DNA of 64,000 nucleotides from a candidate division KSB1 bacterium (GTDB taxonomy: Bacteria; Zhuqueibacterota; Zhuqueibacteria; Residuimicrobiales; Krinioviventaceae), in assembly GCA_034521575.1 (NCBI GenBank), contig JAXHMJ010000003.1:372001-436000 (forward strand). Direction: 5' to 3'. This document shows, piece after piece, positions 1-64,000 of this stretch. Position numbers and translations under genes: made by a program. Within the stretch, counting starts at the first letter, position 1. The number at the start of each line of letters is the position of its first letter. Under the pieces are notes generated by a model. The model did not search any database. It was not told the origin of the DNA and saw nothing but the letters and a program-made list of their open reading frames with translations.

Positions 1-383
1 CTAAATGGTCAATAGGTGAAGGCGGGGCAGGCGCCCGGGCTGTTTTGACGTTTGCGCGAATCAACGGTGAAGAGTTTGGAGAGTTTGTCAGTACTGTCGG
101 TATGCGGAAAAATCCTTTGATCTTTGAGCTCGGACAAAATTACCCCAACCCGTTCAATTCAACAACCTTTATCGAATTTAATCTCCTATCATCTTCTCAG
201 ATCACATTGACAATCTATGATATGACAGGAAGAGTAGTTGACAGGGTATTGGATGAATATAAAAGTCAAGGTCATTACAGCATGAAATGGACTGCGCCTG
301 GCGCATTGGCGAGTGGGGTGTATTTTTATCAATTGCAATCTGCGAGGCAATCTAAAATTAAGAAATTTGTTTATTTGCAATAA
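1..383 (+). CDS. C-terminal end of a secreted protein with type IX sorting domain (5' truncated)
   Basis: The reading frame is open from the first bases of the window to the TAA at 381-383, so the gene begins upstream and only its last ~126 codons are seen. The tail reads as a type IX secretion C-terminal sorting domain: the motif ELGQNYPNPFN near 128-160, a run of short beta strands, a GRVV turn, and a final SGVYFYQL...KKFVYLQ strand. In this family the domain directs export across the outer membrane and surface attachment. The passenger domain lies outside the window, so its function is unknown. Similar tails occur on four other proteins in this window. Confidence 0.8.
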   Translation, partial: KWSIGEGGAGARAVLTFARINGEEFGEFVSTVGMRKNPLIFELGQNYPNPFNSTTFIEFNLLSSSQITLTIYDMTGRVVDRVLDEYKSQGHYSMKWTAPGALASGVYFYQLQSARQSKIKKFVYLQ

Positions 384-455
384 GGTCACGCGCTGGTATC
401 GGCGATTTTAGTTTGTGAGAACATGTACAGTTTCATTCTCAATGATGAGGTTGTT

Positions 456-2621
456 ATGAAAAAGAACAAAACAGAGCAATTGGAGTTTGAGCTTGCCTAT
501 TTGGCGCGGCTCACGCGTGCCGGGATCAAACCCCTCAGCCGCTGGGAAAAGACGCTGACGCCGAATCAGGTCGAGGCTCTGGAATCCCTCAAGCTGAAAG
601 TGGCGCATGTTTCGAGGCGTTTGGATACCGGTGATATCTGTACAGAGTCTGTATTTTCGCATTCAGAAGGTTCGATCGATCTGTATTTGTCCGCGTTTGA
701 AGGCAAACCCGTGCGCAAAAATCCGGTTCATCGCCGGATGGAGGGAATGCTGTTTGGATTTCCGTCCTGCTGCATTGAGCACTATATTGTGCATGGGTAT
801 GCACCCAATGATCTGGAGAGCCATGAACAGGAGCTTTTGTTTCATTGGGCGTGTCCGCATTGTGAGTTGACGCGCAAGCTGCTGCCGCTGTATCGGCAGA
901 CCTTTGAGTCCTGTAAAAAAATGCAGCATATCCCGGAGCGGGCGCGATCCAACCGGTCGTTCCTGAAACAAACTTGTGCCGCGGTCACGGCTCTGTCCGT
1001 CCTGGTGAGCGGCGCCGCGCTGTTAATGCCGCCTGCGGTCCAGTCCGCCCCTCGGGATATCGACCTGCATCATCTTGACCTGCCGGACGATATGGATCAG
1101 GATCAGGATTTCCTCAATGATAATTATGAAGTCATATGCGGCACAGAACCGGGTAATCCGGATACAGATGACAACGGAAAACTCGATGGAATTCAACTCG
1201 CGCAACACCTCGCTGCTGTCCTGGACAGCCTGCCGCACACACCGCAGAAAAATCGGCCCTATATCAATGATTTTGAGCTGCGGGGACTGGAAACCTGTTC
1301 CATTTGTCAGGAAACGGTTAATATGGGATATGCGCAGATTGTGAATCCGCTGGAGCATCTTTCCATCGAGACACCTTATCTGTCTCTGCATCATTTTCTT
1401 TCTCACGGCAGTTTCGCCTATGAGGGTGATGTCCATGGCAAAGGCTATGTCAATGCGGGGCTGCTCTGCAAAGTCGCAGCCGGACGCGGCGGATCGCACA
1501 TCACCATTGTTGAGCCGGATGCTGATGCAGATGGGCTGCCGGATTCCGAGGAAATGTTCTGGGGTAATGATCTTCAAAATCCGGATACTGACAACAATGG
1601 AAAACCGGATGGTGAACAGTTGGCACTGCGCTATGCACAGGAAATAAACAGTCTCGGCAGAAACGCGTCTCACGATTCCGTTTATGTTGAGGAGTACAAA
1701 ATGCGCGGTGTGGTCATGTGTCCGCATTGCGGTCAGTCCGTCAATATGGGATATATGCAGGTGATCAATCCGCTGCGCAAGGATTCGCTGCGCGTGTCGT
1801 ATCTCCAGCATCATTTTTTCAGCTGTGGCAGTTTTAACAGTCCCGGAGAAGCGGATTCTCTGCTGACACCGCACCGGCTGCGCGATATTTTGTCGACAGC
1901 ATCCGATCTGCATCATCTGCCGGTTATTCCGGATGCTGATAAAGATGGTTTGACGGATGAAGAGGAAAGCCAATTGGGAAGGATGATCTATGATCCGGAT
2001 GAGAATATGAACGGTGTGCCGGACGGCGCTGACCTGGCTGCCGATCTTGCTGCACAATTGAATGCACTGCCGGATTCCGGTTCCGGTGTATACGTCACCC
2101 ACCATGAAATGTGGGGACTTGAGACCTGTCATATCTGCGGTGAAACCTTTAATATGGGCTACCTGCAGGTTGCCCATCCGGCGGATGAGACTCTGGTTGA
2201 TATTCCCTATATCGGATTGCATTATATGCAGCACGGATCGTTTTCCTACCACGGTACCGTCAACAGTGGACGCGTTTCATTGAGTGATCTTGTGAGTCTT
2301 TTGTCTCTGAATACGTCTGTCGAGGACGACAAGACACAGACATCGCAAGCTTTTACTCTGAAACCCGCTTTTCCGAATCCCTTCAACTTGGCGGTTTCAA
2401 TTCCCTTTTCGGTTCAAACCGAACAATCCGTCCGCATCCGTATATTGTCCGCGACCGGTCAATGTATACGCGAGTTGGCCAATTCCCGACGGTCCGGTGA
2501 TCAGCGACTTGAATGGGATGGAACGGATGAGCAGAGTCGGTCGGTTCCCTCCGGGACCTATATCATTTCATACCGGGTTGGAAATCAGAGGCGGTATCAG
2601 ACTGTTACGCTGATAAAGTAG
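456..2621 (+). CDS. Secreted protein with three Ca-loop/CxxC-His modules, N-terminal PSCC domain and type IX sorting tail
   Basis: This is a 721-residue protein if started at ATG 456, which has GAGG at 447-450; an ATG at 423 lacks such a site. Residues ~95-160 hold GFPSCCIEHY and a CPHC pair, resembling DUF483-like cysteine domains (tentative). A hydrophobic stretch follows (~170-197). Three repeats then occur at about 212-342, 354-475 and 492-615. Each has an Asp-rich, thrombospondin-3/EF-hand-like loop (PDTDDNGKLDG, PDTDNNGKPDG, DADKDGLTDEE) followed by a CxxC block with NMGY, an LHH or LHY element, and HGSF or a variant. The CxxC and His residues suggest metal binding. The end (~632-721) is a sorting domain with AFPNPFN. 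The hydrophobic segment lies ~180 residues in, so either topology is unusual or the N-terminal domain stays inside. Function unknown. Confidence 0.75.
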   Translation: MKKNKTEQLEFELAYLARLTRAGIKPLSRWEKTLTPNQVEALESLKLKVAHVSRRLDTGDICTESVFSHSEGSIDLYLSAFEGKPVRKNPVHRRMEGMLFGFPSCCIEHYIVHGYAPNDLESHEQELLFHWACPHCELTRKLLPLYRQTFESCKKMQHIPERARSNRSFLKQTCAAVTALSVLVSGAALLMPPAVQSAPRDIDLHHLDLPDDMDQDQDFLNDNYEVICGTEPGNPDTDDNGKLDGIQLAQHLAAVLDSLPHTPQKNRPYINDFELRGLETCSICQETVNMGYAQIVNPLEHLSIETPYLSLHHFLSHGSFAYEGDVHGKGYVNAGLLCKVAAGRGGSHITIVEPDADADGLPDSEEMFWGNDLQNPDTDNNGKPDGEQLALRYAQEINSLGRNASHDSVYVEEYKMRGVVMCPHCGQSVNMGYMQVINPLRKDSLRVSYLQHHFFSCGSFNSPGEADSLLTPHRLRDILSTASDLHHLPVIPDADKDGLTDEEESQLGRMIYDPDENMNGVPDGADLAADLAAQLNALPDSGSGVYVTHHEMWGLETCHICGETFNMGYLQVAHPADETLVDIPYIGLHYMQHGSFSYHGTVNSGRVSLSDLVSLLSLNTSVEDDKTQTSQAFTLKPAFPNPFNLAVSIPFSVQTEQSVRIRILSATGQCIRELANSRRSGDQRLEWDGTDEQSRSVPSGTYIISYRVGNQRRYQTVTLIK

Positions 2622-2649
2622 GATTTTTGCAGAGGCGGCGGGATGATGA

Positions 2650-3207
2650 TTATTCTGCTTCCGGATGAGCATAGTCAATGCCGTTTTTAAATTCTTCATA
2701 GCGGGCCAGCAGAAATAACAGGTCGGACAATCGGTTGAGGTAGGGGAGGATATAATTATTTTCCAGCGGCTCTTCGCCGTCAAGTTCCACGATCCGGCGT
2801 TCGGCCCGGCGAACAATGGTGCGTGCAATGTCAATATCCGCGGAAACGGGTGACTGGCCGGGCAGATAGAATTTCATGGGCATTTCTATATTGTCTTCAA
2901 TAAACGTGATGCATGTGTCCAGGTATCCGAGCTGTTGATTCGTGATGATCGTTTTTAACTGATCACGTTTGTCCTCCGGACACGCCAGTTCCGAGTTCAA
3001 GAGATACAAATGGTTCTGAAGCGTACGCAGTGTAGTGCATATATAGGGGATGGAGGTGACAGATCGCGCCCGTCCGAGGAACGCGCCCGCTTCATCCAGG
3101 GTGCCGTACGCTTCCGGTCGCACATGGTATTTTCGCACTCGCGTATTGTCCAGCAGTCGGGTTTCTCCATGGTCACCGGTGCGGGTGGTGATTGATTTTC
3201 GAGGCAT
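2650..3207 (-). CDS. Cob(I)alamin adenosyltransferase, PduO type
   Basis: The protein has 185 residues, the usual size for PduO-type ATP:cob(I)alamin adenosyltransferases, which transfer the 5'-deoxyadenosyl group from ATP to reduced cobalamin to make adenosylcobalamin. Visible family motifs are TRTGDHGETRL near the N terminus (ATP binding), RRAERRIVEL in the C-terminal half, and YLNRLSDLLFLLAR near the end. The ATG at 3207 has AAGGAG four bases upstream. It starts 22 bases after the Ppx/GppA stop on the same strand, so the two are probably co-transcribed. No cobalamin riboswitch was recognised upstream. Confidence 0.93.
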   Translation of the reverse strand: MPRKSITTRTGDHGETRLLDNTRVRKYHVRPEAYGTLDEAGAFLGRARSVTSIPYICTTLRTLQNHLYLLNSELACPEDKRDQLKTIITNQQLGYLDTCITFIEDNIEMPMKFYLPGQSPVSADIDIARTIVRRAERRIVELDGEEPLENNYILPYLNRLSDLLFLLARYEEFKNGIDYAHPEAE

Positions 3208-3228
3208 ACGACTCCTTGTCTTTAGGAT

Positions 3229-4185
3229 TTATACTGAATCATTTTCTGATATTAAAGTTGAGCTGTTATCTTGCAGAAATATTCCGTAAAGCAGGTCGCG
3301 CAGACTGACCGTGACGGTCTGATTGAAAAAATCAGCGATACATTTCATCATGACGGCGCCGGGTAAAACAAGTCCGGCGCGTTCCGGATGCAAACCGGTG
3401 AGAGAACGCCGTAAAGAGACAGGCAGGCCTGACAATACGGTGACCAGTTCTGCGAGGTTCCCCGCAGACAACCGGGTATGATGCGCCTGCAATGCATCGG
3501 TCAGCGGGAGTTTTTTATGAATCATAGCCAGGGTAGAGACAGTTCCGCCCAGGCATAACAATGTGTCGGGTGCAGCCGGAGATTCGATCTGTTCAAGCTG
3601 GTGCTTACACAGAGTTTTTATTCGTTCCAGATCCTGTGCGCAGGGTGGATCGTTCTGAATAGTTGCAGCAAAACGCTGGCTGCCCATCTCCAGACTGTAC
3701 ACAGAACTGATTCTACCTGCGTACGCATGTATCATTTCTGTACTGCCGCCTCCCATATCCACAACCCACAGACTGCCGACGGGATCGATATCGCTGAGAG
3801 CTCCTAAAAAAGACAGGTTTGCTTCCTGCTCTCCCGTTAAAACCCGGCAGGAATATCCGGTTTCACGTCTGATCGACTTTAAAAAAGCCTGTTGATTTGC
3901 CGCGTCCCGCGTAGCGCTGGTGGCAAACAGCCTCACATCACTGACTGCATGCGCCCGGATCAGATCCATATAAAACCGTAGCGCCGAAAGAACGCGCTGC
4001 ATGGCCTCTTTTGACAATTCGCCGGTGTCCGAACGCCCTGAACCGAGACGGGTGAGGGTTTCCCGGGTCTCTATGGTTGAAATCCGGTTTTTATCACGTT
4101 CAGCAATCAACAACCGGGTCGAGTTGGTTCCTATGTCGATTGAAGCTGCAAGTATATACGGGAGCGATTTTTTTGAAAAAAACAG
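3229..4185 (-). CDS. Ppx/GppA family phosphatase (start unresolved)
   Basis: This is a polyphosphate/guanosine pentaphosphate phosphatase of the actin-like ASKHA fold. The second phosphate-loop region is clear (WVVDMGGGSTEMI), as is LCLGGTVSTLAMI. The first usual start codon, TTG 4113, would remove the conserved N-terminal nucleotide-binding motif. In the same frame upstream the sequence reads ASIDIGTNSTRLLIAE (about 4146-4099), so the true protein extends upstream. Between the in-frame stop at 4204-4206 and that motif there is no ATG, GTG or TTG, only CTG (4185), ATT and ATA. Either a rare start is used or a base is miscalled in the nearby T7/A7 runs. Length ~310-318 residues matches the short Ppx/GppA proteins. 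Next gene: PduO. Confidence 0.85.
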   Translation of the reverse strand: MFFSKKSLPYILAASIDIGTNSTRLLIAERDKNRISTIETRETLTRLGSGRSDTGELSKEAMQRVLSALRFYMDLIRAHAVSDVRLFATSATRDAANQQAFLKSIRRETGYSCRVLTGEQEANLSFLGALSDIDPVGSLWVVDMGGGSTEMIHAYAGRISSVYSLEMGSQRFAATIQNDPPCAQDLERIKTLCKHQLEQIESPAAPDTLLCLGGTVSTLAMIHKKLPLTDALQAHHTRLSAGNLAELVTVLSGLPVSLRRSLTGLHPERAGLVLPGAVMMKCIADFFNQTVTVSLRDLLYGIFLQDNSSTLISENDSV

Positions 4186-4290
4186 TGATATTCCAATAAA
4201 AAATCAGTAACTTTTTGTTTGCAAAATATATCAATCTTTTTATGTAGAATCAAGAGTTTTACAGATACAGAATTATTAAAAGGAAAACCA

Positions 4291-5307
4291 ATGAAACGAT
4301 ATCTGTCGAACTGGAAGCTGTGGCTGGGTATTGCGTTCAGCGCATTTTTTCTGTTTTTATCTTTCCGCAAAGTTGATTTTGCTCGTATGGGAGATGCATT
4401 TCAGCAAATGCATTTTTGGATGATCATTCCGGCTGTTGCGCTGATGTTTTTCAGTCACTGGCTGCGGGCATTGCGCTGGAAGTTTCTTGTCGCGCCGCTC
4501 AGTCAGGTGAATTTAAAAGTTTTGTATTCGTCTCTTCTGATCGGATATATGGCCAATACATTTTTGCCCGCTCATCTGGGCGAGTTTATCCGTGCCTATA
4601 TGGTCGGGAAAAAACATCACGTGCACGGCGGTTCTGTTTTCGCCACCATTGTCGTCGAACGCATTATTGATATGTTTACTCTGCTGATTCTCATGGCGTT
4701 GACTCTAATTGTGTTTCCGTTTCCGGACTGGGTTAAACAATCGGGGATTATCGCATTTTTGGGAATCCTGTTGCTGTTTTTGTTCCTGGTATTTGCCAAA
4801 TTCTACCGGGATCGGTCCCTCAAACTTGTCAAATATCTGCTTACCCCGTTTCCGGACACTTTTGGCGATAAAATAATTGAGCTGCTGAATTCTTTTGTTG
4901 ATGGTCTGGTGGCGCTGAAAAACTGGAAACATTATCTGGCTGTCATCGTCCTGTCCCCGTTAATCTGGTTGTGCTATATGCTCATCTTTCAAATCGGATT
5001 GCAGGCTTTTGAATTTGTGTCCCAATACAACCTGCCCTGGACAACCGCTCTGGTGCTGCAGGTGATCACCACGATCGCCATTGTGGTGCCGTCTTCTCCG
5101 GGATACGTGGGAACGTATCATTTTCTCTGTCAGATTTCTCTGGCGTTCTTTGCGGTTCCCAAGAGTGAAGGACTCACCTTTGCCATTGTGCTGCACGCTA
5201 TCAATTTTTTTCCGGTGTTGGTTGTGGGATTGGTTATGATTTTTCTGCAAGGACTGAATATCAGGCGTCTGCAGGAAAATGCAAAACAAGGCGATGCTGG
5301 CGTCTGA
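4291..5307 (+). CDS. Lysylphosphatidylglycerol synthase TM-region/UPF0104-like membrane protein
   Basis: A 338-residue polytopic inner-membrane protein with about eight hydrophobic segments. The N-terminal pattern (KLWLGIAFSAFFLFLSFRKVD, then a basic loop HWLRALRWKFL) and the block STFLPAHLGE-like NTFLPAHLGEFIRAY are typical of the LPG_synthase_TM family. The later VPSSPGYVGTYHF also fits. Some members are flippase or transport domains of lipid-modifying enzymes; stand-alone members are mostly uncharacterised. The ATG at 4291 has AAAAGGA just upstream (4277-4283), so the longer in-frame extension was not used. A strong terminator follows. Confidence 0.8.
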   Translation: MKRYLSNWKLWLGIAFSAFFLFLSFRKVDFARMGDAFQQMHFWMIIPAVALMFFSHWLRALRWKFLVAPLSQVNLKVLYSSLLIGYMANTFLPAHLGEFIRAYMVGKKHHVHGGSVFATIVVERIIDMFTLLILMALTLIVFPFPDWVKQSGIIAFLGILLLFLFLVFAKFYRDRSLKLVKYLLTPFPDTFGDKIIELLNSFVDGLVALKNWKHYLAVIVLSPLIWLCYMLIFQIGLQAFEFVSQYNLPWTTALVLQVITTIAIVVPSSPGYVGTYHFLCQISLAFFAVPKSEGLTFAIVLHAINFFPVLVVGLVMIFLQGLNIRRLQENAKQGDAGV

Positions 5308-5333
5308 TATTGATCCGGATACATACAATTTGT

Positions 5334-5367
5334 AAAAGCCAAATCGTTAGATTTGGCTTTTTTTATT
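5334..5367 (+). terminator. Rho-independent terminator
   Basis: AAAGCCAAATC pairs with GATTTGGCTTT around a short loop, followed by a T run. It ends the transcript of the membrane protein upstream. Confidence 0.9.
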
Positions 5368-5396
5368 TCTGTAAGAATGGAAAAAAACGGGAATCA

Positions 5397-5428
5397 ATAA
5401 AAAAGCCCGATCCTGAAAGACCGGGCTT
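5397..5428 (-). terminator. Rho-independent terminator of the sensor kinase gene
   Basis: On the minus strand AAGCCCG(G) pairs with the (C)CGGGCTT arm around an 11-base loop and is followed by a T run (A run at 5399-5404 on the plus strand). It lies 10 bases past the kinase stop codon. Confidence 0.88.
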
Positions 5429-5437
5429 GATATTCGT

Positions 5438-7912
5438 TTAATTGGCGCTGCTTGACGCCTTGAGAACGTTTCGTATTTCTCCATCCAGCCGTTTAATAGA
5501 GAACGGTTTTTGAATAAAAGAAATATCCTGCAGCAGATCGCCCCGGTCTGACAACTGATCATCCGTGTAACCGGACATAAAGATAATTTTTATCTGTTTG
5601 TCTTTCTCCCGCAGCTGCTGGGCCAGTTCCTTGCCGTTCATGATCGGCATGATGACATCGGTGAGGACCAGATCGATTTTCTTGTCGCTTTCCTCGTAGA
5701 CAGCCAGAGCGGATTTCCCATTGTCCGCTTCGATGATGTTATAACCGAGGTTACGCAACACAGAGCTGTTGAATTCCCGGACTTCTTTGTCGTCCTCGAC
5801 CAGGAGAATGGTTTCCTGACCACCCTGTACCGGTTTTTCCACAGGTTGCTTTTTCTCTTCGAGTTTCTCTTTGGAAACCGGCCAGAAAACCTTGACGCTG
5901 GTACCCTGTCCGGGGGTGCTGTCAATCAGGATGTTGCCGTGATTCTGTTTGATAATGCCGTATACAGTGGCCAGACCAAGTCCCGTGCCCCTGCCTTTTT
6001 CTTTGGTTGAAAAGAAGGGATCAAAGATCTTGGGCATGGCGTCCGGTTCAATACCGACACCGGTGTCATTGACCGCGATGACCACATAGTCACCTTTGGG
6101 CATATCGGCTTCCATCACACTCTGGACTTCAGCTTTGGACGCCATTCGCGACTGAATGGTGATGCTACGCTCTTTGCCGTCTTTGACGTCTTCAACCGCG
6201 TCGTTGGCATTCATCGTCAGGTTATAGAGAATCTGTTCGAGCTGGTTGGGGTCTGCTTTGATCGGAACTGTGTCCTTGGCAAGCATAAAATCAAGCTCGG
6301 TATGATCATCAAGCAGGCCCTGAACCATATTTTTAAAAGAGTCGAGAGTTTCATTGACATTCAGCGCTGTTGCCTGGTGATACTGACGGCGGCTAAAAGC
6401 CAGCAATTTGGAGGTCAGGTCTTTTGCGCGGTTGCCGGAGGTCATGATACGCTGCATGCTTTTGCGCGCCCGGTGTGATTCATCCAGCTGCATCAGCACC
6501 ATTTCAGCGTGACCATTGATCACGGTCAGGATATTGTTAAAGTCATGCGCGATGCCGCCGGCCAGTGTTCCGATCGCTTCCATTTTCTGCATCTGCTGCA
6601 TTTTTTCCTGCATGCGTTTGCGTTCGGTAATGTCACGCAAAATACTTTGCTGGGCATAACCGTCCTTGTATTTAACATAGGAAACCGAGGCTTCCAGATC
6701 GATTTCATCACCGGCTTTGGAAAGACCGGTAAATTCGTAATTGGGTCCGACGTTTTTTCCGGATGAAATATCCTTTTCACGTTGTCCGATCAGATCGCGG
6801 CTCTGCGGAGAGACGAGCTGCCTGAAATCAAAATGATCAGCGTATAGTTCATTCTCGCTGTATCCGAATATAGATTTGAATTTTTGATTAACGATCTCGA
6901 TCTTGTTATTAAAAATAAGGTAAATGGCATCGTTGGAATTTTCGATCAAAGAACGGTATTTGCGCTCACTGTCGCGCAGTTCTTCTTCAGCCGATTTACG
7001 GGCCTGAATTTCTTTTTCCATCCGCTGGGTTCTCTGGGTCACTTCCTTTTTAAGATTGAGCGACCAGAACGCCCAGATAACGAGTACCATAATAATACCG
7101 ATATTGATCCAGATCCAGGTCTGGGTTTTTGCCCAAACGCTCTTGGATGGCTCGATATCAAACCACTTGTTATAGATCTCATCATAGCGCCCGTTTTCTT
7201 TCAACGCCTGGATGCCGGCATTGATGTTTTGAAACAGGGCGTTATTGCCTTTTTTAATGGCGATAAAATACTGATTTTTTTCAAATGTGCTTCCTGTGGT
7301 CTTGATTTCATCCGCCATACCGTGAGTCGTCAGATAATGCAATCCCGGCATTTTGCGCCACAGCACACAGTCATATTCACCCCGTATCAACGCATTGAAC
7401 GCTTTTTGCGGGTCCTCTTCCATGGTGATGTCTGTGGCGATTTGACTGTTGTTGAGAAAATTGACCATCATCTGGCTTTTCTCTACCAGCACTTTTCTGC
7501 TTTTGATGTTCAGCAGAGAACGGATTTTAGAATCATTTCTGACAAAAATAACGTGGGCCACCTGGACCAGCGGATCCCCGAAATACGCATATTCTTCCGC
7601 CTCACGCGAAGAGTACATACCGGTCACGCCGTCAATGCGTCCCCGTTCAAACTCGTGTTTTACCTGATACCATGGCTCCAGTTCAACGCGAAAATTGAAA
7701 TCCTGTTCTTCTGATATTGCCTTTAGAATTTCAATGTTAAAACCATCAGGCTGTCCGTCTTTGTTGATAAATTCGTACGGTGCATTGTTGGTTCGACCTT
7801 TGAATTGATAGGTTTGCGCGTCCGCGGAACCGGCAGCGATTCCCATAAGAAGAATGCTGGCAAGAACTAATCCGAATATGCTTTTTAATACTTTCACCGT
7901 ATCACACTCCAT
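5438..7912 (-). CDS. Hybrid sensor histidine kinase with periplasmic SBP_bac_3 sensor, PAS and receiver domains
   Basis: 824 residues from ATG 7912, chosen because a signal peptide ([21 protein letters not shown]) begins directly after it. Domains in order: an extracytoplasmic solute-binding family 3 domain (~35-245), one membrane helix (~261-279), a PAS domain (~317-424), HisKA with the phospho-acceptor in [11 protein letters not shown] (His about 456), HATPase_c with NDTGVGIE and GRGTGLGL (to ~674), and a receiver domain (~698-818) with LVEDD and LVLTDVIMP. It should sense a small amino-acid-like or related ligand outside the membrane and relay phosphate to its own receiver. There is no adjacent output regulator. 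The stop codon is followed by a terminator. Ligand unknown. Confidence 0.92.
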
Positions 7913-8136
7913 ATTACATTTACCATATACCCTGACAACATAATGTCCATTTTTAATGAAAAAAGCAAGTATAAAGTTTAAAAATGACTGCATTTACTGA
8001 GGTTTTGTCCCATTTTTACAACGGCTGTGGAAAGAATGGGGACAAAACAGCGCAATTTTACCGTGCAAACAGGCGCTGCAGTATAATGCTGCAAAAACTT
8101 GACCGAAGGGGTTCAAGTTTGGCAGACGAATGTAAA

Positions 8137-10539
8137 TCAGGCGAGCACGCGTACAGAGCTGGTCTGATGGTCATCTGCGCTGACCTGAAAGATAGCGGGC
8201 AGCATATCCTGAATACTGTCAATATGCGTAATGATGAGGATCTGCCGGAACTGAGAGGAAAGGTAAGAAAGCGCATTTAAAATTAATTCGCGTCGTTCTG
8301 TGTCCTGAGACCCGAATATTTCGTCCAGAATGATAAAGTTGATCGGTGCGCCGCCGCTGCGTTCCGCCACCACCTGGCTGATGGCGATACGCAGACACAG
8401 GTTGGTCAGGTCCTGCTCACCGCCTGAAAACCGTTCGAGCAGATGCGGAATGTTGCCGTCAAACAGACGGATGGTGTAATCTTCGTCCAGTTCCAGGGTG
8501 GTATAGCGCGACAGGGTGGTGAGTTTGATCAGTTCCGATGCGCGCGCCGCGATAAACGGACGCACCCGTCCGGCCAGATGCAGGCGAAACCGGCCAAAGT
8601 GTTCATCCAGAGCGTTCAGATAGCTGATATCCTCCCGAAGAACGTCAATTTCTTTCAATCGCTGTTTTTGTTCCTGGATGTCCTGCTCGGTGTTTTCGAT
8701 CCGGCTGGCCAGAACCGCGCTTTTTTCCTTCAAATCATTGAGCGTTTCTATGGCTTTGTCGCGTTCCGCGGCCAGCTCATCAACCCGCCGTTTTTTCTGT
8801 TGAAATCTCTCTTCATCATAATCAAGGGCCTTTCGCTCGGATTCAAGCTCTGACAGGCGTGTCTCCAGGTCTCGAATCGTCTTGCGGTTTTGCGTGATCT
8901 GTTCCTCAAGTACAGGCTTGCGTTTTACACGTTCCTGCAGCTGGATCACGGTCTGCTGAATACGCTGCAGTTCTGTGCACTCTGTGTTGATTTCTTCATG
9001 CAGCTCTGCATCATAATCAATATCTTTAGCCTGAATAATCCGCTGCAGCTGCTGCAGCAGCGTTTGATTGCTGGCCAGCCGTTTGTTGATGTCACCGGCC
9101 TGCTGTTTGGCCTGTTCAATGCGTGACAGATCTACCGATAGCCCTTCGAGCTGCCGACGGGTTTCGTCCAGTTTTTGCTGACAATCAGATTCTCCGCTTT
9201 GCGCTGCTGTTTCAGTCTGTTTGGCGGTTTTATAGTCCTGACGCAGCTGTTTCAGTTGCTTTTCGTGGTCCTGTGTCACCTCTTCAAAGTGGTTGCCGAG
9301 CTTTTGCGTGCACACCGGACAGGGACTGTCCGGTCCCAGTTTCCGGATCTCGTCCAGTTTGTTCGAAAGTTCTTTGCCGCGGAATTCAGCGGTTTTGAGA
9401 TCAGCATGCGCCTGTTTGACTTTTTCCCGCCATTGCGCCAGTTCGGTCTCAAGCTGTTGTTTGTCCCGGTTGAGCTTTTGTTTGCGTGTCAGTAAATTTT
9501 CCTGCGTTTCCAGTTCCGGATTCAGCCGCTCCAGTTCGACCTGATCTTGCTTGACAAGATCCTTCAGGTGGGTCTGTTTTTCCCGCTTGATCTGCAGGTC
9601 ATTGTAACGCTTATAGTCCGCATCCAGAGTTTCCTTTTTTTTCAACAGGCCGGGCAGCGGTTCGATGCGGGTTTGCAGCGGCGCCAGGTCCTCTTCGGCT
9701 TTTTTGATGTTCGCCAGCTCGTCTTGATTGGTTTTTAAAAATTGTGTCTGATCTTTAATGCGCTGCTGTGCGGATTCGATCCGGGAAGTAACATTCTGAA
9801 ATTTTTCTCTCAATTCGGCAGCGCTGTCATATTCCTGCTGCGCTGTTTTATGGGCATGGTTCACGCGCCCGACCGCTTTGTTTTGTTCAGACAGGTTTTC
9901 GTCGGTTTTCGATTTTTCCGTTTTTAGGAGTTTGAGCCGTTGTTTCAGATCGACCATGTCCTTGAGACCGGACTGCATACCCTTGAGAGTGCTCTGTTTG
10001 TCGTTGCGATCGCGGCGGACCTGGTCGCGCGCCCGGTCAATCTGGTCGATGTTGATCAGCCGGTTGATGGTCTGGCGTCTCTGCTCCGGCTGCAGAGACG
10101 CCAGTTTGGCCAGTTCTTTCTGTTTGGCAAACACCGAAGCAGTGAAGGAGCGATAGTCCAGTTTCAGCAGTTGTTCGATGAATGCATTCACGCCGCGGTC
10201 CTGTACAGCCTGAGGCTCGTCAATGCCGGTCCGGTAGACCGCGGATTCGCTGATCGCGTTTTTGCCCTTGAGTTTGCGTATGATCCGGTACTCGGCGCCG
10301 CCGTATTCAAAGATCATTTCAGCAGAACAGTCTTTTGACGTGTCCACATGTTGTGAGCGTATATCATTTTTATCCGTGCGCACAAACCGGTTTCCGTACA
10401 ATGCCCAGCTGATGGCTTCCACCAATGTCGATTTGCCGCTGCCGTTGCGGCCGATAATGCCGATCACGGTTTCCGGAAGATCAATGTCCAACTGCTCAAA
10501 ACGTCTATAGTTTTCAAGTTTCAGGGACTTTATGATCAT
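8137..10539 (-). CDS. sbcC: Exonuclease subunit SbcC (Rad50-like SMC ATPase)
   Basis: 800 residues. A Walker A motif GRNGSGKST lies at 30-38, followed by a long coiled coil interrupted by a zinc hook CPVC (~405-410). A second coiled coil leads to the ABC signature FSGGEQDLTNL (~702) and Walker B IILDEIFGSQD (~735). Together with SbcD it forms the SbcCD/Mre11-Rad50 nuclease that opens DNA hairpins and processes double-strand ends. Its start overlaps the sbcD stop by four bases (ATGA arrangement), so translation is probably coupled. It is somewhat shorter than E. coli SbcC, in the range of compact SbcC proteins. Confidence 0.95.
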   Translation of the reverse strand: MIIKSLKLENYRRFEQLDIDLPETVIGIIGRNGSGKSTLVEAISWALYGNRFVRTDKNDIRSQHVDTSKDCSAEMIFEYGGAEYRIIRKLKGKNAISESAVYRTGIDEPQAVQDRGVNAFIEQLLKLDYRSFTASVFAKQKELAKLASLQPEQRRQTINRLINIDQIDRARDQVRRDRNDKQSTLKGMQSGLKDMVDLKQRLKLLKTEKSKTDENLSEQNKAVGRVNHAHKTAQQEYDSAAELREKFQNVTSRIESAQQRIKDQTQFLKTNQDELANIKKAEEDLAPLQTRIEPLPGLLKKKETLDADYKRYNDLQIKREKQTHLKDLVKQDQVELERLNPELETQENLLTRKQKLNRDKQQLETELAQWREKVKQAHADLKTAEFRGKELSNKLDEIRKLGPDSPCPVCTQKLGNHFEEVTQDHEKQLKQLRQDYKTAKQTETAAQSGESDCQQKLDETRRQLEGLSVDLSRIEQAKQQAGDINKRLASNQTLLQQLQRIIQAKDIDYDAELHEEINTECTELQRIQQTVIQLQERVKRKPVLEEQITQNRKTIRDLETRLSELESERKALDYDEERFQQKKRRVDELAAERDKAIETLNDLKEKSAVLASRIENTEQDIQEQKQRLKEIDVLREDISYLNALDEHFGRFRLHLAGRVRPFIAARASELIKLTTLSRYTTLELDEDYTIRLFDGNIPHLLERFSGGEQDLTNLCLRIAISQVVAERSGGAPINFIILDEIFGSQDTERRELILNALSYLSSQFRQILIITHIDSIQDMLPAIFQVSADDHQTSSVRVLA

Positions 10540-11675
10540 GGCTGTTCCGGATTTTCTGTTGCTTGTTCCACGGCGTCCAGATATTCGCCGCCCAGACGGC
10601 AGAGTCTGTCGGCATTGAATTCACCCGATGTGTGCTGCTGCAGATAACGTTCAAACTCGACCGGCAGAGACTCGATGCGCGTCTCGCCCGCGGAGGTGCC
10701 GTTTTGCTGCTTTTTGCTCATCTGTTTTTCCAGTACAAATGCTGACTTGAAGAGTTCATCAATTTGACGCATATCCAGTTTGACAAATGCGTCGTGTTCG
10801 ATCTGTGTCAGGTTGATCTGCACAATGGCGTCTTTAATATCCGATTCGGCCAGAGTTTCCAGCTCCTGATAAATTCGGGTGGAGGTCAATCCTGAACAGT
10901 CCAGGGGACTGAATTTGCGCATGCTGCGCGTCGGCAGGGGTTGAAAATCGTAGGTCGCCTTGTCAATATCGACCGCAAGAAAACCGCATTCAGCCTGGTG
11001 TTCGTTCAGACTGGTGCGTTCGGTGGACCCGCAGTAAAAAGTATGATCTTTGACCCGGAGGTGACGGTGATAATGTCCCAGCGCTGTATAATCGAACTGC
11101 AGGCCGCGCAGGGTTTCGATATCCGGGATGATCTGTTCGTTGAATTCACCCATACCGTATCTGCGCTTGCCGGCCCAGGCGCCGTGCGCGATCAGTATAT
11201 TGGCGGCGGCCTGCGGTCGAATTTCGATATCCTGAATGGCCTGTTTTAGGTCTTCGGACAGCGAACAGTGCGGCAGACAGTGAAAGTCCGTGTCTCCCAG
11301 GCGAAAGCGCTCGTAGCGGCTGCTATAGGCGGCGTAGACATGCGGAAAAAGATTCAACGGTTCAAAGATGGAGCCGGTTAACCGAATGCGCGGCGTCTCA
11401 TGGTTGCCGGCGGTGAGAATTACCGGGATTTCCGCATCATTCAGCTGCTGGATGCTCTGCATGGCTGTGTGGATGGCGCGGTTGCTGGGCCGGGGGGTAT
11501 GGAACAGATCTCCGGCGTGTACCACGACGTCCGGTTTGAGGCTTAGAATTTGCTCAATAGCGGTCTGCCAGGATCGGTAAAAATCCTGCTCCCGCTGGTT
11601 CAGGCCGCTCTCGCTGTCGACTTTGTGATATTCGGAAAATCCCAAATGGGTGTCGGATATATGGACAAGTTTCAT
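10536..11675 (-). CDS. sbcD: Exonuclease subunit SbcD (Mre11-like)
   Basis: 379 residues from ATG 11675 (MKLVHISDTHLG). An ATG 12 bases upstream is also possible, but the metallophosphatase motif normally begins right at the N terminus. All metal-binding motifs are present: HISDTHLG, HAGDLFH, TAGNHE, AHGAWAG and LGHYHRH. It is the Mn-dependent nuclease partner of SbcC. The product of the overlapping downstream gene completes the complex. SbcCD cleaves DNA hairpins, which is of interest because a palindrome-rich array lies about 4 kb away. Confidence 0.94.
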   Translation of the reverse strand: MKLVHISDTHLGFSEYHKVDSESGLNQREQDFYRSWQTAIEQILSLKPDVVVHAGDLFHTPRPSNRAIHTAMQSIQQLNDAEIPVILTAGNHETPRIRLTGSIFEPLNLFPHVYAAYSSRYERFRLGDTDFHCLPHCSLSEDLKQAIQDIEIRPQAAANILIAHGAWAGKRRYGMGEFNEQIIPDIETLRGLQFDYTALGHYHRHLRVKDHTFYCGSTERTSLNEHQAECGFLAVDIDKATYDFQPLPTRSMRKFSPLDCSGLTSTRIYQELETLAESDIKDAIVQINLTQIEHDAFVKLDMRQIDELFKSAFVLEKQMSKKQQNGTSAGETRIESLPVEFERYLQQHTSGEFNADRLCRLGGEYLDAVEQATENPEQP

Positions 11676-11745
11676 AATGTGAAACATAAGAAAAAAACGT
11701 TGAATTTACAACAGTTATCCGTGCAATCGGGGCTCAAAAAAGAAA

Positions 11746-11774
11746 TTGACTTTGGCTGGTGTTCTTGTTATATT
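11746..11774 (+). promoter_or_regulatory. Sigma-70-type promoter of tRNA-Leu
   Basis: TTGACT (11746-11751), a 17-base spacer, and TATATT (11769-11774). The tRNA begins 12 bases after the -10 box. Confidence 0.8.
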
Positions 11775-11785
11775 ATTCATCTTTG

Positions 11786-11868
11786 GCGAGAGTGGCGGAA
11801 CTGGCAGACGCGCTAGACTTAGGATCTAGTGCCCTCGCGGCGTGGGGGTTCGACTCCCCCCTCTCGCA
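11786..11868 (+). tRNA. tRNA-Leu (anticodon UAG)
   Basis: An 83-base class II tRNA. The acceptor stem GCGAGAG pairs with CTCTCGC and the discriminator base is A. The anticodon stem CTAGA/TCTAG encloses the loop CTTAGGA with anticodon TAG. There is a long variable arm (TGCCCTCGCGGCGT), and a T arm GGGGG-TTCGACT-CCCCC. The 3' CCA is not encoded. Confidence 0.96.
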
Positions 11869-11877
11869 CATAAATCG

Positions 11878-11922
11878 ATCGGCGAGGAACCCGGTAGCAT
11901 GTGGACACTCGGCGATTTTTTT
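11878..11922 (+). terminator. Terminator after tRNA-Leu
   Basis: ATCGGCGAG pairs with CTCGGCGAT except for one central G/G mismatch, followed by seven T. It separates the tRNA from the trigger factor gene. Confidence 0.7.
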
Positions 11923-11960
11923 ATGAACAATTAACCAATATCACAAAAAGAGGGTGAGTT

Positions 11961-13256
11961 TTGCAATACAATGTAAATACAAACGAAAAATGGCACACCA
12001 CAATTAAAATTGAATTTCCGGTTGAGGAATCCAAACCCAAGTATGACACCGTGTTTAATGCGTACAAAAACATCAAAATTGAGGGATTCCGCAAGGGCAA
12101 AGTACCGAAATCTCTGATTGAGAAAATGTACGGCGATGAGATCAAGCATCAGGCATTTCAGGAAATGATGGACAGTGCCTGGAAAACCATACTGGATGAG
12201 AATGAGTTTAAAATTCTCGATGAACCGCGCATCACTGAAATGAATTACGATGAGAAAAACGGCTTTTCATTTCAGATCGAATTTGATGTATTTCCCGAAT
12301 TTGAGGTCAAGGATTATACCGATTTGCCGCTGGAATACAGCGTATACGAAATTACAGATGAAGATGTGGATAAAGCCGTGGAGAATTTACGTCAGCGCCA
12401 GGCCATGATGTATACCGTGGACGGAGAAGCACAAGACGGACATCATGTGGTGGCGGATCTGCAGCAAGTGGACAGCAGCGGCACGCCGATCATCGGCCGT
12501 AAATTTGAAAATCAGCAGCTCTGGCTGAAACATGATGATGAGGAATTGACGCCGCAGCTGCGGGGTGTTGAGGCGGATGAAGAACGCAGGATTTCTCTAA
12601 CGATCAACGACCCGCAAAGCGAAGACGAGTCCGGGAAGGAACATTTTTTTAATGTCAAGGTCAATGAAATAAAAGAGCGACGGCTTCCGGATCTGGATGA
12701 TGAGTTTGCCAGGGATGTCGGGGATTTTGACAGCCTAAATGCCCTGCGCGACCAGGTCAGAAAAGAGCTGGAGCAGCAGGCTGAAGAAACCAATCGCGCC
12801 GAGTTTGAGAATGTGATTGTCGATGAGATGATCAAGCGCAATAATATCGAGGTGCCGGAATCGGTTTTGAAGCGTTACCTGGATAATCTGGTCGAGGCTC
12901 AAAAAGAACGCGATGAAAATGCGGATGAGGCGTTTATTCGGCAGCAGTATGAACCCTTTGCCGAGCGCAATATCAAACGGCATTATATTATGCGCCAGCT
13001 GATCGATCAGGAAAACATCAGTGTTGATGACAAAGAGGTTCAGGCCCGCATCGACGAGAGGCGCGCTTTGCAAGAGAACGGCGAAGAACACGCCAAACAG
13101 ATCGACGAAAGTGATGAGGAAAAAGAAAACATCAAGGATGATCTGTTGTTCAAGAAAGTGTTTGATTTTTTGGCGGAAAAAGGCAATATTACAGAGAATA
13201 AAAAATCCTGGTACCAGGAGGAAGAGGAAAAAGAAAATTCTGGTATCAGTACATGA
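11961..13256 (+). CDS. tig: Trigger factor
   Basis: 431 residues. It starts at TTG 11961 with a purine-rich GAGGGTGAG about seven bases upstream; no ATG fits the conserved N terminus. Residues 42-49 are GFRKGKVP, the ribosome-binding signature of trigger factor. A degenerate FKBP-type PPIase domain follows (~165-245), then the helical C-terminal chaperone arms (DEFARDVGDFDSL onward) and an acidic tail. It acts as a ribosome-associated peptidyl-prolyl isomerase and chaperone. It heads the classical tig-clpP-clpX order, with clpP 25 bases downstream. Confidence 0.95.
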   Translation: MQYNVNTNEKWHTTIKIEFPVEESKPKYDTVFNAYKNIKIEGFRKGKVPKSLIEKMYGDEIKHQAFQEMMDSAWKTILDENEFKILDEPRITEMNYDEKNGFSFQIEFDVFPEFEVKDYTDLPLEYSVYEITDEDVDKAVENLRQRQAMMYTVDGEAQDGHHVVADLQQVDSSGTPIIGRKFENQQLWLKHDDEELTPQLRGVEADEERRISLTINDPQSEDESGKEHFFNVKVNEIKERRLPDLDDEFARDVGDFDSLNALRDQVRKELEQQAEETNRAEFENVIVDEMIKRNNIEVPESVLKRYLDNLVEAQKERDENADEAFIRQQYEPFAERNIKRHYIMRQLIDQENISVDDKEVQARIDERRALQENGEEHAKQIDESDEEKENIKDDLLFKKVFDFLAEKGNITENKKSWYQEEEEKENSGIST

Positions 13257-13281
13257 GAATTGACACAATGAGGATAAAGTT

Positions 13282-13881
13282 ATGGGATTGGTACCTGTTG
13301 TAGTTGAACAGACCGGCCGCGGAGAGCGCGCTTATGATATTTTTTCCCGGTTATTAAAAGAACGAATTATTTTTGTCGGCAGTCCGATTGATGACAATGT
13401 TGCCAGCCTGGCTATCGCCCAGATGCTGTTCCTGGAAGCCGAAGACCCGGAAAAGGATGTGTATATGTATATCAATTCTCCGGGCGGTGTGGTGTCATCG
13501 GGACTGGCGATTTATGATACCATGCAGTACATCAAACCGGACATTGCCACGATTTGTATGGGGCAGGCCGCCAGTATGGGCGCTCTGCTGCTTGCCGCCG
13601 GCGCCAAAGGCAAACGTTCGGCGCTGCCGCACGCGCGCATTATGATCCATCAGCCGCTGGGCGGCGCCCAGGGTCAGGCCAGTGATATTGAAATTCAGGC
13701 CAATGAAATCCTGACGCTTCGAAAAGAGCTGAATAAAATTATGCAGGTGCACACCGGTCAAACCCTGAAGAAAATCGAAAAAGATACCGACCGCAACTTT
13801 TTTATGAGCGGTGAAGAGGCCAAAAATTACGGTATTATCGATGAAGTTATGGACCGCCGGGAGATTGATAAATCTTCCTGA
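13282..13881 (+). CDS. clpP: ATP-dependent Clp protease proteolytic subunit ClpP
   Basis: 199 residues, the standard length. The serine protease triad is visible: Ser98 in [10 protein letters not shown], His123 in [11 protein letters not shown], and Asp170 in [16 protein letters not shown] forms the substrate strand. The N-terminal sequence [21 protein letters not shown] is canonical. It assembles into tetradecamers that degrade proteins unfolded by ClpX, whose gene follows 41 bases downstream. Confidence 0.97.
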
Positions 13882-13922
13882 CGTTCCGCACGGCGAACCC
13901 TAATGACACACAAGGATTATCT

Positions 13923-15196
13923 ATGACAAAAAAAACAGGACAGAGCGAGCAGCGGTTTGCCATCTGTTCGTTTTGCGGTAAAAACTCCAGTCAGGTCGAA
14001 ACCATTGTAACCGGTCCTGATGTCAGTATCTGCAACGAATGTGTCAACATTGCCAATCGTGTTATCGCCCGAGAACAGTCGAAAAAGGCGTTCAAGTGGG
14101 AAGGAGATATCCCGACGCCGAAAGAGATCAAAAAGAAATGGATTACTATGTCATCGGTCAGGAAGAGGCGAAAAAGACGATTTCAGTCGCAGTGTATAAT
14201 CATTACAAGCGCGTGGACAGCACGCTTCAGGATGAAGATGAAGCGGTTGTTCTGGAAAAAAGCAATGTGCTGCTCATCGGTCCTACGGGTACGGGAAAGA
14301 CCCTTTTGGCGCAAACACTGGCAAATTTTCTCCAGGTGCCGTTTACCATTGCCGATGCCACCACGCTGACCGAAGCCGGTTACGTGGGAGAGGATGTGGA
14401 AAATATCCTGGTGCGGCTGCTGCAGGCCGCGGATTACAATGTGCAGCGCGCCGAACGCGGTATCGTTTATATTGATGAACTGGATAAGGTTGCCAAAAAG
14501 AGCGGCAACCCGTCTATCACCCGCGATGTGTCCGGCGAAGGCGTGCAGCAGGCGCTGCTGAAAATGCTCGAAGGCACGGTTGCCGCGGTGCCGCCCAAAG
14601 GCGGACGCAAACATCCGGAAATGGACTTTATCAATTTGAATACAAAAAATATATTATTTGTCTGCGGCGGGGCTTTTGACGGTTTGGAAAAAATTATCGG
14701 CGCCCGCATCGGACGCAAGGGCATGGGCTTTGGAGCCGATGTGGATTCAAAAATAGCCGCGAATGAGCATATGCTGCGCCACGTGGAGCCGGAAGACCTG
14801 CTGCATTTCGGGCTGATCCCCGAGATTATCGGCCGTCTGCCGGTAACCGCCACTCTGGATGAACTGGATGAGGACGCCTTGTACCAGATCCTGACCGAGC
14901 CGCGCAATGCCCTGACCAAGCAATACAAACGGCTGTTCAAGATGGATGATATTGAACTCGAGTTTGAGAAAAATACGCTGAAAGAGATCATTGCCGTTGC
15001 GAAAAAACGCGGCACCGGCGCGCGCGGGCTGCGGTCGGTCATGGAACGGGTTATGAACGAGATCATGTTTACCCTGCCGTCGCGTAAAGATGTAGCGGAA
15101 TGCCGGGTGACCCCAAAGGTTGTGACCGAGAATGCAAAGCCGTCCTTGAAACTCAAAGATGGTGATGATCAGGAACTCGCGGATTCGGCTGCGTAA
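13923..15196 (+). CDS. clpX: ATP-dependent Clp protease ATP-binding subunit ClpX (frame changes once)
   Basis: Together the two frames give a complete ClpX. The first (from ATG 13923) has the zinc-binding domain (CSFCGKN ... SICNECV) to [10 protein letters not shown]. The second carries [13 protein letters not shown], Walker [11 protein letters not shown], Walker [12 protein letters not shown] and the sensor regions to the stop at 15194-15196. The switch is -1 at 14130-14138 (ATC AAA AAG AAA TGG), which would give [14 protein letters not shown]. This is consistent with one missing A. C_AAA_AAG also resembles a -1 slippery site, but programmed frameshifting is not known for clpX and other genes here show similar shifts. 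ClpX unfolds substrates for ClpP. Confidence 0.9.
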
Positions 15197-15206
15197 CCGC
15201 AACGTT

Positions 15207-15797
15207 ATGAAACTGCAATCCGTTAAATTTATAACGAGCGTCACGTCAATGCGTCAATTGCCCACTGATGCATTGGCGCATATCGCTTTTGCCGGACGCT
15301 CGAACGTGGGGAAATCCAGTCTGCTCAATAAACTGCTCAACCGAAAAAATCTCGCTTATGTCAGTTCAACCCCGGGAAAAACCCAGCAACTGAATTTTTT
15401 TCTCATCAATGATAAATTCTACTTTGTAGATCTGCCGGGCTATGGGTTTGCCAAAGTCTCCAAACGCCTGCAGGACCGCTGGAAAGGATTGATCGAAGAC
15501 TATCTGACCCGGACACCGGAACTCAAAGCCGTGGTCATGCTCGTGGACCTGCGTCTGGACGCCCAGCCCATGGACCTGCAATTGTACGAGTACCTGCATC
15601 AACTTCAGCTGCCGGTGATCATGGCCGCCACCAAAGCGGATAAATGTTCCAATAATAAAATCCAGGCACAGCAGGCCAAACACAAAACAGCCTTTCGTTT
15701 GTCGCCAAACGATCAATATATTGTCTTTTCCGCCAAAACCGGCCGCGGCAAACCTGAACTCATCAAAGCTTTGTCCATGCTGTTGAATCTGGACTAG
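15207..15797 (+). CDS. engB: Ribosome biogenesis GTPase EngB/YsxC
   Basis: 196 residues from ATG 15207, which lies 10 bases after the clpX stop; an in-frame upstream ATG at 15159 would overlap clpX and extend past the family N terminus. G motifs: G1 GRSNVGKS (30-37), G2 region SSTPGKTQ, G3 DLPGYGFA, G4 TKAD. The protein is a circularly normal TrmE-Era-type GTPase needed for assembly of the large ribosomal subunit. Probably transcribed with clpP-clpX. Confidence 0.95.
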   Translation: MKLQSVKFITSVTSMRQLPTDALAHIAFAGRSNVGKSSLLNKLLNRKNLAYVSSTPGKTQQLNFFLINDKFYFVDLPGYGFAKVSKRLQDRWKGLIEDYLTRTPELKAVVMLVDLRLDAQPMDLQLYEYLHQLQLPVIMAATKADKCSNNKIQAQQAKHKTAFRLSPNDQYIVFSAKTGRGKPELIKALSMLLNLD

Positions 15798-15958
15798 TCT
15801 CGTCTTTTTATAGCAAGGATTCGTGTGAAGGGGTTGGTTTTAAAGTAATGTTAATTAACAAAATATGTGATGTGTAAACAGTAAGTACTGCAGTACGGTC
15901 TGTTTTTGACTGGTATATGGGATTCGTCCGTTGTGAGTTTAAATTTAGGCAGAGGAGA

Positions 15959-16216
15959 TGGTCGGCCATGCGCCTGGGCGTCGATGTAGGCCGACCAGTT
16001 GGTCGGCCATCTGCCTGGGCGCACAAAACAGACATGTAACGCAGTTTTGAATGTCAGCGCTTTCTGTCGTAACGATTCATCCGGGAGCGCTGTTTAAGGG
16101 TTTTTAATCACGGTTCAGATTTTCGGTTTTTTTGAACCGTGCTCTACGGGTTTCGGATAATTAGCGTGTGAACGATTTTAATCAGCGACCAGTCAGGTGT
16201 CGTGTTAGACCAATAG
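15959..16216 (+). repeat. Upstream copy of the ~245-bp REP-bearing unit
   Basis: A diverged copy of the unit that is tandemly repeated after the transposase gene. It begins with a half-palindrome remnant (15959-15980). Then comes GTAG plus the perfect hairpin GCCGACCA-GT-TGGTCGGC (15986-16007). The shared body follows (CAGCGCT...AGCGCTG at ~16054-16092; ACGGTTCA...TGAACCGT at ~16111-16140). It ends just before the RAYT gene, so the gene is flanked by units on both sides. Confidence 0.85.
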
Positions 16217-16240
16217 GCCGATATTTAATGGGGAATTTTT

Positions 16241-16900
16241 ATGAATTCAAACGAAAAAATATTTTATCACCGACATTTGCCTCATTATCAACCTTTTGAT
16301 GCGACCTTTTTTGTGACATTTCGGTTATACGGATCAATACCTCAACGGGTTGTGGAGCAAATGAAAACCGAAAAGCGCCTGGCTGAACAGCGCATCAGGC
16401 GACACGGGGTAAAGGTCGAATCACGACTTGATCGGCTGCGCAAACTGCATTTCAAAAAGTATGACGATCTTTTGGATACGGGTGATTATGGCCCGACCTG
16501 GCTGCAGCGTTCGGTACTTGCGGATATTGTTGTAAAAGCCCTGCAATATCGGGATCAACGTGTGTATGACCTGATTGCCTGGTGTGTGATGCCGAATCAC
16601 GTGCATCTGGTGTTTGAAACGAATGCAGAGTATGCAAAGCATGGGAAACGCGGTCGATCTCCGTATTGGGTGACGAATATTCTGGAAAACTTGAAATGGT
16701 ATACGGCAAAGGAATGTAACAAGGTTTTGAAACAAAAAGGCCGGTTCTGGCAAAGTGAGAGTTATGATCATGTGGTTCGACAGTCCGAGGAGCTTGACCG
16801 GATTGTTCGCTATGTGATGAATAATCCCGTCAAGTCCGGTCTGGTGAACGGGATGCAAGAGTACAAATATTACTGGTGTTTGGAAAAGTTTGAGATGTAG
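16241..16900 (+). CDS. REP-associated tyrosine transposase (RAYT), Y1_Tnp/IS200-like family
   Basis: 219 residues. The HUH motif is in WCVMPNHVHLVF (His120, His122) and the presumed nucleophile Tyr175 in FWQSESYDHVVR, followed by IVRYVMNNPVKSGLV; this order is typical of single-gene RAYT/Y1 transposases. These enzymes are known to cut single-stranded REP hairpins at a GTAG/GTGG-type tetranucleotide. Here the gene is surrounded by exactly such sequences. Its TAG stop codon (16898-16900) is part of the GTAG of the first downstream REP. GGGGA at 16230-16234 precedes the ATG. The gene looks intact, suggesting recent or current activity or domestication. Confidence 0.92.
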   Translation: MNSNEKIFYHRHLPHYQPFDATFFVTFRLYGSIPQRVVEQMKTEKRLAEQRIRRHGVKVESRLDRLRKLHFKKYDDLLDTGDYGPTWLQRSVLADIVVKALQYRDQRVYDLIAWCVMPNHVHLVFETNAEYAKHGKRGRSPYWVTNILENLKWYTAKECNKVLKQKGRFWQSESYDHVVRQSEELDRIVRYVMNNPVKSGLVNGMQEYKYYWCLEKFEM

Positions 16901-18360
16901 GCCGACCAGTTGGTCGGCCATCTGCCTGGGCGCAGGGAACAGACATGTAGCGCAGTTTTGAATGTCAGCGCTTTCTGCTGTAACGATACATCCGGGAGCG
17001 CTGTTTGAGGGTTTTTAAACGCGGATCGGATTTTGGGTTTTGTTGAACCGTGCGGTGCTGGTTTCGGGATCGATTGAGTGTGAACGGATTGAGAAACGCG
17101 GCCAGTCGAGTATCGCGGTCAACCAACCTGGTCGACCTACATTAAACCCGACGAGATCGTCGGGCGTGTGCCTGGGTGCATGGAATGGGCTTGTACTGTT
17201 GCATTGAATGTCAACGCTTTCTGCCGTAACGATACATCCGGGAGCGCTGTTTGAGGGTTTTTAATCACGGATCAGATTTTATTTGTTGAACCGTGCGGTG
17301 CTGGTTTCGGATTGATTGAATGTGAACGGATTGAGAACGCGGCCAGTCGGGTATCGCGGGTCGACCAACCTGGTCGACCTACATTGATGTAGGCCGACCA
17401 GTTGGTTCGGCCATCTGCCTGGGCGCAGGGAACAGACATGTAGCGCAGTTTTGAATGTCAGCGCTTTCTGTCGTAACGATTCATCCGGGAGCACTGTTTG
17501 AGGGTTTTTAAACACGGATCAGATTTTATTTGTTGTAACCTGTGCGGTGCTGGTTTTGGATTGATTGGATGAAAACGGATTGAGAACGCGGCCAGTCGAG
17601 TATCGCGGGTCGACCAACCTGGTCGACCTACATTGATGTCGGCCGACCAGTTGGTCGGCCGTGTGCCTGGGTGCATGGAATGGGCTTGTACTGTTGCATT
17701 GAATGTCAGCGCTTTCTGCCGTAACGATACATCCGGGAGCGCTGTTTGAGGGTTTTTAATCACGGATCAGATTTTATTTGTTGAACCGTGCGGTGCTGGT
17801 TTCGGATCGATTGAATGTAAACGGATTGAGAACGCGGCCAGTCGGGTATCGCGGGTCGACCAACCTGGTCGACCTACATTGATGTAGGCCGACCAGTTGG
17901 TCGGCCATCTGCCTGGGCGCAGGGACAGACATGTAACGCCACACTGAATGTCAGCGCTTTCTGTCGTAACGATTCATCCGGGAGCACTGTTTGAGGGTTT
18001 TTAAACACGGATCAGATTTTATTTGTTGAACCGTGCGGTGCTGGTTTTGGATTGATTGGATGAAAACGGATTGAGAACGCGGCCAGTCGAGTATCGCGGG
18101 TCGACCAACCTGGTCGACCTACATTGATGTCGGCCGACCAGTTGGTCGGCCATCTGCCTGGGCGCAGGGAACAGACATGTAGCGCAGTTTTGAATGTCAG
18201 CGCTTTCTGTCGTAACGATTCATCCGGGAGCACTGTTTGAGGGTTTTTAAATACGGTTCAGATTTTGGGTTTTGTTGAACCGTGCGGTAATAACGGTTTC
18301 GGATAATTAGAATGTGAACGGTTTGGGAATGCGGCCAGCCGGGTCAGAAAATACTGGCCG
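16897..18360 (+). repeat. Tandem array of six ~245-bp BIME-like units with head-to-head REP hairpins
   Basis: Units begin at about 16897, 17142, 17389, 17636, 17884 and 18128 (spacing 243-250). Each junction has, in order, GTCGACCA-ACC-TGGTCGAC then CTAC, ATTGAT, GTAG (or GTCG), then GCCGACCA-GT-TGGTCGGC: two hairpins with GTAG tetranucleotides facing each other. The ~190-bp body adds CAGCGCT...AGCGCTG (or AGCACTG) and an ACGGWTCA...TGAACCGT arm pair. Two unit types alternate: a (CATCTGCCTGGGCGCAGG) and b (GTGTGCCTGGGTGCATGG), in the order a-b-a-b-a-a. The array ends with a further CGGCCAG/CTGGCCG dyad at ~18332-18359. No protein-coding content is supported. Confidence 0.93.
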
Positions 18361-18639
18361 GGGATGTGTGTTGCAATCGCATGTCAGTACAATATATCCC
18401 GCAATGTTCCGCCTTTGCCGCACGGAATGAAAACAGAGGGGGGAGCGGAAGACAGCCTGGCTGCAGCGAGGGGGATACTTTTTTAAAAATCAGAGGTGTA
18501 AACTGCTATTTTTTTCAATATAGGGGATGAAAAACGCCTATGCTTTTGTTTTGAATTATACGTAAAAGCATCAGGAATAGCTTTGATCATTCATTTAATT
18601 TTATTAAATTGTAAATAATAGAGATAACTTATTTTCCGC

Positions 18640-18668
18640 TTGACTCTTAAACTATTTTTCATTAAAAT
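18640..18668 (+). promoter_or_regulatory. Sigma-70-type promoter upstream of the lipoprotein/LysM pair
   Basis: TTGACT (18640-18645), 17-base spacer, TAAAAT (18663-18668), in an AT-rich stretch 72 bases before the start codon. The remaining sequence 18361-18639 shows no gene. Confidence 0.7.
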
Positions 18669-18739
18669 AAATCAACAAATGCTGTACATGTTATTTTTAT
18701 TTCATAACAACCATGAACCCGAAAGGAGGTGTAGCGTCT

Positions 18740-19012
18740 ATGAAACACACCCTCAAGACTGCTACGGTGTTGACAGCAATCGCAGTGCTGCTTGTCATGT
18801 TCGCTCTGACCGGATGTAGTAATGCTCCGAATGAAGAGGAACTGAAGGCTTTGGAAGAAGCCAAAGCTGCTGCGTTGGCTGCCGAAGATGCACAGGCCAA
18901 ATGCGAGAGTGAAAAAAGCGATCTTGAAAGCACGTTAGCTGACAAGAAACAAACTCTCAATGAGATGAAGGAAGAAAAAGAAGTTGTAACCGAACGTTTG
19001 CAAGAAATGTAA
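18740..19012 (+). CDS. Small coiled-coil lipoprotein
   Basis: 90 residues from ATG 18740, with the very strong site AAGGAGGT at 18723-18730; an upstream ATG at 18713 would place the start before this site. A signal peptide ends in a lipobox LTGC, so the mature protein is probably anchored by a lipidated cysteine. The rest is Ala/Glu/Lys-rich heptad sequence (ELKALEEAKAAALAAEDA, then DLESTLADKKQTLNEMKEE), predicted to be a coiled coil, similar in style to small Lpp-like or OmpA-linked lipoproteins. It precedes a LysM protein that also has a coiled coil, so the two may form an envelope complex (inference). Strong promoter and RBS suggest high expression. Confidence 0.75.
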   Translation: MKHTLKTATVLTAIAVLLVMFALTGCSNAPNEEELKALEEAKAAALAAEDAQAKCESEKSDLESTLADKKQTLNEMKEEKEVVTERLQEM

Positions 19013-19056
19013 AAATCATGAGTTTGTTAACATTAAAAACCCGTGGAGGGATACTA

Positions 19057-19905
19057 ATGAGAGTGTCAAGCAAAATTCTACTCACTTTGGTGCTTTCCTT
19101 CGTTCTTGTCTTTGGTGCCACGCTTTCGATTGCGCAGGAAGAAATGACAATGGAAGAGTATGAAGCACAATTGGCCGAATGGCAGCAGCGTGAAGCAGAT
19201 GCCAGGGCCGCCAAAGAGGAATGCGAAGCAGCTGTTGAAGCACTGAATGAAGAGGTTCAAACCGTTGAAAGCCAAACTCAGGAAGTTTGGAATGAAATTC
19301 TGTCAGAAATCGGCACCGATGTAGCTGGTGTTGATGAGTTCCGCGGCCAGTTGGAATCCCTGGATGAGCAGGCTGACGGCCTGTTGGCCCTGTCCGCAGA
19401 AGAGTTGTTTGAAAAACGCGATGAAATGACCGCGCTTGAAGAGCAACTTGCTGCCGCCAAAGAGAACAGAATCGCTGCATTAAGTGAAATGCAGGATCTG
19501 ATCGCAACCATCGAAGGAAAACTGGCACAAATCAACAACAAAATGCCCAAAGCTGTTTACGACGACTATAATGTGGTCGTGGGCGACTATCTCTGGAAAA
19601 TTTCGGGCAAAGAAGCCATCTATGATGACCCGACCCAGTGGATGCGAATCTATTCCGTCAACACGGACCAGATTGACGATCCTGATTTGATTTTCCCCGA
19701 ACAGGTTCTGAAAATTCAGCGCGGTCTGGGTATGGATCAATACCTAATTGCCAAAGGCGATTATCTGCAGAAAATTGCAGAGAATCCCGAGGTACTGGGT
19801 GATCCGTCCAACTGGACAAAAATCTATGAAAAGAACAAAGAGATCATCGGTGATGATCCCAATATGGTCTTTCCGCACACTGTACTGGTGATTCCCCAGG
19901 AATAG
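19057..19905 (+). CDS. Exported coiled-coil protein with two LysM-like domains
   Basis: 282 residues from ATG 19057, with GGAGGG at 19044-19049. A signal peptide (MRVSSKILLTLVL...SIA) is followed by a Glu/Ala-rich coiled coil (~25-165). Two LysM-like modules at the C terminus begin YNVVVGDYLWKISG and YLIAKGDYLQKIAE. Each carries a D(P)xxWxxIY element and ends in ...VLKIQRG or ...VLVIPQE. LysM domains bind peptidoglycan, so it probably spans from the cell wall through its coiled coil. It follows the lipoprotein gene by 44 bases and ends in a terminator, so the two genes form one unit. Exact role unknown. Confidence 0.82.
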   Translation: MRVSSKILLTLVLSFVLVFGATLSIAQEEMTMEEYEAQLAEWQQREADARAAKEECEAAVEALNEEVQTVESQTQEVWNEILSEIGTDVAGVDEFRGQLESLDEQADGLLALSAEELFEKRDEMTALEEQLAAAKENRIAALSEMQDLIATIEGKLAQINNKMPKAVYDDYNVVVGDYLWKISGKEAIYDDPTQWMRIYSVNTDQIDDPDLIFPEQVLKIQRGLGMDQYLIAKGDYLQKIAENPEVLGDPSNWTKIYEKNKEIIGDDPNMVFPHTVLVIPQE

Positions 19906-19939
19906 ATTTTTTTCTTGAAATTTATAAAGATGAAACTTG

Positions 19940-19985
19940 AACTCTCGGTCTGTTGTATAATTGCAGCAGGCTGAGAGTTTTTTTG
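19940..19985 (+). terminator. Rho-independent terminator
   Basis: AACTCTCGGTCTG pairs with CAGGCTGAGAGTT (two G-U wobbles) and a T run follows. It separates the LysM gene from phoH, so a phoH start inside this hairpin is unlikely. Confidence 0.82.
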
Positions 19986-20002
19986 TAAAGGCATTTGCTG
20001 AT

Positions 20003-20978
20003 TTGGAAAAACGTATTAAATTAAGCGGAATTGATCCTATGGCGTTCTACGGCGCCCGGGATGTCAATCTGCGTTTTCTCGAGGATTATCTCAATGCCGA
20101 GGTAATTGCGCGCGGAAACGAGATGCTGGTTCGCGGCAGTGAAAAAGATGTTCAGGAAGCGGATAAAGTGATCGGTGAACTTTTACTGCTGGTGAACCGC
20201 AACGGCAGTATCTCCCCGGATGACGTGGAAACGGCTGAGCCGGTTGTCCGACTGGCAGCAGCCCTCCGAGACGGTACAGGACCGGGAGGATGTGGTGCTG
20301 TATGACCAAGCGCGATCCTGTGAAACCCAAGACCGCCGGACAGCGTGACTATTTTCAGTCCGCCCGGGAAAATGACATTGTATTTTCCATTGGTCCTGCG
20401 GGAACGGGGAAAACCTTTTTGGCTGTGGCCATTGCACTGTCTTTTATGCGCGAAAAAACTGTGGACCGGATTATCCTTTGCCGGCCGGCGGTGGAAGCCG
20501 GTGAAAATCTCGGTTCTTTGCCGGCGACCTGCGGGAAAAAGTGGATCCGTATTTGCGTCCGTTGTACGATGCGTTGTTATCCATGATTCATCCGGATAAA
20601 CTGCGCAAGCAAATGGATGCCTCGATTATAGAGATCGCGCCACTGGCTTATATGCGCGGTCGGACTTTGAATAACAGTTTTGCTATATTGGATGAAGCCC
20701 AGAATACCACCTCACAGCAGATGAAAATGTTTTTGACACGGCTGGGCCCCAATTCCCGCGCTATCATCACAGGGGATATCACCCAAATCGATTTGCCGGG
20801 CAATATGATCTCCGGGCTGGTGGAGGTGCAGAATATTCTCAAAAATATTGACGGTATCGGTATGGTTTACCTGAGCGACCAGGATGTGGTACGGCACCGT
20901 CTGGTGCGCAAAATAATCAATGCTTACAATCGTAAAGACGCTGATCTTCTGAATGAACCCAACGATCAAACTCAGTAA
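20003..20978 (+). CDS. PhoH-like ATPase (reading frame changes at least twice)
   Basis: The protein is recognisable end to end but spread over frames. The N-terminal region ([21 protein letters not shown]-like) runs from a probable TTG at 20003 to ~20235. A linker follows where one frame reads [15 protein letters not shown]. The core has [11 protein letters not shown] and Walker [12 protein letters not shown], then [11 protein letters not shown]. After a second shift at 20521-20528 (CCGGCGAC, consistent with one missing G) come [37 protein letters not shown] (Walker B), [11 protein letters not shown] and SQDVVRH-like DQDVVRH. PhoH proteins are P-loop ATPases linked to RNA metabolism and YbeY. 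Gene order phoH-pgpH-ybeY-corC is classical. Probable sequence indels rather than a dead gene. Confidence 0.85.
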
Positions 20979-20992
20979 GGATGCAGTGAACT

Positions 20993-23297
20993 ATGTTGAA
21001 TTCCAAAAAGCGGTCGCGTAAAACCGATTCGCCAAAACCCGACAAACCGAAAAAGTGGTATCAGCAGTATTGGTTTGATATTCTGTTTGTGGTCGTTCTG
21101 TGTGCGATTCTGGCCCTTATTTTCCCAAGAGGAAAGTCTTATCAATTTGGCGACCTCAAGGAAGGCAGCGTTTACGTCGGTGAAGAAGTCATCGCCCCGT
21201 TTACGTTTTCGGTGAACAAGAGTGAAGAAGAGTATGCAGATGATATTGAACAAGCCCGCGAAAGTGTAAAACCTGTTTTCGAATATCGGGCTCAGGTGGA
21301 GCAGACGCAGCTGGATCGTATCCGCGTGTTTGCAGAGCAGATGAACGTTCTGCTGAAAAATCCGACAACAGAGGCTGCAGATCTGAAATCCGTGCTCAAT
21401 GATGCGGGAATCGTCCTCTCCGACGCCGATCTCCGGTCACTGATGACCGGTTTTGAGAGCGGCGGGATGACGAGCGACCGTGTAGTGAACAAGCGAGTCG
21501 AGAGTTTTAATCAGATCATTGATGCGGTCAAACCGCTGGTGAAAAAACGTTATACCGCGGGAATCATTGACCGGCTCAAACGTGAGTTTGCCGAGTCACG
21601 TGACCGGATATCAGTGCGCAAATCCGGCGGTGAAATTGTCGAAAAACTGGACTATTACCACGATATCAATGAAGCCTCCAACGCCCTGCTGGAGGATTTG
21701 CGCGAAACCGGGGATATGGGGGAGAATAAAGTCGAAGTTGCCTATTCCATCGGCTCGGCGTTTCTGCAGCCCAATTTAATTTACAATGAACAGGAAACCG
21801 AACTGCGGCGCAAAGAAGCTGTAAGCAGTGTGCCGCTTGCCAAGGATCAGGTGCTTGCGGGCGAACGATCATCGACAGTCATCAGCGGCTGACCCGGCAG
21901 GGCCTGTCGAAAAGCTCCGATCGCTTGCACAGGCCAAAGCCGAACGGGGAGAGATGCACGGTTTTTGGCAGAATGTCAAACCGGCTGTCGGACAGTTCCT
22001 GTTGATTGTGGCGATTTTGGCCCTGTTTGTATTTTTCCTGTGGAAAGACAATCGCGAGCTGTTAAAACCCATCAGAGAACGTGTATTGATCGCGCTGTCC
22101 ATCCTGTTTGTAAGTATTTTTATTTATCTGTCCAATCGGTTTACTTTGTCTCCCTATGTGATCCCGGTTTCAACCCTGGCCATTGTGGTTACCGTTTTTT
22201 TTAATGTGCGGGTGGGGTTTTATTCCGTGATAGTGATGAGTCTGTTGACCGGCGCGTTGCGGGGGAACGAGTTCAGCATCACCTTTGTTTCTTTGTTTAC
22301 CAGTTCCATCGCCGTACTGAGCGTCAGTCGCGTCCGAAACCGCAACTGGATTATACGATCAGGGCTGGTGATTGCCGCCGCGTTTTTGGTTTCCATTACC
22401 ATTATCGACTTTGTCGGGTATTCCGATTTTAGTGATATCGCACGCGACTGGGGATTCGGTGTGCTGAACGGCTTTTTGTCCCCCGGACTGGCTTATATCC
22501 TGATTATTGTCTTTGAATCAATGTTCGACAAGACCACGGATATGACACTGCTGGAATTGTCCGATTTTAATCATCCGCTGCTGAGGCGATTATCTCTTGA
22601 AGCTCCCGGAACTTACCATCACAGCTATTTGATCGGTATGCTGGCGGAGAGCACTACAGAGGCGCTCGGTGGCAATGCCCTGCTGGCGCGTGTCGGTGCC
22701 TATTATCACGATATTGGTAAACTGGAAAAACCGGAATATTTTGTGGAAAATCAGGCCAAAGGACGCAATCCTCAGGAAAAGCTGGCGCCGCGTATGAGTT
22801 CGTTGATTCTGTCCAATCATGTGCGCCGGGGACTGGAGATGGCGCGTGAATACGGTCTGCCAAAAGAAATAGAAGCCTTTATCATTCAGCATCACGGCAC
22901 ATCCCTGATGAGTTTTTTCTATCAGAAAGAACTGGAACAAAAAGACGCCCAGGATGTATCAGAAAGCGAATTCAGGTATCCGGGGCCCCGGCCGCAAAGT
23001 GTCGAAACCGCCATTGTTATGCTCGCGGATTCCGTGGAAGCGGCTTCACGAACACTCAAAGATCCCAAACCCACCCGAATTAAAAATCTGGTTGAAAATA
23101 TCATTGATGAACGTTTTGAGAGCGGTGAACTCGATGAAGCGCCTCTCACTCTCAAAGACCTGTCCAAGATATCCGCCGCTTTTCAGAAAATTCTGAACGG
23201 CATTTTTCACGGCCGTGTCGAGTATCCGAATCAGAATAAAGGTGAAAAGAAAGAAGAGAATCAGGGTAAAAAGACCGAGCAGCAGGACGAGGCATGA
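20993..23297 (+). CDS. 7TM-HD (PgpH/YqfF-like) c-di-AMP phosphodiesterase-type protein (two frame changes)
   Basis: The N-terminal part has one membrane helix after a basic region and the extracellular 7TM-7TMR_HDED domain (to ~21865). The cytoplasmic part has several further helices and an HD domain with HHSYLIGML, YYHDIGKLEKP and FIIQHHGTSLMSFFY. Between them the reading frame steps back by one base twice, at about 21865-21868 and 21904-21910. The short middle frame reads IIDSHQRLTRQGL, which fits the family. Both shifts are explained by one missing base. Family members such as PgpH hydrolyse c-di-AMP. The stop overlaps the ybeY start by four bases. Acidic/lysine-rich C-terminal tail. Confidence 0.86.
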
Positions 23298-23725
23298 CGC
23301 CTCTATCGGTCGAAAATCCAGCCGGATGTGACGCTGTGAACGAGCCTCTAATTCGGGATCTCATAGATTGGATCATGAAACAACCGGGCACCCCTGACGA
23401 TTGGACGCTTACCATTGTTTTTGTCAATGATGATTTTATTTCAGATCTGCATGAACGCTATATGAATACTCCGGGCCCGACGGATGTCATTACGTTCAAT
23501 TTGACGGACATCGGCGGCCCTCTGGAGGGGGAGATATATATCAGTTGTGAAACTGCAACGATAAATGCGGACCATTACCAGGTCACACTCGAGAATGAAC
23601 TTTGCCGATTGTCTGTGCATGGAATGTATCATTTGCTGGGCATTGAAGATACAACGCCTGAAAAAAAACAGAGAATGACGGAGCTTGAGAATGCGGCATT
23701 ATCCGCTGTTGTACCAAAGCCCTGA
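23294..23725 (+). CDS. ybeY: Endoribonuclease YbeY (rRNA maturation factor)
   Basis: 143 residues; ATG overlaps the upstream stop (ATGA). The family signatures PTDVITFNLTD and LSVHGMYHLLGIEDTTPEKKQRM-type C terminus are present. The usual zinc motif HGxLHLxGYDH has its first two histidines here (HGMYH), but the third position is IED rather than YDH. Substitution of this third His by a residue such as Asp is, to my knowledge, also seen in Bacteroidetes-like YbeY, so this is not necessarily inactivating. It processes 16S rRNA 3' ends and takes part in ribosome quality control. Next to pgpH and corC as in many bacteria. Confidence 0.92.
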   Translation: MTPLSVENPAGCDAVNEPLIRDLIDWIMKQPGTPDDWTLTIVFVNDDFISDLHERYMNTPGPTDVITFNLTDIGGPLEGEIYISCETATINADHYQVTLENELCRLSVHGMYHLLGIEDTTPEKKQRMTELENAALSAVVPKP

Positions 23726-23888
23726 TGTCCAGTGGGCAGGAAAACAGGATCAAGCGCTGAAACATCCGATGCCCGGGTTTTTATTCTGTTTCCTCTGCTT
23801 TACTGATGAAAATGATTGATTTGCAATTAATGTTTTGTTACATTATTGTTTCAATACACTGTTAAACGATCAGGAGGATTTTTCTCTT

Positions 23889-25193
23889 TTGGATTTCGAT
23901 CCTTATAGTCATCTTTTTCTTTTTATTGTGCTGCTTGGGGCTTCGGCCTTTTTTTCCGGTTCTGAAACAGCTTTTTTCAGTATCGGACAGCATCAGCTGA
24001 GTGAGCTGAAAAATAAAACATCGCAAACCGCCAAACGCATTTTGATGCTGTTGAATCATCCCAGACAGCTGTTGATTACCATTCTTATCGGCAATACGCT
24101 GGTCAATGTGGGGGCGGCTTCCATCGGTTATATGTTAACAACCTATTGGTGTCGCATAGCCGGGCTGCCCGCGCAGTGGGCTATTGTGATCAACGTGGTG
24201 GCGGTCACTTTTGTTATTCTCTTATTCAGCGAGATTTCACCCAAGATTATTGCGGTTAAAAATTCGATCCGCTTTGCCGGTATAGTCTCCCCGATTATTT
24301 TTATGCTGTTCCTGCTTTTTTATCCGCTTACCTTTCTTTTGGCGCGGATGATTGATGTCATTAAAATTATTTTCCGTGTGTCCGAACCCATGCCCGAAAA
24401 ATATATGCGGGTGGAAGAGTTTCAGACGCTGCTGAATATCGGAGAACAGCAGGGCGAACTGGAGACCGATGAAAAAGAAATATTAAACTCTATTTTTCAT
24501 TTCGGAGACACAACTGTCCGGGAGATCATGATTCCCCGAACCGATATGGTGTGTGTGTCGGATGATACCTCCCTTGAGGAACTATCCAAAATGATCAAGG
24601 AAAAAGGCCATACCCGGATTCCGGTCTACAGTGAGACCGTGGACAAAATACAGGGTATCATCAATGCAAAAGATCTTTTGCCGTTTATTTATCAGCCCGA
24701 TACGTCCATCGATATTTTGAGTCTGGCCCGGACAGCGATTTTTGTTCCGGAAAGTAAAAAAATCGACGACCTGCTGCGTGAATTTCAGATGCGCCGACAG
24801 CATATGGCGATTGTTGTTGATGAATACGGCGGTACTTCGGGATTGGTAACCCTCGAAGATGTGATTGAGGAAATTGTCGGTGAAATTCAGGATGAATATG
24901 ACAAGGAACCGCCGTTGTATCGCAAGATCAGTGCAACACAATATCTGTTCAATTCAAAAATCGATATCAATTCAATCAATGATCTATTGGGTACCGATAT
25001 CCCGACGTCGGAAGATTATGACACGCTGAGCGGATTTATTCTTGAGCACAAAGGGTATTTCCCTAAAGAAGGCGAAACCTATGAATGGGATGACACTCAT
25101 TTTACGATGGAAAAAGTAGAAAAGAACCGGATACTGCTGATACGTGTTGATATAACAGACTCGGAAGAGAACGATAATATTGAAATTAACTAA
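23889..25193 (+). CDS. CNNM/CorC (HlyC) family transporter-like protein: DUF21, CBS pair, CorC_HlyC domain
   Basis: 434 residues from TTG 23889, which has AGGAGG at 23872-23877; earlier in-frame starts would put that site inside the gene. DUF21/CNNM membrane domain (~1-190) with FFSGSETAFFSIGQHQL and EISPKIIAVKNS. A CBS pair follows (REIMIPRTDMVCV ... GHTRIPVYSETVDKIQGI, then HMAIVVDEYGGTSGLVTLED). A C-terminal CorC_HlyC (transporter-associated) domain ends the protein (INDLLGTDIP, GFILEHKGYFP). Relatives are implicated in Mg/Co efflux. It is the last gene of the phoH-pgpH-ybeY-corC set. Confidence 0.92.
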   Translation: MDFDPYSHLFLFIVLLGASAFFSGSETAFFSIGQHQLSELKNKTSQTAKRILMLLNHPRQLLITILIGNTLVNVGAASIGYMLTTYWCRIAGLPAQWAIVINVVAVTFVILLFSEISPKIIAVKNSIRFAGIVSPIIFMLFLLFYPLTFLLARMIDVIKIIFRVSEPMPEKYMRVEEFQTLLNIGEQQGELETDEKEILNSIFHFGDTTVREIMIPRTDMVCVSDDTSLEELSKMIKEKGHTRIPVYSETVDKIQGIINAKDLLPFIYQPDTSIDILSLARTAIFVPESKKIDDLLREFQMRRQHMAIVVDEYGGTSGLVTLEDVIEEIVGEIQDEYDKEPPLYRKISATQYLFNSKIDINSINDLLGTDIPTSEDYDTLSGFILEHKGYFPKEGETYEWDDTHFTMEKVEKNRILLIRVDITDSEENDNIEIN

Positions 25194-25262
25194 AATTACT
25201 TGACTAGTTTTTGATTATTTAATACCTTTAAAAAAACTCTAATGGAAACAAGGAGAAATCGA

Positions 25263-26456
25263 ATGCTGAAATTAAAATTTAACTTTCAGGACGTGTTGAG
25301 GGCGCCGCGCCTGGCGTTTAGCCTCCAGAGAATGTGGATTCAACTGGTTGGTTTGTTTTTTGGTTACCTTGGCTATCTTGTATTTACGTATCTGAGCTTT
25401 CTCAGCAATGGCTTTGATCTTGCTGTGATGTGGCAGAGGTATGGATTGTTTCCCTGCGCATTTACCGGCGGAGACACGCTGGCCTGGTACTCTCTGATTT
25501 TGGCTATCATCGGTGTACTGGCGCTATTTATCGCCTTTTTATTAACCAATACGGCTGTTTCACGGGCAGTGTACATGTCCGCCAAAGGCAACACTTTTTA
25601 TACCTGGCGTGAATCTTTTGCATTTGCGTTCCGTAAATTGGCTTCGGTTCTTTTAACTCCCATATCGCTGATGATCCTTGTGGGATTGCTCGTTTTAGGG
25701 GCTCTGGTGATTGGATTGTTGGGCAAAATCCCCTTTATCGGTGAAATTGGTGTCAGCCTGTTCACCGTATTCTGGTTTCTGGCCGCTTTGTTTTTGTTTT
25801 TTGTGGCTATCGTTGCGGCTATCACTTTGCTTTACGCGCCCAGTATTCTTGCGACGACGGATGAAGATGCATTCGAAGCTGTTTTCCAGAGTTTTTCCAT
25901 GACCTGGTCGCAACCGTGGAGAATGATTTTCTATCAGGCTCTGACCCTGGTGCTGAGTGTTCTGGCACTGGGAATTTTCGCAGCCTTTGTCAAAGAAGCG
26001 ATTGTGATTATGAATATGCTGTTTGCCTGGTTCATGGGCGCTGATTTTATTAATCTTGCGAATAACGGGCAGGCCATGCTGCAGAGCTGGACACTTTTGG
26101 CTCAGGATGCGGTGAACTTTTTGTTCCAGGATTACCAGCATCTGGTCTATTTTACCCGTGAATTCAGCCTGATCCCGGTCGAGTCTTTGTCCGTTTCCGT
26201 GGTTATCGCTTCCTGGCTGTATGCGCTCAGTCTGTTGTTCCTGGGCGGATGGGTTGTCTCTTACGGTTTGTCTACATTCAGCGCCTGCAATACGATCTCG
26301 TATATCGTGATACGCCAGAAAAAAGATGAAGAAAATTTGCTCGAGCGCGTTGACAAGGAAGAAGAAGAGGAAGAGGACGAGGAAGAAATCGAAGAAACTC
26401 CAGCCGAACCGGAATCCGCAGAAGAATCCAACGAATCTTCCGAAAAAAGAATCTGA
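25263..26456 (+). CDS. Polytopic membrane protein with acidic cytoplasmic tail, unknown function
   Basis: 397 residues from ATG 25263, preceded by AAGGAG at 25250-25255. Around six hydrophobic helices are seen, including LLVLGALVIGLLGKIPFIGE and FLAALFLFFVAIVAAITLLYA. An YAPSILATTDEDAFEAVFQSF segment is reminiscent of DUF4013/YciC-like membrane families. The last ~45 residues are almost all Glu, Asp, Pro and Ser. It stands alone between corC and a terminator. I do not recognise a specific function. Confidence 0.7.
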   Translation: MLKLKFNFQDVLRAPRLAFSLQRMWIQLVGLFFGYLGYLVFTYLSFLSNGFDLAVMWQRYGLFPCAFTGGDTLAWYSLILAIIGVLALFIAFLLTNTAVSRAVYMSAKGNTFYTWRESFAFAFRKLASVLLTPISLMILVGLLVLGALVIGLLGKIPFIGEIGVSLFTVFWFLAALFLFFVAIVAAITLLYAPSILATTDEDAFEAVFQSFSMTWSQPWRMIFYQALTLVLSVLALGIFAAFVKEAIVIMNMLFAWFMGADFINLANNGQAMLQSWTLLAQDAVNFLFQDYQHLVYFTREFSLIPVESLSVSVVIASWLYALSLLFLGGWVVSYGLSTFSACNTISYIVIRQKKDEENLLERVDKEEEEEEDEEEIEETPAEPESAEESNESSEKRI

Positions 26457-26466
26457 ATAAACAGGC

Positions 26467-26506
26467 AAGCCGGCCTGTTACCTTTAAGGTGATGGCCGGC
26501 TTTTTG
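26467..26506 (+). terminator. Rho-independent terminator
   Basis: AAGCCGGCC pairs with GGCCGGCTT around an 18-base loop, followed by a T run. Confidence 0.92.
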
Positions 26507-26541
26507 CAACATTTTTTACAGTATGTGCATGGGAGCGCTAT

Positions 26542-26745
26542 ATGGTTTACGGCACCGTAACACACTGGGAGGCCGGCAAAGGATATGGATTCATTGAGAT
26601 TGATGATGATGATGAGCAGGTCTTTTTGCATGTTTCCAATTTGGCAACTATCAAACCTCAGGAAATCGAGGAGGGCATGCGTCTCCGATTCGACATTCAA
26701 AGTGATATGAAAGGTGACAAGGCTGTAAATGTCCGTAAAGCATAA
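26542..26745 (+). CDS. Cold-shock-domain protein
   Basis: 67 residues, the usual CspA size. RNP-1 is GKGYGFIE and RNP-2 is VFLHVSNL. The sequence begins MVYGTVTHWEAGKGYGFI and ends KAVNVRKA, as in single-domain cold-shock proteins that bind single-stranded RNA/DNA. The pattern is more acidic than typical CspA (DDDDEQ loop between the RNP motifs). Its end overlaps the next start by 17 bases, so the two are probably translated together. Confidence 0.9.
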   Translation: MVYGTVTHWEAGKGYGFIEIDDDDEQVFLHVSNLATIKPQEIEEGMRLRFDIQSDMKGDKAVNVRKA

Positions 26746-28045
26746 AATCAACGGTACTATGATGCCCCAGGTATTTATTAAAATAAATAATGAGCAGGTC
26801 GGTCCTTTGAACCATAATGAGCTCCGGGATCTGGCTTCAAATGGTGAATTTTGTTCGAATGATCTGGTATATCTCGAAGAGTCCGAGGAATGGGTGGAAG
26901 CTTATACTCTGGAACGATTCAGACATCTTTTTCCTGATCGTGAACCAGCGCATGATAAAAAGGTATTCGCCATTGGCGGCGGCAAGGGCGGAATCGGAAA
27001 AACCATGTTGACCGCATCGCTGGGGATCGGGCTTGCATCGCAGGATAAAGATGTTGTGATCGTGGACGCTGACCTGGGCGGCGCGAATTTGCACACCTAT
27101 ATGGGGATACTGGAACCTGAATATACCTTTTATCATTTTTATACCCTGCAGCGCGAAAGTCTGGAGGATATCTGTCTTCCGACTCCGGTCGATAATTTGC
27201 GATTGATCAGCGGCTCCTGCGGTACCCTGGGACTAGCGAATCCCCGTTATTCCCAGAAAAAGAAATTTATACGCCATCTGGCGCATTTGAATGCGGATAT
27301 TGTGTTGCTGGATCTTGGCGCCGGTTCGTCCTATAATGTGATTGATTTTTTTCTGGCTGCGGATGAGGGCATTTTGGTGACCACGCCGGAGCCGGCCGCG
27401 ATTCATGAAACGTTTAATTTCCTGAAACTGTCTATTATGCGCAAACTGTTTCAGGCGTACAAGAAAAATCAACCGGTCAAGACGATTCTCGATCAATATT
27501 TGCATTCCGAGCCCGGTAAAATGCATTTTACCATGCAGGATATTCTCAAAGATGTCAATCAGGTGGATGAAGCGGCGGCGGACCGCATCGAATCGTTTTT
27601 ATCCAACCTGTATCCAAAATTGATCCTCAATATGGTGCATTCAGCCGCAGAGATCAAAGAAGGCGATGCGTTCCGGGCGGCGGCGTTGGAGCTTTTGAAC
27701 GTCCAGGTCAATTATATCGGCTATTTGAATTATGACAACACTATCCGCAAATCGATTAAAGAACTGCGTCCGTTCATGATTGAAAATCCAAAGTCACGGT
27801 CCGCCCGCAATCTGAACAAAATAATTACCCGCGGATTGCTGCAAAAACATGGTTGGGATGCTTATAAATCAAAGAAATATGCTCAGCGGCAGCTTGTCGA
27901 AGAAAGCAAAGAGTATCCCGAAACTGATCTGAACGGCGGTGAGACCATTTGCTCGGTCAATTGTTTTTACTGGGGCGAATGTGAATATCAGCGCGGTGGC
28001 TACCCCTGTCCCATCAAAAATTTCAATCCCATGTTCAAGGGATAA
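26729..28045 (+). CDS. ParA/MinD-family ATPase with N-terminal GYF_2-like domain and C-terminal cysteine cluster
   Basis: 438 residues from ATG 26729; ATG codons at 26759 and 26762 are alternatives and fit the domain start better. The first ~60 residues (VFIKINNEQVGPLNHNELRDL, then LVYLEESEEWVEA) resemble a GYF_2/DUF4339 domain. Then a deviant Walker A of the MinD/FleN type, IGGGKGGIGKTMLTASLG, with VDADLGGANLH and VLLDLGAGSSYNVID. The C terminus has CSVNCFYWGECEYQRGGYPC (C-x3-C-x5-C-x8-C), a likely metal site. Such ATPases position or regulate cell-surface or flagellar structures; no flagellar genes are near. Overlap with the cold-shock gene is notable. Confidence 0.85.
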   Translation: MSVKHKINGTMMPQVFIKINNEQVGPLNHNELRDLASNGEFCSNDLVYLEESEEWVEAYTLERFRHLFPDREPAHDKKVFAIGGGKGGIGKTMLTASLGIGLASQDKDVVIVDADLGGANLHTYMGILEPEYTFYHFYTLQRESLEDICLPTPVDNLRLISGSCGTLGLANPRYSQKKKFIRHLAHLNADIVLLDLGAGSSYNVIDFFLAADEGILVTTPEPAAIHETFNFLKLSIMRKLFQAYKKNQPVKTILDQYLHSEPGKMHFTMQDILKDVNQVDEAAADRIESFLSNLYPKLILNMVHSAAEIKEGDAFRAAALELLNVQVNYIGYLNYDNTIRKSIKELRPFMIENPKSRSARNLNKIITRGLLQKHGWDAYKSKKYAQRQLVEESKEYPETDLNGGETICSVNCFYWGECEYQRGGYPCPIKNFNPMFKG

Positions 28046-28243
28046 TTCCCCCCCTTTACAATTTTTGAAACTCTATGAAAAAGAATACGTCTTTATACTA
28101 AAGTTCGACAATTGTCAAGTTTGTTGTTTACACCGAGCCGGTTTTTCAAATCCCATGTGGGGAAGACCTGGCGATTTTGTTGTAAATATAATATTTAACA
28201 AAGTGTCGAACCTGGGTGAACTGATCTTTACAGGGAGACTGTT

Positions 28244-28870
28244 ATGAAAAAGACTGTTATGCTTTTGATGCTGCTTTGCACGTCCTGTTTCAGCATGGGA
28301 TTGAGTGTCAACAAATCTATTGTGGTTGAAAAAGGGGAGCGCACCGGCGGATGCACATCTGTAAACGGATCGATTACGGTGAAAGATGATGCCAAAGTAT
28401 ACGGCATGTGCCGAACTGTGAATGGGCAAATCCGGATTCAAGGCAATTGCCGGGTGGAACATGTTCAGAGTGTGAATGGATCGATTCATATCGGTGAGGC
28501 CACAGATGTAGAGGGTGATATCTCTACAGTCAACGGGAGTGTAACCTGTAAGAAAAAAGTCAAAGTAGACGGCGATATTAAAACCGTGAATGGATATATC
28601 GAGCTTGTGAATACGACCGTGACGGACGATATTTCCACTCATAACGGCGATATCACTTTAAATAAAAACAGCACTGTCTTGAAAGATATCATCATCAAGG
28701 ACAGCCACAACAGCCATGGAAACCCGAATCATCTAAAGATTCGTATTGTTGATTCCACGGTTGAAGGAGACATTGTCAACCGCGATCGCCAAAAGTCGGT
28801 CACTGTTTATCTCGTCGGTGACAGTCGGGTAAATGGCGAGTTTCTTAATATTGACCGGGTAGAACGCTGA
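28244..28870 (+). CDS. Exported beta-repeat protein (bactofilin/DUF4097-like)
   Basis: 208 residues. A signal peptide ends around LLCTSCFSMG, where a cysteine could be lipidated, though the lipobox is not ideal. The mature part repeats a ~20-residue unit with VNGSI/VNGQI/VNGYI turns (SVNGSITV, TVNGQIRI, SVNGSIHI, TVNGSVTC, TVNGYIEL, THNGDITL), predicting a short beta-solenoid. GGGAGA precedes the ATG. Similar repeats occur in polymer-forming and DUF4097 adhesin-like proteins. Function unknown. Confidence 0.7.
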   Translation: MKKTVMLLMLLCTSCFSMGLSVNKSIVVEKGERTGGCTSVNGSITVKDDAKVYGMCRTVNGQIRIQGNCRVEHVQSVNGSIHIGEATDVEGDISTVNGSVTCKKKVKVDGDIKTVNGYIELVNTTVTDDISTHNGDITLNKNSTVLKDIIIKDSHNSHGNPNHLKIRIVDSTVEGDIVNRDRQKSVTVYLVGDSRVNGEFLNIDRVER

Positions 28871-29512
28871 ATCACGCCAATTATTTTCAAGCATGCGGTG
28901 TGCTTTGAACACTTGCCGCTGTCAATGTTTTGTTGATCGGATAAATAAGATCATCTTGCATTGATAGGAAAACAAAGCATAGCATTAGAGCACACCGGTT
29001 GGCCCTGCCATATTTTCTTTCCCATAAACACCCCGGATATCCTGATTAACATGTTTCCCGATTAATAAATATTGACTTTTCAAAGATGCTGAGAATTCGA
29101 GACTGACTGCGATATTCAATGTTGAGGCTATTTTGAACGCTTTTCAACGCCAGCTGCATTTTTCGCAGGTCTGTGCTTGCTGGTTGATTTGATGAAGAGG
29201 GATCGGGTTTTCATTCTCGACAACACTTTTCGCTGGGCTTGATTTTTCGGAATGATTGTTGCTTAATCGTTGTATTCAATAATCAAGGTTTACTGTTTTT
29301 ATCATATTTCCGGTTCAACTCTTTGAAAATATTAGCTTCAAATGAGAACTGTTCCTGAACCTGGTTTCTTTTAATAAAAGATATGTTCGATTATCGTACA
29401 CGAAACGGATACAGTGTCAAAATATTGAACGGTTTGAACAGCACAGCGCGTCCTGTTTCCGAATCCCGAATGTGCTCTCGGTTGCAGTGAACAGATACAA
29501 CGGAGTATAAAT
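28871..29512. other. Intergenic region, no gene recognised
   Basis: 642 bases of AT-rich sequence. No convincing coding frame, tRNA or strong hairpin was seen. It presumably contains the promoter of the protease gene that follows. Confidence 0.5.
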
Positions 29513-32500
29513 ATGCGCAAGACTTTAGTTTTATGTCTGTTTGTAGTTATCGGACTATCCGGATTGTCCGCGCGTCCCCGGCCTGAACAACAGGCCAGAC
29601 TCAGAACCATGTCGCAGCGCCTTGAGCAGGAATACGCAGAAAAACGCGCCCGGGCTGTCGACCTGGCCCGGCGCCGGAACTGGCCGCTGGAAGTGCAGCT
29701 TGCGGATAACCGCCAGGCAGAGCTGATGTACCTGATCGACGGCAGACCCGAGTATTATGTGACCAACAATCTGGGCGCCGCCCAGACCACGCGCGCCGAC
29801 GCCTTGTGGCCCGGCGGTTCGCTGGGACTTTCGATTAGTGGTTCCGGATATGCCAAACTGGGAGAATGGGACGGCGGCGCGGTGTTTACGACCCATAATG
29901 AATTTACCAACTCCGGGGCAGACCCTTCCAGAGTGACACAGGCGGATGGCGCTTCCAGTATCAAGTGGCATGCCACACACGTGGCCGGCACCCTGATGGG
30001 CGGCGGGGTGTATTCAAGTACCTCAGGTATGGCCTATGACGCGCAGCTTTCTGCCTATGACTGGACCGATGATGCCGGTGAGATGGCAGCCGCTGCAGCG
30101 GACGGCATGGAAATTTCCAATCATTCCTATGGCGCGGTAAGGGGGTGGGCCTATGGCTCATATGTTTTTTCTGGCGATGATTGGTATTGGTTTGGCGCTC
30201 CATCTGTAAGTGAAGAAGAAGACTTGTGGTTCGGCTTTTATTCTTCATCATCACGGGACTGGGACGAAATTGCTTATAATGCACCCAATTATCTGATTGT
30301 TAAATCTGCCGGAAATGATCGCGATGACAGCGGGCCCGATGCCGAGACACCGGGACATTATGTTTACAGTTATATTAGGAAGCAATGGGAATGGGTGGAA
30401 ACTATCAGGCCAGCTGACGGTGGTGATACGGGATATGATACATTGCCGCAAAAAAGTGTTGCAAAAAATATTTTAACCATCGGCGCTGTCCAGGAGGTGC
30501 TGGATTATACCGGCCCCTCTGATGTAATTATGGCCGGATTCAGCAGCTGGGGGCCGGCGGATGACGGCCGCATCAAACCGGATGTTGTCGGCAAGGGCAT
30601 TAATGTGTTATCGGCTTATTATCACCCTGATTCCAATAGAACAGATCTTTATGCTTATTCTAGCGGTACATCCATGTCGTCTCCGAATGTGGCCGGAACC
30701 CTGGTGCTCCTGCAGGATTATTACCAGAGCCTGCACAGCGGCACGCCCATGACCGCCGCAACGCTCAAAGCCCTGGCCATTCACACGGCGGATGAGGCCG
30801 GAAGCAACACCGGTCCGGATTATCAGTTCGGCTGGGGACTGGTAAACGCGGAGGAAGCGGCGCAGACTATTGAAAAAGACGCCAATTTGCACAATGTGCT
30901 GGATGAATTGACCCTGAATGACGGCGGCAGCTACAGCCGTTTGGTGTATGCCAGCGGTACCGAACCCCTCAAAGTAACGGTGGTCTGGACCGATTTGCCG
31001 CCACATCCCGACGACATGCCGAACTCTTCTCTTGATCCGCCTGATCCAGTCCTTGTCAATGATCTCGATCTGCGCCTGACCCGGGATGCGTCCACGTACT
31101 ATCCCTGGTCTCTCGATGTGTCGAATCCGTCCAATGCCGCGACGCAGAGCGGGGAAAACAATGTCGATAATGTGGAACAGGTGTATATTGCCGATCCGTC
31201 CGAAGGATGGTATACCATTACCATCGATCATGACAATACACTCTACAGTTATAACAGCAGTACCGGCAATTATACAGCCGGATCGCAGGATTATTCGCTC
31301 ATCATCAGCGGCACCCGGCCGCCGCAGCCCAGCGATCTGACAGCCGGCAATGTTCAGCGCAACAGCGCCGATATTTCCTGGACGGAAGCGGGCGAAGCCG
31401 AGACCTGGAATGTCGAGTATGGCACAAGCGGATTCTCACAGGGCAGTGGTGCGCAGACGCAGACCCTGTCCAATCCGTTTTCTCTTTCCGATCTGGATAA
31501 TAATGGCGAATATGATGTCTATGTCCAGGCGGTTACCGGCAGTGAGACCAGCGTCTGGACCGGTCCATACACCTTTGCCATGAATCCCACGCCGCCGGGG
31601 CATATGCTCGCATTTGACGGTATTGACGATCATGTCGACGTCGGCAGCGCCGGTTCGCTGCAGACGGTGGAATTCTGGATGTGTCCGGACAATACCGACC
31701 AATCTATCCTGCAATTGTCCGACTCGCACTACCTGACGGTATCGGGGGGTGTTCTGGATCTGGCCGGTGTGACCGGAGAGAGTTTTTACGTCAACGGGCA
31801 ATCCGGCTCGTCTGTGCCTGCGTCGGAATGGTCGCATGTGGCCGTGGTTCTGGAATCAGCTGTAAACGCCACGCAATTCAAATTGAGCGTGGGCAACAGC
31901 AGCACTTTTGCCGGTAAACTGGATGAATGCCGGTTGTGGTCGGATGCGCGTTCTCAGAGTGAAATACAATTGAACCTGCACAACACGCTCAGCGGCTCCG
32001 AAACGGGATTGGCCGCCTGTTATGCGTTTGATCATGCGTCCGGTCTGGAGTTGACCGATTTATCCTCCGGAGGTCTTGACGGCGCGTTAACCAATATGAA
32101 CGGCGACGAATGGAGCGAGTCCACGTGTCCCGTGGGTGACAGCGGCGACTGGATGACCTCGGGCAGTGCGACGGTGGCTGAGTTGACCGTGACCTATGAG
32201 GACGGAAGCAGTGGTGAACTGGGTGTATACAGCACCGGCAGCGGCGGCAGCTGGCTTCAGGAGGACAATGGATTGTTTCTGGATAAATTCTGGGGTGTGG
32301 AAAATCAGAGCGGCTCTGTAACAGCGACATTGAATTTTGATCTGTCCGTGCAGACTCTGCCTTCCGGAAAAAGCTGGAGCGATGTCGATTTACTGACGCG
32401 TTCGGACAAAACGTCGAACTGGAGCAATATCACTGATCTGTGCAGTCACACGCCGACTGACGCCGAACCCTGGTTTGAGATCACCCGGTCTTCATTTTCC

Positions 32501-33130
32501 GAGTTTCAGCCGGTTCTGGATTCTCCCATTCCCGTCACCCTGAGTCGATTTGTGGCGGAACCGCGGGAATCCGGTGTACTGCTGAGCTGGCAGGTTGAAA
32601 ACAATGTCAATACAGCCGGATTTTTTGTATCCCGCGCACGCGGTGAAACCGGCGATTTTGTGCGCATCACGGATCAATTGATTCCGGCCGGACCTTTGTC
32701 CGTGCAAACATTTGAATATCTGGATGAAACCGTCATGTCCGGTTTCTGGCGCTACCGACTGGAGAGCGTGGACCTGAATGGCGGGTTGTCCCCTTACACG
32801 CCGGTTGCCGTGAATTTGCTGCAGTCCGGAATAAGCAGCGAGTCGCTGCCCGGGACATTCGCGTTGTATCCCAATCATCCCAATCCGTTCAATCCGGCCA
32901 CAACCATTGCATATGACGTGGCCCAGGCATCGGATATATCGGTCTCGGTTTATAATGCTCTGGGACGAAAAGTCCGGAGTTTGGTGAACCGCAGACAGTC
33001 GCCGGGACACTATAAAGTGACCTGGAATGGACGCGATGACCAGGGTGTCAGACTCTCCAGCGGCATCTATCTGATTATTTTCAGTCATGATAACGGACAG
33101 CAGGTTCAAAAGACAGCTTTGATGCAGTGA
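29513..33130 (+). CDS. Secreted subtilisin-like (S8) protease with Fn3, LamG-like and type IX sorting domains
   Basis: 1205 residues with an N-terminal signal peptide. Catalytic triad: Asp120 in GEWDGG, His153 in WHATHVAGTLMGG, Ser387 in SSGTSMSSPNVAGTL. A C-terminal P-domain-like jelly roll follows (~ TVVWTDLPPHPDDM ... YTITIDHDN). Then come a fibronectin type III domain (~600-690), a LamG/concanavalin-like domain (MLAFDGIDDHVDVGSAGS ... KLDECRLWSDARSQSEI), a further beta domain, and a sorting tail with FALYPNHPNPFNPATT. It is probably exported and surface-bound by the type IX system, whose PorU-like and PorV-like components are encoded just downstream. Terminator follows. Confidence 0.92.
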   Translation: MRKTLVLCLFVVIGLSGLSARPRPEQQARLRTMSQRLEQEYAEKRARAVDLARRRNWPLEVQLADNRQAELMYLIDGRPEYYVTNNLGAAQTTRADALWPGGSLGLSISGSGYAKLGEWDGGAVFTTHNEFTNSGADPSRVTQADGASSIKWHATHVAGTLMGGGVYSSTSGMAYDAQLSAYDWTDDAGEMAAAAADGMEISNHSYGAVRGWAYGSYVFSGDDWYWFGAPSVSEEEDLWFGFYSSSSRDWDEIAYNAPNYLIVKSAGNDRDDSGPDAETPGHYVYSYIRKQWEWVETIRPADGGDTGYDTLPQKSVAKNILTIGAVQEVLDYTGPSDVIMAGFSSWGPADDGRIKPDVVGKGINVLSAYYHPDSNRTDLYAYSSGTSMSSPNVAGTLVLLQDYYQSLHSGTPMTAATLKALAIHTADEAGSNTGPDYQFGWGLVNAEEAAQTIEKDANLHNVLDELTLNDGGSYSRLVYASGTEPLKVTVVWTDLPPHPDDMPNSSLDPPDPVLVNDLDLRLTRDASTYYPWSLDVSNPSNAATQSGENNVDNVEQVYIADPSEGWYTITIDHDNTLYSYNSSTGNYTAGSQDYSLIISGTRPPQPSDLTAGNVQRNSADISWTEAGEAETWNVEYGTSGFSQGSGAQTQTLSNPFSLSDLDNNGEYDVYVQAVTGSETSVWTGPYTFAMNPTPPGHMLAFDGIDDHVDVGSAGSLQTVEFWMCPDNTDQSILQLSDSHYLTVSGGVLDLAGVTGESFYVNGQSGSSVPASEWSHVAVVLESAVNATQFKLSVGNSSTFAGKLDECRLWSDARSQSEIQLNLHNTLSGSETGLAACYAFDHASGLELTDLSSGGLDGALTNMNGDEWSESTCPVGDSGDWMTSGSATVAELTVTYEDGSSGELGVYSTGSGGSWLQEDNGLFLDKFWGVENQSGSVTATLNFDLSVQTLPSGKSWSDVDLLTRSDKTSNWSNITDLCSHTPTDAEPWFEITRSSFSEFQPVLDSPIPVTLSRFVAEPRESGVLLSWQVENNVNTAGFFVSRARGETGDFVRITDQLIPAGPLSVQTFEYLDETVMSGFWRYRLESVDLNGGLSPYTPVAVNLLQSGISSESLPGTFALYPNHPNPFNPATTIAYDVAQASDISVSVYNALGRKVRSLVNRRQSPGHYKVTWNGRDDQGVRLSSGIYLIIFSHDNGQQVQKTALMQ

Positions 33131-33152
33131 TTTGATGTTAACATGAACTCTA

Positions 33153-33190
33153 AAAGGCTGCTGGACGTGGTTCAGCAGCCTTTTTTTTTA
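33153..33190 (+). terminator. Rho-independent terminator of the S8 protease gene
   Basis: AAGGCTGCTG pairs with CAGCAGCCTT around a 9-base loop, followed by a long T run. Confidence 0.95.
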
Positions 33191-33241
33191 TTCTTTGATT
33201 ATCAGTTTAAAACTATTATCTTTAGAAAAACCGAGGAGATT

Positions 33242-34435
33242 ATGGCTATCGTAACGTCTCAAATCCAAACTTATATCGAAACACAATCCTGGATCCGCCG
33301 GATGTTCGAGGCAGCGGCCGAACTCAAGGCGAAATACGGACCTGAACATGTTTTTGATTTCAGTCTGGGAAATCCCGATATTCCGCCGCCTTTGCAAGTC
33401 AGTGAGGCATTGAAAGAAATTGCGGAACAAGCCCGGCAGCCTTTATCGCTGGGATACTGTCCCAATGCCGGACTGCCGGATTTGCGCGCTGCGTTGTCGA
33501 ATAAAGTCAGCGCCGAGCAGCAATTGTCTTTGGAGGCGAAACACCTGATTGTCACCAATGGTGCAGCCGGAGCCCTGAATGCGCTGATGCGTTCCGTGTT
33601 GAACTCTGGAGATGAGGTGTTGTGCTATTCACCCTATTTTGTCGAGTATGGGTTTTATGTGGGCAATTACGGCGGCACATTCGTTCCGGTCGAATCAGAG
33701 AACGGAACGTTTGCTCCGAATCTGAACGCGCTGGAACAGGCTATTACTCCGAAAACCCGGATGATGATCATAAATTCTCCCAACAATCCCACCGGTCGCA
33801 TCTATTCTCGGGAAGAACTAAAAGGCATTGCCGGCGTATTGCGGGAAAAATCGCGTGAATACGGTCAACCCATTTTGCTGGTTTCGGATGAACCCTACCG
33901 GTTTTTAAGCTATAATCAGCAGGTCCCGGCCGTGCTGCCTCTGTACCGTGATTCCGTTGTCATCAGTTCGTTTTCTAAAAGTTTGTCTCTGGCCGGCGCC
34001 AGAATCGGTTACCTGGCCTTGAATCCGAATATCACTGATTTTGAACTGTTGAGCGCCGGTGTGACTCTGTCCAATCGCATTCTTGGATTTGTCAATGCGC
34101 CTGTGATCGGACAAAAAGTGGTGCTTCAGGCTCTGAATACCGGAGTGGATGTGACCCTGTATGATGACCGCCGCCGCGCGATGGCTCAACTGTTGGATCA
34201 AGCCGGACTGGAGTATCAGATGCCGCAGGGTGCGTTCTATTTCTTCCCCAAGGCCCCCTCCGGACTCTATGATCAGGAATTTGTAGACGCGTTACGAAAA
34301 GAAAATATTATTGCCGTGCCCGGTAAGGGCTTTGGTTGTCCGGGATACGTTCGTTTGTCCTATTGTGTCAATAAAGATATTATAGAACGCGCCCGGGAGC
34401 CGATGCTGCGTGTGATGCAATCGATCCATCAATAA
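33242..34435 (+). CDS. PLP-dependent class I/II aminotransferase (aspartate aminotransferase-like)
   Basis: 397 residues from ATG 33242 with GAGGAG at 33232-33237; an upstream in-frame start at 33143 would run through the terminator hairpin. Family motifs: YCPNAGLPDLR, the INSPNNPTGRIYS cofactor motif, SDEPYRFLSY, and the PLP lysine in ISSFSKSLSLAGARIGYL. The C-terminal arginine region is FGCPGYVRLSYCV. It is a fold-type I aminotransferase using an amino acid and a 2-oxoacid; substrate cannot be read from sequence alone. Its neighbours give no pathway hint. Confidence 0.9.
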   Translation: MAIVTSQIQTYIETQSWIRRMFEAAAELKAKYGPEHVFDFSLGNPDIPPPLQVSEALKEIAEQARQPLSLGYCPNAGLPDLRAALSNKVSAEQQLSLEAKHLIVTNGAAGALNALMRSVLNSGDEVLCYSPYFVEYGFYVGNYGGTFVPVESENGTFAPNLNALEQAITPKTRMMIINSPNNPTGRIYSREELKGIAGVLREKSREYGQPILLVSDEPYRFLSYNQQVPAVLPLYRDSVVISSFSKSLSLAGARIGYLALNPNITDFELLSAGVTLSNRILGFVNAPVIGQKVVLQALNTGVDVTLYDDRRRAMAQLLDQAGLEYQMPQGAFYFFPKAPSGLYDQEFVDALRKENIIAVPGKGFGCPGYVRLSYCVNKDIIERAREPMLRVMQSIHQ

Positions 34436-34485
34436 AGGAAAGTGTGGTTTTGGGGGGATATGTGGAAAAAGATATTGGAATCATG

Positions 34486-37400
34486 TATATAACTAAAGTA
34501 TTTATTGCTGTATATTCTGTTTTGCTGCTTATATCAGGACTGCAGGCCAACGATGGGTTTTCTGTGTTGCAGCGCGCCCCTCAGAGTGTGACGGTTCTTT
34601 TTCGGCTGCCGGACACTGTTACCGCTGAGACTATAGAGAACAACGGAAGGGTGCGTTCTGTTCTTAAAGTCGGCCCGAACCCGGTTCCGGATCCGGTTTA
34701 TTCCACGCTGTTCAACCGGCCCGTATCATCCGCGAAAGCCCAGGTGATTGAACAGGTCCGGTACACCGTCCCTTCACCCCCGCCGATTAAATCAACTGAA
34801 TACAGGCTGGACGGCAGTTCCGCGCCGGATTCGGTCGATACATCGATTGCGTATGATCCGCTGACCCTGAAATCTCTGGGCGCCTTTCAAAACAATCCCT
34901 TGTGGAGCCTGGTGGTTCGTCCTGTGGTCTATGATCCCGGTCACCGGGCCTATTCCGTCATGCGTAAACTTGTCATTCAAATTAGTTTCACCCCGATCGA
35001 AACTCCGCTGGTCAACAGCACGATTGATGAAAAAGACTTTATAGATTCCCTGTATCCGCTGCTGCGGTCGGAACAAAAGCCGGTCTCGGCACAGCCGCCG
35101 CTGCAAAAACGTTCTGCTGAAACCGGAGAGCGATGCAAGATCATGGTGTCTGAAGAGGGGTTTTACCGCGTCACCGGCCATGATCTGGATTCGGCCGGAG
35201 TGGATTTGTTTGATATTGATATGCGCAATCTGGCTTTGCGCTGTAATGGTGAGCAGGTGCCCGTGTATGTCAGCGGCTGGCAGGATGGACAGTTTCATGC
35301 CGAAGACTATATTGAATTCTGGGGAACCCCCAGCGCGCAGGTGTTTCCGGAAGCGCCCGATATCGCCATGGATCCGTTTACGCGCGCCAATGTGTACGGG
35401 TTGTCCTGGAACCGCAAAGGGCGCTGGATGAGCGTGGAAAATACAGTGTCTTCCGAATCATTTGATACTGATGTGATTCGGCCGTTTGCATTTTATGATT
35501 CGGTGCATGTGGAGCGCAATTCATTTTATGAACGCTTGTCCTCAGTGCAAACACAGGACATGCGGGATCGCTGGTTCTGGGACGGAGGACTTGAAAGCGG
35601 AGAAAAAAAAGAATATTCTTTTGAATTGATACATCCGGACCAGCAGTCCATTTTACCGGTGTTTGTAAAAATTATGATGTGCGGCCGTACCCCCGGAACG
35701 ACTCAACAACACCAGGCCGGCGCCTATATGAATGACCGTTTTATATCTTCTTCCGCCTGGACCGGGCAGGACCGGGCAATTGTGCAAAATGATGAAACCA
35801 CACCGCTGCGCGGCGCGCATTTGCAGCATGGAAGCAATGTGCTGTCGCTTTTGAATACACGCAGCCCGGATGACTTTGATTATGTGATGCTGAACTGGTT
35901 TCAGGTGCGCTATCCCCGACTGTATCGGGCGCATGCCGGATTGCTCAGGTTCACTGTGCCTCCCCATCAGAAACGCGGTAAATTTCTGTTTCGCATCGAT
36001 GGGTTTGAAAGCGATGAGATTGATCTGTACAAACTCGGACACAGCAAGCTCAGGGGAGCGCAAATCGCCCAAGTGGAGGATTTTGAAGGCAATACATCGT
36101 TTCAGATCAGTTTTCAGGAAAATGTCTATTCGAGTGATATTCACTTCCTTGCCGTAACCCCGGACGCCAGAAAACATCCGGACCGGATTCTCGCGGATAC
36201 AGCCTCGGATTTGTTGTCGGAAACCGGCGATGCGGATTATCTGGTTATTTCACATCCCAAGTTCAGGCCAACCGAAGCCTTGCAGCGGTTTATCGAATAC
36301 CGCCGGGGGACCGGTTATCAGGTGCGGGTTGTCGAAACCACGGATATTTACGATGAATTTAATTACGGACGGCCTTCCTCATTTGCCATACGCGATTATA
36401 TCAAAAGCGTGGCACAGGGCGGCAAACTGCAGTATGTTTTATTGGTGGGGGACGGTTGTTACGAACGGTTGCATATGGCAGCGGATACCCTGGATTATGT
36501 GCCGGTGCATATGCTGCAGACGTTCAAATTTGGCGCCGCTGCCAGCGATTATTGGTACTCTCGGCTGGATGGCGATGACCGCATCCCGGATGTATTTCTC
36601 GGCAGGTTGCCGGTCCGCACGGTGGAAGAACTTGAGACTATTACCAATAAAATCATCGACTATGAACGCGGCGGCGAGGCCGGCGATTGGTACAATCGGT
36701 TATTAATGATATCGGGAAACAACCCGACGTTTAGAACACAGAAACTGGATCTGGCAAAGACACTGTCACCGTCCGTTCAAAAACGCTTTCTGGCCACGTT
36801 AAGAGAATCGGGTCTGGATGATGATCCGTTTTTCGGCGGCACAGCCGATCTTTTGGACTATTTTGACATGGGCTGTTCCATTATGACGTTTCACGGTCAC
36901 GGTGGCGGCGCCGTATGGGCGGATAACGGGCTGCTGCGTCTAAATGATGTGGAGCGTATTTATTCACAGGATCGCTGGCCGGTTATTTTCAGTATGACCT
37001 GTTTTACCGGCGCGTTTGAATCGCCGCACCGGCGCTCCCTGGCGGAAGAACTCTTGTTTTCCGAACAGGGCTGTGTGGCGATGGTGGCTGCCAGCGGCGT
37101 CGGCTGGTTCTGGAATGATTATTATCTGGAAAAGGAAATTTTAAAATATCTGTACGAGAATCCGGGCGAAACCCTCGGGCGGGTGCTGGCAGCCGGTAAA
37201 ATTAATTATCATGCGCATTATATCGGCCCTATTGTCGCTTCGGAACTGGATCAGTATCATTTGCTGGGAGATCCGGCCTTGCGGCTCCCCCTGCCTGACT
37301 CTAAACTTGATATTCAGGCCACACCCCGACTGGTGCAACCGGGCGATACACTGCATGTTGAGGTCAGATCATCATCTGAACAGGGTACTGTATATATGGA

Positions 37401-39216
37401 CGTACAGGACAGCAGTTTTCAGATTTTAGAATCCCGGGCGAAACCGATTCAATCCGGCGCCGCTACATTCAGCTGGCCGGTGCCGTCCCGGCTGAACGGC
37501 CGTACCGGCACGGTTCGCGCATTCTCGATAGACCCTGTCGGCAAGAAAGCGCACGGGGCCAGCCGTTTCAGCATGGACAAGGCGCTGGTGGATTCCGTTT
37601 ATACGCAATTCCCAAACGACAGTTTATATATTCACGCCCGAATCCTGGCTAATGAACCGTTACAGCATGTTTGGGTTCGGGTTATGGGCGATTCCATTGT
37701 CCTGCAGCCGCGGGATCAGAACTGGTATCATGCAGAGCGCGGCCGTTATATCGAATGGAGAGGACTGACTGTCAACTATACCCTTTATGTACAAACCGAA
37801 TCGAATGAAAATTACAAGTTTGCCCTGGCCAAAACCATTCCTTATGGACAGGAACCGGCACTCGTAGATTCTGTTATTTTTCTTGAAGGAAATGACCGTG
37901 TAACGCTTAATACAGGTATTACTAATCTGGGTGATCAGACGGTAACCGATGTACCTGTTGAGTTTAGTGTCCGGACCGCCGGACAAGACGATTGGCAACC
38001 AATCGGGCTTGACAGTGTGACCCTGCGCGCCGGTGCAGAGACGCAGGCATCTGTCCCTTATCCGCCGCCTTTTTCAAATTTTGAGGTGCGGGTTGTCATT
38101 GATCCGGACAGCAGTACGCCGGATGAATACCGGAACAATAATATACTGCAAAATGTTATAGATGGGCATGTGCTGCAGGCGATGCCCGGCTTTGGTTTTC
38201 AGGTTGGCGATTCGCAGCTGACTCGGGTTGATATCACGAATACTGTAAGTTTGAGTGTATCGGCCTCGTCTTTTTCTCAACCAAGCGTTGTTTATGCACA
38301 GCCGGATTCTTTTATCACAATTTCTGAACAGCCGGCGTTGAAAAGGGCGCTGAAATACGGAATTGACTTGCAAATTCGCAATCCCGCGGCTGTAGCACAA
38401 CCGCTTGTTTTATCCTGGACTCTGCCGGATTCTCTGCGTCAGGAGGCGCAGCAGCTTGCGGTTTATCAAAAGCCGGTCAAGGGTTCATATTGGATTCAGC
38501 TGCCGACATCGCTGCAGAACACCGGACTCGAAGCTGAAATTCGTAAAAGTGGAAAATTAGCGGTGCTGAACAGTTCGGATCAGGAACCGCCGGTGGTGTC
38601 GCTGTCAATCGATGGTCAGCCCTATGTGTGGGGAAAATTCATCAGCGCCACACCGCTTTTGGCTCTGCGCATTCAGGATGATAACGGACTTTATCTGTCG
38701 CGTTCCAGTCTGACTGTTTTTCTCGATGATGAGGATATTACAGATGAGGTGGTGCAGGACACCCTGCCTGTTTCTCATCAGCATGTCATCGAGTTGAATC
38801 CGGAATTTGAATCCGGTACGCATCGGTTGGTGGTGCAGGCCGTGGATGCCAGCGGCAATCAGGGTGAGGAAAAAGAGTTTGAATTTACCATCAATCGGGA
38901 GTTTGCACTGGAGTTTTTAGGCAATTATCCAAATCCGTTCGCGGATCAAACGCGTTTTGCCTTTGTTGTGACCCAGCCCTGCCGGGATATACAGCTTGTA
39001 ATATATACCACCTCCGGACGTTTGATCCGGCGTCTATACCCGGGATTGTCAGGTGAGGATCCCAATCCGTTGGGCGCGGATTATCATGAAATATTATGGG
39101 ACGGTCTTGATCATGAGGGGTATCCGGTTGCGAATGGTGTTTATTTTTTCCGTCTGAGCGCTAAACATAAAAAGGGTGTAAAACACGTCGAGGGCAAAAT
39201 TGCAAAGATACAGTAA
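34486..39216 (+). CDS. Gingipain-type C25 peptidase, PorU-like type IX secretion sortase
   Basis: 1577 residues from ATG 34486, where the signal peptide MYITKVFIAVYSVLLLISGLQA begins (an in-frame GTG at 34444 is possible). The centre (~570-950) is a peptidase C25 domain: YRRGTGYQVRVVETTDIY, LLVGDGCY, PDVFLGRLPVRTVEEL, catalytic His805 in FHGHGGG and Cys839 in FSMTCFTGAF, spacing as in gingipains. Beta-rich domains follow, including a CARDB-like stretch. The C terminus is a sorting domain (FLGNYPNPFADQ). In PorU the C25 protease cleaves the sorting domain from cargo at the cell surface and attaches the product. Overlap with a PorV-like gene supports this role, though some C25 proteins are simply cargo. 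Confidence 0.88.
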   Translation, partial: YITKVFIAVYSVLLLISGLQANDGFSVLQRAPQSVTVLFRLPDTVTAETIENNGRVRSVLKVGPNPVPDPVYSTLFNRPVSSAKAQVIEQVRYTVPSPPPIKSTEYRLDGSSAPDSVDTSIAYDPLTLKSLGAFQNNPLWSLVVRPVVYDPGHRAYSVMRKLVIQISFTPIETPLVNSTIDEKDFIDSLYPLLRSEQKPVSAQPPLQKRSAETGERCKIMVSEEGFYRVTGHDLDSAGVDLFDIDMRNLALRCNGEQVPVYVSGWQDGQFHAEDYIEFWGTPSAQVFPEAPDIAMDPFTRANVYGLSWNRKGRWMSVENTVSSESFDTDVIRPFAFYDSVHVERNSFYERLSSVQTQDMRDRWFWDGGLESGEKKEYSFELIHPDQQSILPVFVKIMMCGRTPGTTQQHQAGAYMNDRFISSSAWTGQDRAIVQNDETTPLRGAHLQHGSNVLSLLNTRSPDDFDYVMLNWFQVRYPRLYRAHAGLLRFTVPPHQKRGKFLFRIDGFESDEIDLYKLGHSKLRGAQIAQVEDFEGNTSFQISFQENVYSSDIHFLAVTPDARKHPDRILADTASDLLSETGDADYLVISHPKFRPTEALQRFIEYRRGTGYQVRVVETTDIYDEFNYGRPSSFAIRDYIKSVAQGGKLQYVLLVGDGCYERLHMAADTLDYVPVHMLQTFKFGAAASDYWYSRLDGDDRIPDVFLGRLPVRTVEELETITNKIIDYERGGEAGDWYNRLLMISGNNPTFRTQKLDLAKTLSPSVQKRFLATLRESGLDDDPFFGGTADLLDYFDMGCSIMTFHGHGGGAVWADNGLLRLNDVERIYSQDRWPVIFSMTCFTGAFESPHRRSLAEELLFSEQGCVAMVAASGVGWFWNDYYLEKEILKYLYENPGETLGRVLAAGKINYHAHYIGPIVASELDQYHLLGDPALRLPLPDSKLDIQATPRLVQPGDTLHVEVRSSSEQGTVYMDVQDSSFQILESRAKPIQSGAATFSWPVPSRLNGRTGTVRAFSIDPVGKKAHGASRFSMDKALVDSVYTQFPNDSLYIHARILANEPLQHVWVRVMGDSIVLQPRDQNWYHAERGRYIEWRGLTVNYTLYVQTESNENYKFALAKTIPYGQEPALVDSVIFLEGNDRVTLNTGITNLGDQTVTDVPVEFSVRTAGQDDWQPIGLDSVTLRAGAETQASVPYPPPFSNFEVRVVIDPDSSTPDEYRNNNILQNVIDGHVLQAMPGFGFQVGDSQLTRVDITNTVSLSVSASSFSQPSVVYAQPDSFITISEQPALKRALKYGIDLQIRNPAAVAQPLVLSWTLPDSLRQEAQQLAVYQKPVKGSYWIQLPTSLQNTGLEAEIRKSGKLAVLNSSDQEPPVVSLSIDGQPYVWGKFISATPLLALRIQDDNGLYLSRSSLTVFLDDEDITDEVVQDTLPVSHQHVIELNPEFESGTHRLVVQAVDASGNQGEEKEFEFTINREFALEFLGNYPNPFADQTRFAFVVTQPCRDIQLVIYTTSGRLIRRLYPGLSGEDPNPLGADYHEILWDGLDHEGYPVANGVYFFRLSAKHKKGVKHVEGKIAKIQ

Positions 39217-40225
39217 AATAGTTTTGATATGCCTTTTGCTTTCGGCTTTGCGGGCGTCCGGCGGCGGCCGCTATGCCGGTTCTTTTTTAGAATGGGGGAC
39301 CGGCGCCCGGCCCATGGCCCTGGCTGATGCTGCAGTGGCAATGGCCGGCAACGGAGAAACATTCTATTACAATCCCGCGTCTCTGGTGTTTCTGCAGCGC
39401 GCGTTTGTCAATTTGATGTATGCGCCCACCTTTGGATCCTTGTCCGACCCCATGGCTCATTATCACATAGCCGGTCTGTCTATGCCTCTCGAATCCGAAA
39501 CCGCATTTGCATTTCACTGGGCGCGCTTTTCGGTGAATGACATTCCGGTTTATCCCGAACTGCAGGGTAAATCGTTTTCTGATCGCAATTATCAGTTGGC
39601 CTTGCGCCCCGACGGGACGCAGCTTGGGACGATCCGGGATACAGAGGATGCATTGTACCTGTCAGTGGCGAAAAATATAACGTTTCCCATGCCTCTGGGC
39701 TGGTGGTATGATGATTTGCCGGTGGATTTGCCCCTGGGCGTGAATTTCAAACTGATCCGGCAGGTGTTGGGTGAGCATGATGCCAGCGCCCTGGGTGTGG
39801 ATGTGGGTGGAATGCTGCGTTTTCATTTGGGACGTTTTTTGCAAAACCGAAAGATCGGACGTGTTGCTTTGGGTGTATCTGTCAAGGATATCAGCCGGAC
39901 CGAATTGAAATGGGATACGGAACACCGTGACCGTATCATGACGACACGATCCTGGGGCCTGCATTATCAGCATCCGATCCGGCAGTGGGATGCAGAACTC
40001 AATTTCTATTATACCAAACGGGTTCAGTACGAGTCCAGGTATCTGGGCGGTGTTGAATTTACTTTAAAGAATCTGGCCCTGCGAATTGGCCGCAACGCGG
40101 ACGGATTAACGGCGGGCGCCGGTTTGTACTGGTGGCGTCTGCACCTAAATTATGCATTTGTGGCCAATGATTTCCAGGATGTTCACAGGTTGAGTTGCGG
40201 TATAAATTTGGGAGATTTTCGATGA
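39200..40225 (+). CDS. PorV/LptO-like outer-membrane protein of the type IX system
   Basis: 341 residues from TTG 39200, which overlaps the C25 stop by 17 bases and has GAGGG at 39190-39194. A short signal peptide is followed by GTGARPMALADAAVAMAGNGETFYYNPASL, the hallmark (given here in part) of PorV/UPF0164 barrels. Alternating amphipathic strands continue to the end. PorV binds sorting domains of cargo and, with PorU, forms the attachment complex. The translational overlap with the PorU-like gene fits this job. FadL-like fold is the general alternative. Confidence 0.82.
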   Translation: MQRYSKIVLICLLLSALRASGGGRYAGSFLEWGTGARPMALADAAVAMAGNGETFYYNPASLVFLQRAFVNLMYAPTFGSLSDPMAHYHIAGLSMPLESETAFAFHWARFSVNDIPVYPELQGKSFSDRNYQLALRPDGTQLGTIRDTEDALYLSVAKNITFPMPLGWWYDDLPVDLPLGVNFKLIRQVLGEHDASALGVDVGGMLRFHLGRFLQNRKIGRVALGVSVKDISRTELKWDTEHRDRIMTTRSWGLHYQHPIRQWDAELNFYYTKRVQYESRYLGGVEFTLKNLALRIGRNADGLTAGAGLYWWRLHLNYAFVANDFQDVHRLSCGINLGDFR

Positions 40226-41373
40226 AAAGATTATGTGTTATTTTATGTTGTTTGCAAACCACAGTCTGGGCTTTTGGAACACGCAACGGTGATGTGGGGC
40301 TGTCTTACACCCGCGCCGCCTGGACCACCCCGGCCGGGACCTTTCGAGTGTTTCCGCATATGCGGTTCTGGGGGCAGGCCAAAGAATATATCGATCCGGA
40401 AACCCGCTACAGCAGCGGCAATATGATCTGGGATGTACACGGCGCCATGGCGCTCACCTATGGATTTACAGATCATGTTTCGGTTAGTTTGACACCGGTG
40501 GTTTATCAGGACGTGCATCAGGGGGTGCGCGAAGCCGTACCCTGGGACACCTTTTTGAATTTTCGAGCAGGATCGTTTTCGTTCTCCCCGCAAAGTCACT
40601 GGTCATTTGGTCTGGACGCCGGTTTACGATTCCCGACCGGTTCCAAATATAATGTCATTTTTGAACATTATTCGGCCTATGCCATTGAAGGAGGTGCAAC
40701 AGCTTGTGTGAGCTATGCTGTAGATCCTTTGTTTCCGCAAGAGTCGCTGCACGCACATTTGAATCTGGGACTGTGGGATTATAACGAGGCGGGACAGGTG
40801 CTGGTTGACAATGCTGCCGCGGTTGGCGCGAAAGCCGGAGAAAACAGTCAGGCCTTTCGACTCGCCGCCGGGGTTTCCTATCCGACTGAGTTGTTTGATT
40901 ATCAACTGGAATGCTACGGCAATATGTTTAGCATGCGTCCCCCGGCAGCCGCTGCAGGGCGCGAAGACACCTGGTTTTTAAACGCGACCGTGGTTTACAA
41001 ACCCAAACTCTGGTTGCAGTGGATCAGCGGGATTGATATCCGTCTGAATCATGACAGGGAAACGACAGTGGGAGCGCGTCAGATACCGTCTCCACTGCCC
41101 AACACACCCGGCTGGCGTGTGCATACCGGAATTCGGATCACCGTGCTGCCGCTTTCCGTCTATTCTACAACGCCGCGGCAGCAACTCATACAGCAGGCTG
41201 AAGAACAACGTGATCTGTTTGAACGCATTATTTCAGAAGAGGATGATACCGAAAAGATGCGAAAATCCCTGGAACAGATTCAAAAAGAGCGCAAAGAGGC
41301 GGAACAAAGTCTGGAAAAAGTGAAAGAAATGCTGAAAAAGTATCGAGACAAAGAAAGCAGCAAACAGGAATAG
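40222..41373 (+). CDS. Outer-membrane beta-barrel protein with C-terminal coiled coil
   Basis: 383 residues from ATG 40222, which overlaps the PorV-like stop by four bases and has GGGAG at 40210-40214. A signal peptide (MKRLCVILCCLQTTVWA) is followed by ~300 residues of aromatic-rich alternating strands (VSLTPVVYQDV, SFGLDAGLRFPTGSKYN, ...). The last ~60 residues are a charged coiled coil (EQRDLFERIISEEDDTEK ...KYRDKESSKQE). It is the third gene of a tightly coupled PorU-PorV-barrel unit, so a role in the type IX pathway or surface assembly is inferred. No specific family recognised. Confidence 0.75.
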   Translation: MKRLCVILCCLQTTVWAFGTRNGDVGLSYTRAAWTTPAGTFRVFPHMRFWGQAKEYIDPETRYSSGNMIWDVHGAMALTYGFTDHVSVSLTPVVYQDVHQGVREAVPWDTFLNFRAGSFSFSPQSHWSFGLDAGLRFPTGSKYNVIFEHYSAYAIEGGATACVSYAVDPLFPQESLHAHLNLGLWDYNEAGQVLVDNAAAVGAKAGENSQAFRLAAGVSYPTELFDYQLECYGNMFSMRPPAAAAGREDTWFLNATVVYKPKLWLQWISGIDIRLNHDRETTVGARQIPSPLPNTPGWRVHTGIRITVLPLSVYSTTPRQQLIQQAEEQRDLFERIISEEDDTEKMRKSLEQIQKERKEAEQSLEKVKEMLKKYRDKESSKQE

Positions 41374-41570
41374 TTTTTGTGATCGCCTGTGGGATAAATG
41401 TCATCAATGTCCCTCAGGTGTGTCACTGTTATGTGCTTTTGGGGAAAAATGACTCACTCATTTGACCGGTATGTTAAGACCTCTGTTGATGTCTCTATCA
41501 TTCGTTATAAGTTAATTTAAGTGAAATAAAAACAATAATAAAATCGGTTGCCGCGGGTATGGAGCTAATA

Positions 41571-41604
41571 TGGTACAAAAGGTACCAATGAGGAAAAAGG
41601 TACC
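41571..41604 (+). promoter_or_regulatory. GGTAC dyad cluster, candidate enhancer-binding-protein site
   Basis: TGGTAC-AAAAG-GTACCA is a perfect 6+5+6 dyad (41571-41587), and a further GGTACC lies at 41599-41604. The dyad sits ~130 bases upstream of the -12 element at 41707, a usual distance for activators of sigma-54 RNA polymerase. The activator gene is not in the window. The rest of 41374-41775 is AT-rich and non-coding. Confidence 0.5.
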
Positions 41605-41693
41605 GATTATTGTGATTATTAAGCAGGCCTATTATAAAGATGGAAAGTATATAAACTCAATAAAAATAGTATAATAAAATTGAAATATTAGTA

Positions 41694-41709
41694 TGGCATA
41701 GATGTTGCA
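41694..41709 (+). promoter_or_regulatory. Sigma-54-like -24/-12 promoter of the first subunit gene
   Basis: TGGCATAGATGTTGCA matches the consensus TGGCAC-N5-TTGCA with one difference and has the required 12-base GG-to-GC spacing (GG 41695, GC 41707). It lies 68 bases before the start codon at 41776. Confidence 0.62.
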
Positions 41710-41775
41710 AATGAAAAAGTAACTTAACATAGAAAACAAATCATCACTTTTAAATTATTAATATGGAGGTTTTAA

Positions 41776-42324
41776 ATGAAACGGTATCTTGAGGTGTTGT
41801 GTGTTGTGGTGTTGGCGTTGGGTGTGGTAGCGGGTGTTCAGGCGCAGACAGCTACGCATGATCTGAGTATCACTGTAAACGGATTTCAGCTGATTGGTTT
41901 GGAGGGTGGCGGCAGGCCTGTCGCTTTTGAGGTCGGCGCTCCCGCTAGTGCGGGTGAAAAACCGGTTATCGTCAGCAGCAGCGGCGTGAGTGATAATTAT
42001 TTGCTTTATTCGTCAATTTTCAGCACCACGGACAACAAGATTACAGCAGCGTTGGATGCTGATGTGGAATCTCCCCTGACCTTGAGCGTGTCTGCAGCAG
42101 CTGCCACAGGCGGCGGCGGAGACAAGGGTGATGTGCAGACCGGCGTCGTATTGTCAAGTGCTGCGGCTGATGTTATTACCGGTATCGGAAGCTGCTGGAC
42201 AGGTTTGGGCACCAATGGCGCCCAGTTGACTTATTCGCTTGCGATCCCGGATGATGTGACTGATTTGGATGATGTAAATGACCAGCCGCTCACAGTAACC
42301 TATACCATTACAAATACAAATTAG
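41776..42324 (+). CDS. Small exported protein, candidate major surface subunit
   Basis: 182 residues with signal peptide MKRYLEVLCVVVLALGVVAGVQA; GGAGG precedes the ATG. The mature part begins THDLSITVNGFQLIGLEGG and ends LTVTYTITNTN. It is visibly homologous to the 161-residue protein at 46944-47429: both have SIFS...KIT, an AA.D.I.G(I/V)G segment and a final TYTI strand. The fold looks like an Ig-type or DUF4402/WxL-like beta sandwich (tentative). Gene order (subunit, terminator, chaperone, usher) resembles fimbrial operons in which the major subunit is made in excess. Gly/Ala/Ser-rich in the middle (AAAATGGGGDKGD). Confidence 0.7.
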   Translation: MKRYLEVLCVVVLALGVVAGVQAQTATHDLSITVNGFQLIGLEGGGRPVAFEVGAPASAGEKPVIVSSSGVSDNYLLYSSIFSTTDNKITAALDADVESPLTLSVSAAAATGGGGDKGDVQTGVVLSSAAADVITGIGSCWTGLGTNGAQLTYSLAIPDDVTDLDDVNDQPLTVTYTITNTN

Positions 42325-42347
42325 CAGGGATTTAGTGTTCCGGTTGA

Positions 42348-42376
42348 AAAGGGATAGTTTTTTCTATCCCTTTTTT
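42348..42376 (+). terminator. Terminator/attenuator between subunit and chaperone genes
   Basis: AAAGGGATAG, loop TTTTTT, CTATCCCTTT and T run. It would leave most transcripts as subunit-only messages, with read-through into the chaperone and usher genes. Confidence 0.88.
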
Positions 42377-42434
42377 ATTATATTGCAGCAATACTTTTTA
42401 TAATCAGTGGTAAATGAATGAATCGGGAAAAACC

Positions 42435-43235
42435 ATGATCGGAACCTTGAAAAAACTTACACTGCTTGCTTTTTTAATAAGCGCCGGTTTTGTTCATTCC
42501 GGTATTGTCGTATTAGGTGGACTCACTCATGAACAGCAATTGTCTCCGGGTGAAGAATACAAGGGTGTGGTGGAACTTGAAAATCTTACAGATGAACCGG
42601 GACGTGTGCGTATTTATCAGACAGACTATTTTTTTAACGCAGCAGGAGAAACGCATTACCCCGAGCCGGGTAGTCTGGATCGTTCTAATGCTGAATGGAT
42701 CGAGTTTACACCCAAAGAATTGATTATTGAACCCAGGCAACGAACGGTTGTTAATTATCAATTGACAGTCCCGGAATCAGAATCTCTCAGCGGCACGTAT
42801 TGGAGTATGTTAATGGTTGAGAATGTGCCGGAAATTGATCCGGATCAGATTCGGGATGATGCCGTCACCGTTCAGTCGCGTATTCGTTACGGGATTCAGA
42901 TGGTGACCAATATCGGCGCGACAGGTACAAAAAAGATTACATTTCTACAGACAGAATTTGTTGAAAAAGAAAATCGCTTTTTTCTTCAAGTGGATTACGA
43001 AAATAAGGGGACGCGTATATTGCGGCCCCTGATGAATCTTGAGGTGTATAACGATGACGGTGAATTGGTGGGGCGATTTGAACATAAAAAGCAAAAATCC
43101 TATCCGGGGACTTCGAATCGAATTCATATCGAACTTGAGGATGTACAAACCGGTACCTATCAGGCGTTGTTGATTGCAGACTGTGGACAGGATGATTTGT
43201 TCGGCATAAGGTTTACGCTGGAACTCAATAAATGA
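42435..43235 (+). CDS. PapD-like periplasmic chaperone
   Basis: 266 residues from ATG 42435, directly before the signal peptide (MIGTLKKLTLLAFLISAGFVHS); an ATG at 42414 is also in frame. The mature part is predicted all-beta, with an N-terminal Ig-like domain. Its pattern VELENLTDEPGRVRIYQTDY, then SNAEWIEFTPKELIIEPRQ, RTVVNYQLTVPE and LSGTYWSMLMVE follows the fimbrial chaperone order (strand with subunit, proline-rich WxxxxP, LSGTYWSM). A second beta domain follows (~145-266). In Gram-positive bacteria DUF916/WxL-binding proteins look similar. It overlaps the usher-like gene by four bases, which argues for a chaperone-usher pair. Confidence 0.68.
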   Translation: MIGTLKKLTLLAFLISAGFVHSGIVVLGGLTHEQQLSPGEEYKGVVELENLTDEPGRVRIYQTDYFFNAAGETHYPEPGSLDRSNAEWIEFTPKELIIEPRQRTVVNYQLTVPESESLSGTYWSMLMVENVPEIDPDQIRDDAVTVQSRIRYGIQMVTNIGATGTKKITFLQTEFVEKENRFFLQVDYENKGTRILRPLMNLEVYNDDGELVGRFEHKKQKSYPGTSNRIHIELEDVQTGTYQALLIADCGQDDLFGIRFTLELNK

Positions 43236-45937
43236 GATATGGGGTATGGACAATTATTATCTTTTTATGTGTTTTGGTGATGAAAATAAACGGGGAGACT
43301 TTGCCGGTTTCCGTGTTACACCATCAAGGTTCTGTTCTCTCTGTCAATGACGGAAACGACGTGACCGCGCGGTTTCAGCTTTTAAACAAGAGTTCTGCTG
43401 TTCAAACTTTAAAAAGTAAAGTCTTGCTGCCTTTAAATTGGCGCCTTGTCATCGAACCGGTTGGGTTTGATCTGCAGCCGCATCAAAAATGTATAGATCT
43501 GATTAGTTTTTATATCCCTAAAAACACAAAAGCGGCTCAATATCCCGTTCAGTATTTGCTCATTGACGCGAAGAATCCCGATAAAACCCGTTCGTTTACG
43601 CTTTGGATTCAGGTAAAAGAAAATCATCACTTGATTTTAAATCCTGTTTCGATCCCTGACTATGTTCGTGCGGGAACTCGAATTGAGGCTGTTTATAATA
43701 TTTGTAACGCTGGAAATTTACAGGATACCGTGATAATCGATGTTGATGGCGCACAGATAATCAATCAATTTGATCCCGTTATTTTGTCCCCTGATTCCTG
43801 CTATTTGTTTCAGCTGTCGGCGCGCACCGACAAAAATATAACATCCGCCGGCAAAAAACGGATTCACTTGCGGGCACAGGTTAAAAATATGGACTCGACA
43901 TGGGTTTCAAGCACTCATCTGGTGGATGTGCTGCCTGTGAAAACAGGCAAAGTCGATTCTTATTTTGATTTTCCTTTGCGCACTAAACTTGCCTACTTTT
44001 ACTCTGATTATACCGCTCGGCAAAAATCGGGACCACAATTTCAAGTTCAGGGATCAGGATATGTTGACAAGAACAAAAATCATCATCTGATGTTAAACAT
44101 GCGGGGACCGGATTATTATGGTTATTCGTCTCTCGGCCAATATGATTTGTATGCCCTGAGTTATCAATTTAAAAAGTTGCGGGTCGATGTGGGAGATCAC
44201 GCAAAACGGGTAACACAGCTCACCGAAAACCATCGGTTTGGCAGAGGCGTTTCTGTTAGTCTGAATTTAGATCACCTTCAGGTGGGTGGCTTTTTTCAAC
44301 AACCCAGATGGCGACCGGAGTTTGAAAAAGAATATGCGGTACATAGTAGAGTTCATTTGAATTCCAGAGAATACCTCGGAATTAATGTGCTTCAAAAAGA
44401 ATATTCTAATTACTCGGCTCAACTCATCAGTTACGTTGGTCAAGTGAGTCCTTTTAAATTTTTGAGAACCCGTATTGAAATGTCGACAAGTACGGCGCAA
44501 GATAAGAGCGGTACAGGTGCGGACATTTCAGTCCACACCGAGCTTGGAAAGCTTCGTGCAAATGCCAGTATTCTGTATGCTGATAAAAATTATCAGGGTT
44601 ATTATAATGATTCTGAATATATTTCAGCCAATGCATCCTATCATTTAACTAATAACTGGCTTTTTACTTTAAATTTGCAAAAGGACGCCGATAATCTGGA
44701 TCAGGACACGACATTATATGTTGCCCCCTATTCCGAAAGATTGCAATTCGGTGTTCAGCATCGATTGACCGGAAATGTGTATCTTTTTGGCGCCTATCGG
44801 CAGATTATGAGAAAAGATCGACTGCCGCGTCACTTGTTCTCTTATGAAGAACAGACGATTCATTTGCGCAGTTCATTAAAACAAAATAACTGGAGATTAT
44901 CAGTTTACAGTGATTTTGGTTATTTTCAGAATTTGTTACCGGGTTTTGAGAAAATAAATTCTCTCTTGTTCAAGTTGAATTCCAATGTGTCTTATCAACC
45001 GTCTATCAATCAGTTTTATCGCCTGTTTTTCTATTATGAAAACAGCAAGCAGTATTCTATGCAGCGGAACAGTACTTTAAATATCGGTTTTCACGCCAGA
45101 ATTCATATTAGGCCGGATTGGAAAATTCAGGTCAGCATGCAGAATGGATTTAAACTGGAAGAATATTACCGGGATCGCGATTTGTTTCAGGCTGATATCG
45201 AGTATACACTGCCGTTTAAGCATAGTATAGAATTTCAGGCAAGGTATTCGCTATTGCGTTATCGTACCCATTTAAAGGATAAAGCCTTTATTATCAATTA
45301 TCGCGCCCCCTTTGGTATACCATTATACAAAAAAGAAGATTTGGCACAAATAAGGGGGAAAATCAGCAGTCAAAACGGCGAAAATATCAATAATATTATT
45401 GTCAGACTGAACGGATATACCGCAATTACCGATACGGCGGGATATTTTGTGTTTTCCGGTATCAAACCGGGGCTCCACTTTATATCATTGGATCGATCCA
45501 CTCTTGGAATGCAACATGTCACCACGATTCCGCTCCCCATTAAAATACAAGCACTGCCCGAGGGAGATAATTATTTTGGGCTCACCCTTACAACAGGGGC
45601 AATCGTCTCGGGACGCTTGCATGTCTTACAAGACGGCAAGAAAAATCCGCTCTCGACTCTGGATACACCCTGTTCTCAAATTGTTATTGAAATGCGGCAA
45701 GGGGAGCAAGTCTTGAGAAGAATTGCCAACAAGGATGGGAGTTTTGAATTTGAAAATACAAGACCCGGCAATTGGCAATTGAAAGTATATGATAATTGTA
45801 TCCCTGATACCCATCAACTGGAACGCAGCGAATGGGCTTTTCAACTGAATCCGGGTGGTCAAAAGCATATAGAGATTATGCTTCAAAGGAAAGAACGTAA
45901 AATTCAATTTCAGCAATGGGATGATGTTGTTGATTGA
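43232..45937 (+). CDS. Usher-like outer-membrane protein
   Basis: 901 residues with a signal peptide. N-terminal ~230 residues form two Ig-like domains (NEW3-like; LNKSSAVQTLKSKVLLP, AVYNICNAGNLQDTVII). Residues ~240-720 are amphipathic strands of an outer-membrane barrel (YFYSDYTARQKSGPQFQVQG ...YSLLRYRTHLKDKAFIINY). The C terminus has two carboxypeptidase-regulatory-like beta domains (IRGKISSQNGENINNIIVRL, then IVSGRLHVLQDGK). Barrel followed by small Ig-like domains parallels ushers of the CFA/alternate type. Translation is coupled to the chaperone gene. I cannot confirm family membership from sequence alone; another barrel transporter is the alternative. Confidence 0.6.
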   Translation: MRYGVWTIIIFLCVLVMKINGETLPVSVLHHQGSVLSVNDGNDVTARFQLLNKSSAVQTLKSKVLLPLNWRLVIEPVGFDLQPHQKCIDLISFYIPKNTKAAQYPVQYLLIDAKNPDKTRSFTLWIQVKENHHLILNPVSIPDYVRAGTRIEAVYNICNAGNLQDTVIIDVDGAQIINQFDPVILSPDSCYLFQLSARTDKNITSAGKKRIHLRAQVKNMDSTWVSSTHLVDVLPVKTGKVDSYFDFPLRTKLAYFYSDYTARQKSGPQFQVQGSGYVDKNKNHHLMLNMRGPDYYGYSSLGQYDLYALSYQFKKLRVDVGDHAKRVTQLTENHRFGRGVSVSLNLDHLQVGGFFQQPRWRPEFEKEYAVHSRVHLNSREYLGINVLQKEYSNYSAQLISYVGQVSPFKFLRTRIEMSTSTAQDKSGTGADISVHTELGKLRANASILYADKNYQGYYNDSEYISANASYHLTNNWLFTLNLQKDADNLDQDTTLYVAPYSERLQFGVQHRLTGNVYLFGAYRQIMRKDRLPRHLFSYEEQTIHLRSSLKQNNWRLSVYSDFGYFQNLLPGFEKINSLLFKLNSNVSYQPSINQFYRLFFYYENSKQYSMQRNSTLNIGFHARIHIRPDWKIQVSMQNGFKLEEYYRDRDLFQADIEYTLPFKHSIEFQARYSLLRYRTHLKDKAFIINYRAPFGIPLYKKEDLAQIRGKISSQNGENINNIIVRLNGYTAITDTAGYFVFSGIKPGLHFISLDRSTLGMQHVTTIPLPIKIQALPEGDNYFGLTLTTGAIVSGRLHVLQDGKKNPLSTLDTPCSQIVIEMRQGEQVLRRIANKDGSFEFENTRPGNWQLKVYDNCIPDTHQLERSEWAFQLNPGGQKHIEIMLQRKERKIQFQQWDDVVD

Positions 45938-45940
45938 TTC

Positions 45941-45956
45941 TGGTACAGCTTTTGCT
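45941..45956 (+). promoter_or_regulatory. Sigma-54-like -24/-12 promoter of the second small gene
   Basis: TGGTACAGCTTTTGCT matches TGGYAC-N5-TTGCW, GG (45942) to GC (45954) spacing 12, preceded by a pyrimidine. It lies 4 bases past the usher stop and 115 bases before the ATG at 46070. Confidence 0.6.
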
Positions 45957-46069
45957 TAGTATTGTGTATATTGTCAGGTTTAGCGGCTATTTGAATAAAC
46001 CAAATTAACGAGTGTTGAATTTCTACTCGTATCGCGGAATCGACTAAAATATGATTTTAAAGGTGTTTT

Positions 46070-46576
46070 ATGAAAATGTGGAAATGTTGCGCATCGGTTC
46101 TGATATTGTTATCCGGCTTGGCTTGTGCCCAAAATACATACATAAATGTTGATGGAAACTGGAATCTGAATATTGATGTGTCTGACTTGACCGGTGGCCC
46201 GGGAAGCAATATTCAATCCATTTATAACAGCACAAATGAAGGGGCCTTGATTGATCTTGATGTTCTTAAAGCCCGAGGTGAATGGTGGTATTGGTTTTTT
46301 CGTTGGGATTGGCAGGTCGAGGTCCATATACAAAGCGTTAATTGGCAACCTGATTGGGAAATATGGGTCAGACGAACAGGAGATGGGGATTTTTTTGTAG
46401 GAAATATTCAAGGGGGTGAAACATTTCAGCAGTTGAATTCAATGGGGATAAATTTTTGTTCCGGCAGTCATAACCATAATAATATTCCTCTGGAATATGA
46501 GTTGAGAGGGGTATCTCTTCCTTTGGAGGCCGGTCAGTACTCTGCAATTGTTTATTACACATTAACCGAGTTGTAA
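46070..46576 (+). CDS. Small exported protein, candidate second surface subunit
   Basis: 168 residues; AAAGGTG precedes the ATG and a signal peptide ends at LACA. The mature protein is short, beta-rich and very aromatic in the middle (GEWWYWFFRWDWQVEVHI). It ends QYSAIVYYTLTEL, similar to the TYTITNTN and TYTIVSE ends of the two other small proteins of the locus, and has IPLEYELRG near the end in the place of their LTY/LNY strand. Homology to them is therefore likely but weaker. A minor or tip subunit is possible (inference). Confidence 0.62.
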   Translation: MKMWKCCASVLILLSGLACAQNTYINVDGNWNLNIDVSDLTGGPGSNIQSIYNSTNEGALIDLDVLKARGEWWYWFFRWDWQVEVHIQSVNWQPDWEIWVRRTGDGDFFVGNIQGGETFQQLNSMGINFCSGSHNHNNIPLEYELRGVSLPLEAGQYSAIVYYTLTEL

Positions 46577-46604
46577 ATACGACACTGTCAAACTCATAAA
46601 AAAA

Positions 46605-46634
46605 TTGACATTTGATATTCAGGATCGGTATAAT
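46605..46634 (+). promoter_or_regulatory. Near-consensus sigma-70 promoter in the 340-bp gap
   Basis: TTGACA (46605-46610), 18-base spacer, TATAAT (46629-46634). It would give a ~300-base leader for the third subunit gene or a small RNA. The rest of 46635-46890 is AT-rich and shows no gene. Confidence 0.65.
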
Positions 46635-46894
46635 GTGTATAATATTTGGAAAATTACAAAGCAGAGAGATGCAGTGTAAAAAAAATGAACATAATATAAA
46701 AAGATCCTAAAATACACTTAAGATGCAAACGCATTAAAAACAATTAATAAAGTATCAGTGTCCGTAAAAATGTTGAAAATTGAACACATTTGATTGAAAG
46801 AAGTATCATTGTTTAAAAAATGGTAGAAATCAGGACATTTTAACTATAAAATAAACAGTAAATAAGGAGGGTGTGGTGTAAAGCAAGTAACGTC

Positions 46895-46910
46895 TGGCAT
46901 GAGATTTGAA
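46895..46910 (+). promoter_or_regulatory. Sigma-54-like -24/-12 promoter of the third small gene
   Basis: TGGCATGAGATTTGAA: the -24 half is good and preceded by a pyrimidine, the -12 half has GA instead of GC, with correct 12-base spacing. It lies about 36 bases before the ATG at 46944, so the leader would be short, with AAGGAGG at 46931-46937. Confidence 0.5.
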
Positions 46911-46943
46911 TAATTCTTGAACGTAAAGCCAAGGAGGATTCTC

Positions 46944-47429
46944 ATGCACAGAGTTACACGTGTTTTTGTCTTTTGCCTTTTTATTCCAGTCTATATTTTG
47001 GCCGCCTCAAATAGCTGCAGCCATTCGGTTTCTATTCGTATTATCCCTGTTGATCATTTGGAGCTTGAGGGCGGTAATGTTGATTTTACATTTTACAGTG
47101 ATAAAAATTCATCTAATCAAGGTCATGCCGAGCAAATAGATAATTCCTGCCGACTGCAGTGGAGCATTTTTTCAAACGAACGCAAAATAACGGTACAAAG
47201 TGATAATTCAAATTCTGAATTTAAGCTTTATGTCCAGGCCGAACAAGTCGAGAAAGGGCAATCTGCCGGGAAAATAAGGCTTGGAAACAGTCCCGCTGCG
47301 CAGGATTTTATCAGAGGGGTCGGTCGTTCCCGTGGATCTTGTAATTTGAACTATAATGCGATCACCCGGTTGAAAAACCAGGAGAAATCAGAAATCCACC
47401 ACATTACCTATACCATTGTCTCTGAATAA
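46944..47429 (+). CDS. Small exported protein homologous to the 41776 subunit
   Basis: 161 residues from ATG 46944, with a strong AAGGAGG site; an upstream start at 46917 would overlap that site. Signal peptide MHRVTRVFVFCLFIPVYILA. The mature part aligns by eye with the 182-residue protein of the locus: SHSVSIRIIPVDHLELEGG versus THDLSITVNGFQLIGLEGG, WSIFSNERKIT versus SSIFSTTDNKIT, AAQDFIRGVG versus AAADVITGIG, and ITYTIVSE versus VTYTITNTN. It has more cysteines and charge. Probably a paralogous subunit with its own promoter and terminator. Confidence 0.68.
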   Translation: MHRVTRVFVFCLFIPVYILAASNSCSHSVSIRIIPVDHLELEGGNVDFTFYSDKNSSNQGHAEQIDNSCRLQWSIFSNERKITVQSDNSNSEFKLYVQAEQVEKGQSAGKIRLGNSPAAQDFIRGVGRSRGSCNLNYNAITRLKNQEKSEIHHITYTIVSE

Positions 47430-47457
47430 AAGACCACACACAATATCTTGATATATC

Positions 47458-47485
47458 GGCCCGGGAAAATCTCCGGGCTTTTTTA
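47458..47485 (+). terminator. Terminator of the third subunit gene
   Basis: GCCCGG, loop GAAAATCT, CCGGGC and a T run. It closes the surface-fibre locus. Confidence 0.85.
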
Positions 47486-47582
47486 CGTCTGGTATATCAA
47501 TAATTTCATTTGAATTCAGTCAGAAATTATTTATGTTTAGGACATTGTTATTCATTCTTTTAAACCCTACAGAAAGGACCCT

Positions 47583-48639
47583 ATGAGTATTGAAAAGCAG
47601 CCCTTTGGAACAACCTTGGACGGCACGGATGTGTCTTTGTATACGCTGACCAATGAAAACGGTATGCAGGTTAAAATTACAAATTACGGCGGTACGGTTA
47701 CGTCGATTCTGGTCCCGGACAAACAGGGGAATGTTACAGATGTTGTGTTGGGCTTTGATGATCTGGGTGCCTATATCAAGGACAGTCCTTATTTCGGATG
47801 TATTATCGGACGGTTCGGCAACCGGATCGCGGGCGGTCAGTTCAAACTGGATGATAAAGTCTATAAATTGGCGGTCAACAACGGCCCGAACCATCTGCAT
47901 GGCGGAGAGAAAGGCTTTGACAAGCAGGTCTGGGATGTGGTGGAACACCCGTCCAAAGACGGCGGCGTGCTGGAACTGCATTACCATTCTCCCGACGGGG
48001 AAGAGAATTACCCGGGCAATCTGGATGTGGTTGTCTCGTATACGCTCACCGCTGAAAACGAAATTGTAATCCGATACCGCGCTTCAACCGACCAAAAAAC
48101 GCTCGTGAATCTGACCAATCACACCTATTTCAATCTTAAAGATGCGGGAAAATCCGATGTCCTGAATCATGTGCTCGAGTTGAACGCCGATCATTTTACA
48201 CCGATCAATGAAAAGTTGATTCCACTCGGAAAAATCCAGCCGGTTCAGGGTACGCCCATGGGTTTTACTCAACCCAAACCAATCGGTCAGGACATTGATC
48301 AGGATGATGAACAATTGAAACGCGCCGGCGGCTATGATCATAATTTTGTCATCAAGGGCAAAGCCGGCGACGTGCGGTTTGTCGCGCGTGTCACTGACCC
48401 GCAATCCGGACGCATGCTGGAGGTCTATAGCAAAGAACCCGGTGTTCAGTTTTATTCCGGTAATTTCCTGGATGGGACCCTTACCGGCAAACAAAACACG
48501 GTGTATCAAAAACGGCATGGATTTTGTCTGGAAACCCGAGCATTATCCGGATTCTCCGAACCAGCCGGAATTTCCGTCGACCGTGCTGCAGCCCGGAGAT
48601 CAATATGATACCACAACCATTTACAAATTTCCGGTTTAA
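47583..48639 (+). CDS. galM: Aldose 1-epimerase GalM (frame changes once near the end)
   Basis: About 351 residues. Family motifs: GRFGNRIAGGQF, NHLHGGEKGFDKQVWDV, NLTNHTYFNL (catalytic His), and the GFCLET glutamate. After GFCLET the first frame runs out of similarity, while another frame continues as EHYPDSPNQPEFPSTVLQPG and ends DTTTIYKFPV, as in GalM proteins. The change is explained by one extra C in the CCC at 48535-48537. GalM interconverts alpha and beta anomers of galactose or glucose. No sugar operon is adjacent. Confidence 0.92.
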
Positions 48640-48642
48640 CCT

Positions 48643-48676
48643 AAAAAATGCCGGTGCGGTGCACCGGCATTTTTTA
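48643..48676. terminator. Bidirectional terminator
   Basis: AAAAATGCCGGTGC, loop GGT, GCACCGGCATTTTTT; the A and T runs let it serve galM and the convergent lipoprotein gene. Confidence 0.93.
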
Positions 48677-48692
48677 CTGTGAGCTATGATTG

Positions 48693-49286
48693 TTAAAGTG
48701 AATCTGCTTGACTGCTTGCCAGTTCCAAGGGTCCAAATGTCAATTCCACCGACTCTACTTTGTATCCCAGATCGCTGCTCAACCCCTTTAAAAACTCGCT
48801 GCATTTTTCATGACATTTTTCACGAACATATTCCCGGGTTAAAAGTGTTTCTCCCTCTTGAATAAACCGGTCTGTCAGATTTTCAAGAATGGCCAGAGCT
48901 TCGCGTTCCTCGTTTACCAAAAGCCCGGTTTCCGGAAAACTGACGCTGGAGGCATTGATGACCGGTTTTTTCACCCGGATGGGCGGCGCTGAAAAATACA
49001 ATGTCTTGCTCTTTTGATCGTATTCTGCTTTATAGCCTTCTTTGTCAAAATCAATATAAAAATCAAATGAGACATTGGATGTAACTTTGACCTGGGCATT
49101 GCTCGGGAATATGCCGAGAATTCGTTTGCTGATCCGATCCGTAAAATCCACGTTTATGGTCTGGGAGGCCAGCACCAGCTGGGTCAGTCCCTCAAATTTT
49201 TCAGTAAAATTCATATGTACAGAGCGTTGATGGGCGCAGGATATAAAAATCAGGAACGCCAACATCGATAAATTAGCTCGTCTCAT
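48693..49286 (-). CDS. Probable lipoprotein of the DUF4230 type
   Basis: 197 residues. The N terminus MRRANLSMLAFLIFISCAHQ is a signal peptide with a possible lipidated cysteine. The body (QTINVDFTDRISKRILGIFP, then VKVTSNVSFDFYIDF, ITVTAPPI-like LYFSAPPIRVKKP) follows DUF4230, a family of membrane-linked proteins of unknown function. Downstream of rlmH by 10 bases on the same strand, so likely co-transcribed. Confidence 0.65.
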   Translation of the reverse strand: MRRANLSMLAFLIFISCAHQRSVHMNFTEKFEGLTQLVLASQTINVDFTDRISKRILGIFPSNAQVKVTSNVSFDFYIDFDKEGYKAEYDQKSKTLYFSAPPIRVKKPVINASSVSFPETGLLVNEEREALAILENLTDRFIQEGETLLTREYVREKCHEKCSEFLKGLSSDLGYKVESVELTFGPLELASSQADSL

Positions 49287-49296
49287 ACCATTCTCC

Positions 49297-49764
49297 TTAT
49301 TTGTGATAGGGCTCGCCTTTCAATATGGTGTGCGCACGATAGATTTGTTCAAGCAGCACCACAAGGGCGAGTTCGTGCGGCAGCGTCATCGCTGAGATGG
49401 AAAGGCGCCGGTGCGCTTGTTTTAGAAATGCAGAGTCCAGTCCCAGCGGTCCGCCAATCACAAATGTGATTTGCCTGACGCTTCGGCGCGCGCTGTCATT
49501 AAAAAATTGGGCAAAGTCCTCCGAACTCATTTGTTCTCCCCGGGCATCCAGTGCGACCACATGGTCGTGCTGCAAACATTTGTCATACAGCCTGTCGCTT
49601 TCCTGCTGTTTGATTTGTTCTTTGGAAAGCGATTTGATGCGGACCGGCTTGACGGCGGTTCGCATGACCGGTGCGTACCGGCGTATCCGTTGGGTATATC
49701 TGTCGGCCAGGGCTTTCAGATGTTTGTTGCCGGGGTCTCCGACTGTCAGTATATTGAGTTTCAT
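49297..49764 (-). CDS. rlmH: 23S rRNA pseudouridine-1915 N3-methyltransferase RlmH
   Basis: 155 residues, the canonical length. FVIGGPLGLDSAFL is the SAM-binding trefoil-knot motif, and the C terminus LPHELALVVLLEQIYRAHTI with LKGEPYHK is the RlmH signature. It methylates pseudouridine 1915 in helix 69 of 23S rRNA. First gene of a two-gene unit with the lipoprotein. The 326-base gap after it (49765-50090) has no convincing gene; a weak AACACA-CAAA-TGTGTT hairpin with a T run lies at 49988-50011. Confidence 0.96.
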   Translation of the reverse strand: MKLNILTVGDPGNKHLKALADRYTQRIRRYAPVMRTAVKPVRIKSLSKEQIKQQESDRLYDKCLQHDHVVALDARGEQMSSEDFAQFFNDSARRSVRQITFVIGGPLGLDSAFLKQAHRRLSISAMTLPHELALVVLLEQIYRAHTILKGEPYHK

Positions 49765-50090
49765 GCTTTGATCTGTGTGACTATTTTAGTTAACGTACAA
49801 AAAAAAATGCTGATTTGCAAATTTAATGGCGAAAAGGGGCTGGATTACATGCGAGCAATCATATCGTTTTACAGCTTATGGGGTACGTGACAGGTACACT
49901 CTTGTACAATTTACACCCAAGGCTGATTATCTTGAACTCTATCAATTGAATGGCATTTATCTTGCAGCTTTGTCAATATCAGACCAAAACACACAAATGT
50001 GTTCATTTTTTATACAATTATTCGGTTTGTTATGATCATTGCTCATCTGAACGCTATTTGTCTATATGATTCTAATGCCCGGGACTTTGA

Positions 50091-53000
50091 ATGACACACG
50101 ATAAACCCCATCTGCACGACGCGGACGCTATTCAACTTGTTGTTGTACATCCGGATCAAAACCTGAAACAATGCATTTTTCAAGGCCTCAGGCAGAAGCA
50201 ATACCCGATCAGAGGCGCGGAAACCGCCAAAGCCGGTCTGGATTCACTGGGTGAAAGTGAGACCGAGATTCTGCTTCTGAGTTCCGAGTGCCCGGATATG
50301 ACGTGGAATGAAGTGATGTCTGAACTCCAGGTGCGTCGTCTCTGTACTCCCGTACTCTTGATGACGCCGCCGCAGCAGACTCGTTTGCATGCGGCTATGC
50401 TTCAAACCGGAGCAGCAGATTGCGTGGTTGTCGATTCGGAGCATATTGAACTTTTAGTGATTAGAGTCAATAAAATTATCAGTGATGTGACTGAACGACG
50501 AAAGACTCTGCAGCAGATCGGAGATGGCATGCGGCGATATGAAAAGCTGTTTTTAAATTCTTTGATGGGGATTGGGCTGGCCAGGCCTGACGGACAAATC
50601 ATTGAAACCAACGACGCCTTTGCTACGATCCTCGGATATACCCGGGACGAATTGTTGCGAGTAAAATCATCCGATTTATATAAAAATATTGCAGACCGCG
50701 AGCGTGCTATCCAAATACTGGATAAAAACGCTGTGTTGAGCGATTTTGAAACCACCTTGAAGCGAAAAGACGGAAAAGAGGTGCATGTTTTGCTCTCAAG
50801 TTCAAAAATTGAATATAACGGCGAAACCTTTTATCAAACCACCTGTCTGGATATCAGCGCTCGTAAACAGGCTGAAAATCAGTTGCGTGCCCAGGAAAAA
50901 TTATTTCAGGATATGCTCAAAGCAGTGCCCGACAGCATCTCGGTGCATGATACAGATCTGAATATTGTGTACTGCAACTGGAACGGATTTAGCGCGATAC
51001 CGGAGGACAAACGTATCCTGAACAGCAAATGCTATAAAACACTTCGGGGTTATCATAAACAATGCCCGGATTGCCGGGCTGGGAAAGTCATTCAGTCGAA
51101 AAAAACTCATCGTTCAGAGATTGAACTTTCTGACGGCAAGTGGATGGATCTCCGTATCATCCCGCTTTTGGATCATAACGGAAACTGCACCCATTTTGTG
51201 GAATGGGTGCGAGATATTAGCGACCGCAAGCAACTGGAACAGCAGCAAAGAGACTATGTGCGCGAACTGGAGCTTATCACCGATACACTGGTGAAAAGCA
51301 GCCGTATCACTGATCTAAATGCATTATGCCAATACCTGGTGGATCAAATCCACTCTTTTAATCCAAAGACCTATGTGCTGATTTCCATGTACGAGCCGGA
51401 AACCGGACATGTCAAGGTCCGAGCCATGGCCGGTTACGGAAAGATACTCAACCGTATTTACAAGATGATCGGCGCTGACAAAGACAGTTTTAATTTTCAT
51501 CCTGAAGACATGGGGGAACTCACAAAGCTTTATGTCACCGGTAAACTGGTGCAAGTGCCGGGCGGCGCCTATGATCTACTGGAACACAAAGTGCCCAAAT
51601 CTATTTGTGACTCTATTGAAAAGCTGTTGAATGTCGATGCCTCGTACGGGGTGGGATTTTCTCTGAATAATGAACCCTATGGCGGTATTGTCATTTTGAC
51701 GCAAAAAGGGCACAGCGTTCAGTTTAAATCCGCCATCGAAACCATTGCCAGTCACGCGTCGCTCATTCTTCACCGACGTCAGGCAGAACAAGCCGCTGAA
51801 AGCCTGAACGAACGCATTCAGGCCGGTCTAAAGGCCGGTAATCTGGCCTGGTGGGAATTGCAGCTGCCTTCAGGTAAGGTGCAATTTGATGATATGAAAG
51901 CCACGGCTCTGGGATACAAGCCGGAGTCTTTTACACAGTATCAGGACTTTACAACATTGATCCATCCGGAGGACCGTGAAAAGACCATACAGGCCATGCG
52001 CGATCATTTGGACGGCAAAACCGACCGTTATCACGTGGAATACCGCATCAGGGCGAGAGATGAGTCTTATAAATGGTACCGTGATATGGGCAGTATTGTC
52101 GAACACAGCGCCGGAAATGGAACGATGCGGCTTATTGGCATCGTGGAAGACATCACAGAAAGCAAACAGTCAGAGCTCGAACGTGCCAAACTGGAAGCGC
52201 AGCTGCATCGGTCGCAAAAACTGGAGACGATCGGCACGCTGTCCGGCGGTATTGCCCATGATTTCAATAATATTCTCACTCCAATTCTCGGATATGCAGA
52301 AATGGGGAGGGATGCATTGGAGGCGTCTCATCCGGTGCGTGAGGATTTGCAGTATATCATAGAGGGCGCCGAGCGCGCCAAAGAGTTGATTCAGCAGATT
52401 ATGACCTTTAGCCGCAACGAGTCGAAACAAAAGACGCCGCTTTATCTGCATACGGTTGTCAGGCAGGCAGTGAAACTGATGCGTGCCACCATTCCAACGA
52501 CTGTAGACATTCGAAAAAACATTGATACAACATGTCCGGCTGTATTGGCTGATGCCACACAAATGCACCAGGTGATGGTGAATTTGTGTACCAATGCTTA
52601 CCAAGCTCTATCGGACAAAGGCGGATATTTAAAGATTGAACTGAACCAAACAACTGTCGATGAAAAAACCGCATTGCTTGATCCGGAGTTAAAAGTTGGC
52701 GATTATGTTCAACTTGTCGTCCAGGATAACGGCGTTGGCATGGATGAAAACACCATGAATCGAATTTTTGAACCCTTTTTCACCACCCAAAAAGGGGGCC
52801 GGGGTACGGGGTTGGGGCTGTCAGTGGTGCATGGGATCGTCAAAGGCCACAACGGCGCGATCGTTGTCGAAAGCGAACCGAACCAGGGCACGCTGTTCAG
52901 CGTCTATATCCCGGTTTCGCAGGCGGACGTGCAGGATGAATCTCAGACCCAAAACATTCCCGCCGGTAAAGGTAAAATATTGGTTGTGGATGATGAGACA

Positions 53001-53348
53001 GCCATTGCGTCAATGCTGAATCGAATGCTGAAAAAACTGGGATATCAGGTTGACAGTTATACCCATAGTCCGGATGCTCTTGATGTATTAAGGCACAAAA
53101 AGGCGCAATACGATCTGGTGTTGACGGATTTAACCATGCCGGAACTCGACGGGATTGAACTAGCGCAAGAAATCCGAAAGCTGGACAAGAAACCGGCTGT
53201 TGTGTTGATGACCGGTTATAGCGAACAGGTCAGGGTGGAACAGTCCAAGCATCTTTTTGAACGAGTTCTGGCCAAACCGATTAACCGGCGTGAAATCGCG
53301 TTGATAGTGCAGGAGACAATAAGAAAAACAAACCGGGAGGCTGGTTGA
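50091..53348 (+). CDS. Hybrid sensor histidine kinase with degenerate receiver, PAS, GAF, HisKA, HATPase and receiver domains
   Basis: 1085 residues, no membrane segment, so probably cytoplasmic. An N-terminal receiver-like domain (~12-130) lacks the acceptor Asp (ILLLSSECPDM where LLD is expected). PAS 1 follows (~145-265), PAS 2 with a CPDC pair (~275-390), a GAF domain (~400-560), PAS 3 (~575-700), HisKA with [15 protein letters not shown], HATPase_c with QDNGVGMDENTM and [13 protein letters not shown], and a C-terminal receiver (KILVVDDETAIA, LVLTDLTMPELDG). The single-domain regulator starts directly after its stop. Signal unknown; GAF/PAS suggest small-ligand or redox sensing. Confidence 0.9.
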   Translation: MTHDKPHLHDADAIQLVVVHPDQNLKQCIFQGLRQKQYPIRGAETAKAGLDSLGESETEILLLSSECPDMTWNEVMSELQVRRLCTPVLLMTPPQQTRLHAAMLQTGAADCVVVDSEHIELLVIRVNKIISDVTERRKTLQQIGDGMRRYEKLFLNSLMGIGLARPDGQIIETNDAFATILGYTRDELLRVKSSDLYKNIADRERAIQILDKNAVLSDFETTLKRKDGKEVHVLLSSSKIEYNGETFYQTTCLDISARKQAENQLRAQEKLFQDMLKAVPDSISVHDTDLNIVYCNWNGFSAIPEDKRILNSKCYKTLRGYHKQCPDCRAGKVIQSKKTHRSEIELSDGKWMDLRIIPLLDHNGNCTHFVEWVRDISDRKQLEQQQRDYVRELELITDTLVKSSRITDLNALCQYLVDQIHSFNPKTYVLISMYEPETGHVKVRAMAGYGKILNRIYKMIGADKDSFNFHPEDMGELTKLYVTGKLVQVPGGAYDLLEHKVPKSICDSIEKLLNVDASYGVGFSLNNEPYGGIVILTQKGHSVQFKSAIETIASHASLILHRRQAEQAAESLNERIQAGLKAGNLAWWELQLPSGKVQFDDMKATALGYKPESFTQYQDFTTLIHPEDREKTIQAMRDHLDGKTDRYHVEYRIRARDESYKWYRDMGSIVEHSAGNGTMRLIGIVEDITESKQSELERAKLEAQLHRSQKLETIGTLSGGIAHDFNNILTPILGYAEMGRDALEASHPVREDLQYIIEGAERAKELIQQIMTFSRNESKQKTPLYLHTVVRQAVKLMRATIPTTVDIRKNIDTTCPAVLADATQMHQVMVNLCTNAYQALSDKGGYLKIELNQTTVDEKTALLDPELKVGDYVQLVVQDNGVGMDENTMNRIFEPFFTTQKGGRGTGLGLSVVHGIVKGHNGAIVVESEPNQGTLFSVYIPVSQADVQDESQTQNIPAGKGKILVVDDETAIASMLNRMLKKLGYQVDSYTHSPDALDVLRHKKAQYDLVLTDLTMPELDGIELAQEIRKLDKKPAVVLMTGYSEQVRVEQSKHLFERVLAKPINRREIALIVQETIRKTNREAG

Positions 53349-53732
53349 ATGCAGGTATTAATTGTAGAAGATGACGCAAGCATACGAAGAATGATCAGAA
53401 AGATGCTGGATCGCGAAGGGTATCATGTTCTTGAGGCTGTGAATGGATATTATGCCTTGAAAATGCTGCAAAAGCATTCCGGGATCGGTCTTGTGATTAC
53501 CGATATTGTCATGCCGGAAAAGGAGGGACTTGAGACCATTCAGGAAATCAAAGAGATGAATCCCCTGACCAGAATCATTGCTATATCCGGCGGCGGCAAA
53601 ATTGATGCGGAAAACTATCTTGTGCTGGCAAGGCACCTGGGAGCGGATGCGACGTTGAGCAAACCTTTTCATAAAGATGATCTGCTGTGTATTCTCAACG
53701 ATACAGGTCAAGTGCCTGCGTCAGCGGGATGA
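53349..53732 (+). CDS. Single-domain response regulator (CheY-like)
   Basis: 127 residues, one receiver domain: LIVEDDASIRR, acceptor Asp in VITDIVMPEKEG, IAISGGG, and the Lys of LSKPFHKDD. No output domain, so it acts by protein contact or as a phosphorelay intermediate. Its ATG is immediately after the kinase TGA (TGAATG), so the pair is translationally coupled. A CheY/Spo0F-type role is inferred. Confidence 0.93.
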   Translation: MQVLIVEDDASIRRMIRKMLDREGYHVLEAVNGYYALKMLQKHSGIGLVITDIVMPEKEGLETIQEIKEMNPLTRIIAISGGGKIDAENYLVLARHLGADATLSKPFHKDDLLCILNDTGQVPASAG

Positions 53733-53802
53733 CGCATATGTAAAAGTCGAGGTTAAAGAAGGGGTGGATGAAGAGGATCAGAGATTACTGCAGTTTATAA
53801 GG

Positions 53803-53832
53803 AGATACGGGATTGTTGTCAACCCCGTATCT
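53803..53832. terminator. Inverted repeat, possible convergent terminator
   Basis: AGATACGGG pairs with CCCGTATCT around a 12-base loop. There is no T run, so intrinsic termination is uncertain. Confidence 0.4.
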
Positions 53833-53840
53833 ACAAAATA

Positions 53841-54395
53841 TTATTTCAATGAATAGCTCACACCGGCCAAAATGGAAAAATAATCAATATCACCCAACGT
53901 ATAACGGAGTTCAGCAAATCCGTCAAGATCCGGAGTCACAGGCATGCGGGCGCCGCTGAGTAAATGAATTCCGAGTTCGGTATCTGATTCAGATTCATCA
54001 ACCTTTTTACCGGAAAACGGTTCAGTGTATTCAAAACTGGATGTGCCGATAACCAGTCCCAATCCACCTCCTACATAGGGTGTAAACGTCTGCTGGATAT
54101 CAATTGTATATCTTGCGAGCGCTGCGATGCTGAGCACTGAAAAAGAAGCGTCAGAGCCGCTGCCAAAGCCAACATCATAACTTTTTTTCCAAAAATCCAC
54201 AGAGGCTCCGAGATGCAGATCGGGCATAATGGTACCCAGATCAGCGTTCGCTCCAAAACTGATCGCATTGTCAATGGGGTCTTCCGGCATGACAAAGCCC
54301 AACTGGCCGCCCACACCATACAGTCCGATATCAGCCTGTCCCATGACAGGAAGAGTTATCATCAGCATCACAACAGCAAAAGCCATTCGTTTCAT
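53841..54395 (-). CDS. Small outer-membrane beta-barrel protein (OmpA/OmpX-like)
   Basis: 184 residues, signal peptide MKRMAFAVVMLMITLPVMG. The mature part is a run of alternating strands with GGQLGFV, LHLGASVDFWKKS, YTIDIQQTFTPYVGGGLGLV and a final FSILAGVSYSLK ending in a strand. Size and pattern fit an eight-stranded barrel. It stands alone; AAAGGAGAAGG precedes the start on the minus strand. Role unknown. Confidence 0.8.
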   Translation of the reverse strand: MKRMAFAVVMLMITLPVMGQADIGLYGVGGQLGFVMPEDPIDNAISFGANADLGTIMPDLHLGASVDFWKKSYDVGFGSGSDASFSVLSIAALARYTIDIQQTFTPYVGGGLGLVIGTSSFEYTEPFSGKKVDESESDTELGIHLLSGARMPVTPDLDGFAELRYTLGDIDYFSILAGVSYSLK

Positions 54396-54670
54396 AACCT
54401 TCTCCTTTTACTCGATTTTGTTAGATTCCATTTTTTCGGTTACATGGCACTTTAACAAAGAAAAGTATCAAAGTATTTCACCTTTTGTGATTTTTTTTAT
54501 TCAAGCTGTTAATAAAAATCAGATATGCAGTTTTTTGGGACTTTTGCTATCTTTATTCAAAAAACAGTTCACGCAAAGAAGCAGAGGTCGCAAAGAAAAA
54601 CAAGAGCTCATCCATATTAAAATAGTTGGGATTATTTCCAAGCCGCTCATATTCAGGAACAACTTTGCCG

Positions 54671-57043
54671 TTATTCTGAATACGGCCATTTCCAGTTGCG
54701 AACCTGATCAATATCATCGCCGTATTTGTTGGTGTGCTGTTTATGGTCGATCAGCAGATCGCGCATGTTTTGATTCACATGCGCGCCGATACGCGAGAGT
54801 TTCGGGACGCGTTCAATGGCATCGCGCACCAGATGAAACCGGTCCAGATCATTCATGACCACCATGTCAAACGGTGTGGTGGTGGCGCCTTCTTCCTTGT
54901 AACCGCGCACGTGCAGGTTCTTGTGATTGGTCCGGCGATATGTCAACCGGTGGATCAGCCAGGGATATCCGTGAAAGGCAAAAATAATCGGTTTATCCGT
55001 GGTGAACAATGTGTCAAATTCGTGATCCGAAAGCCCGTGCGGGTGTTCCCGTTCCGGCTGCAGGGTCATCAGATCGACCACATTGACCACGCGGATTTTC
55101 AGATCGTCAAAATGTTGGCGCAGAATATCCACGGCGGCCAGGGTTTCCATGGTCGGGGTATCGCCGCAGCATGCCATCACCACATCCGGTTCATCTCCCT
55201 GATCGTTGCTGGCCCACTGCCAGATTCCGATACCGGCGGTACAATGTTTGACGGCTTCATCCATGGATAGATATTGCAGGGACGGCTGTTTTCCTGCGAC
55301 GATGACATTAATGTATTGTTTGCTCCTCAGACAGTGATCAGCAACGGACAACAGGGTGTTGGCATCGGGGGGAAGATACACCCGTACAATTTCCGCCTTT
55401 TTATTGACCACGTGATCAATAAAGCCCGGGTCCTGATGACTGAATCCGTTATGGTCCTGGCGCCAGACATGTGAGGTCAATAAATAGTTCAGAGAGGCGA
55501 TCGGCCGCCGCCAGGGAATATGGTTGGTGACTTTGAGCCATTTGGCATGCTGATTGAACATGGAATCGATAATGTGAATAAACGCTTCATAACAGGAAAA
55601 GAAGCCATGTCTGCCGGTGAGCAGATATCCTTCCAGCCATCCCTGACACATGTGTTCGCTCAGCACTTCCATCACCCGGCCGTGCGGAGCAATATGGTCA
55701 TCATCCTGTTTGATTTCTGCTGTAGATACCCGGTTGGTTACCTCAAACAGGGCGCTGAGACGATTTGAGGCGGTTTCATCCGGTCCCATGACCCGGAAAT
55801 TGCGTTCCGTTTCATTGTTTTTTACCACATCGCGTAAAAAAGCGCCTAAAACTTTTGTAGCTTCAGCGGTAGTGGTCCCGGGTTTCTCGAAATCGACGGC
55901 ATAATCCCTGAAATCCGGAAGTTTCAGATCTTTGAGCAGCAATCCGCCGTTGGTGTGCGGATTGGCGCCCATACGCCGGTTGCCGGTCGGCGCCAGTTCC
56001 GCAAGTTCCGCTTTAAAGGTACCGTTTTCATCAAACAACTCCTCCGGCCGGTAGCTTTTCATCCATTCCTTTAGCTGCTTGATGTGGGTTTTATCGGTTC
56101 TCATATTGGAAAGCGGCACCTGGTGTGAGCGGTGTGTGCCTTCGATCTGTTTTCCGTCCGCTTGCTTGGGACCGGTCCAGCCCTTTGGCGTTTTCAGGAT
56201 CATCAACGGCCAGAACGGGCGTTTGGTATCGCCGGTTTCACGGGCATGCGCCTGGATGTCTTTAATATCCTGGATCACCGTATCCAGTGTTGCCGCCATT
56301 TTTTGATGCATGCTCTCGGGATCATCACCGCTGATTGTGTACGGCTTGTACCCCAGTCCCTGGAAATATTTTTCCAGTTCGTCCTGACTGATGCGCGCCA
56401 GTATTGTGGGATTGGCGATTTTGTATCCGTTCAAGTGCAGGATCGGAAGTACAGCGCCGTCTGTAACCGGATTCAGGAATTTATTCGACTGCCAGCTGGC
56501 AGCCAGCGGACCGGTTTCTGCCTCGCCATCACCGACCACGCAGCAGGCAATCAGGTCCGGATTGTCAAACACAGCGCCGTAGGCATGCGCAATGGAATAT
56601 CCCAGTTCACCGCCTTCGTGGATTGATCCGGGTGTCTCCGGAGCCACGTGACTGGGCACGCCGCCCGGGAAGGAAAATTGCGTAAACAGGTTTTTCAGGC
56701 CCTCGCGGTCCTGCGAAATATCCGGGTAAATCTCGGAATAAGTGCCTTCCAGGTAGGTGTTGGCAACGAGTCCGGGACCGCCGTGACCCGGTCCCGTGAT
56801 ATAGATCATGTTCAGATCATTTTTTTTGATCACCCGGTTCAGGTGCACATAAATAAAGTTCAACCCCGGGGTTGTGCCCCAGTGCCCGAGCAGGCGCGGT
56901 TTGATATGTATCGGCTTGAGGGGGGCGGAAAGGAGCGGATTATCCTGTAAATAGATTTGTCCCACGGATAAATAATTGGCGGCACGCCAGTAGGCGTTCA
57001 TTTTTTGTAATTCATCTCGCCCCAGTGGATGTTGATCGGACAT
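54671..57043 (-). CDS. xfp: Phosphoketolase (xylulose 5-phosphate/fructose 6-phosphate)
   Basis: 790 residues, the usual length. N-terminal motifs [33 protein letters not shown] and the thiamine-diphosphate motif [11 protein letters not shown] ... WQSNKFLNP. The C-terminal half has ALTERNATE-type [23 protein letters not shown] and [10 protein letters not shown], all canonical for phosphoketolases. It splits xylulose 5-P or fructose 6-P with phosphate to acetyl phosphate plus an aldose phosphate. Its presence implies a phosphoketolase shunt. Preceded by AGGAGG on the minus strand. Confidence 0.96.
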
Positions 57044-57201
57044 GGTATCCTCCTTTAATCGTGTTTAAAAGTATGGCATCTACCCGTTATGTTGTATATT
57101 CATCACACGGGGTGGCTCTATAAAAATCGACTGGTCGGTTGCAACCGGTTCGCTTTTTATATAAAACATGCGCAAAGAGAACAGGATTTCATAAAGTTTA
57201 A

Positions 57202-58335
57202 CTAATTGCGGAATATCGGATCGTTGGGGAAATATTTTTTCCAAAATTGTACAACATCATGATGTTTGGCCGGTGAGAAATGGGAAGAGCTGTAATTGAT
57301 CCAGGTGCGCATATGCTGTTTTTCTTCCTGTATGTGTTTATCGGAAAGCAGGTCCAAATTCCACATGCGGATGAACAGCTGTTTAAAGTTATCCCAGTCT
57401 TTTTGCGCCCAATGGCCGGATTGCGCATTGAAATAAGCAACCTGACAATTGTTGACAAAGTCTTTGTTGGTCCAGTACCGGTCAACTGCGTCTGCATAGA
57501 CATAAAAAGCGCGTTCGTGCTGCCCGGACTGATACAGCTTTTGTCCCCAGATATAGTACAGGTTGATCTCAAAATTCTTATTGGATAGAGAATGACGGTT
57601 AAAGTCCTGGGCTATTTTCACATAACGGTAGGCTTTTTCAAAGTCACCTTTTTGTCTGGCAAAAAAAGCCCGATTGTACGCCAAAAGCCCGAGCAGTTCC
57701 GTATTGTCAATCGGACGGCCGTTGGAATTTTCATACTCATAAATGCGGTCCAGACCGATTTCCAGCCGTTTTTCTTTGGGATAATACTGCAGCAGATACT
57801 GATTATACTGTCTCAGATTTTCCATGATGTTGAATCCGTACGCCATGGTGTTTTCCACCATAATACGCTCGGTAAAATTGGGGAATACGGTATAGGTATG
57901 AGTCGGGGTTTCAAAGGCTTCAGTGGGCCAGCCCAGGTCCCTGCAGATCAAATTATACAGAATGGTGCTGGAGACGCAGTTGAACTGTTTATGATTGACA
58001 ATATCGATCAATGTGGTGGATGTTTCGTTATAATGCTTGAGGTGCGTAGCGTGCAGATAGGAAAACACTTTGGCTGCCGATCCGATGCGGTCGAATGAAT
58101 CAAATCCGTAATCGCGGATGGAAGACACCACGTCCCGATACCAGTCCAGGTAGCGGTGCAGTTCGGTTTTATGATGGGCGCCGGACAATACAAACGCGGC
58201 TGCGATATGGCTGAACCCGTCCAGTCTGCGGTCGCGAATATCGCGTTCCAGATCATCCAGCAGATTTGCAGAAGAGGCTGAAGCCATCAGGGAAAAAAGC
58301 AATACGAGTGTCACCAAACTGCGTTTACCGGACAT
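57202..58335 (-). CDS. Exported transglutaminase-like protein with TPR-like repeats
   Basis: 377 residues with signal peptide ending SASSA. The centre reads KQFNCVSSTILYNLICRDLGWP then THTYTVFP, the Cys and His of a transglutaminase-like (SirB1-type) core. The C-terminal half is helical and repeat-like (ELLGLLAYNRAFFARQKGD FEKAY in the first, QKLYQSGQHERAFYVYADAV in the second). Its start is 8 bases from the stop of the PLD gene, so they are co-transcribed. Such proteins may be peptidase-like, but activity cannot be shown here. Confidence 0.72.
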   Translation of the reverse strand: MSGKRSLVTLVLLFSLMASASSANLLDDLERDIRDRRLDGFSHIAAAFVLSGAHHKTELHRYLDWYRDVVSSIRDYGFDSFDRIGSAAKVFSYLHATHLKHYNETSTTLIDIVNHKQFNCVSSTILYNLICRDLGWPTEAFETPTHTYTVFPNFTERIMVENTMAYGFNIMENLRQYNQYLLQYYPKEKRLEIGLDRIYEYENSNGRPIDNTELLGLLAYNRAFFARQKGDFEKAYRYVKIAQDFNRHSLSNKNFEINLYYIWGQKLYQSGQHERAFYVYADAVDRYWTNKDFVNNCQVAYFNAQSGHWAQKDWDNFKQLFIRMWNLDLLSDKHIQEEKQHMRTWINYSSSHFSPAKHHDVVQFWKKYFPNDPIFRN

Positions 58336-58343
58336 GCGGTCTC

Positions 58344-60696
58344 CTATTTCAAGTATAAAAGTTTAACTGTTGTATTATTGGATGACAAACGCCCCCAAAA
58401 AGTTCCCGAGCTGACAGGCAGTCCGTTTGAATCTTTGCCATGCCATTGCGCGCGAAACACCTGCTGGTTTGCCGGGATGTGAAACTGCTTGATCCGTTGA
58501 CCCAGGGTGTTATAAATACTTAGAGTCGCTGCGGGATGTCCGTCCGGCAGATTCACAATCAGCATCACGCTGCCGTTAAAGGGGTTGGGATAATGCCGGA
58601 TTCTGTACGCTATTTTGCCGCGGTCCGGGATTTTCCCGTACGCCTGTCAACGGAGAACTGCCGCCGGCCTGGCGGTAGCGTTCGATAAATTCCTGATAAT
58701 ACTGGTTTGCAATATCTGCATCCTGGATGATAAGGACATTTTCATCATTGCGGGTATTGGCGGATATCGACCAGTTGTGCGAACCCGTGATCACAGCCGG
58801 TTGATGGCCCGGAAAGGCCGCGTCACAGAGCATATACTTGTGATGCAGAGAACGTTCCTCACCATCCAGATGAATATCCGGGATCTGCGTCCAGGCATAA
58901 TCGCCGTCACCGGACATGGGCGGCCAGGCCGCCCCCCAGTGGTTGATATTGTCCCGCTCAAACACGCCGCGCAGTGTAAAGCCGGGAACATTCAGGAAAC
59001 GATCACGCAGCGCATTCTCGATGCCGTTGCTGGTGAATGAAAATATACAAAAATCGATGCTTTTTTCCGCTGATTGAATGGTGTTGATGATATGCCGTTC
59101 GCTTTGGTCTGATGGACTCATATACAATTCGACCCATTTGCCGCCGATGGAGAACCGGTGCGGTGTATTGTCCCGTTTGCGGCTGCCGAATCTGGAGCTG
59201 TCCGCGTTCGGTGTATCACCGCGAGTTCCCCACATTTCGTTGAATTCACGCGTGTAGGCCCGGCACAGCACATCGTCATTGATCTCTATGGCATTTTCAG
59301 CAGCGAGGTCCAGGCCGTAATAGGAAGCATTGGCAGATCCCGTCCATATCCAGTCATCCGTGCGGCTGGTGCTGTCGCGATGATCGAATATGAAAAATTT
59401 GTCGTGCATGTATCCATCGCCGTCGTTGTTTCCGAATTCATCCGTGATGACGGTGATGCCGTGCAATTCCAGTCTGTCGTGGATATTACCCCAGTTTTCC
59501 GCTTCCACAATGCATCGCAGTTTGACACCCCGGGCGTGCGCATTTAGCAATGCGCTCATGACGCTGGTATGGGTAAATGAATACATACACATGTCAATGC
59601 TGTATTGGGCCGCGTCAATTCGCTCGATCAATTGTGTGGAAATATCCTGATCACCGCATGCTGCTGTATTCAGGGCAAGGGTGGTATCTACAGATTGAGT
59701 AAAATAAACGTGCATAGTGCCGCTGGCCTGAGCCGAGGCGGTGTTGAACAAAAACAGCCCGGACTCGCTGGTTCCCGTGCTGTCGCTGCAGAACGCCTGT
59801 CCATAGTAGAGCGTGCCGGGGTCCAGGCTTGTGATAGTCAGATCATGCCGGGTGGCAGTTTGTCCGGCTGTCGAACCCTGAGCACAATCGGGTGTTTTCC
59901 CCCATTTTAGTTCAGCTGTAGAAGCAGAGAGGGTTTCCCAGACAAACCGCACTTGAGTTTGTCCGATGTCGGTTTCCGCAGGCTGACTGATAAAGCGCGG
60001 TCCTGTTGCCGGGATGATATCCGAGGGGTACCGGGGACAAATTTCATAGCCGTCGGTATACGGAGATGACGTGTCGTATTGTTTGAGAATGCCGGTTACA
60101 TGGTAGCGTCCGGTGGGAATGTCCAGCCCGGTATCCGCGTCCCGGTAGAGCAGAGATGTGCCGGTGCTGTCTTTAATCTGATAAAGTCCGTTGCCCAGAG
60201 TCGAAATCTCGACGTTTTTCACGCGTATCAGTCGGCTTTCATCAGGTTCGCTGTAATCCGCTTGAAAGGTGTTGTTGATATCCCGACAGGTCATGACCTT
60301 GGCATCCGGAACCGGATTGTCACTGTTGATCACGGACAGTTCCGAGATGTCACTGAGTTCGGTCAGACCGTTGTAGTGTTCGATCGTTCCCATCAAACGC
60401 ACCTTGTCGCCAAGCTTTACATTTTCGGGGATGGAACCGTAATTGAAACAATTGATGCCGCCGGTTTCGTCTTGTATGTAAATATCAAGATGGGTATCGG
60501 AAAAGACGCCGGTACCGCAGGTGACAATGCCCTGCACAATGACGTTACCGGTTGCATAAGAGCCGGCAGGTTCGCCTGTTGATGTGTTTTTGTGCAAATC
60601 AGCAATGGAGACAATCTGGCTGTGTGCGCAGAATGTTATTGCAAACAGAAATACAGCAGTCAAGAGTCGGGAGAAAGAGAATTTGTTTTGTAGCAC
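58344..60696 (-). CDS. Secreted phospholipase D-family nuclease-like protein with OB-fold, Fn3 and type IX sorting domain (frame changes once)
   Basis: About 783 residues. Signal peptide (ends CAHS), an OB-fold domain like extracellular nuclease YhcR (VIVQGIVTCGTGVF, LDIYIQDETGGINCFN), an Fn3-like domain (~240-325), then two PLD active sites: HDKFFIFD with WTGSANASYYG and HHKYMLCD with ITGSHNWS, each HxK plus Asn/Gly element. The C-terminal sorting domain (YRIRHYPNPFNG ... NNTTVKLLYLK) lies in another frame. Removing one A from the run at 58613-58616 (T on plus) joins the frames. Likely a secreted nuclease or phosphodiesterase placed on the surface. Co-transcribed with the transglutaminase-like gene. 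Confidence 0.87.
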
Positions 60697-60715
60697 GGTA
60701 AAACTTTCTTTTTTT

Positions 60716-61342
60716 TTATTTCACGGTTTCATTTTCCACAACAAATACAGAGAGGTTGGCAAAACTGTTCGGGAACAGTCGGGGCAATAAAGCGCCGACC
60801 CGCCGGTGTACCAGATTAATTTGCTTCAGGATTCGGATCTGATGCTGTCGACAGTACATCTGAAAATCTCGTATAGTAGATAGATGGATATTCGGTGTAT
60901 TGTACCATTCATAGGGCAGTGTTTTCGATTTGGGCATGCGGCCGTGCAGCGTCAGATAGTGCCGCACTCTCCAGTGACCGAAATTCAGCAGCCCCACAAT
61001 ACCATAACGTCCGACCCGCAGCATCTCGACCAGGGTGTGGTCCGGACGGTTGACCTGCTGCAGTGTTTGACTGAGAATGACATAATCAAACGAACGGTCC
61101 GAGTATTCTTTCAGCGCTTCATCGAGATCCTGATGGATGACCGGCACACCGCGGGACACACATTTGAAAACCAGATCACTGTCCAGTTCAATGCCCTGGC
61201 CTTTTACATTTTTAGAATGGATCAGATCGTGCAGCAGTTCCCCGGCCCCGCATCCCAGGTCGAGCACGCTGCTGTCTGCCGGAATCAGGTTTGAAATGAT
61301 TTCCAGATCCGGGCGTGTATATTTTTTGTTTTTATATTTCAT
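60716..61342 (-). CDS. metW: Methionine biosynthesis protein MetW
   Basis: 208 residues from ATG 61342, which overlaps the metX stop by 11 bases; the longer in-frame start lies inside metX. SAM-methyltransferase fold with motif [16 protein letters not shown], then [13 protein letters not shown] and [10 protein letters not shown], characteristic of MetW. MetW works with MetX in O-acetylhomoserine formation in many Gram-negative bacteria. The metX-metW arrangement is the usual one. Confidence 0.93.
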
Positions 61343-62459
61343 ATATAAAGTCTGCCAGCATTTTTTCCATGTTTTTATGGGGTAACAGAAAAGAATCATG
61401 ACCATAGGGCGAATCAATCTCACAAAAACTGACGTGTTTTCGGTTCAGTTTCAATGCGCGGACAATATCCTTGGCTTGAGAGGTGGGGAACAGCCAGTCT
61501 GACGAGAACGAAACCACCAGCATTTTTGCCGTAATATGTCTGAACGCATTTTCCAGTGAACCATGGTCCTGGATCAGATCAAAGTAATCGATTGCCTTGG
61601 TGATATAGAGATAAGAATTGGCGTCGAATCTCTGGGTAAAACTTTGTCCCTGATACCGCAGATAGCTTTCAACTTCAAAGTCGGTGGAAAAGTCATATCC
61701 GTAGCGTTCTTTTTCCCGCAGTCTGCGCCCGAATTTTTCGTGCATCGAGGCTTCGCTGAGATAGGTGATGTGCGCCAGCATACGCGCGACAGACAGGCCT
61801 TCCCGCGGGATCACCTGGTGATTCAGGTAATTGCCCGAGCGCCAGTTTGGATCGGCGTAAATCGCCTGCCGGCCCACTTCATCAAATGCAATGCCCTGGG
61901 CATTGAGTCGGGATGTGGTGGCCATGGGGATGAGTCCGGCCACCCGGTCCGGATAAGCAATGCCCCATTCCAGCACCTGCATACCGCCCATAGACCCGCC
62001 GATCGCGCAGCGCAGACGTTCAATGCCGAGGTGATCAATGAGAAACGTCTGGGCTTTGACCATATCGCGGATTGTGATGACCGGAAAATCCAGGTTATAA
62101 TGCTGTCCGGTACGGGGATTCACAGAAGACGGCCCGGTGGAGCCCTGGCAGCCGCCGATGACGTTGGAGCAGATGATGAAATATTTGTCCGTGTCCATAG
62201 CCCGGCCGGGACCGATCATAAAATCCCACCAGCCGGGTTTGCGGTCATGTTCATGATGCCGGCCTGCGGCATGCGCGTCGCCGGAAAGCGCGTGCGTGAT
62301 AAGAATGGCATTGTCTTTTTGTTTGTTCAAAGACCCGTACGTTTCATAGGCCAGAGTCACAGGACCCAGTGTTTCGCCGCTTTCCAGCCGCATGGCATCC
62401 GGCGGTTCGGCACATGTGTACGATTGGGGTTTGACAATTCCCACAGAGTTTGTGTTCAT
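61332..62459 (-). CDS. metX: Homoserine O-acetyltransferase MetX
   Basis: 375 residues from ATG 62459, which lies 12 bases after the recO stop; longer starts would overlap recO. Alpha/beta hydrolase fold with [27 protein letters not shown], the nucleophile Ser in [12 protein letters not shown], catalytic Asp in SFSSDWLFP and His in YGHDSFLL. It acetylates homoserine in methionine synthesis. Acyl-CoA preference (acetyl or succinyl) cannot be fixed from sequence alone. Confidence 0.95.
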
Positions 62460-62470
62460 ATTAAAGCTTT

Positions 62471-63247
62471 TCAGGATTCTTTTTTTAAACCGTTTAAAAG
62501 TTGTTTGATATAGATCTCGGATTTTAACTGACACAGTGCATCAATGTGATAACATAAAATATCGTGCAGAAATGTATCCAGATGTTCCGCGGTGTGCTTT
62601 GAGCAGGCAGCCTGTGCAGTCTGTTCAATCGGAATCTCTGCAAACCAGCGCAGCAATTCCAGAGCATGCCGGTTCATCGGGTAGAGCGGTCCGTCCGGCG
62701 CCGGACAAGCGGAACAGGTATAGCCGCCTTCTTTGATGGATAGCGTGTTCACCGCGTCCAGTTCCGTTGTACCGCATTCCATGCACTTGAAATCCGGAGC
62801 AAATCCGGATAATGCTAAAAACTTGAGTTTGAACGCGCGTATAATCTGTTTGTGGCCGGTCTGCGCCTGGTCGACAGCCTGCAGAGTATGCAGCAGCAGA
62901 TCGTACAATTCCGGATTCGGATGTCCGGTATCCTCGGCCCGTGTCACGATTTCGCAGGGAATGGACGCCAGGGATAGTTTCCCGAGTTCGTTCAGCAGCG
63001 ATGGGAACCGGGACAACAGGCTGACCTGGCTGAGGTACTGCAGACCGCGGGTCTGTTTGTGATAAAACACCATGGAAACATGGTTGAATGTTTCCAGCGC
63101 ACCCGAATGTTTGGAACGAATACCGCGTGATCCTTTGGCCATCAGGGATAATTTTCCGAACTCTCGCGTGTACATGGACAAAATTTTACTGGTTTCACCC
63201 TGTTTGCGGCTGTGCAGAATGAGAGCCTCTGTTTTACATAGCGCCAT
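62471..63247 (-). CDS. recO: DNA repair protein RecO
   Basis: 258 residues. N-terminal OB-fold ([38 protein letters not shown]), a helical middle, and a zinc motif CMECG ... CSACP. It loads RecA with RecF/RecR and anneals SSB-coated strands. It is the first gene of the recO-metX-metW run on the minus strand; mgtE is 17 bases upstream in the same direction. Confidence 0.95.
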
Positions 63248-63263
63248 GGCCTGATTCCTGCTA

Positions 63264-64000
63264 TCAGCTTATATAATTCAGGTAAGCTGTGGCCATGGTC
63301 AGATAAATAAACAACCCGAGTATGTCATTGGTCGTGGTTATAAAAGGCCCGGTGGCGATCGCGGGATCCAGGTTAAAGCGAGTCAGTACGAACGGAATGA
63401 TGGAACCGAAAATCGCTGAATTGATAATGACAAAGATCATTGCCAGGCCCACCACCAGACCGAAAAGCGGTTCGCCGCGCCACAACCAGATGAATGAAAA
63501 CAGCAAAAGACCCAACAGCACACCATTGAGCAACGCAACGCGCAGTTCGCGGTAAAACATGCTCCAAATATTCGAGGCCAGACCTTCGTCCAGAGCCAGG
63601 CCGCGCACGATAATGGTACTGGATTGAATGCCGACATTGCCGCCCATGGCCATGATCACCGGGATGAAAAAAGTGAGCGCGGCGATTTCTGCGATGGTCA
63701 CTTCAAAGCGGCTCAGAATCAGAGCGGCGCAAATCTGTCCGAAAAACGCGATGATCAGCCAGGGCAGCCGGTTTCTGGAAATACGCAGCGGGGAGGTCTC
63801 CTGAAGAATCTCCTCGTCGCTGATACCGGCCATGCGTTGGATGTCTTCGTTGGCCTCGTCCTGGAGAACATCGACAATGTCATCAATGGTAATGCGTCCG
63901 ACCAGCCTATTGTGTTTGTCAACCACGGGCACGGCCAGCAAATCATATTTGCTCACGATATTGGCGACGCTTTCCTGATCCATGTCCACTGTAACCGAAA
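63264..64000 (-). CDS. mgtE: Magnesium transporter MgtE, C-terminal part (cut by the window end)
   Basis: The frame is open to the window edge, so the N-terminal domain and first CBS are missing. Seen here: the end of a CBS domain (LAVPVVDKHNRLVGRITIDD), a helical plug segment, and the five-helix membrane domain (VIMAMGGNVGIQSSTIIVRG, the pore motif, and GPFITTTNDILGLFIYL). The protein would be a Mg2+ channel regulated by its cytoplasmic domains. Ends near the recO start. Confidence 0.94.
   Translation of the reverse strand, partial: SVTVDMDQESVANIVSKYDLLAVPVVDKHNRLVGRITIDDIVDVLQDEANEDIQRMAGISDEEILQETSPLRISRNRLPWLIIAFFGQICAALILSRFEVTIAEIAALTFFIPVIMAMGGNVGIQSSTIIVRGLALDEGLASNIWSMFYRELRVALLNGVLLGLLLFSFIWLWRGEPLFGLVVGLAMIFVIINSAIFGSIIPFVLTRFNLDPAIATGPFITTTNDILGLFIYLTMATAYLNYIS

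Follow-up and report, generated by a model that had tools for sequence, protein, structure and literature searches.

A candidate WxL-type, chaperone-usher-like surface assembly cassette from a KSB1 bacterium recurs across many phyla

A five-gene cassette found in a 64,000-nucleotide stretch of a candidate division KSB1 genome (hereafter, the window) most probably encodes a WxL-type, chaperone-usher-like system that assembles a surface fibre or a surface coat; we put the probability of this reading, of which secretion and fibre formation are the predicted part, at about 0.78. The assembly cassette itself is real, widespread and chaperone-usher-like in architecture, and its soluble parts are closer to WxLIP and WxL proteins than to the chaperone-usher classes. 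It is thus a candidate for a fourth, “WxL-type” chaperone-usher-like pathway that forms a separate sequence family.

The five genes (A1, chaperone, usher-like barrel, B and A2) lie on the same strand in a block between positions 41374 and 47490 (Table 1), and all five products have a signal-peptide-like start. As the first-pass annotation had pointed out, the chaperone and barrel genes share four bases (ATGA), and three short exported proteins flank this pair. The hairpin after A1 would favour an excess of A1 over the assembly machinery; together with the promoter in front of A2 and the hairpin at the cassette end, it would let A1 and A2 be made apart from the machinery.

Table 1. Positions of cassette features in the 64,000-nucleotide window
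Feature	Position	Strand	Basis or remark
A1, putative major subunit, 182 aa	41776..42324	+	signal peptide; family A7, 50 aligned members
Terminator-like hairpin, A1/chaperone gap	42346..42375	+	consensus match only
Chaperone-like protein, 273 aa (266 aa if ATG 42435)	42414..43235	+	signal peptide and two Ig-like domains; WxLIP-like
Chaperone putative donor segment/G1 strand, residues 149-167	42858..42914	+	conservation; model unordered before strand 158-167
Usher-like outer-membrane protein, 901 aa	43232..45937	+	ORF, AlphaFold2 model, fold search
Usher N-terminal Ig/NEW3-like domains (two), residues 26-234	43307..43933	+	model; NPCBM_assoc (NEW3) in relatives
Usher beta-barrel, residues 244-700, 26 strands, no inserted plug	43961..45331	+	model, DSSP
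Usher C-terminal prealbumin-like domains (two; CTD1 705-799, CTD2 818-886)	45344..45889	+	model, Pfam
B, putative minor (tip or base) subunit, 168 aa	46070..46576	+	relative of A; of WxL domains more weakly
Perfect sigma-70-like promoter 5' of A2, TTGACA-18-TATAAT, 12/12	46605..46634	+	consensus match only
A2, second A-type subunit, 160 aa (ATG 46947) or 170 aa (TTG 46917)	46947..47429	+	A homology
Terminator-like hairpin, cassette end, 3' of A2	47458..47479	+	consensus match only

The AlphaFold2 model of the usher-like protein, built with 52 sequences (pLDDT 89, pTM only 0.66), contains, in this order, a signal peptide, two Ig-like domains, a barrel and two C-terminal sandwich domains. Known ushers have a 24-stranded barrel with an NTD, a plug and two CTDs. 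The 24-strand-type barrel proposed earlier held as to fold but not as to detail: DSSP assigns 26 strands, and since the longest internal gap between strands is ca. 13 residues, no plug domain is inserted. In a Foldseek search of the PDB, the top seven matches were all FimD chains (E 4e-14 to 5e-12), and PapC was also retrieved (E 4e-10); other outer-membrane barrels (LptD, BtuB, ZnuD, porins) appeared at 1e-7 or weaker. TM-scores with FimD were modest (0.24-0.31 by query, 0.31-0.41 by target), as expected for floppy multi-domain ushers, and judging by the model the two proteins appear to share architecture at a distance. In FimD and PapC, gating is the task of the plug domain; candidates for gating the plug-less barrel here are the two modelled N-terminal Ig domains, for which an NPCBM_assoc (NEW3) match was found in 39 of 52 usher relatives.

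One can ask whether the barrel is instead a TonB-type or porin transporter located beside unrelated small exported proteins. CarboxypepD_reg, the Pfam match at the C-terminus of the window usher, also occurs on TonB receptors, and porin-like Pfam matches were obtained for the window protein (E 0.24) and for a few relatives. A TonB-type barrel had been set beforehand as the outcome that speaks against the whole proposal, but the fold search placed FimD and PapC first, with BtuB, ZnuD and PirA trailing by orders of magnitude. The lack of a plug insertion and a gene order with chaperone and subunits that is kept across phyla further argue against a transporter, which we consider extremely improbable.

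The chaperone model (71 sequences; pLDDT 94, pTM 0.84) consists of two Ig domains, i.e., it has the form of a two-domain periplasmic chaperone of the PapD fold. The label PapD-like given to this protein does not hold as stated, since both fold matches and profiles place it nearer to WxLIP than to PapD. The best PDB match (Foldseek) was WxLIP of Enterococcus (E 4.5e-14), followed by CfaA (1.4e-9), Caf1M (3e-9), FimC (7e-9) and CsuC (2e-8), with CupB2 and PapD also among the matches with E ≤2e-7; the TM-scores, 0.4-0.6, in part reflect generic two-Ig folds. An hmmsearch detected WxLIP in the PDB with E 6e-4 over 219 positions (44-262 of 271). With hhalign, whose single-pair statistics are not database-calibrated, so that the evidence is the contrast between pairs and not absolute values, the chaperone family matched WxLIP at 95.6% (1.2e-8; 214 columns, both domains), versus 9% for classical chaperones, 26% for archaic chaperones and 0.5% for EcpB. 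Single WxLIP Pfam models are weak on this family (16/71 members), and the window chaperone returned only sub-threshold WxLIP_PGBD and fn3_5 matches; at E 0.1, PapD was among the families listed for none of the 71 relatives. In the model, the window chaperone ends after the second Ig domain, and it has no C-terminal membrane helix.

Residues G-T-Y-W and R158 of the chaperone are invariant in all 71 aligned members. Segment 139-157, which follows the invariant GTYW strand and leads into the strand starting at R158, is strandless in the free model and hydrophobic at positions 151 (93%) and 153 (100%). In PapD-type chaperones, the subunit fold is completed by the G1 strand. A loop of WxLIP is predicted to order as a strand, thereby completing the WxL sandwich (PMC10599100). 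Archaic chaperones anchor the subunit carboxylate via an invariant arginine, Arg89 of CsuC (PMC4654587); by analogy, our guess is that R158 may serve this purpose here.

No Pfam or NCBIfam match was found for A1, B or A2. In A1, a hydrophobic alternating strand directly follows the signal peptide, and a TVTYTIT strand is present at the C-terminus. Positions 30/32/34 and 174/176/178 are hydrophobic in 50 out of 50 aligned A members, and the final strand, with alternating hydrophobic and polar residues, stops 2-4 residues before the C-terminus. Judged from the alignment, the N-terminal strand and the last, C-terminal strand of A would be the two elements needed for donor-strand exchange. By hhalign, the A and B profiles are related (96.3%, 1.4e-9), as are B and WxL domains (86.9%, 4.2e-6); A versus WxL was not significant (5.5%). 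The WxL model PF13731 was silent in 10 cassette-bearing genomes while matching its control, and the double WxL motif was not found in the cassette subunits, B being related to WxL at the profile level only. Similarity of A to FimA was not significant (35%, with mostly the signal peptide aligned); B scored within 7-10% against the classical class, and the score with SCPU subunits was 0.6%. Fimbrial-subunit Pfam families were absent among those listed for singly scanned relatives of A (50) and B (43). A match of the B profile to MS2 coat protein (best E 1.6e-5, to a tandem dimer, local) was judged fortuitous.

Pfam searches and profile-profile comparisons, both with working controls, led us to reject plain membership in the classical, archaic or alternative chaperone-usher classes. 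No PF00577 (Usher) match was obtained for the window protein or among the 25 families listed for its relatives, nor was one present in 13 cassette-bearing whole genomes, including the window's own; PF00345 was absent from 81 genomes of the phylum. Both models matched the E. coli control. PapD, Usher and fimbrial families were all missing among those listed for relatives of the chaperone (71), A (50), B (43) and the usher (52). In hhalign comparisons, the usher scored 7% against classical ushers, 1.3% against EcpC and 39% against archaic ushers, the last over a local stretch of 103 columns. Positive controls built from only 2-6 sequences, far fewer than the cassette families have, linked classical and archaic ushers at 99.9% (4.5e-36) and classical and archaic chaperones at 88% (3e-6). 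An SCPU search was silent in cassette genomes, but so was its control; the same model later matched in other genomes. As far as sequence goes, the cassette lies outside the definition of every chaperone-usher class tested. The original proposal of a chaperone-usher-like system stands with respect to the Ig chaperone model and to the barrel, whose best fold matches are FimD and PapC, but not with respect to a tested known class.

The cassette could still belong to the archaic (sigma) or alternative (alpha) class as an ordinary member that has diverged strongly. The fold matches to FimD, CfaA and CsuC and the weak CooC_C matches at the usher C-termini (4/52 members) are consistent with this, and archaic systems have been reported from Deinococcus-Thermus and Cyanobacteria (PMC4654587). 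Against it, PF00345 and PF00577 were not found in the window proteins, their relatives or the searched genomes, and the scores against archaic and SCPU families fall far below those of the controls. We regard such divergence within a known class as quite unlikely, and prefer a separate, WxL-type family.

In the phylum of the window genome, full-length usher relatives (25-29% identity) are present in a scattered minority of genomes, where they are adjoined by chaperone (ca. 40% identity), A and B homologues. The gene order that the first-pass annotation suggested looking for in this phylum is found there, and it is not confined to the KSB1 lineage. When the window usher alone served as query, a genome scan retrieved no relatives, and the conserved chaperone alignment was needed; with it, a scan of species genomes revealed at least 111 relatives, out of which 80 loci were kept for cassette comparison. 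Almost all of these loci show the order A(1-7)-[B]-chaperone-usher on one strand. Among the 56 scorable loci, i.e., those with enough upstream sequence, 54 have the usher as the first family gene behind the chaperone, 54 contain one to seven A copies and 35 contain a single B. The arrangement is more than chance, since homologues of all four protein families are found in this order in dozens of genomes.

The 80 loci carry ca. 18 phylum labels, taken from the titles of sequence records. Many of these loci come from metagenome bins, which may be contaminated, but the set also contains isolates: Thiocapsa roseopersicina, T. marina, Thiohalocapsa marina, Thiococcus pfennigii, Orenia metallireducens and Deinococcus deserti. 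In D. deserti, the cassette genes are located on a plasmid and annotated as “hypothetical”, “FimB/Mfa2 family fimbrial subunit” and “carboxypeptidase regulatory-like”. The chaperone tree groups loci by phylum, with some mixing (24 label changes versus 39.5 in shuffles).

The block is more AT-rich than its neighbours, as had been noted at first sight: its G+C content is 0.411, compared to 0.512 in the 9.6 kb to the left and 0.477 in the 10 kb to the right, and the lowest-G+C 5.65-kb segment of the window starts at position 41500. A1 alone has a G+C content of 0.52, and the AT-richness is confined to the remainder of the block. Cassettes elsewhere show no shift relative to their own flanks (58 loci, mean +0.004, sd 0.029), so the shift is peculiar to this genome. 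Recent acquisition by transfer would fit both the AT shift, a comparison made within the 64-kb window, and the patchy distribution; the chaperone tree neither confirms transfer nor names a donor. A phage origin was rejected, viral contigs being devoid of relatives.

In the mechanism that we propose, A and B would be beta-sandwiches short of one strand. The F1-G1 segment of the chaperone would fill this gap, as predicted for WxLIP and WxL and known for PapD-type chaperones, and the resulting complexes would dock in the periplasm on the periplasmic Ig domains of the usher. There, the N-terminal strand of the next subunit may displace the chaperone strand (donor-strand exchange), and the subunit chain would pass through the barrel during exchange to reach the cell surface. 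The fibre would consist mainly of A, encoded by one or more gene copies, and B would be a single minor subunit.

Alternatively, A and B may be exported as single proteins that form a surface coat or attach to peptidoglycan, a role proposed for the WxL proteins of Gram-positive bacteria, with no fibre being formed. In favour of this, the closest match of the chaperone is WxLIP, which has cell-wall proteins as partners, and fusions of related chaperone domains with LysM-like repeats occur in several genomes of the phylum. However, up to seven A copies per cassette, the N-terminal alternating hydrophobic strands of A and a dedicated FimD-like barrel suit polymerisation better, and the window chaperone has no C-terminal membrane anchor. 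Single export is, on this evidence, unlikely, and assembly through the barrel is favoured.

What sets this reading apart from the earlier one is its scope, many phyla instead of one lineage, and the kinship to WxLIP/WxL. In the literature, chaperone-usher pili belong essentially to Proteobacteria, apart from outliers in Cyanobacteria and Deinococcus-Thermus (PMC4654587). If numerous other phyla possess a parallel system, the picture of surface-fibre assembly beyond Proteobacteria would have to change, a plug-less usher would become available for mechanistic work, and both the origin of donor-strand chaperones and the role played by WxLIP in Gram-positive bacteria could be put to the test. Literature searches of open-licence papers found no description of this system, and the cassette is invisible to standard annotation, its proteins being currently labelled “hypothetical protein”, “carboxypeptidase regulatory-like” or “FimB/Mfa2”. 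We give about even odds to the broadest interpretation, that of a very widespread fourth chaperone-usher-like pathway whose chaperone is of the WxLIP family and whose subunits are related to WxL; in diderms, it would be the counterpart of the WxL system of Gram-positive bacteria. If true, this would point to a single donor-strand chaperone as the ancestor of both PapD-type chaperones and WxLIP, with loss or gain of the usher at a monoderm/diderm transition.

The cassette links two systems so far studied separately, chaperone-usher pili and Gram-positive WxLIP/WxL. With classical pili (type 1 Fim and P pili), it shares the barrel's best PDB fold matches, FimD and PapC, and FimC among the chaperone matches, but hhalign scores for usher, chaperone and B are 7-10%, there is no PapD or Usher Pfam match and the plug is missing. 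Archaic and alternative pili (Csu; CS1/CFA, ECP) have the same gene content and order, the same chaperone fold, an usher barrel with two C-terminal domains and subunits that, by sequence, end in the last strand; unlike theirs, the cassette usher has no plug and, where they have the NTD, carries two Ig/NEW3-like domains, and sequence kinship is not detectable. The WxL/WxLIP clusters of Lactobacillales (DUF916/DUF3324, PF06030/PF11797; WxL PF13731) likewise encode small exported beta-sandwich proteins, a fold predicted for the subunits here, and a two-Ig-domain partner. By profile, the cassette chaperone is related to WxLIP across its two domains and B is related to WxL, and a donor-like partner strand is predicted to complete WxL (PMC10599100). 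In contrast to WxLIP, the cassette chaperone has no C-terminal membrane anchor; the subunits, unlike WxL, lack the WxL motif and a PF13731 match; and the cassette, unlike the Lactobacillales clusters, includes an outer-membrane usher and resides in hosts that have an outer membrane.

The gene of the putative major subunit, A1, has a host-like G+C content of 0.52, whereas that of the remaining cassette is 0.41-0.43, a contrast that can be attributed either to strong codon selection on the major subunit or to a separate origin. Close upstream of the cassette, a PorV-like gene follows that of a PorU-like-looking protein of 1590 residues, which carries a C-terminal sorting domain of the type-IX type (assignments by reading only).

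Features near the cassette and in other records
Feature	Location	Genome
PorU-like-looking protein	window 34444-39216	
PorV-like protein	window 39200-40225	
A1	window 41776-42324	
Remaining cassette	window 42414-47429	
PAS-kinase-like ORF	window 50091-53348	
Chaperone-like domain + LysM-like repeats	L138:2624-4330	G036
Chaperone-like domain + LysM-like repeats	L139:2596-4311	G039
Chaperone-like domain + LysM-like repeats	L140:2157-3779	G026
Usher with TPR-like part	L014:294-3545	
WxLIP gene	CP069367.1:101782-102444	

SPOR domains were found on 4 of the 52 aligned usher relatives (E to 3e-11), and the usher of locus L014 is extended at its C-terminus by a TPR-like part; such additions may tether some ushers to peptidoglycan. 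Proteins of 540-570 residues at loci L138, L139 and L140 combine a domain of the cassette-chaperone family with LysM-like repeats (YxVxxGDxLSKIAxxxYGDxxxY) and are possibly peptidoglycan-anchored kin of the chaperone. In L139, two usher-type C-terminal domains lie between these parts, the chaperone-like domain being N-terminal; in L138 and L140, a barrel-looking protein of ~620 residues is encoded next door.

In several genomes of the phylum (loci L015, L026, L028 and L030), the usher gene is followed by genes for sensor proteins in which a transmembrane motif, xIYWxxExxRDxxxFxxGxxxxRxxxPxxxxxWxR, occurs repeatedly. The flanks of 40 loci carry a blast-linked cluster that includes kinases and regulators, a raw count with no background estimate.

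A gene for WxLIP, the Gram-positive partner protein nearest to the cassette chaperone, is present in a record labelled as a Klebsiella pneumoniae plasmid. Its product is 72.5% identical to the Enterococcus protein; the record is probably mislabelled or contaminated.
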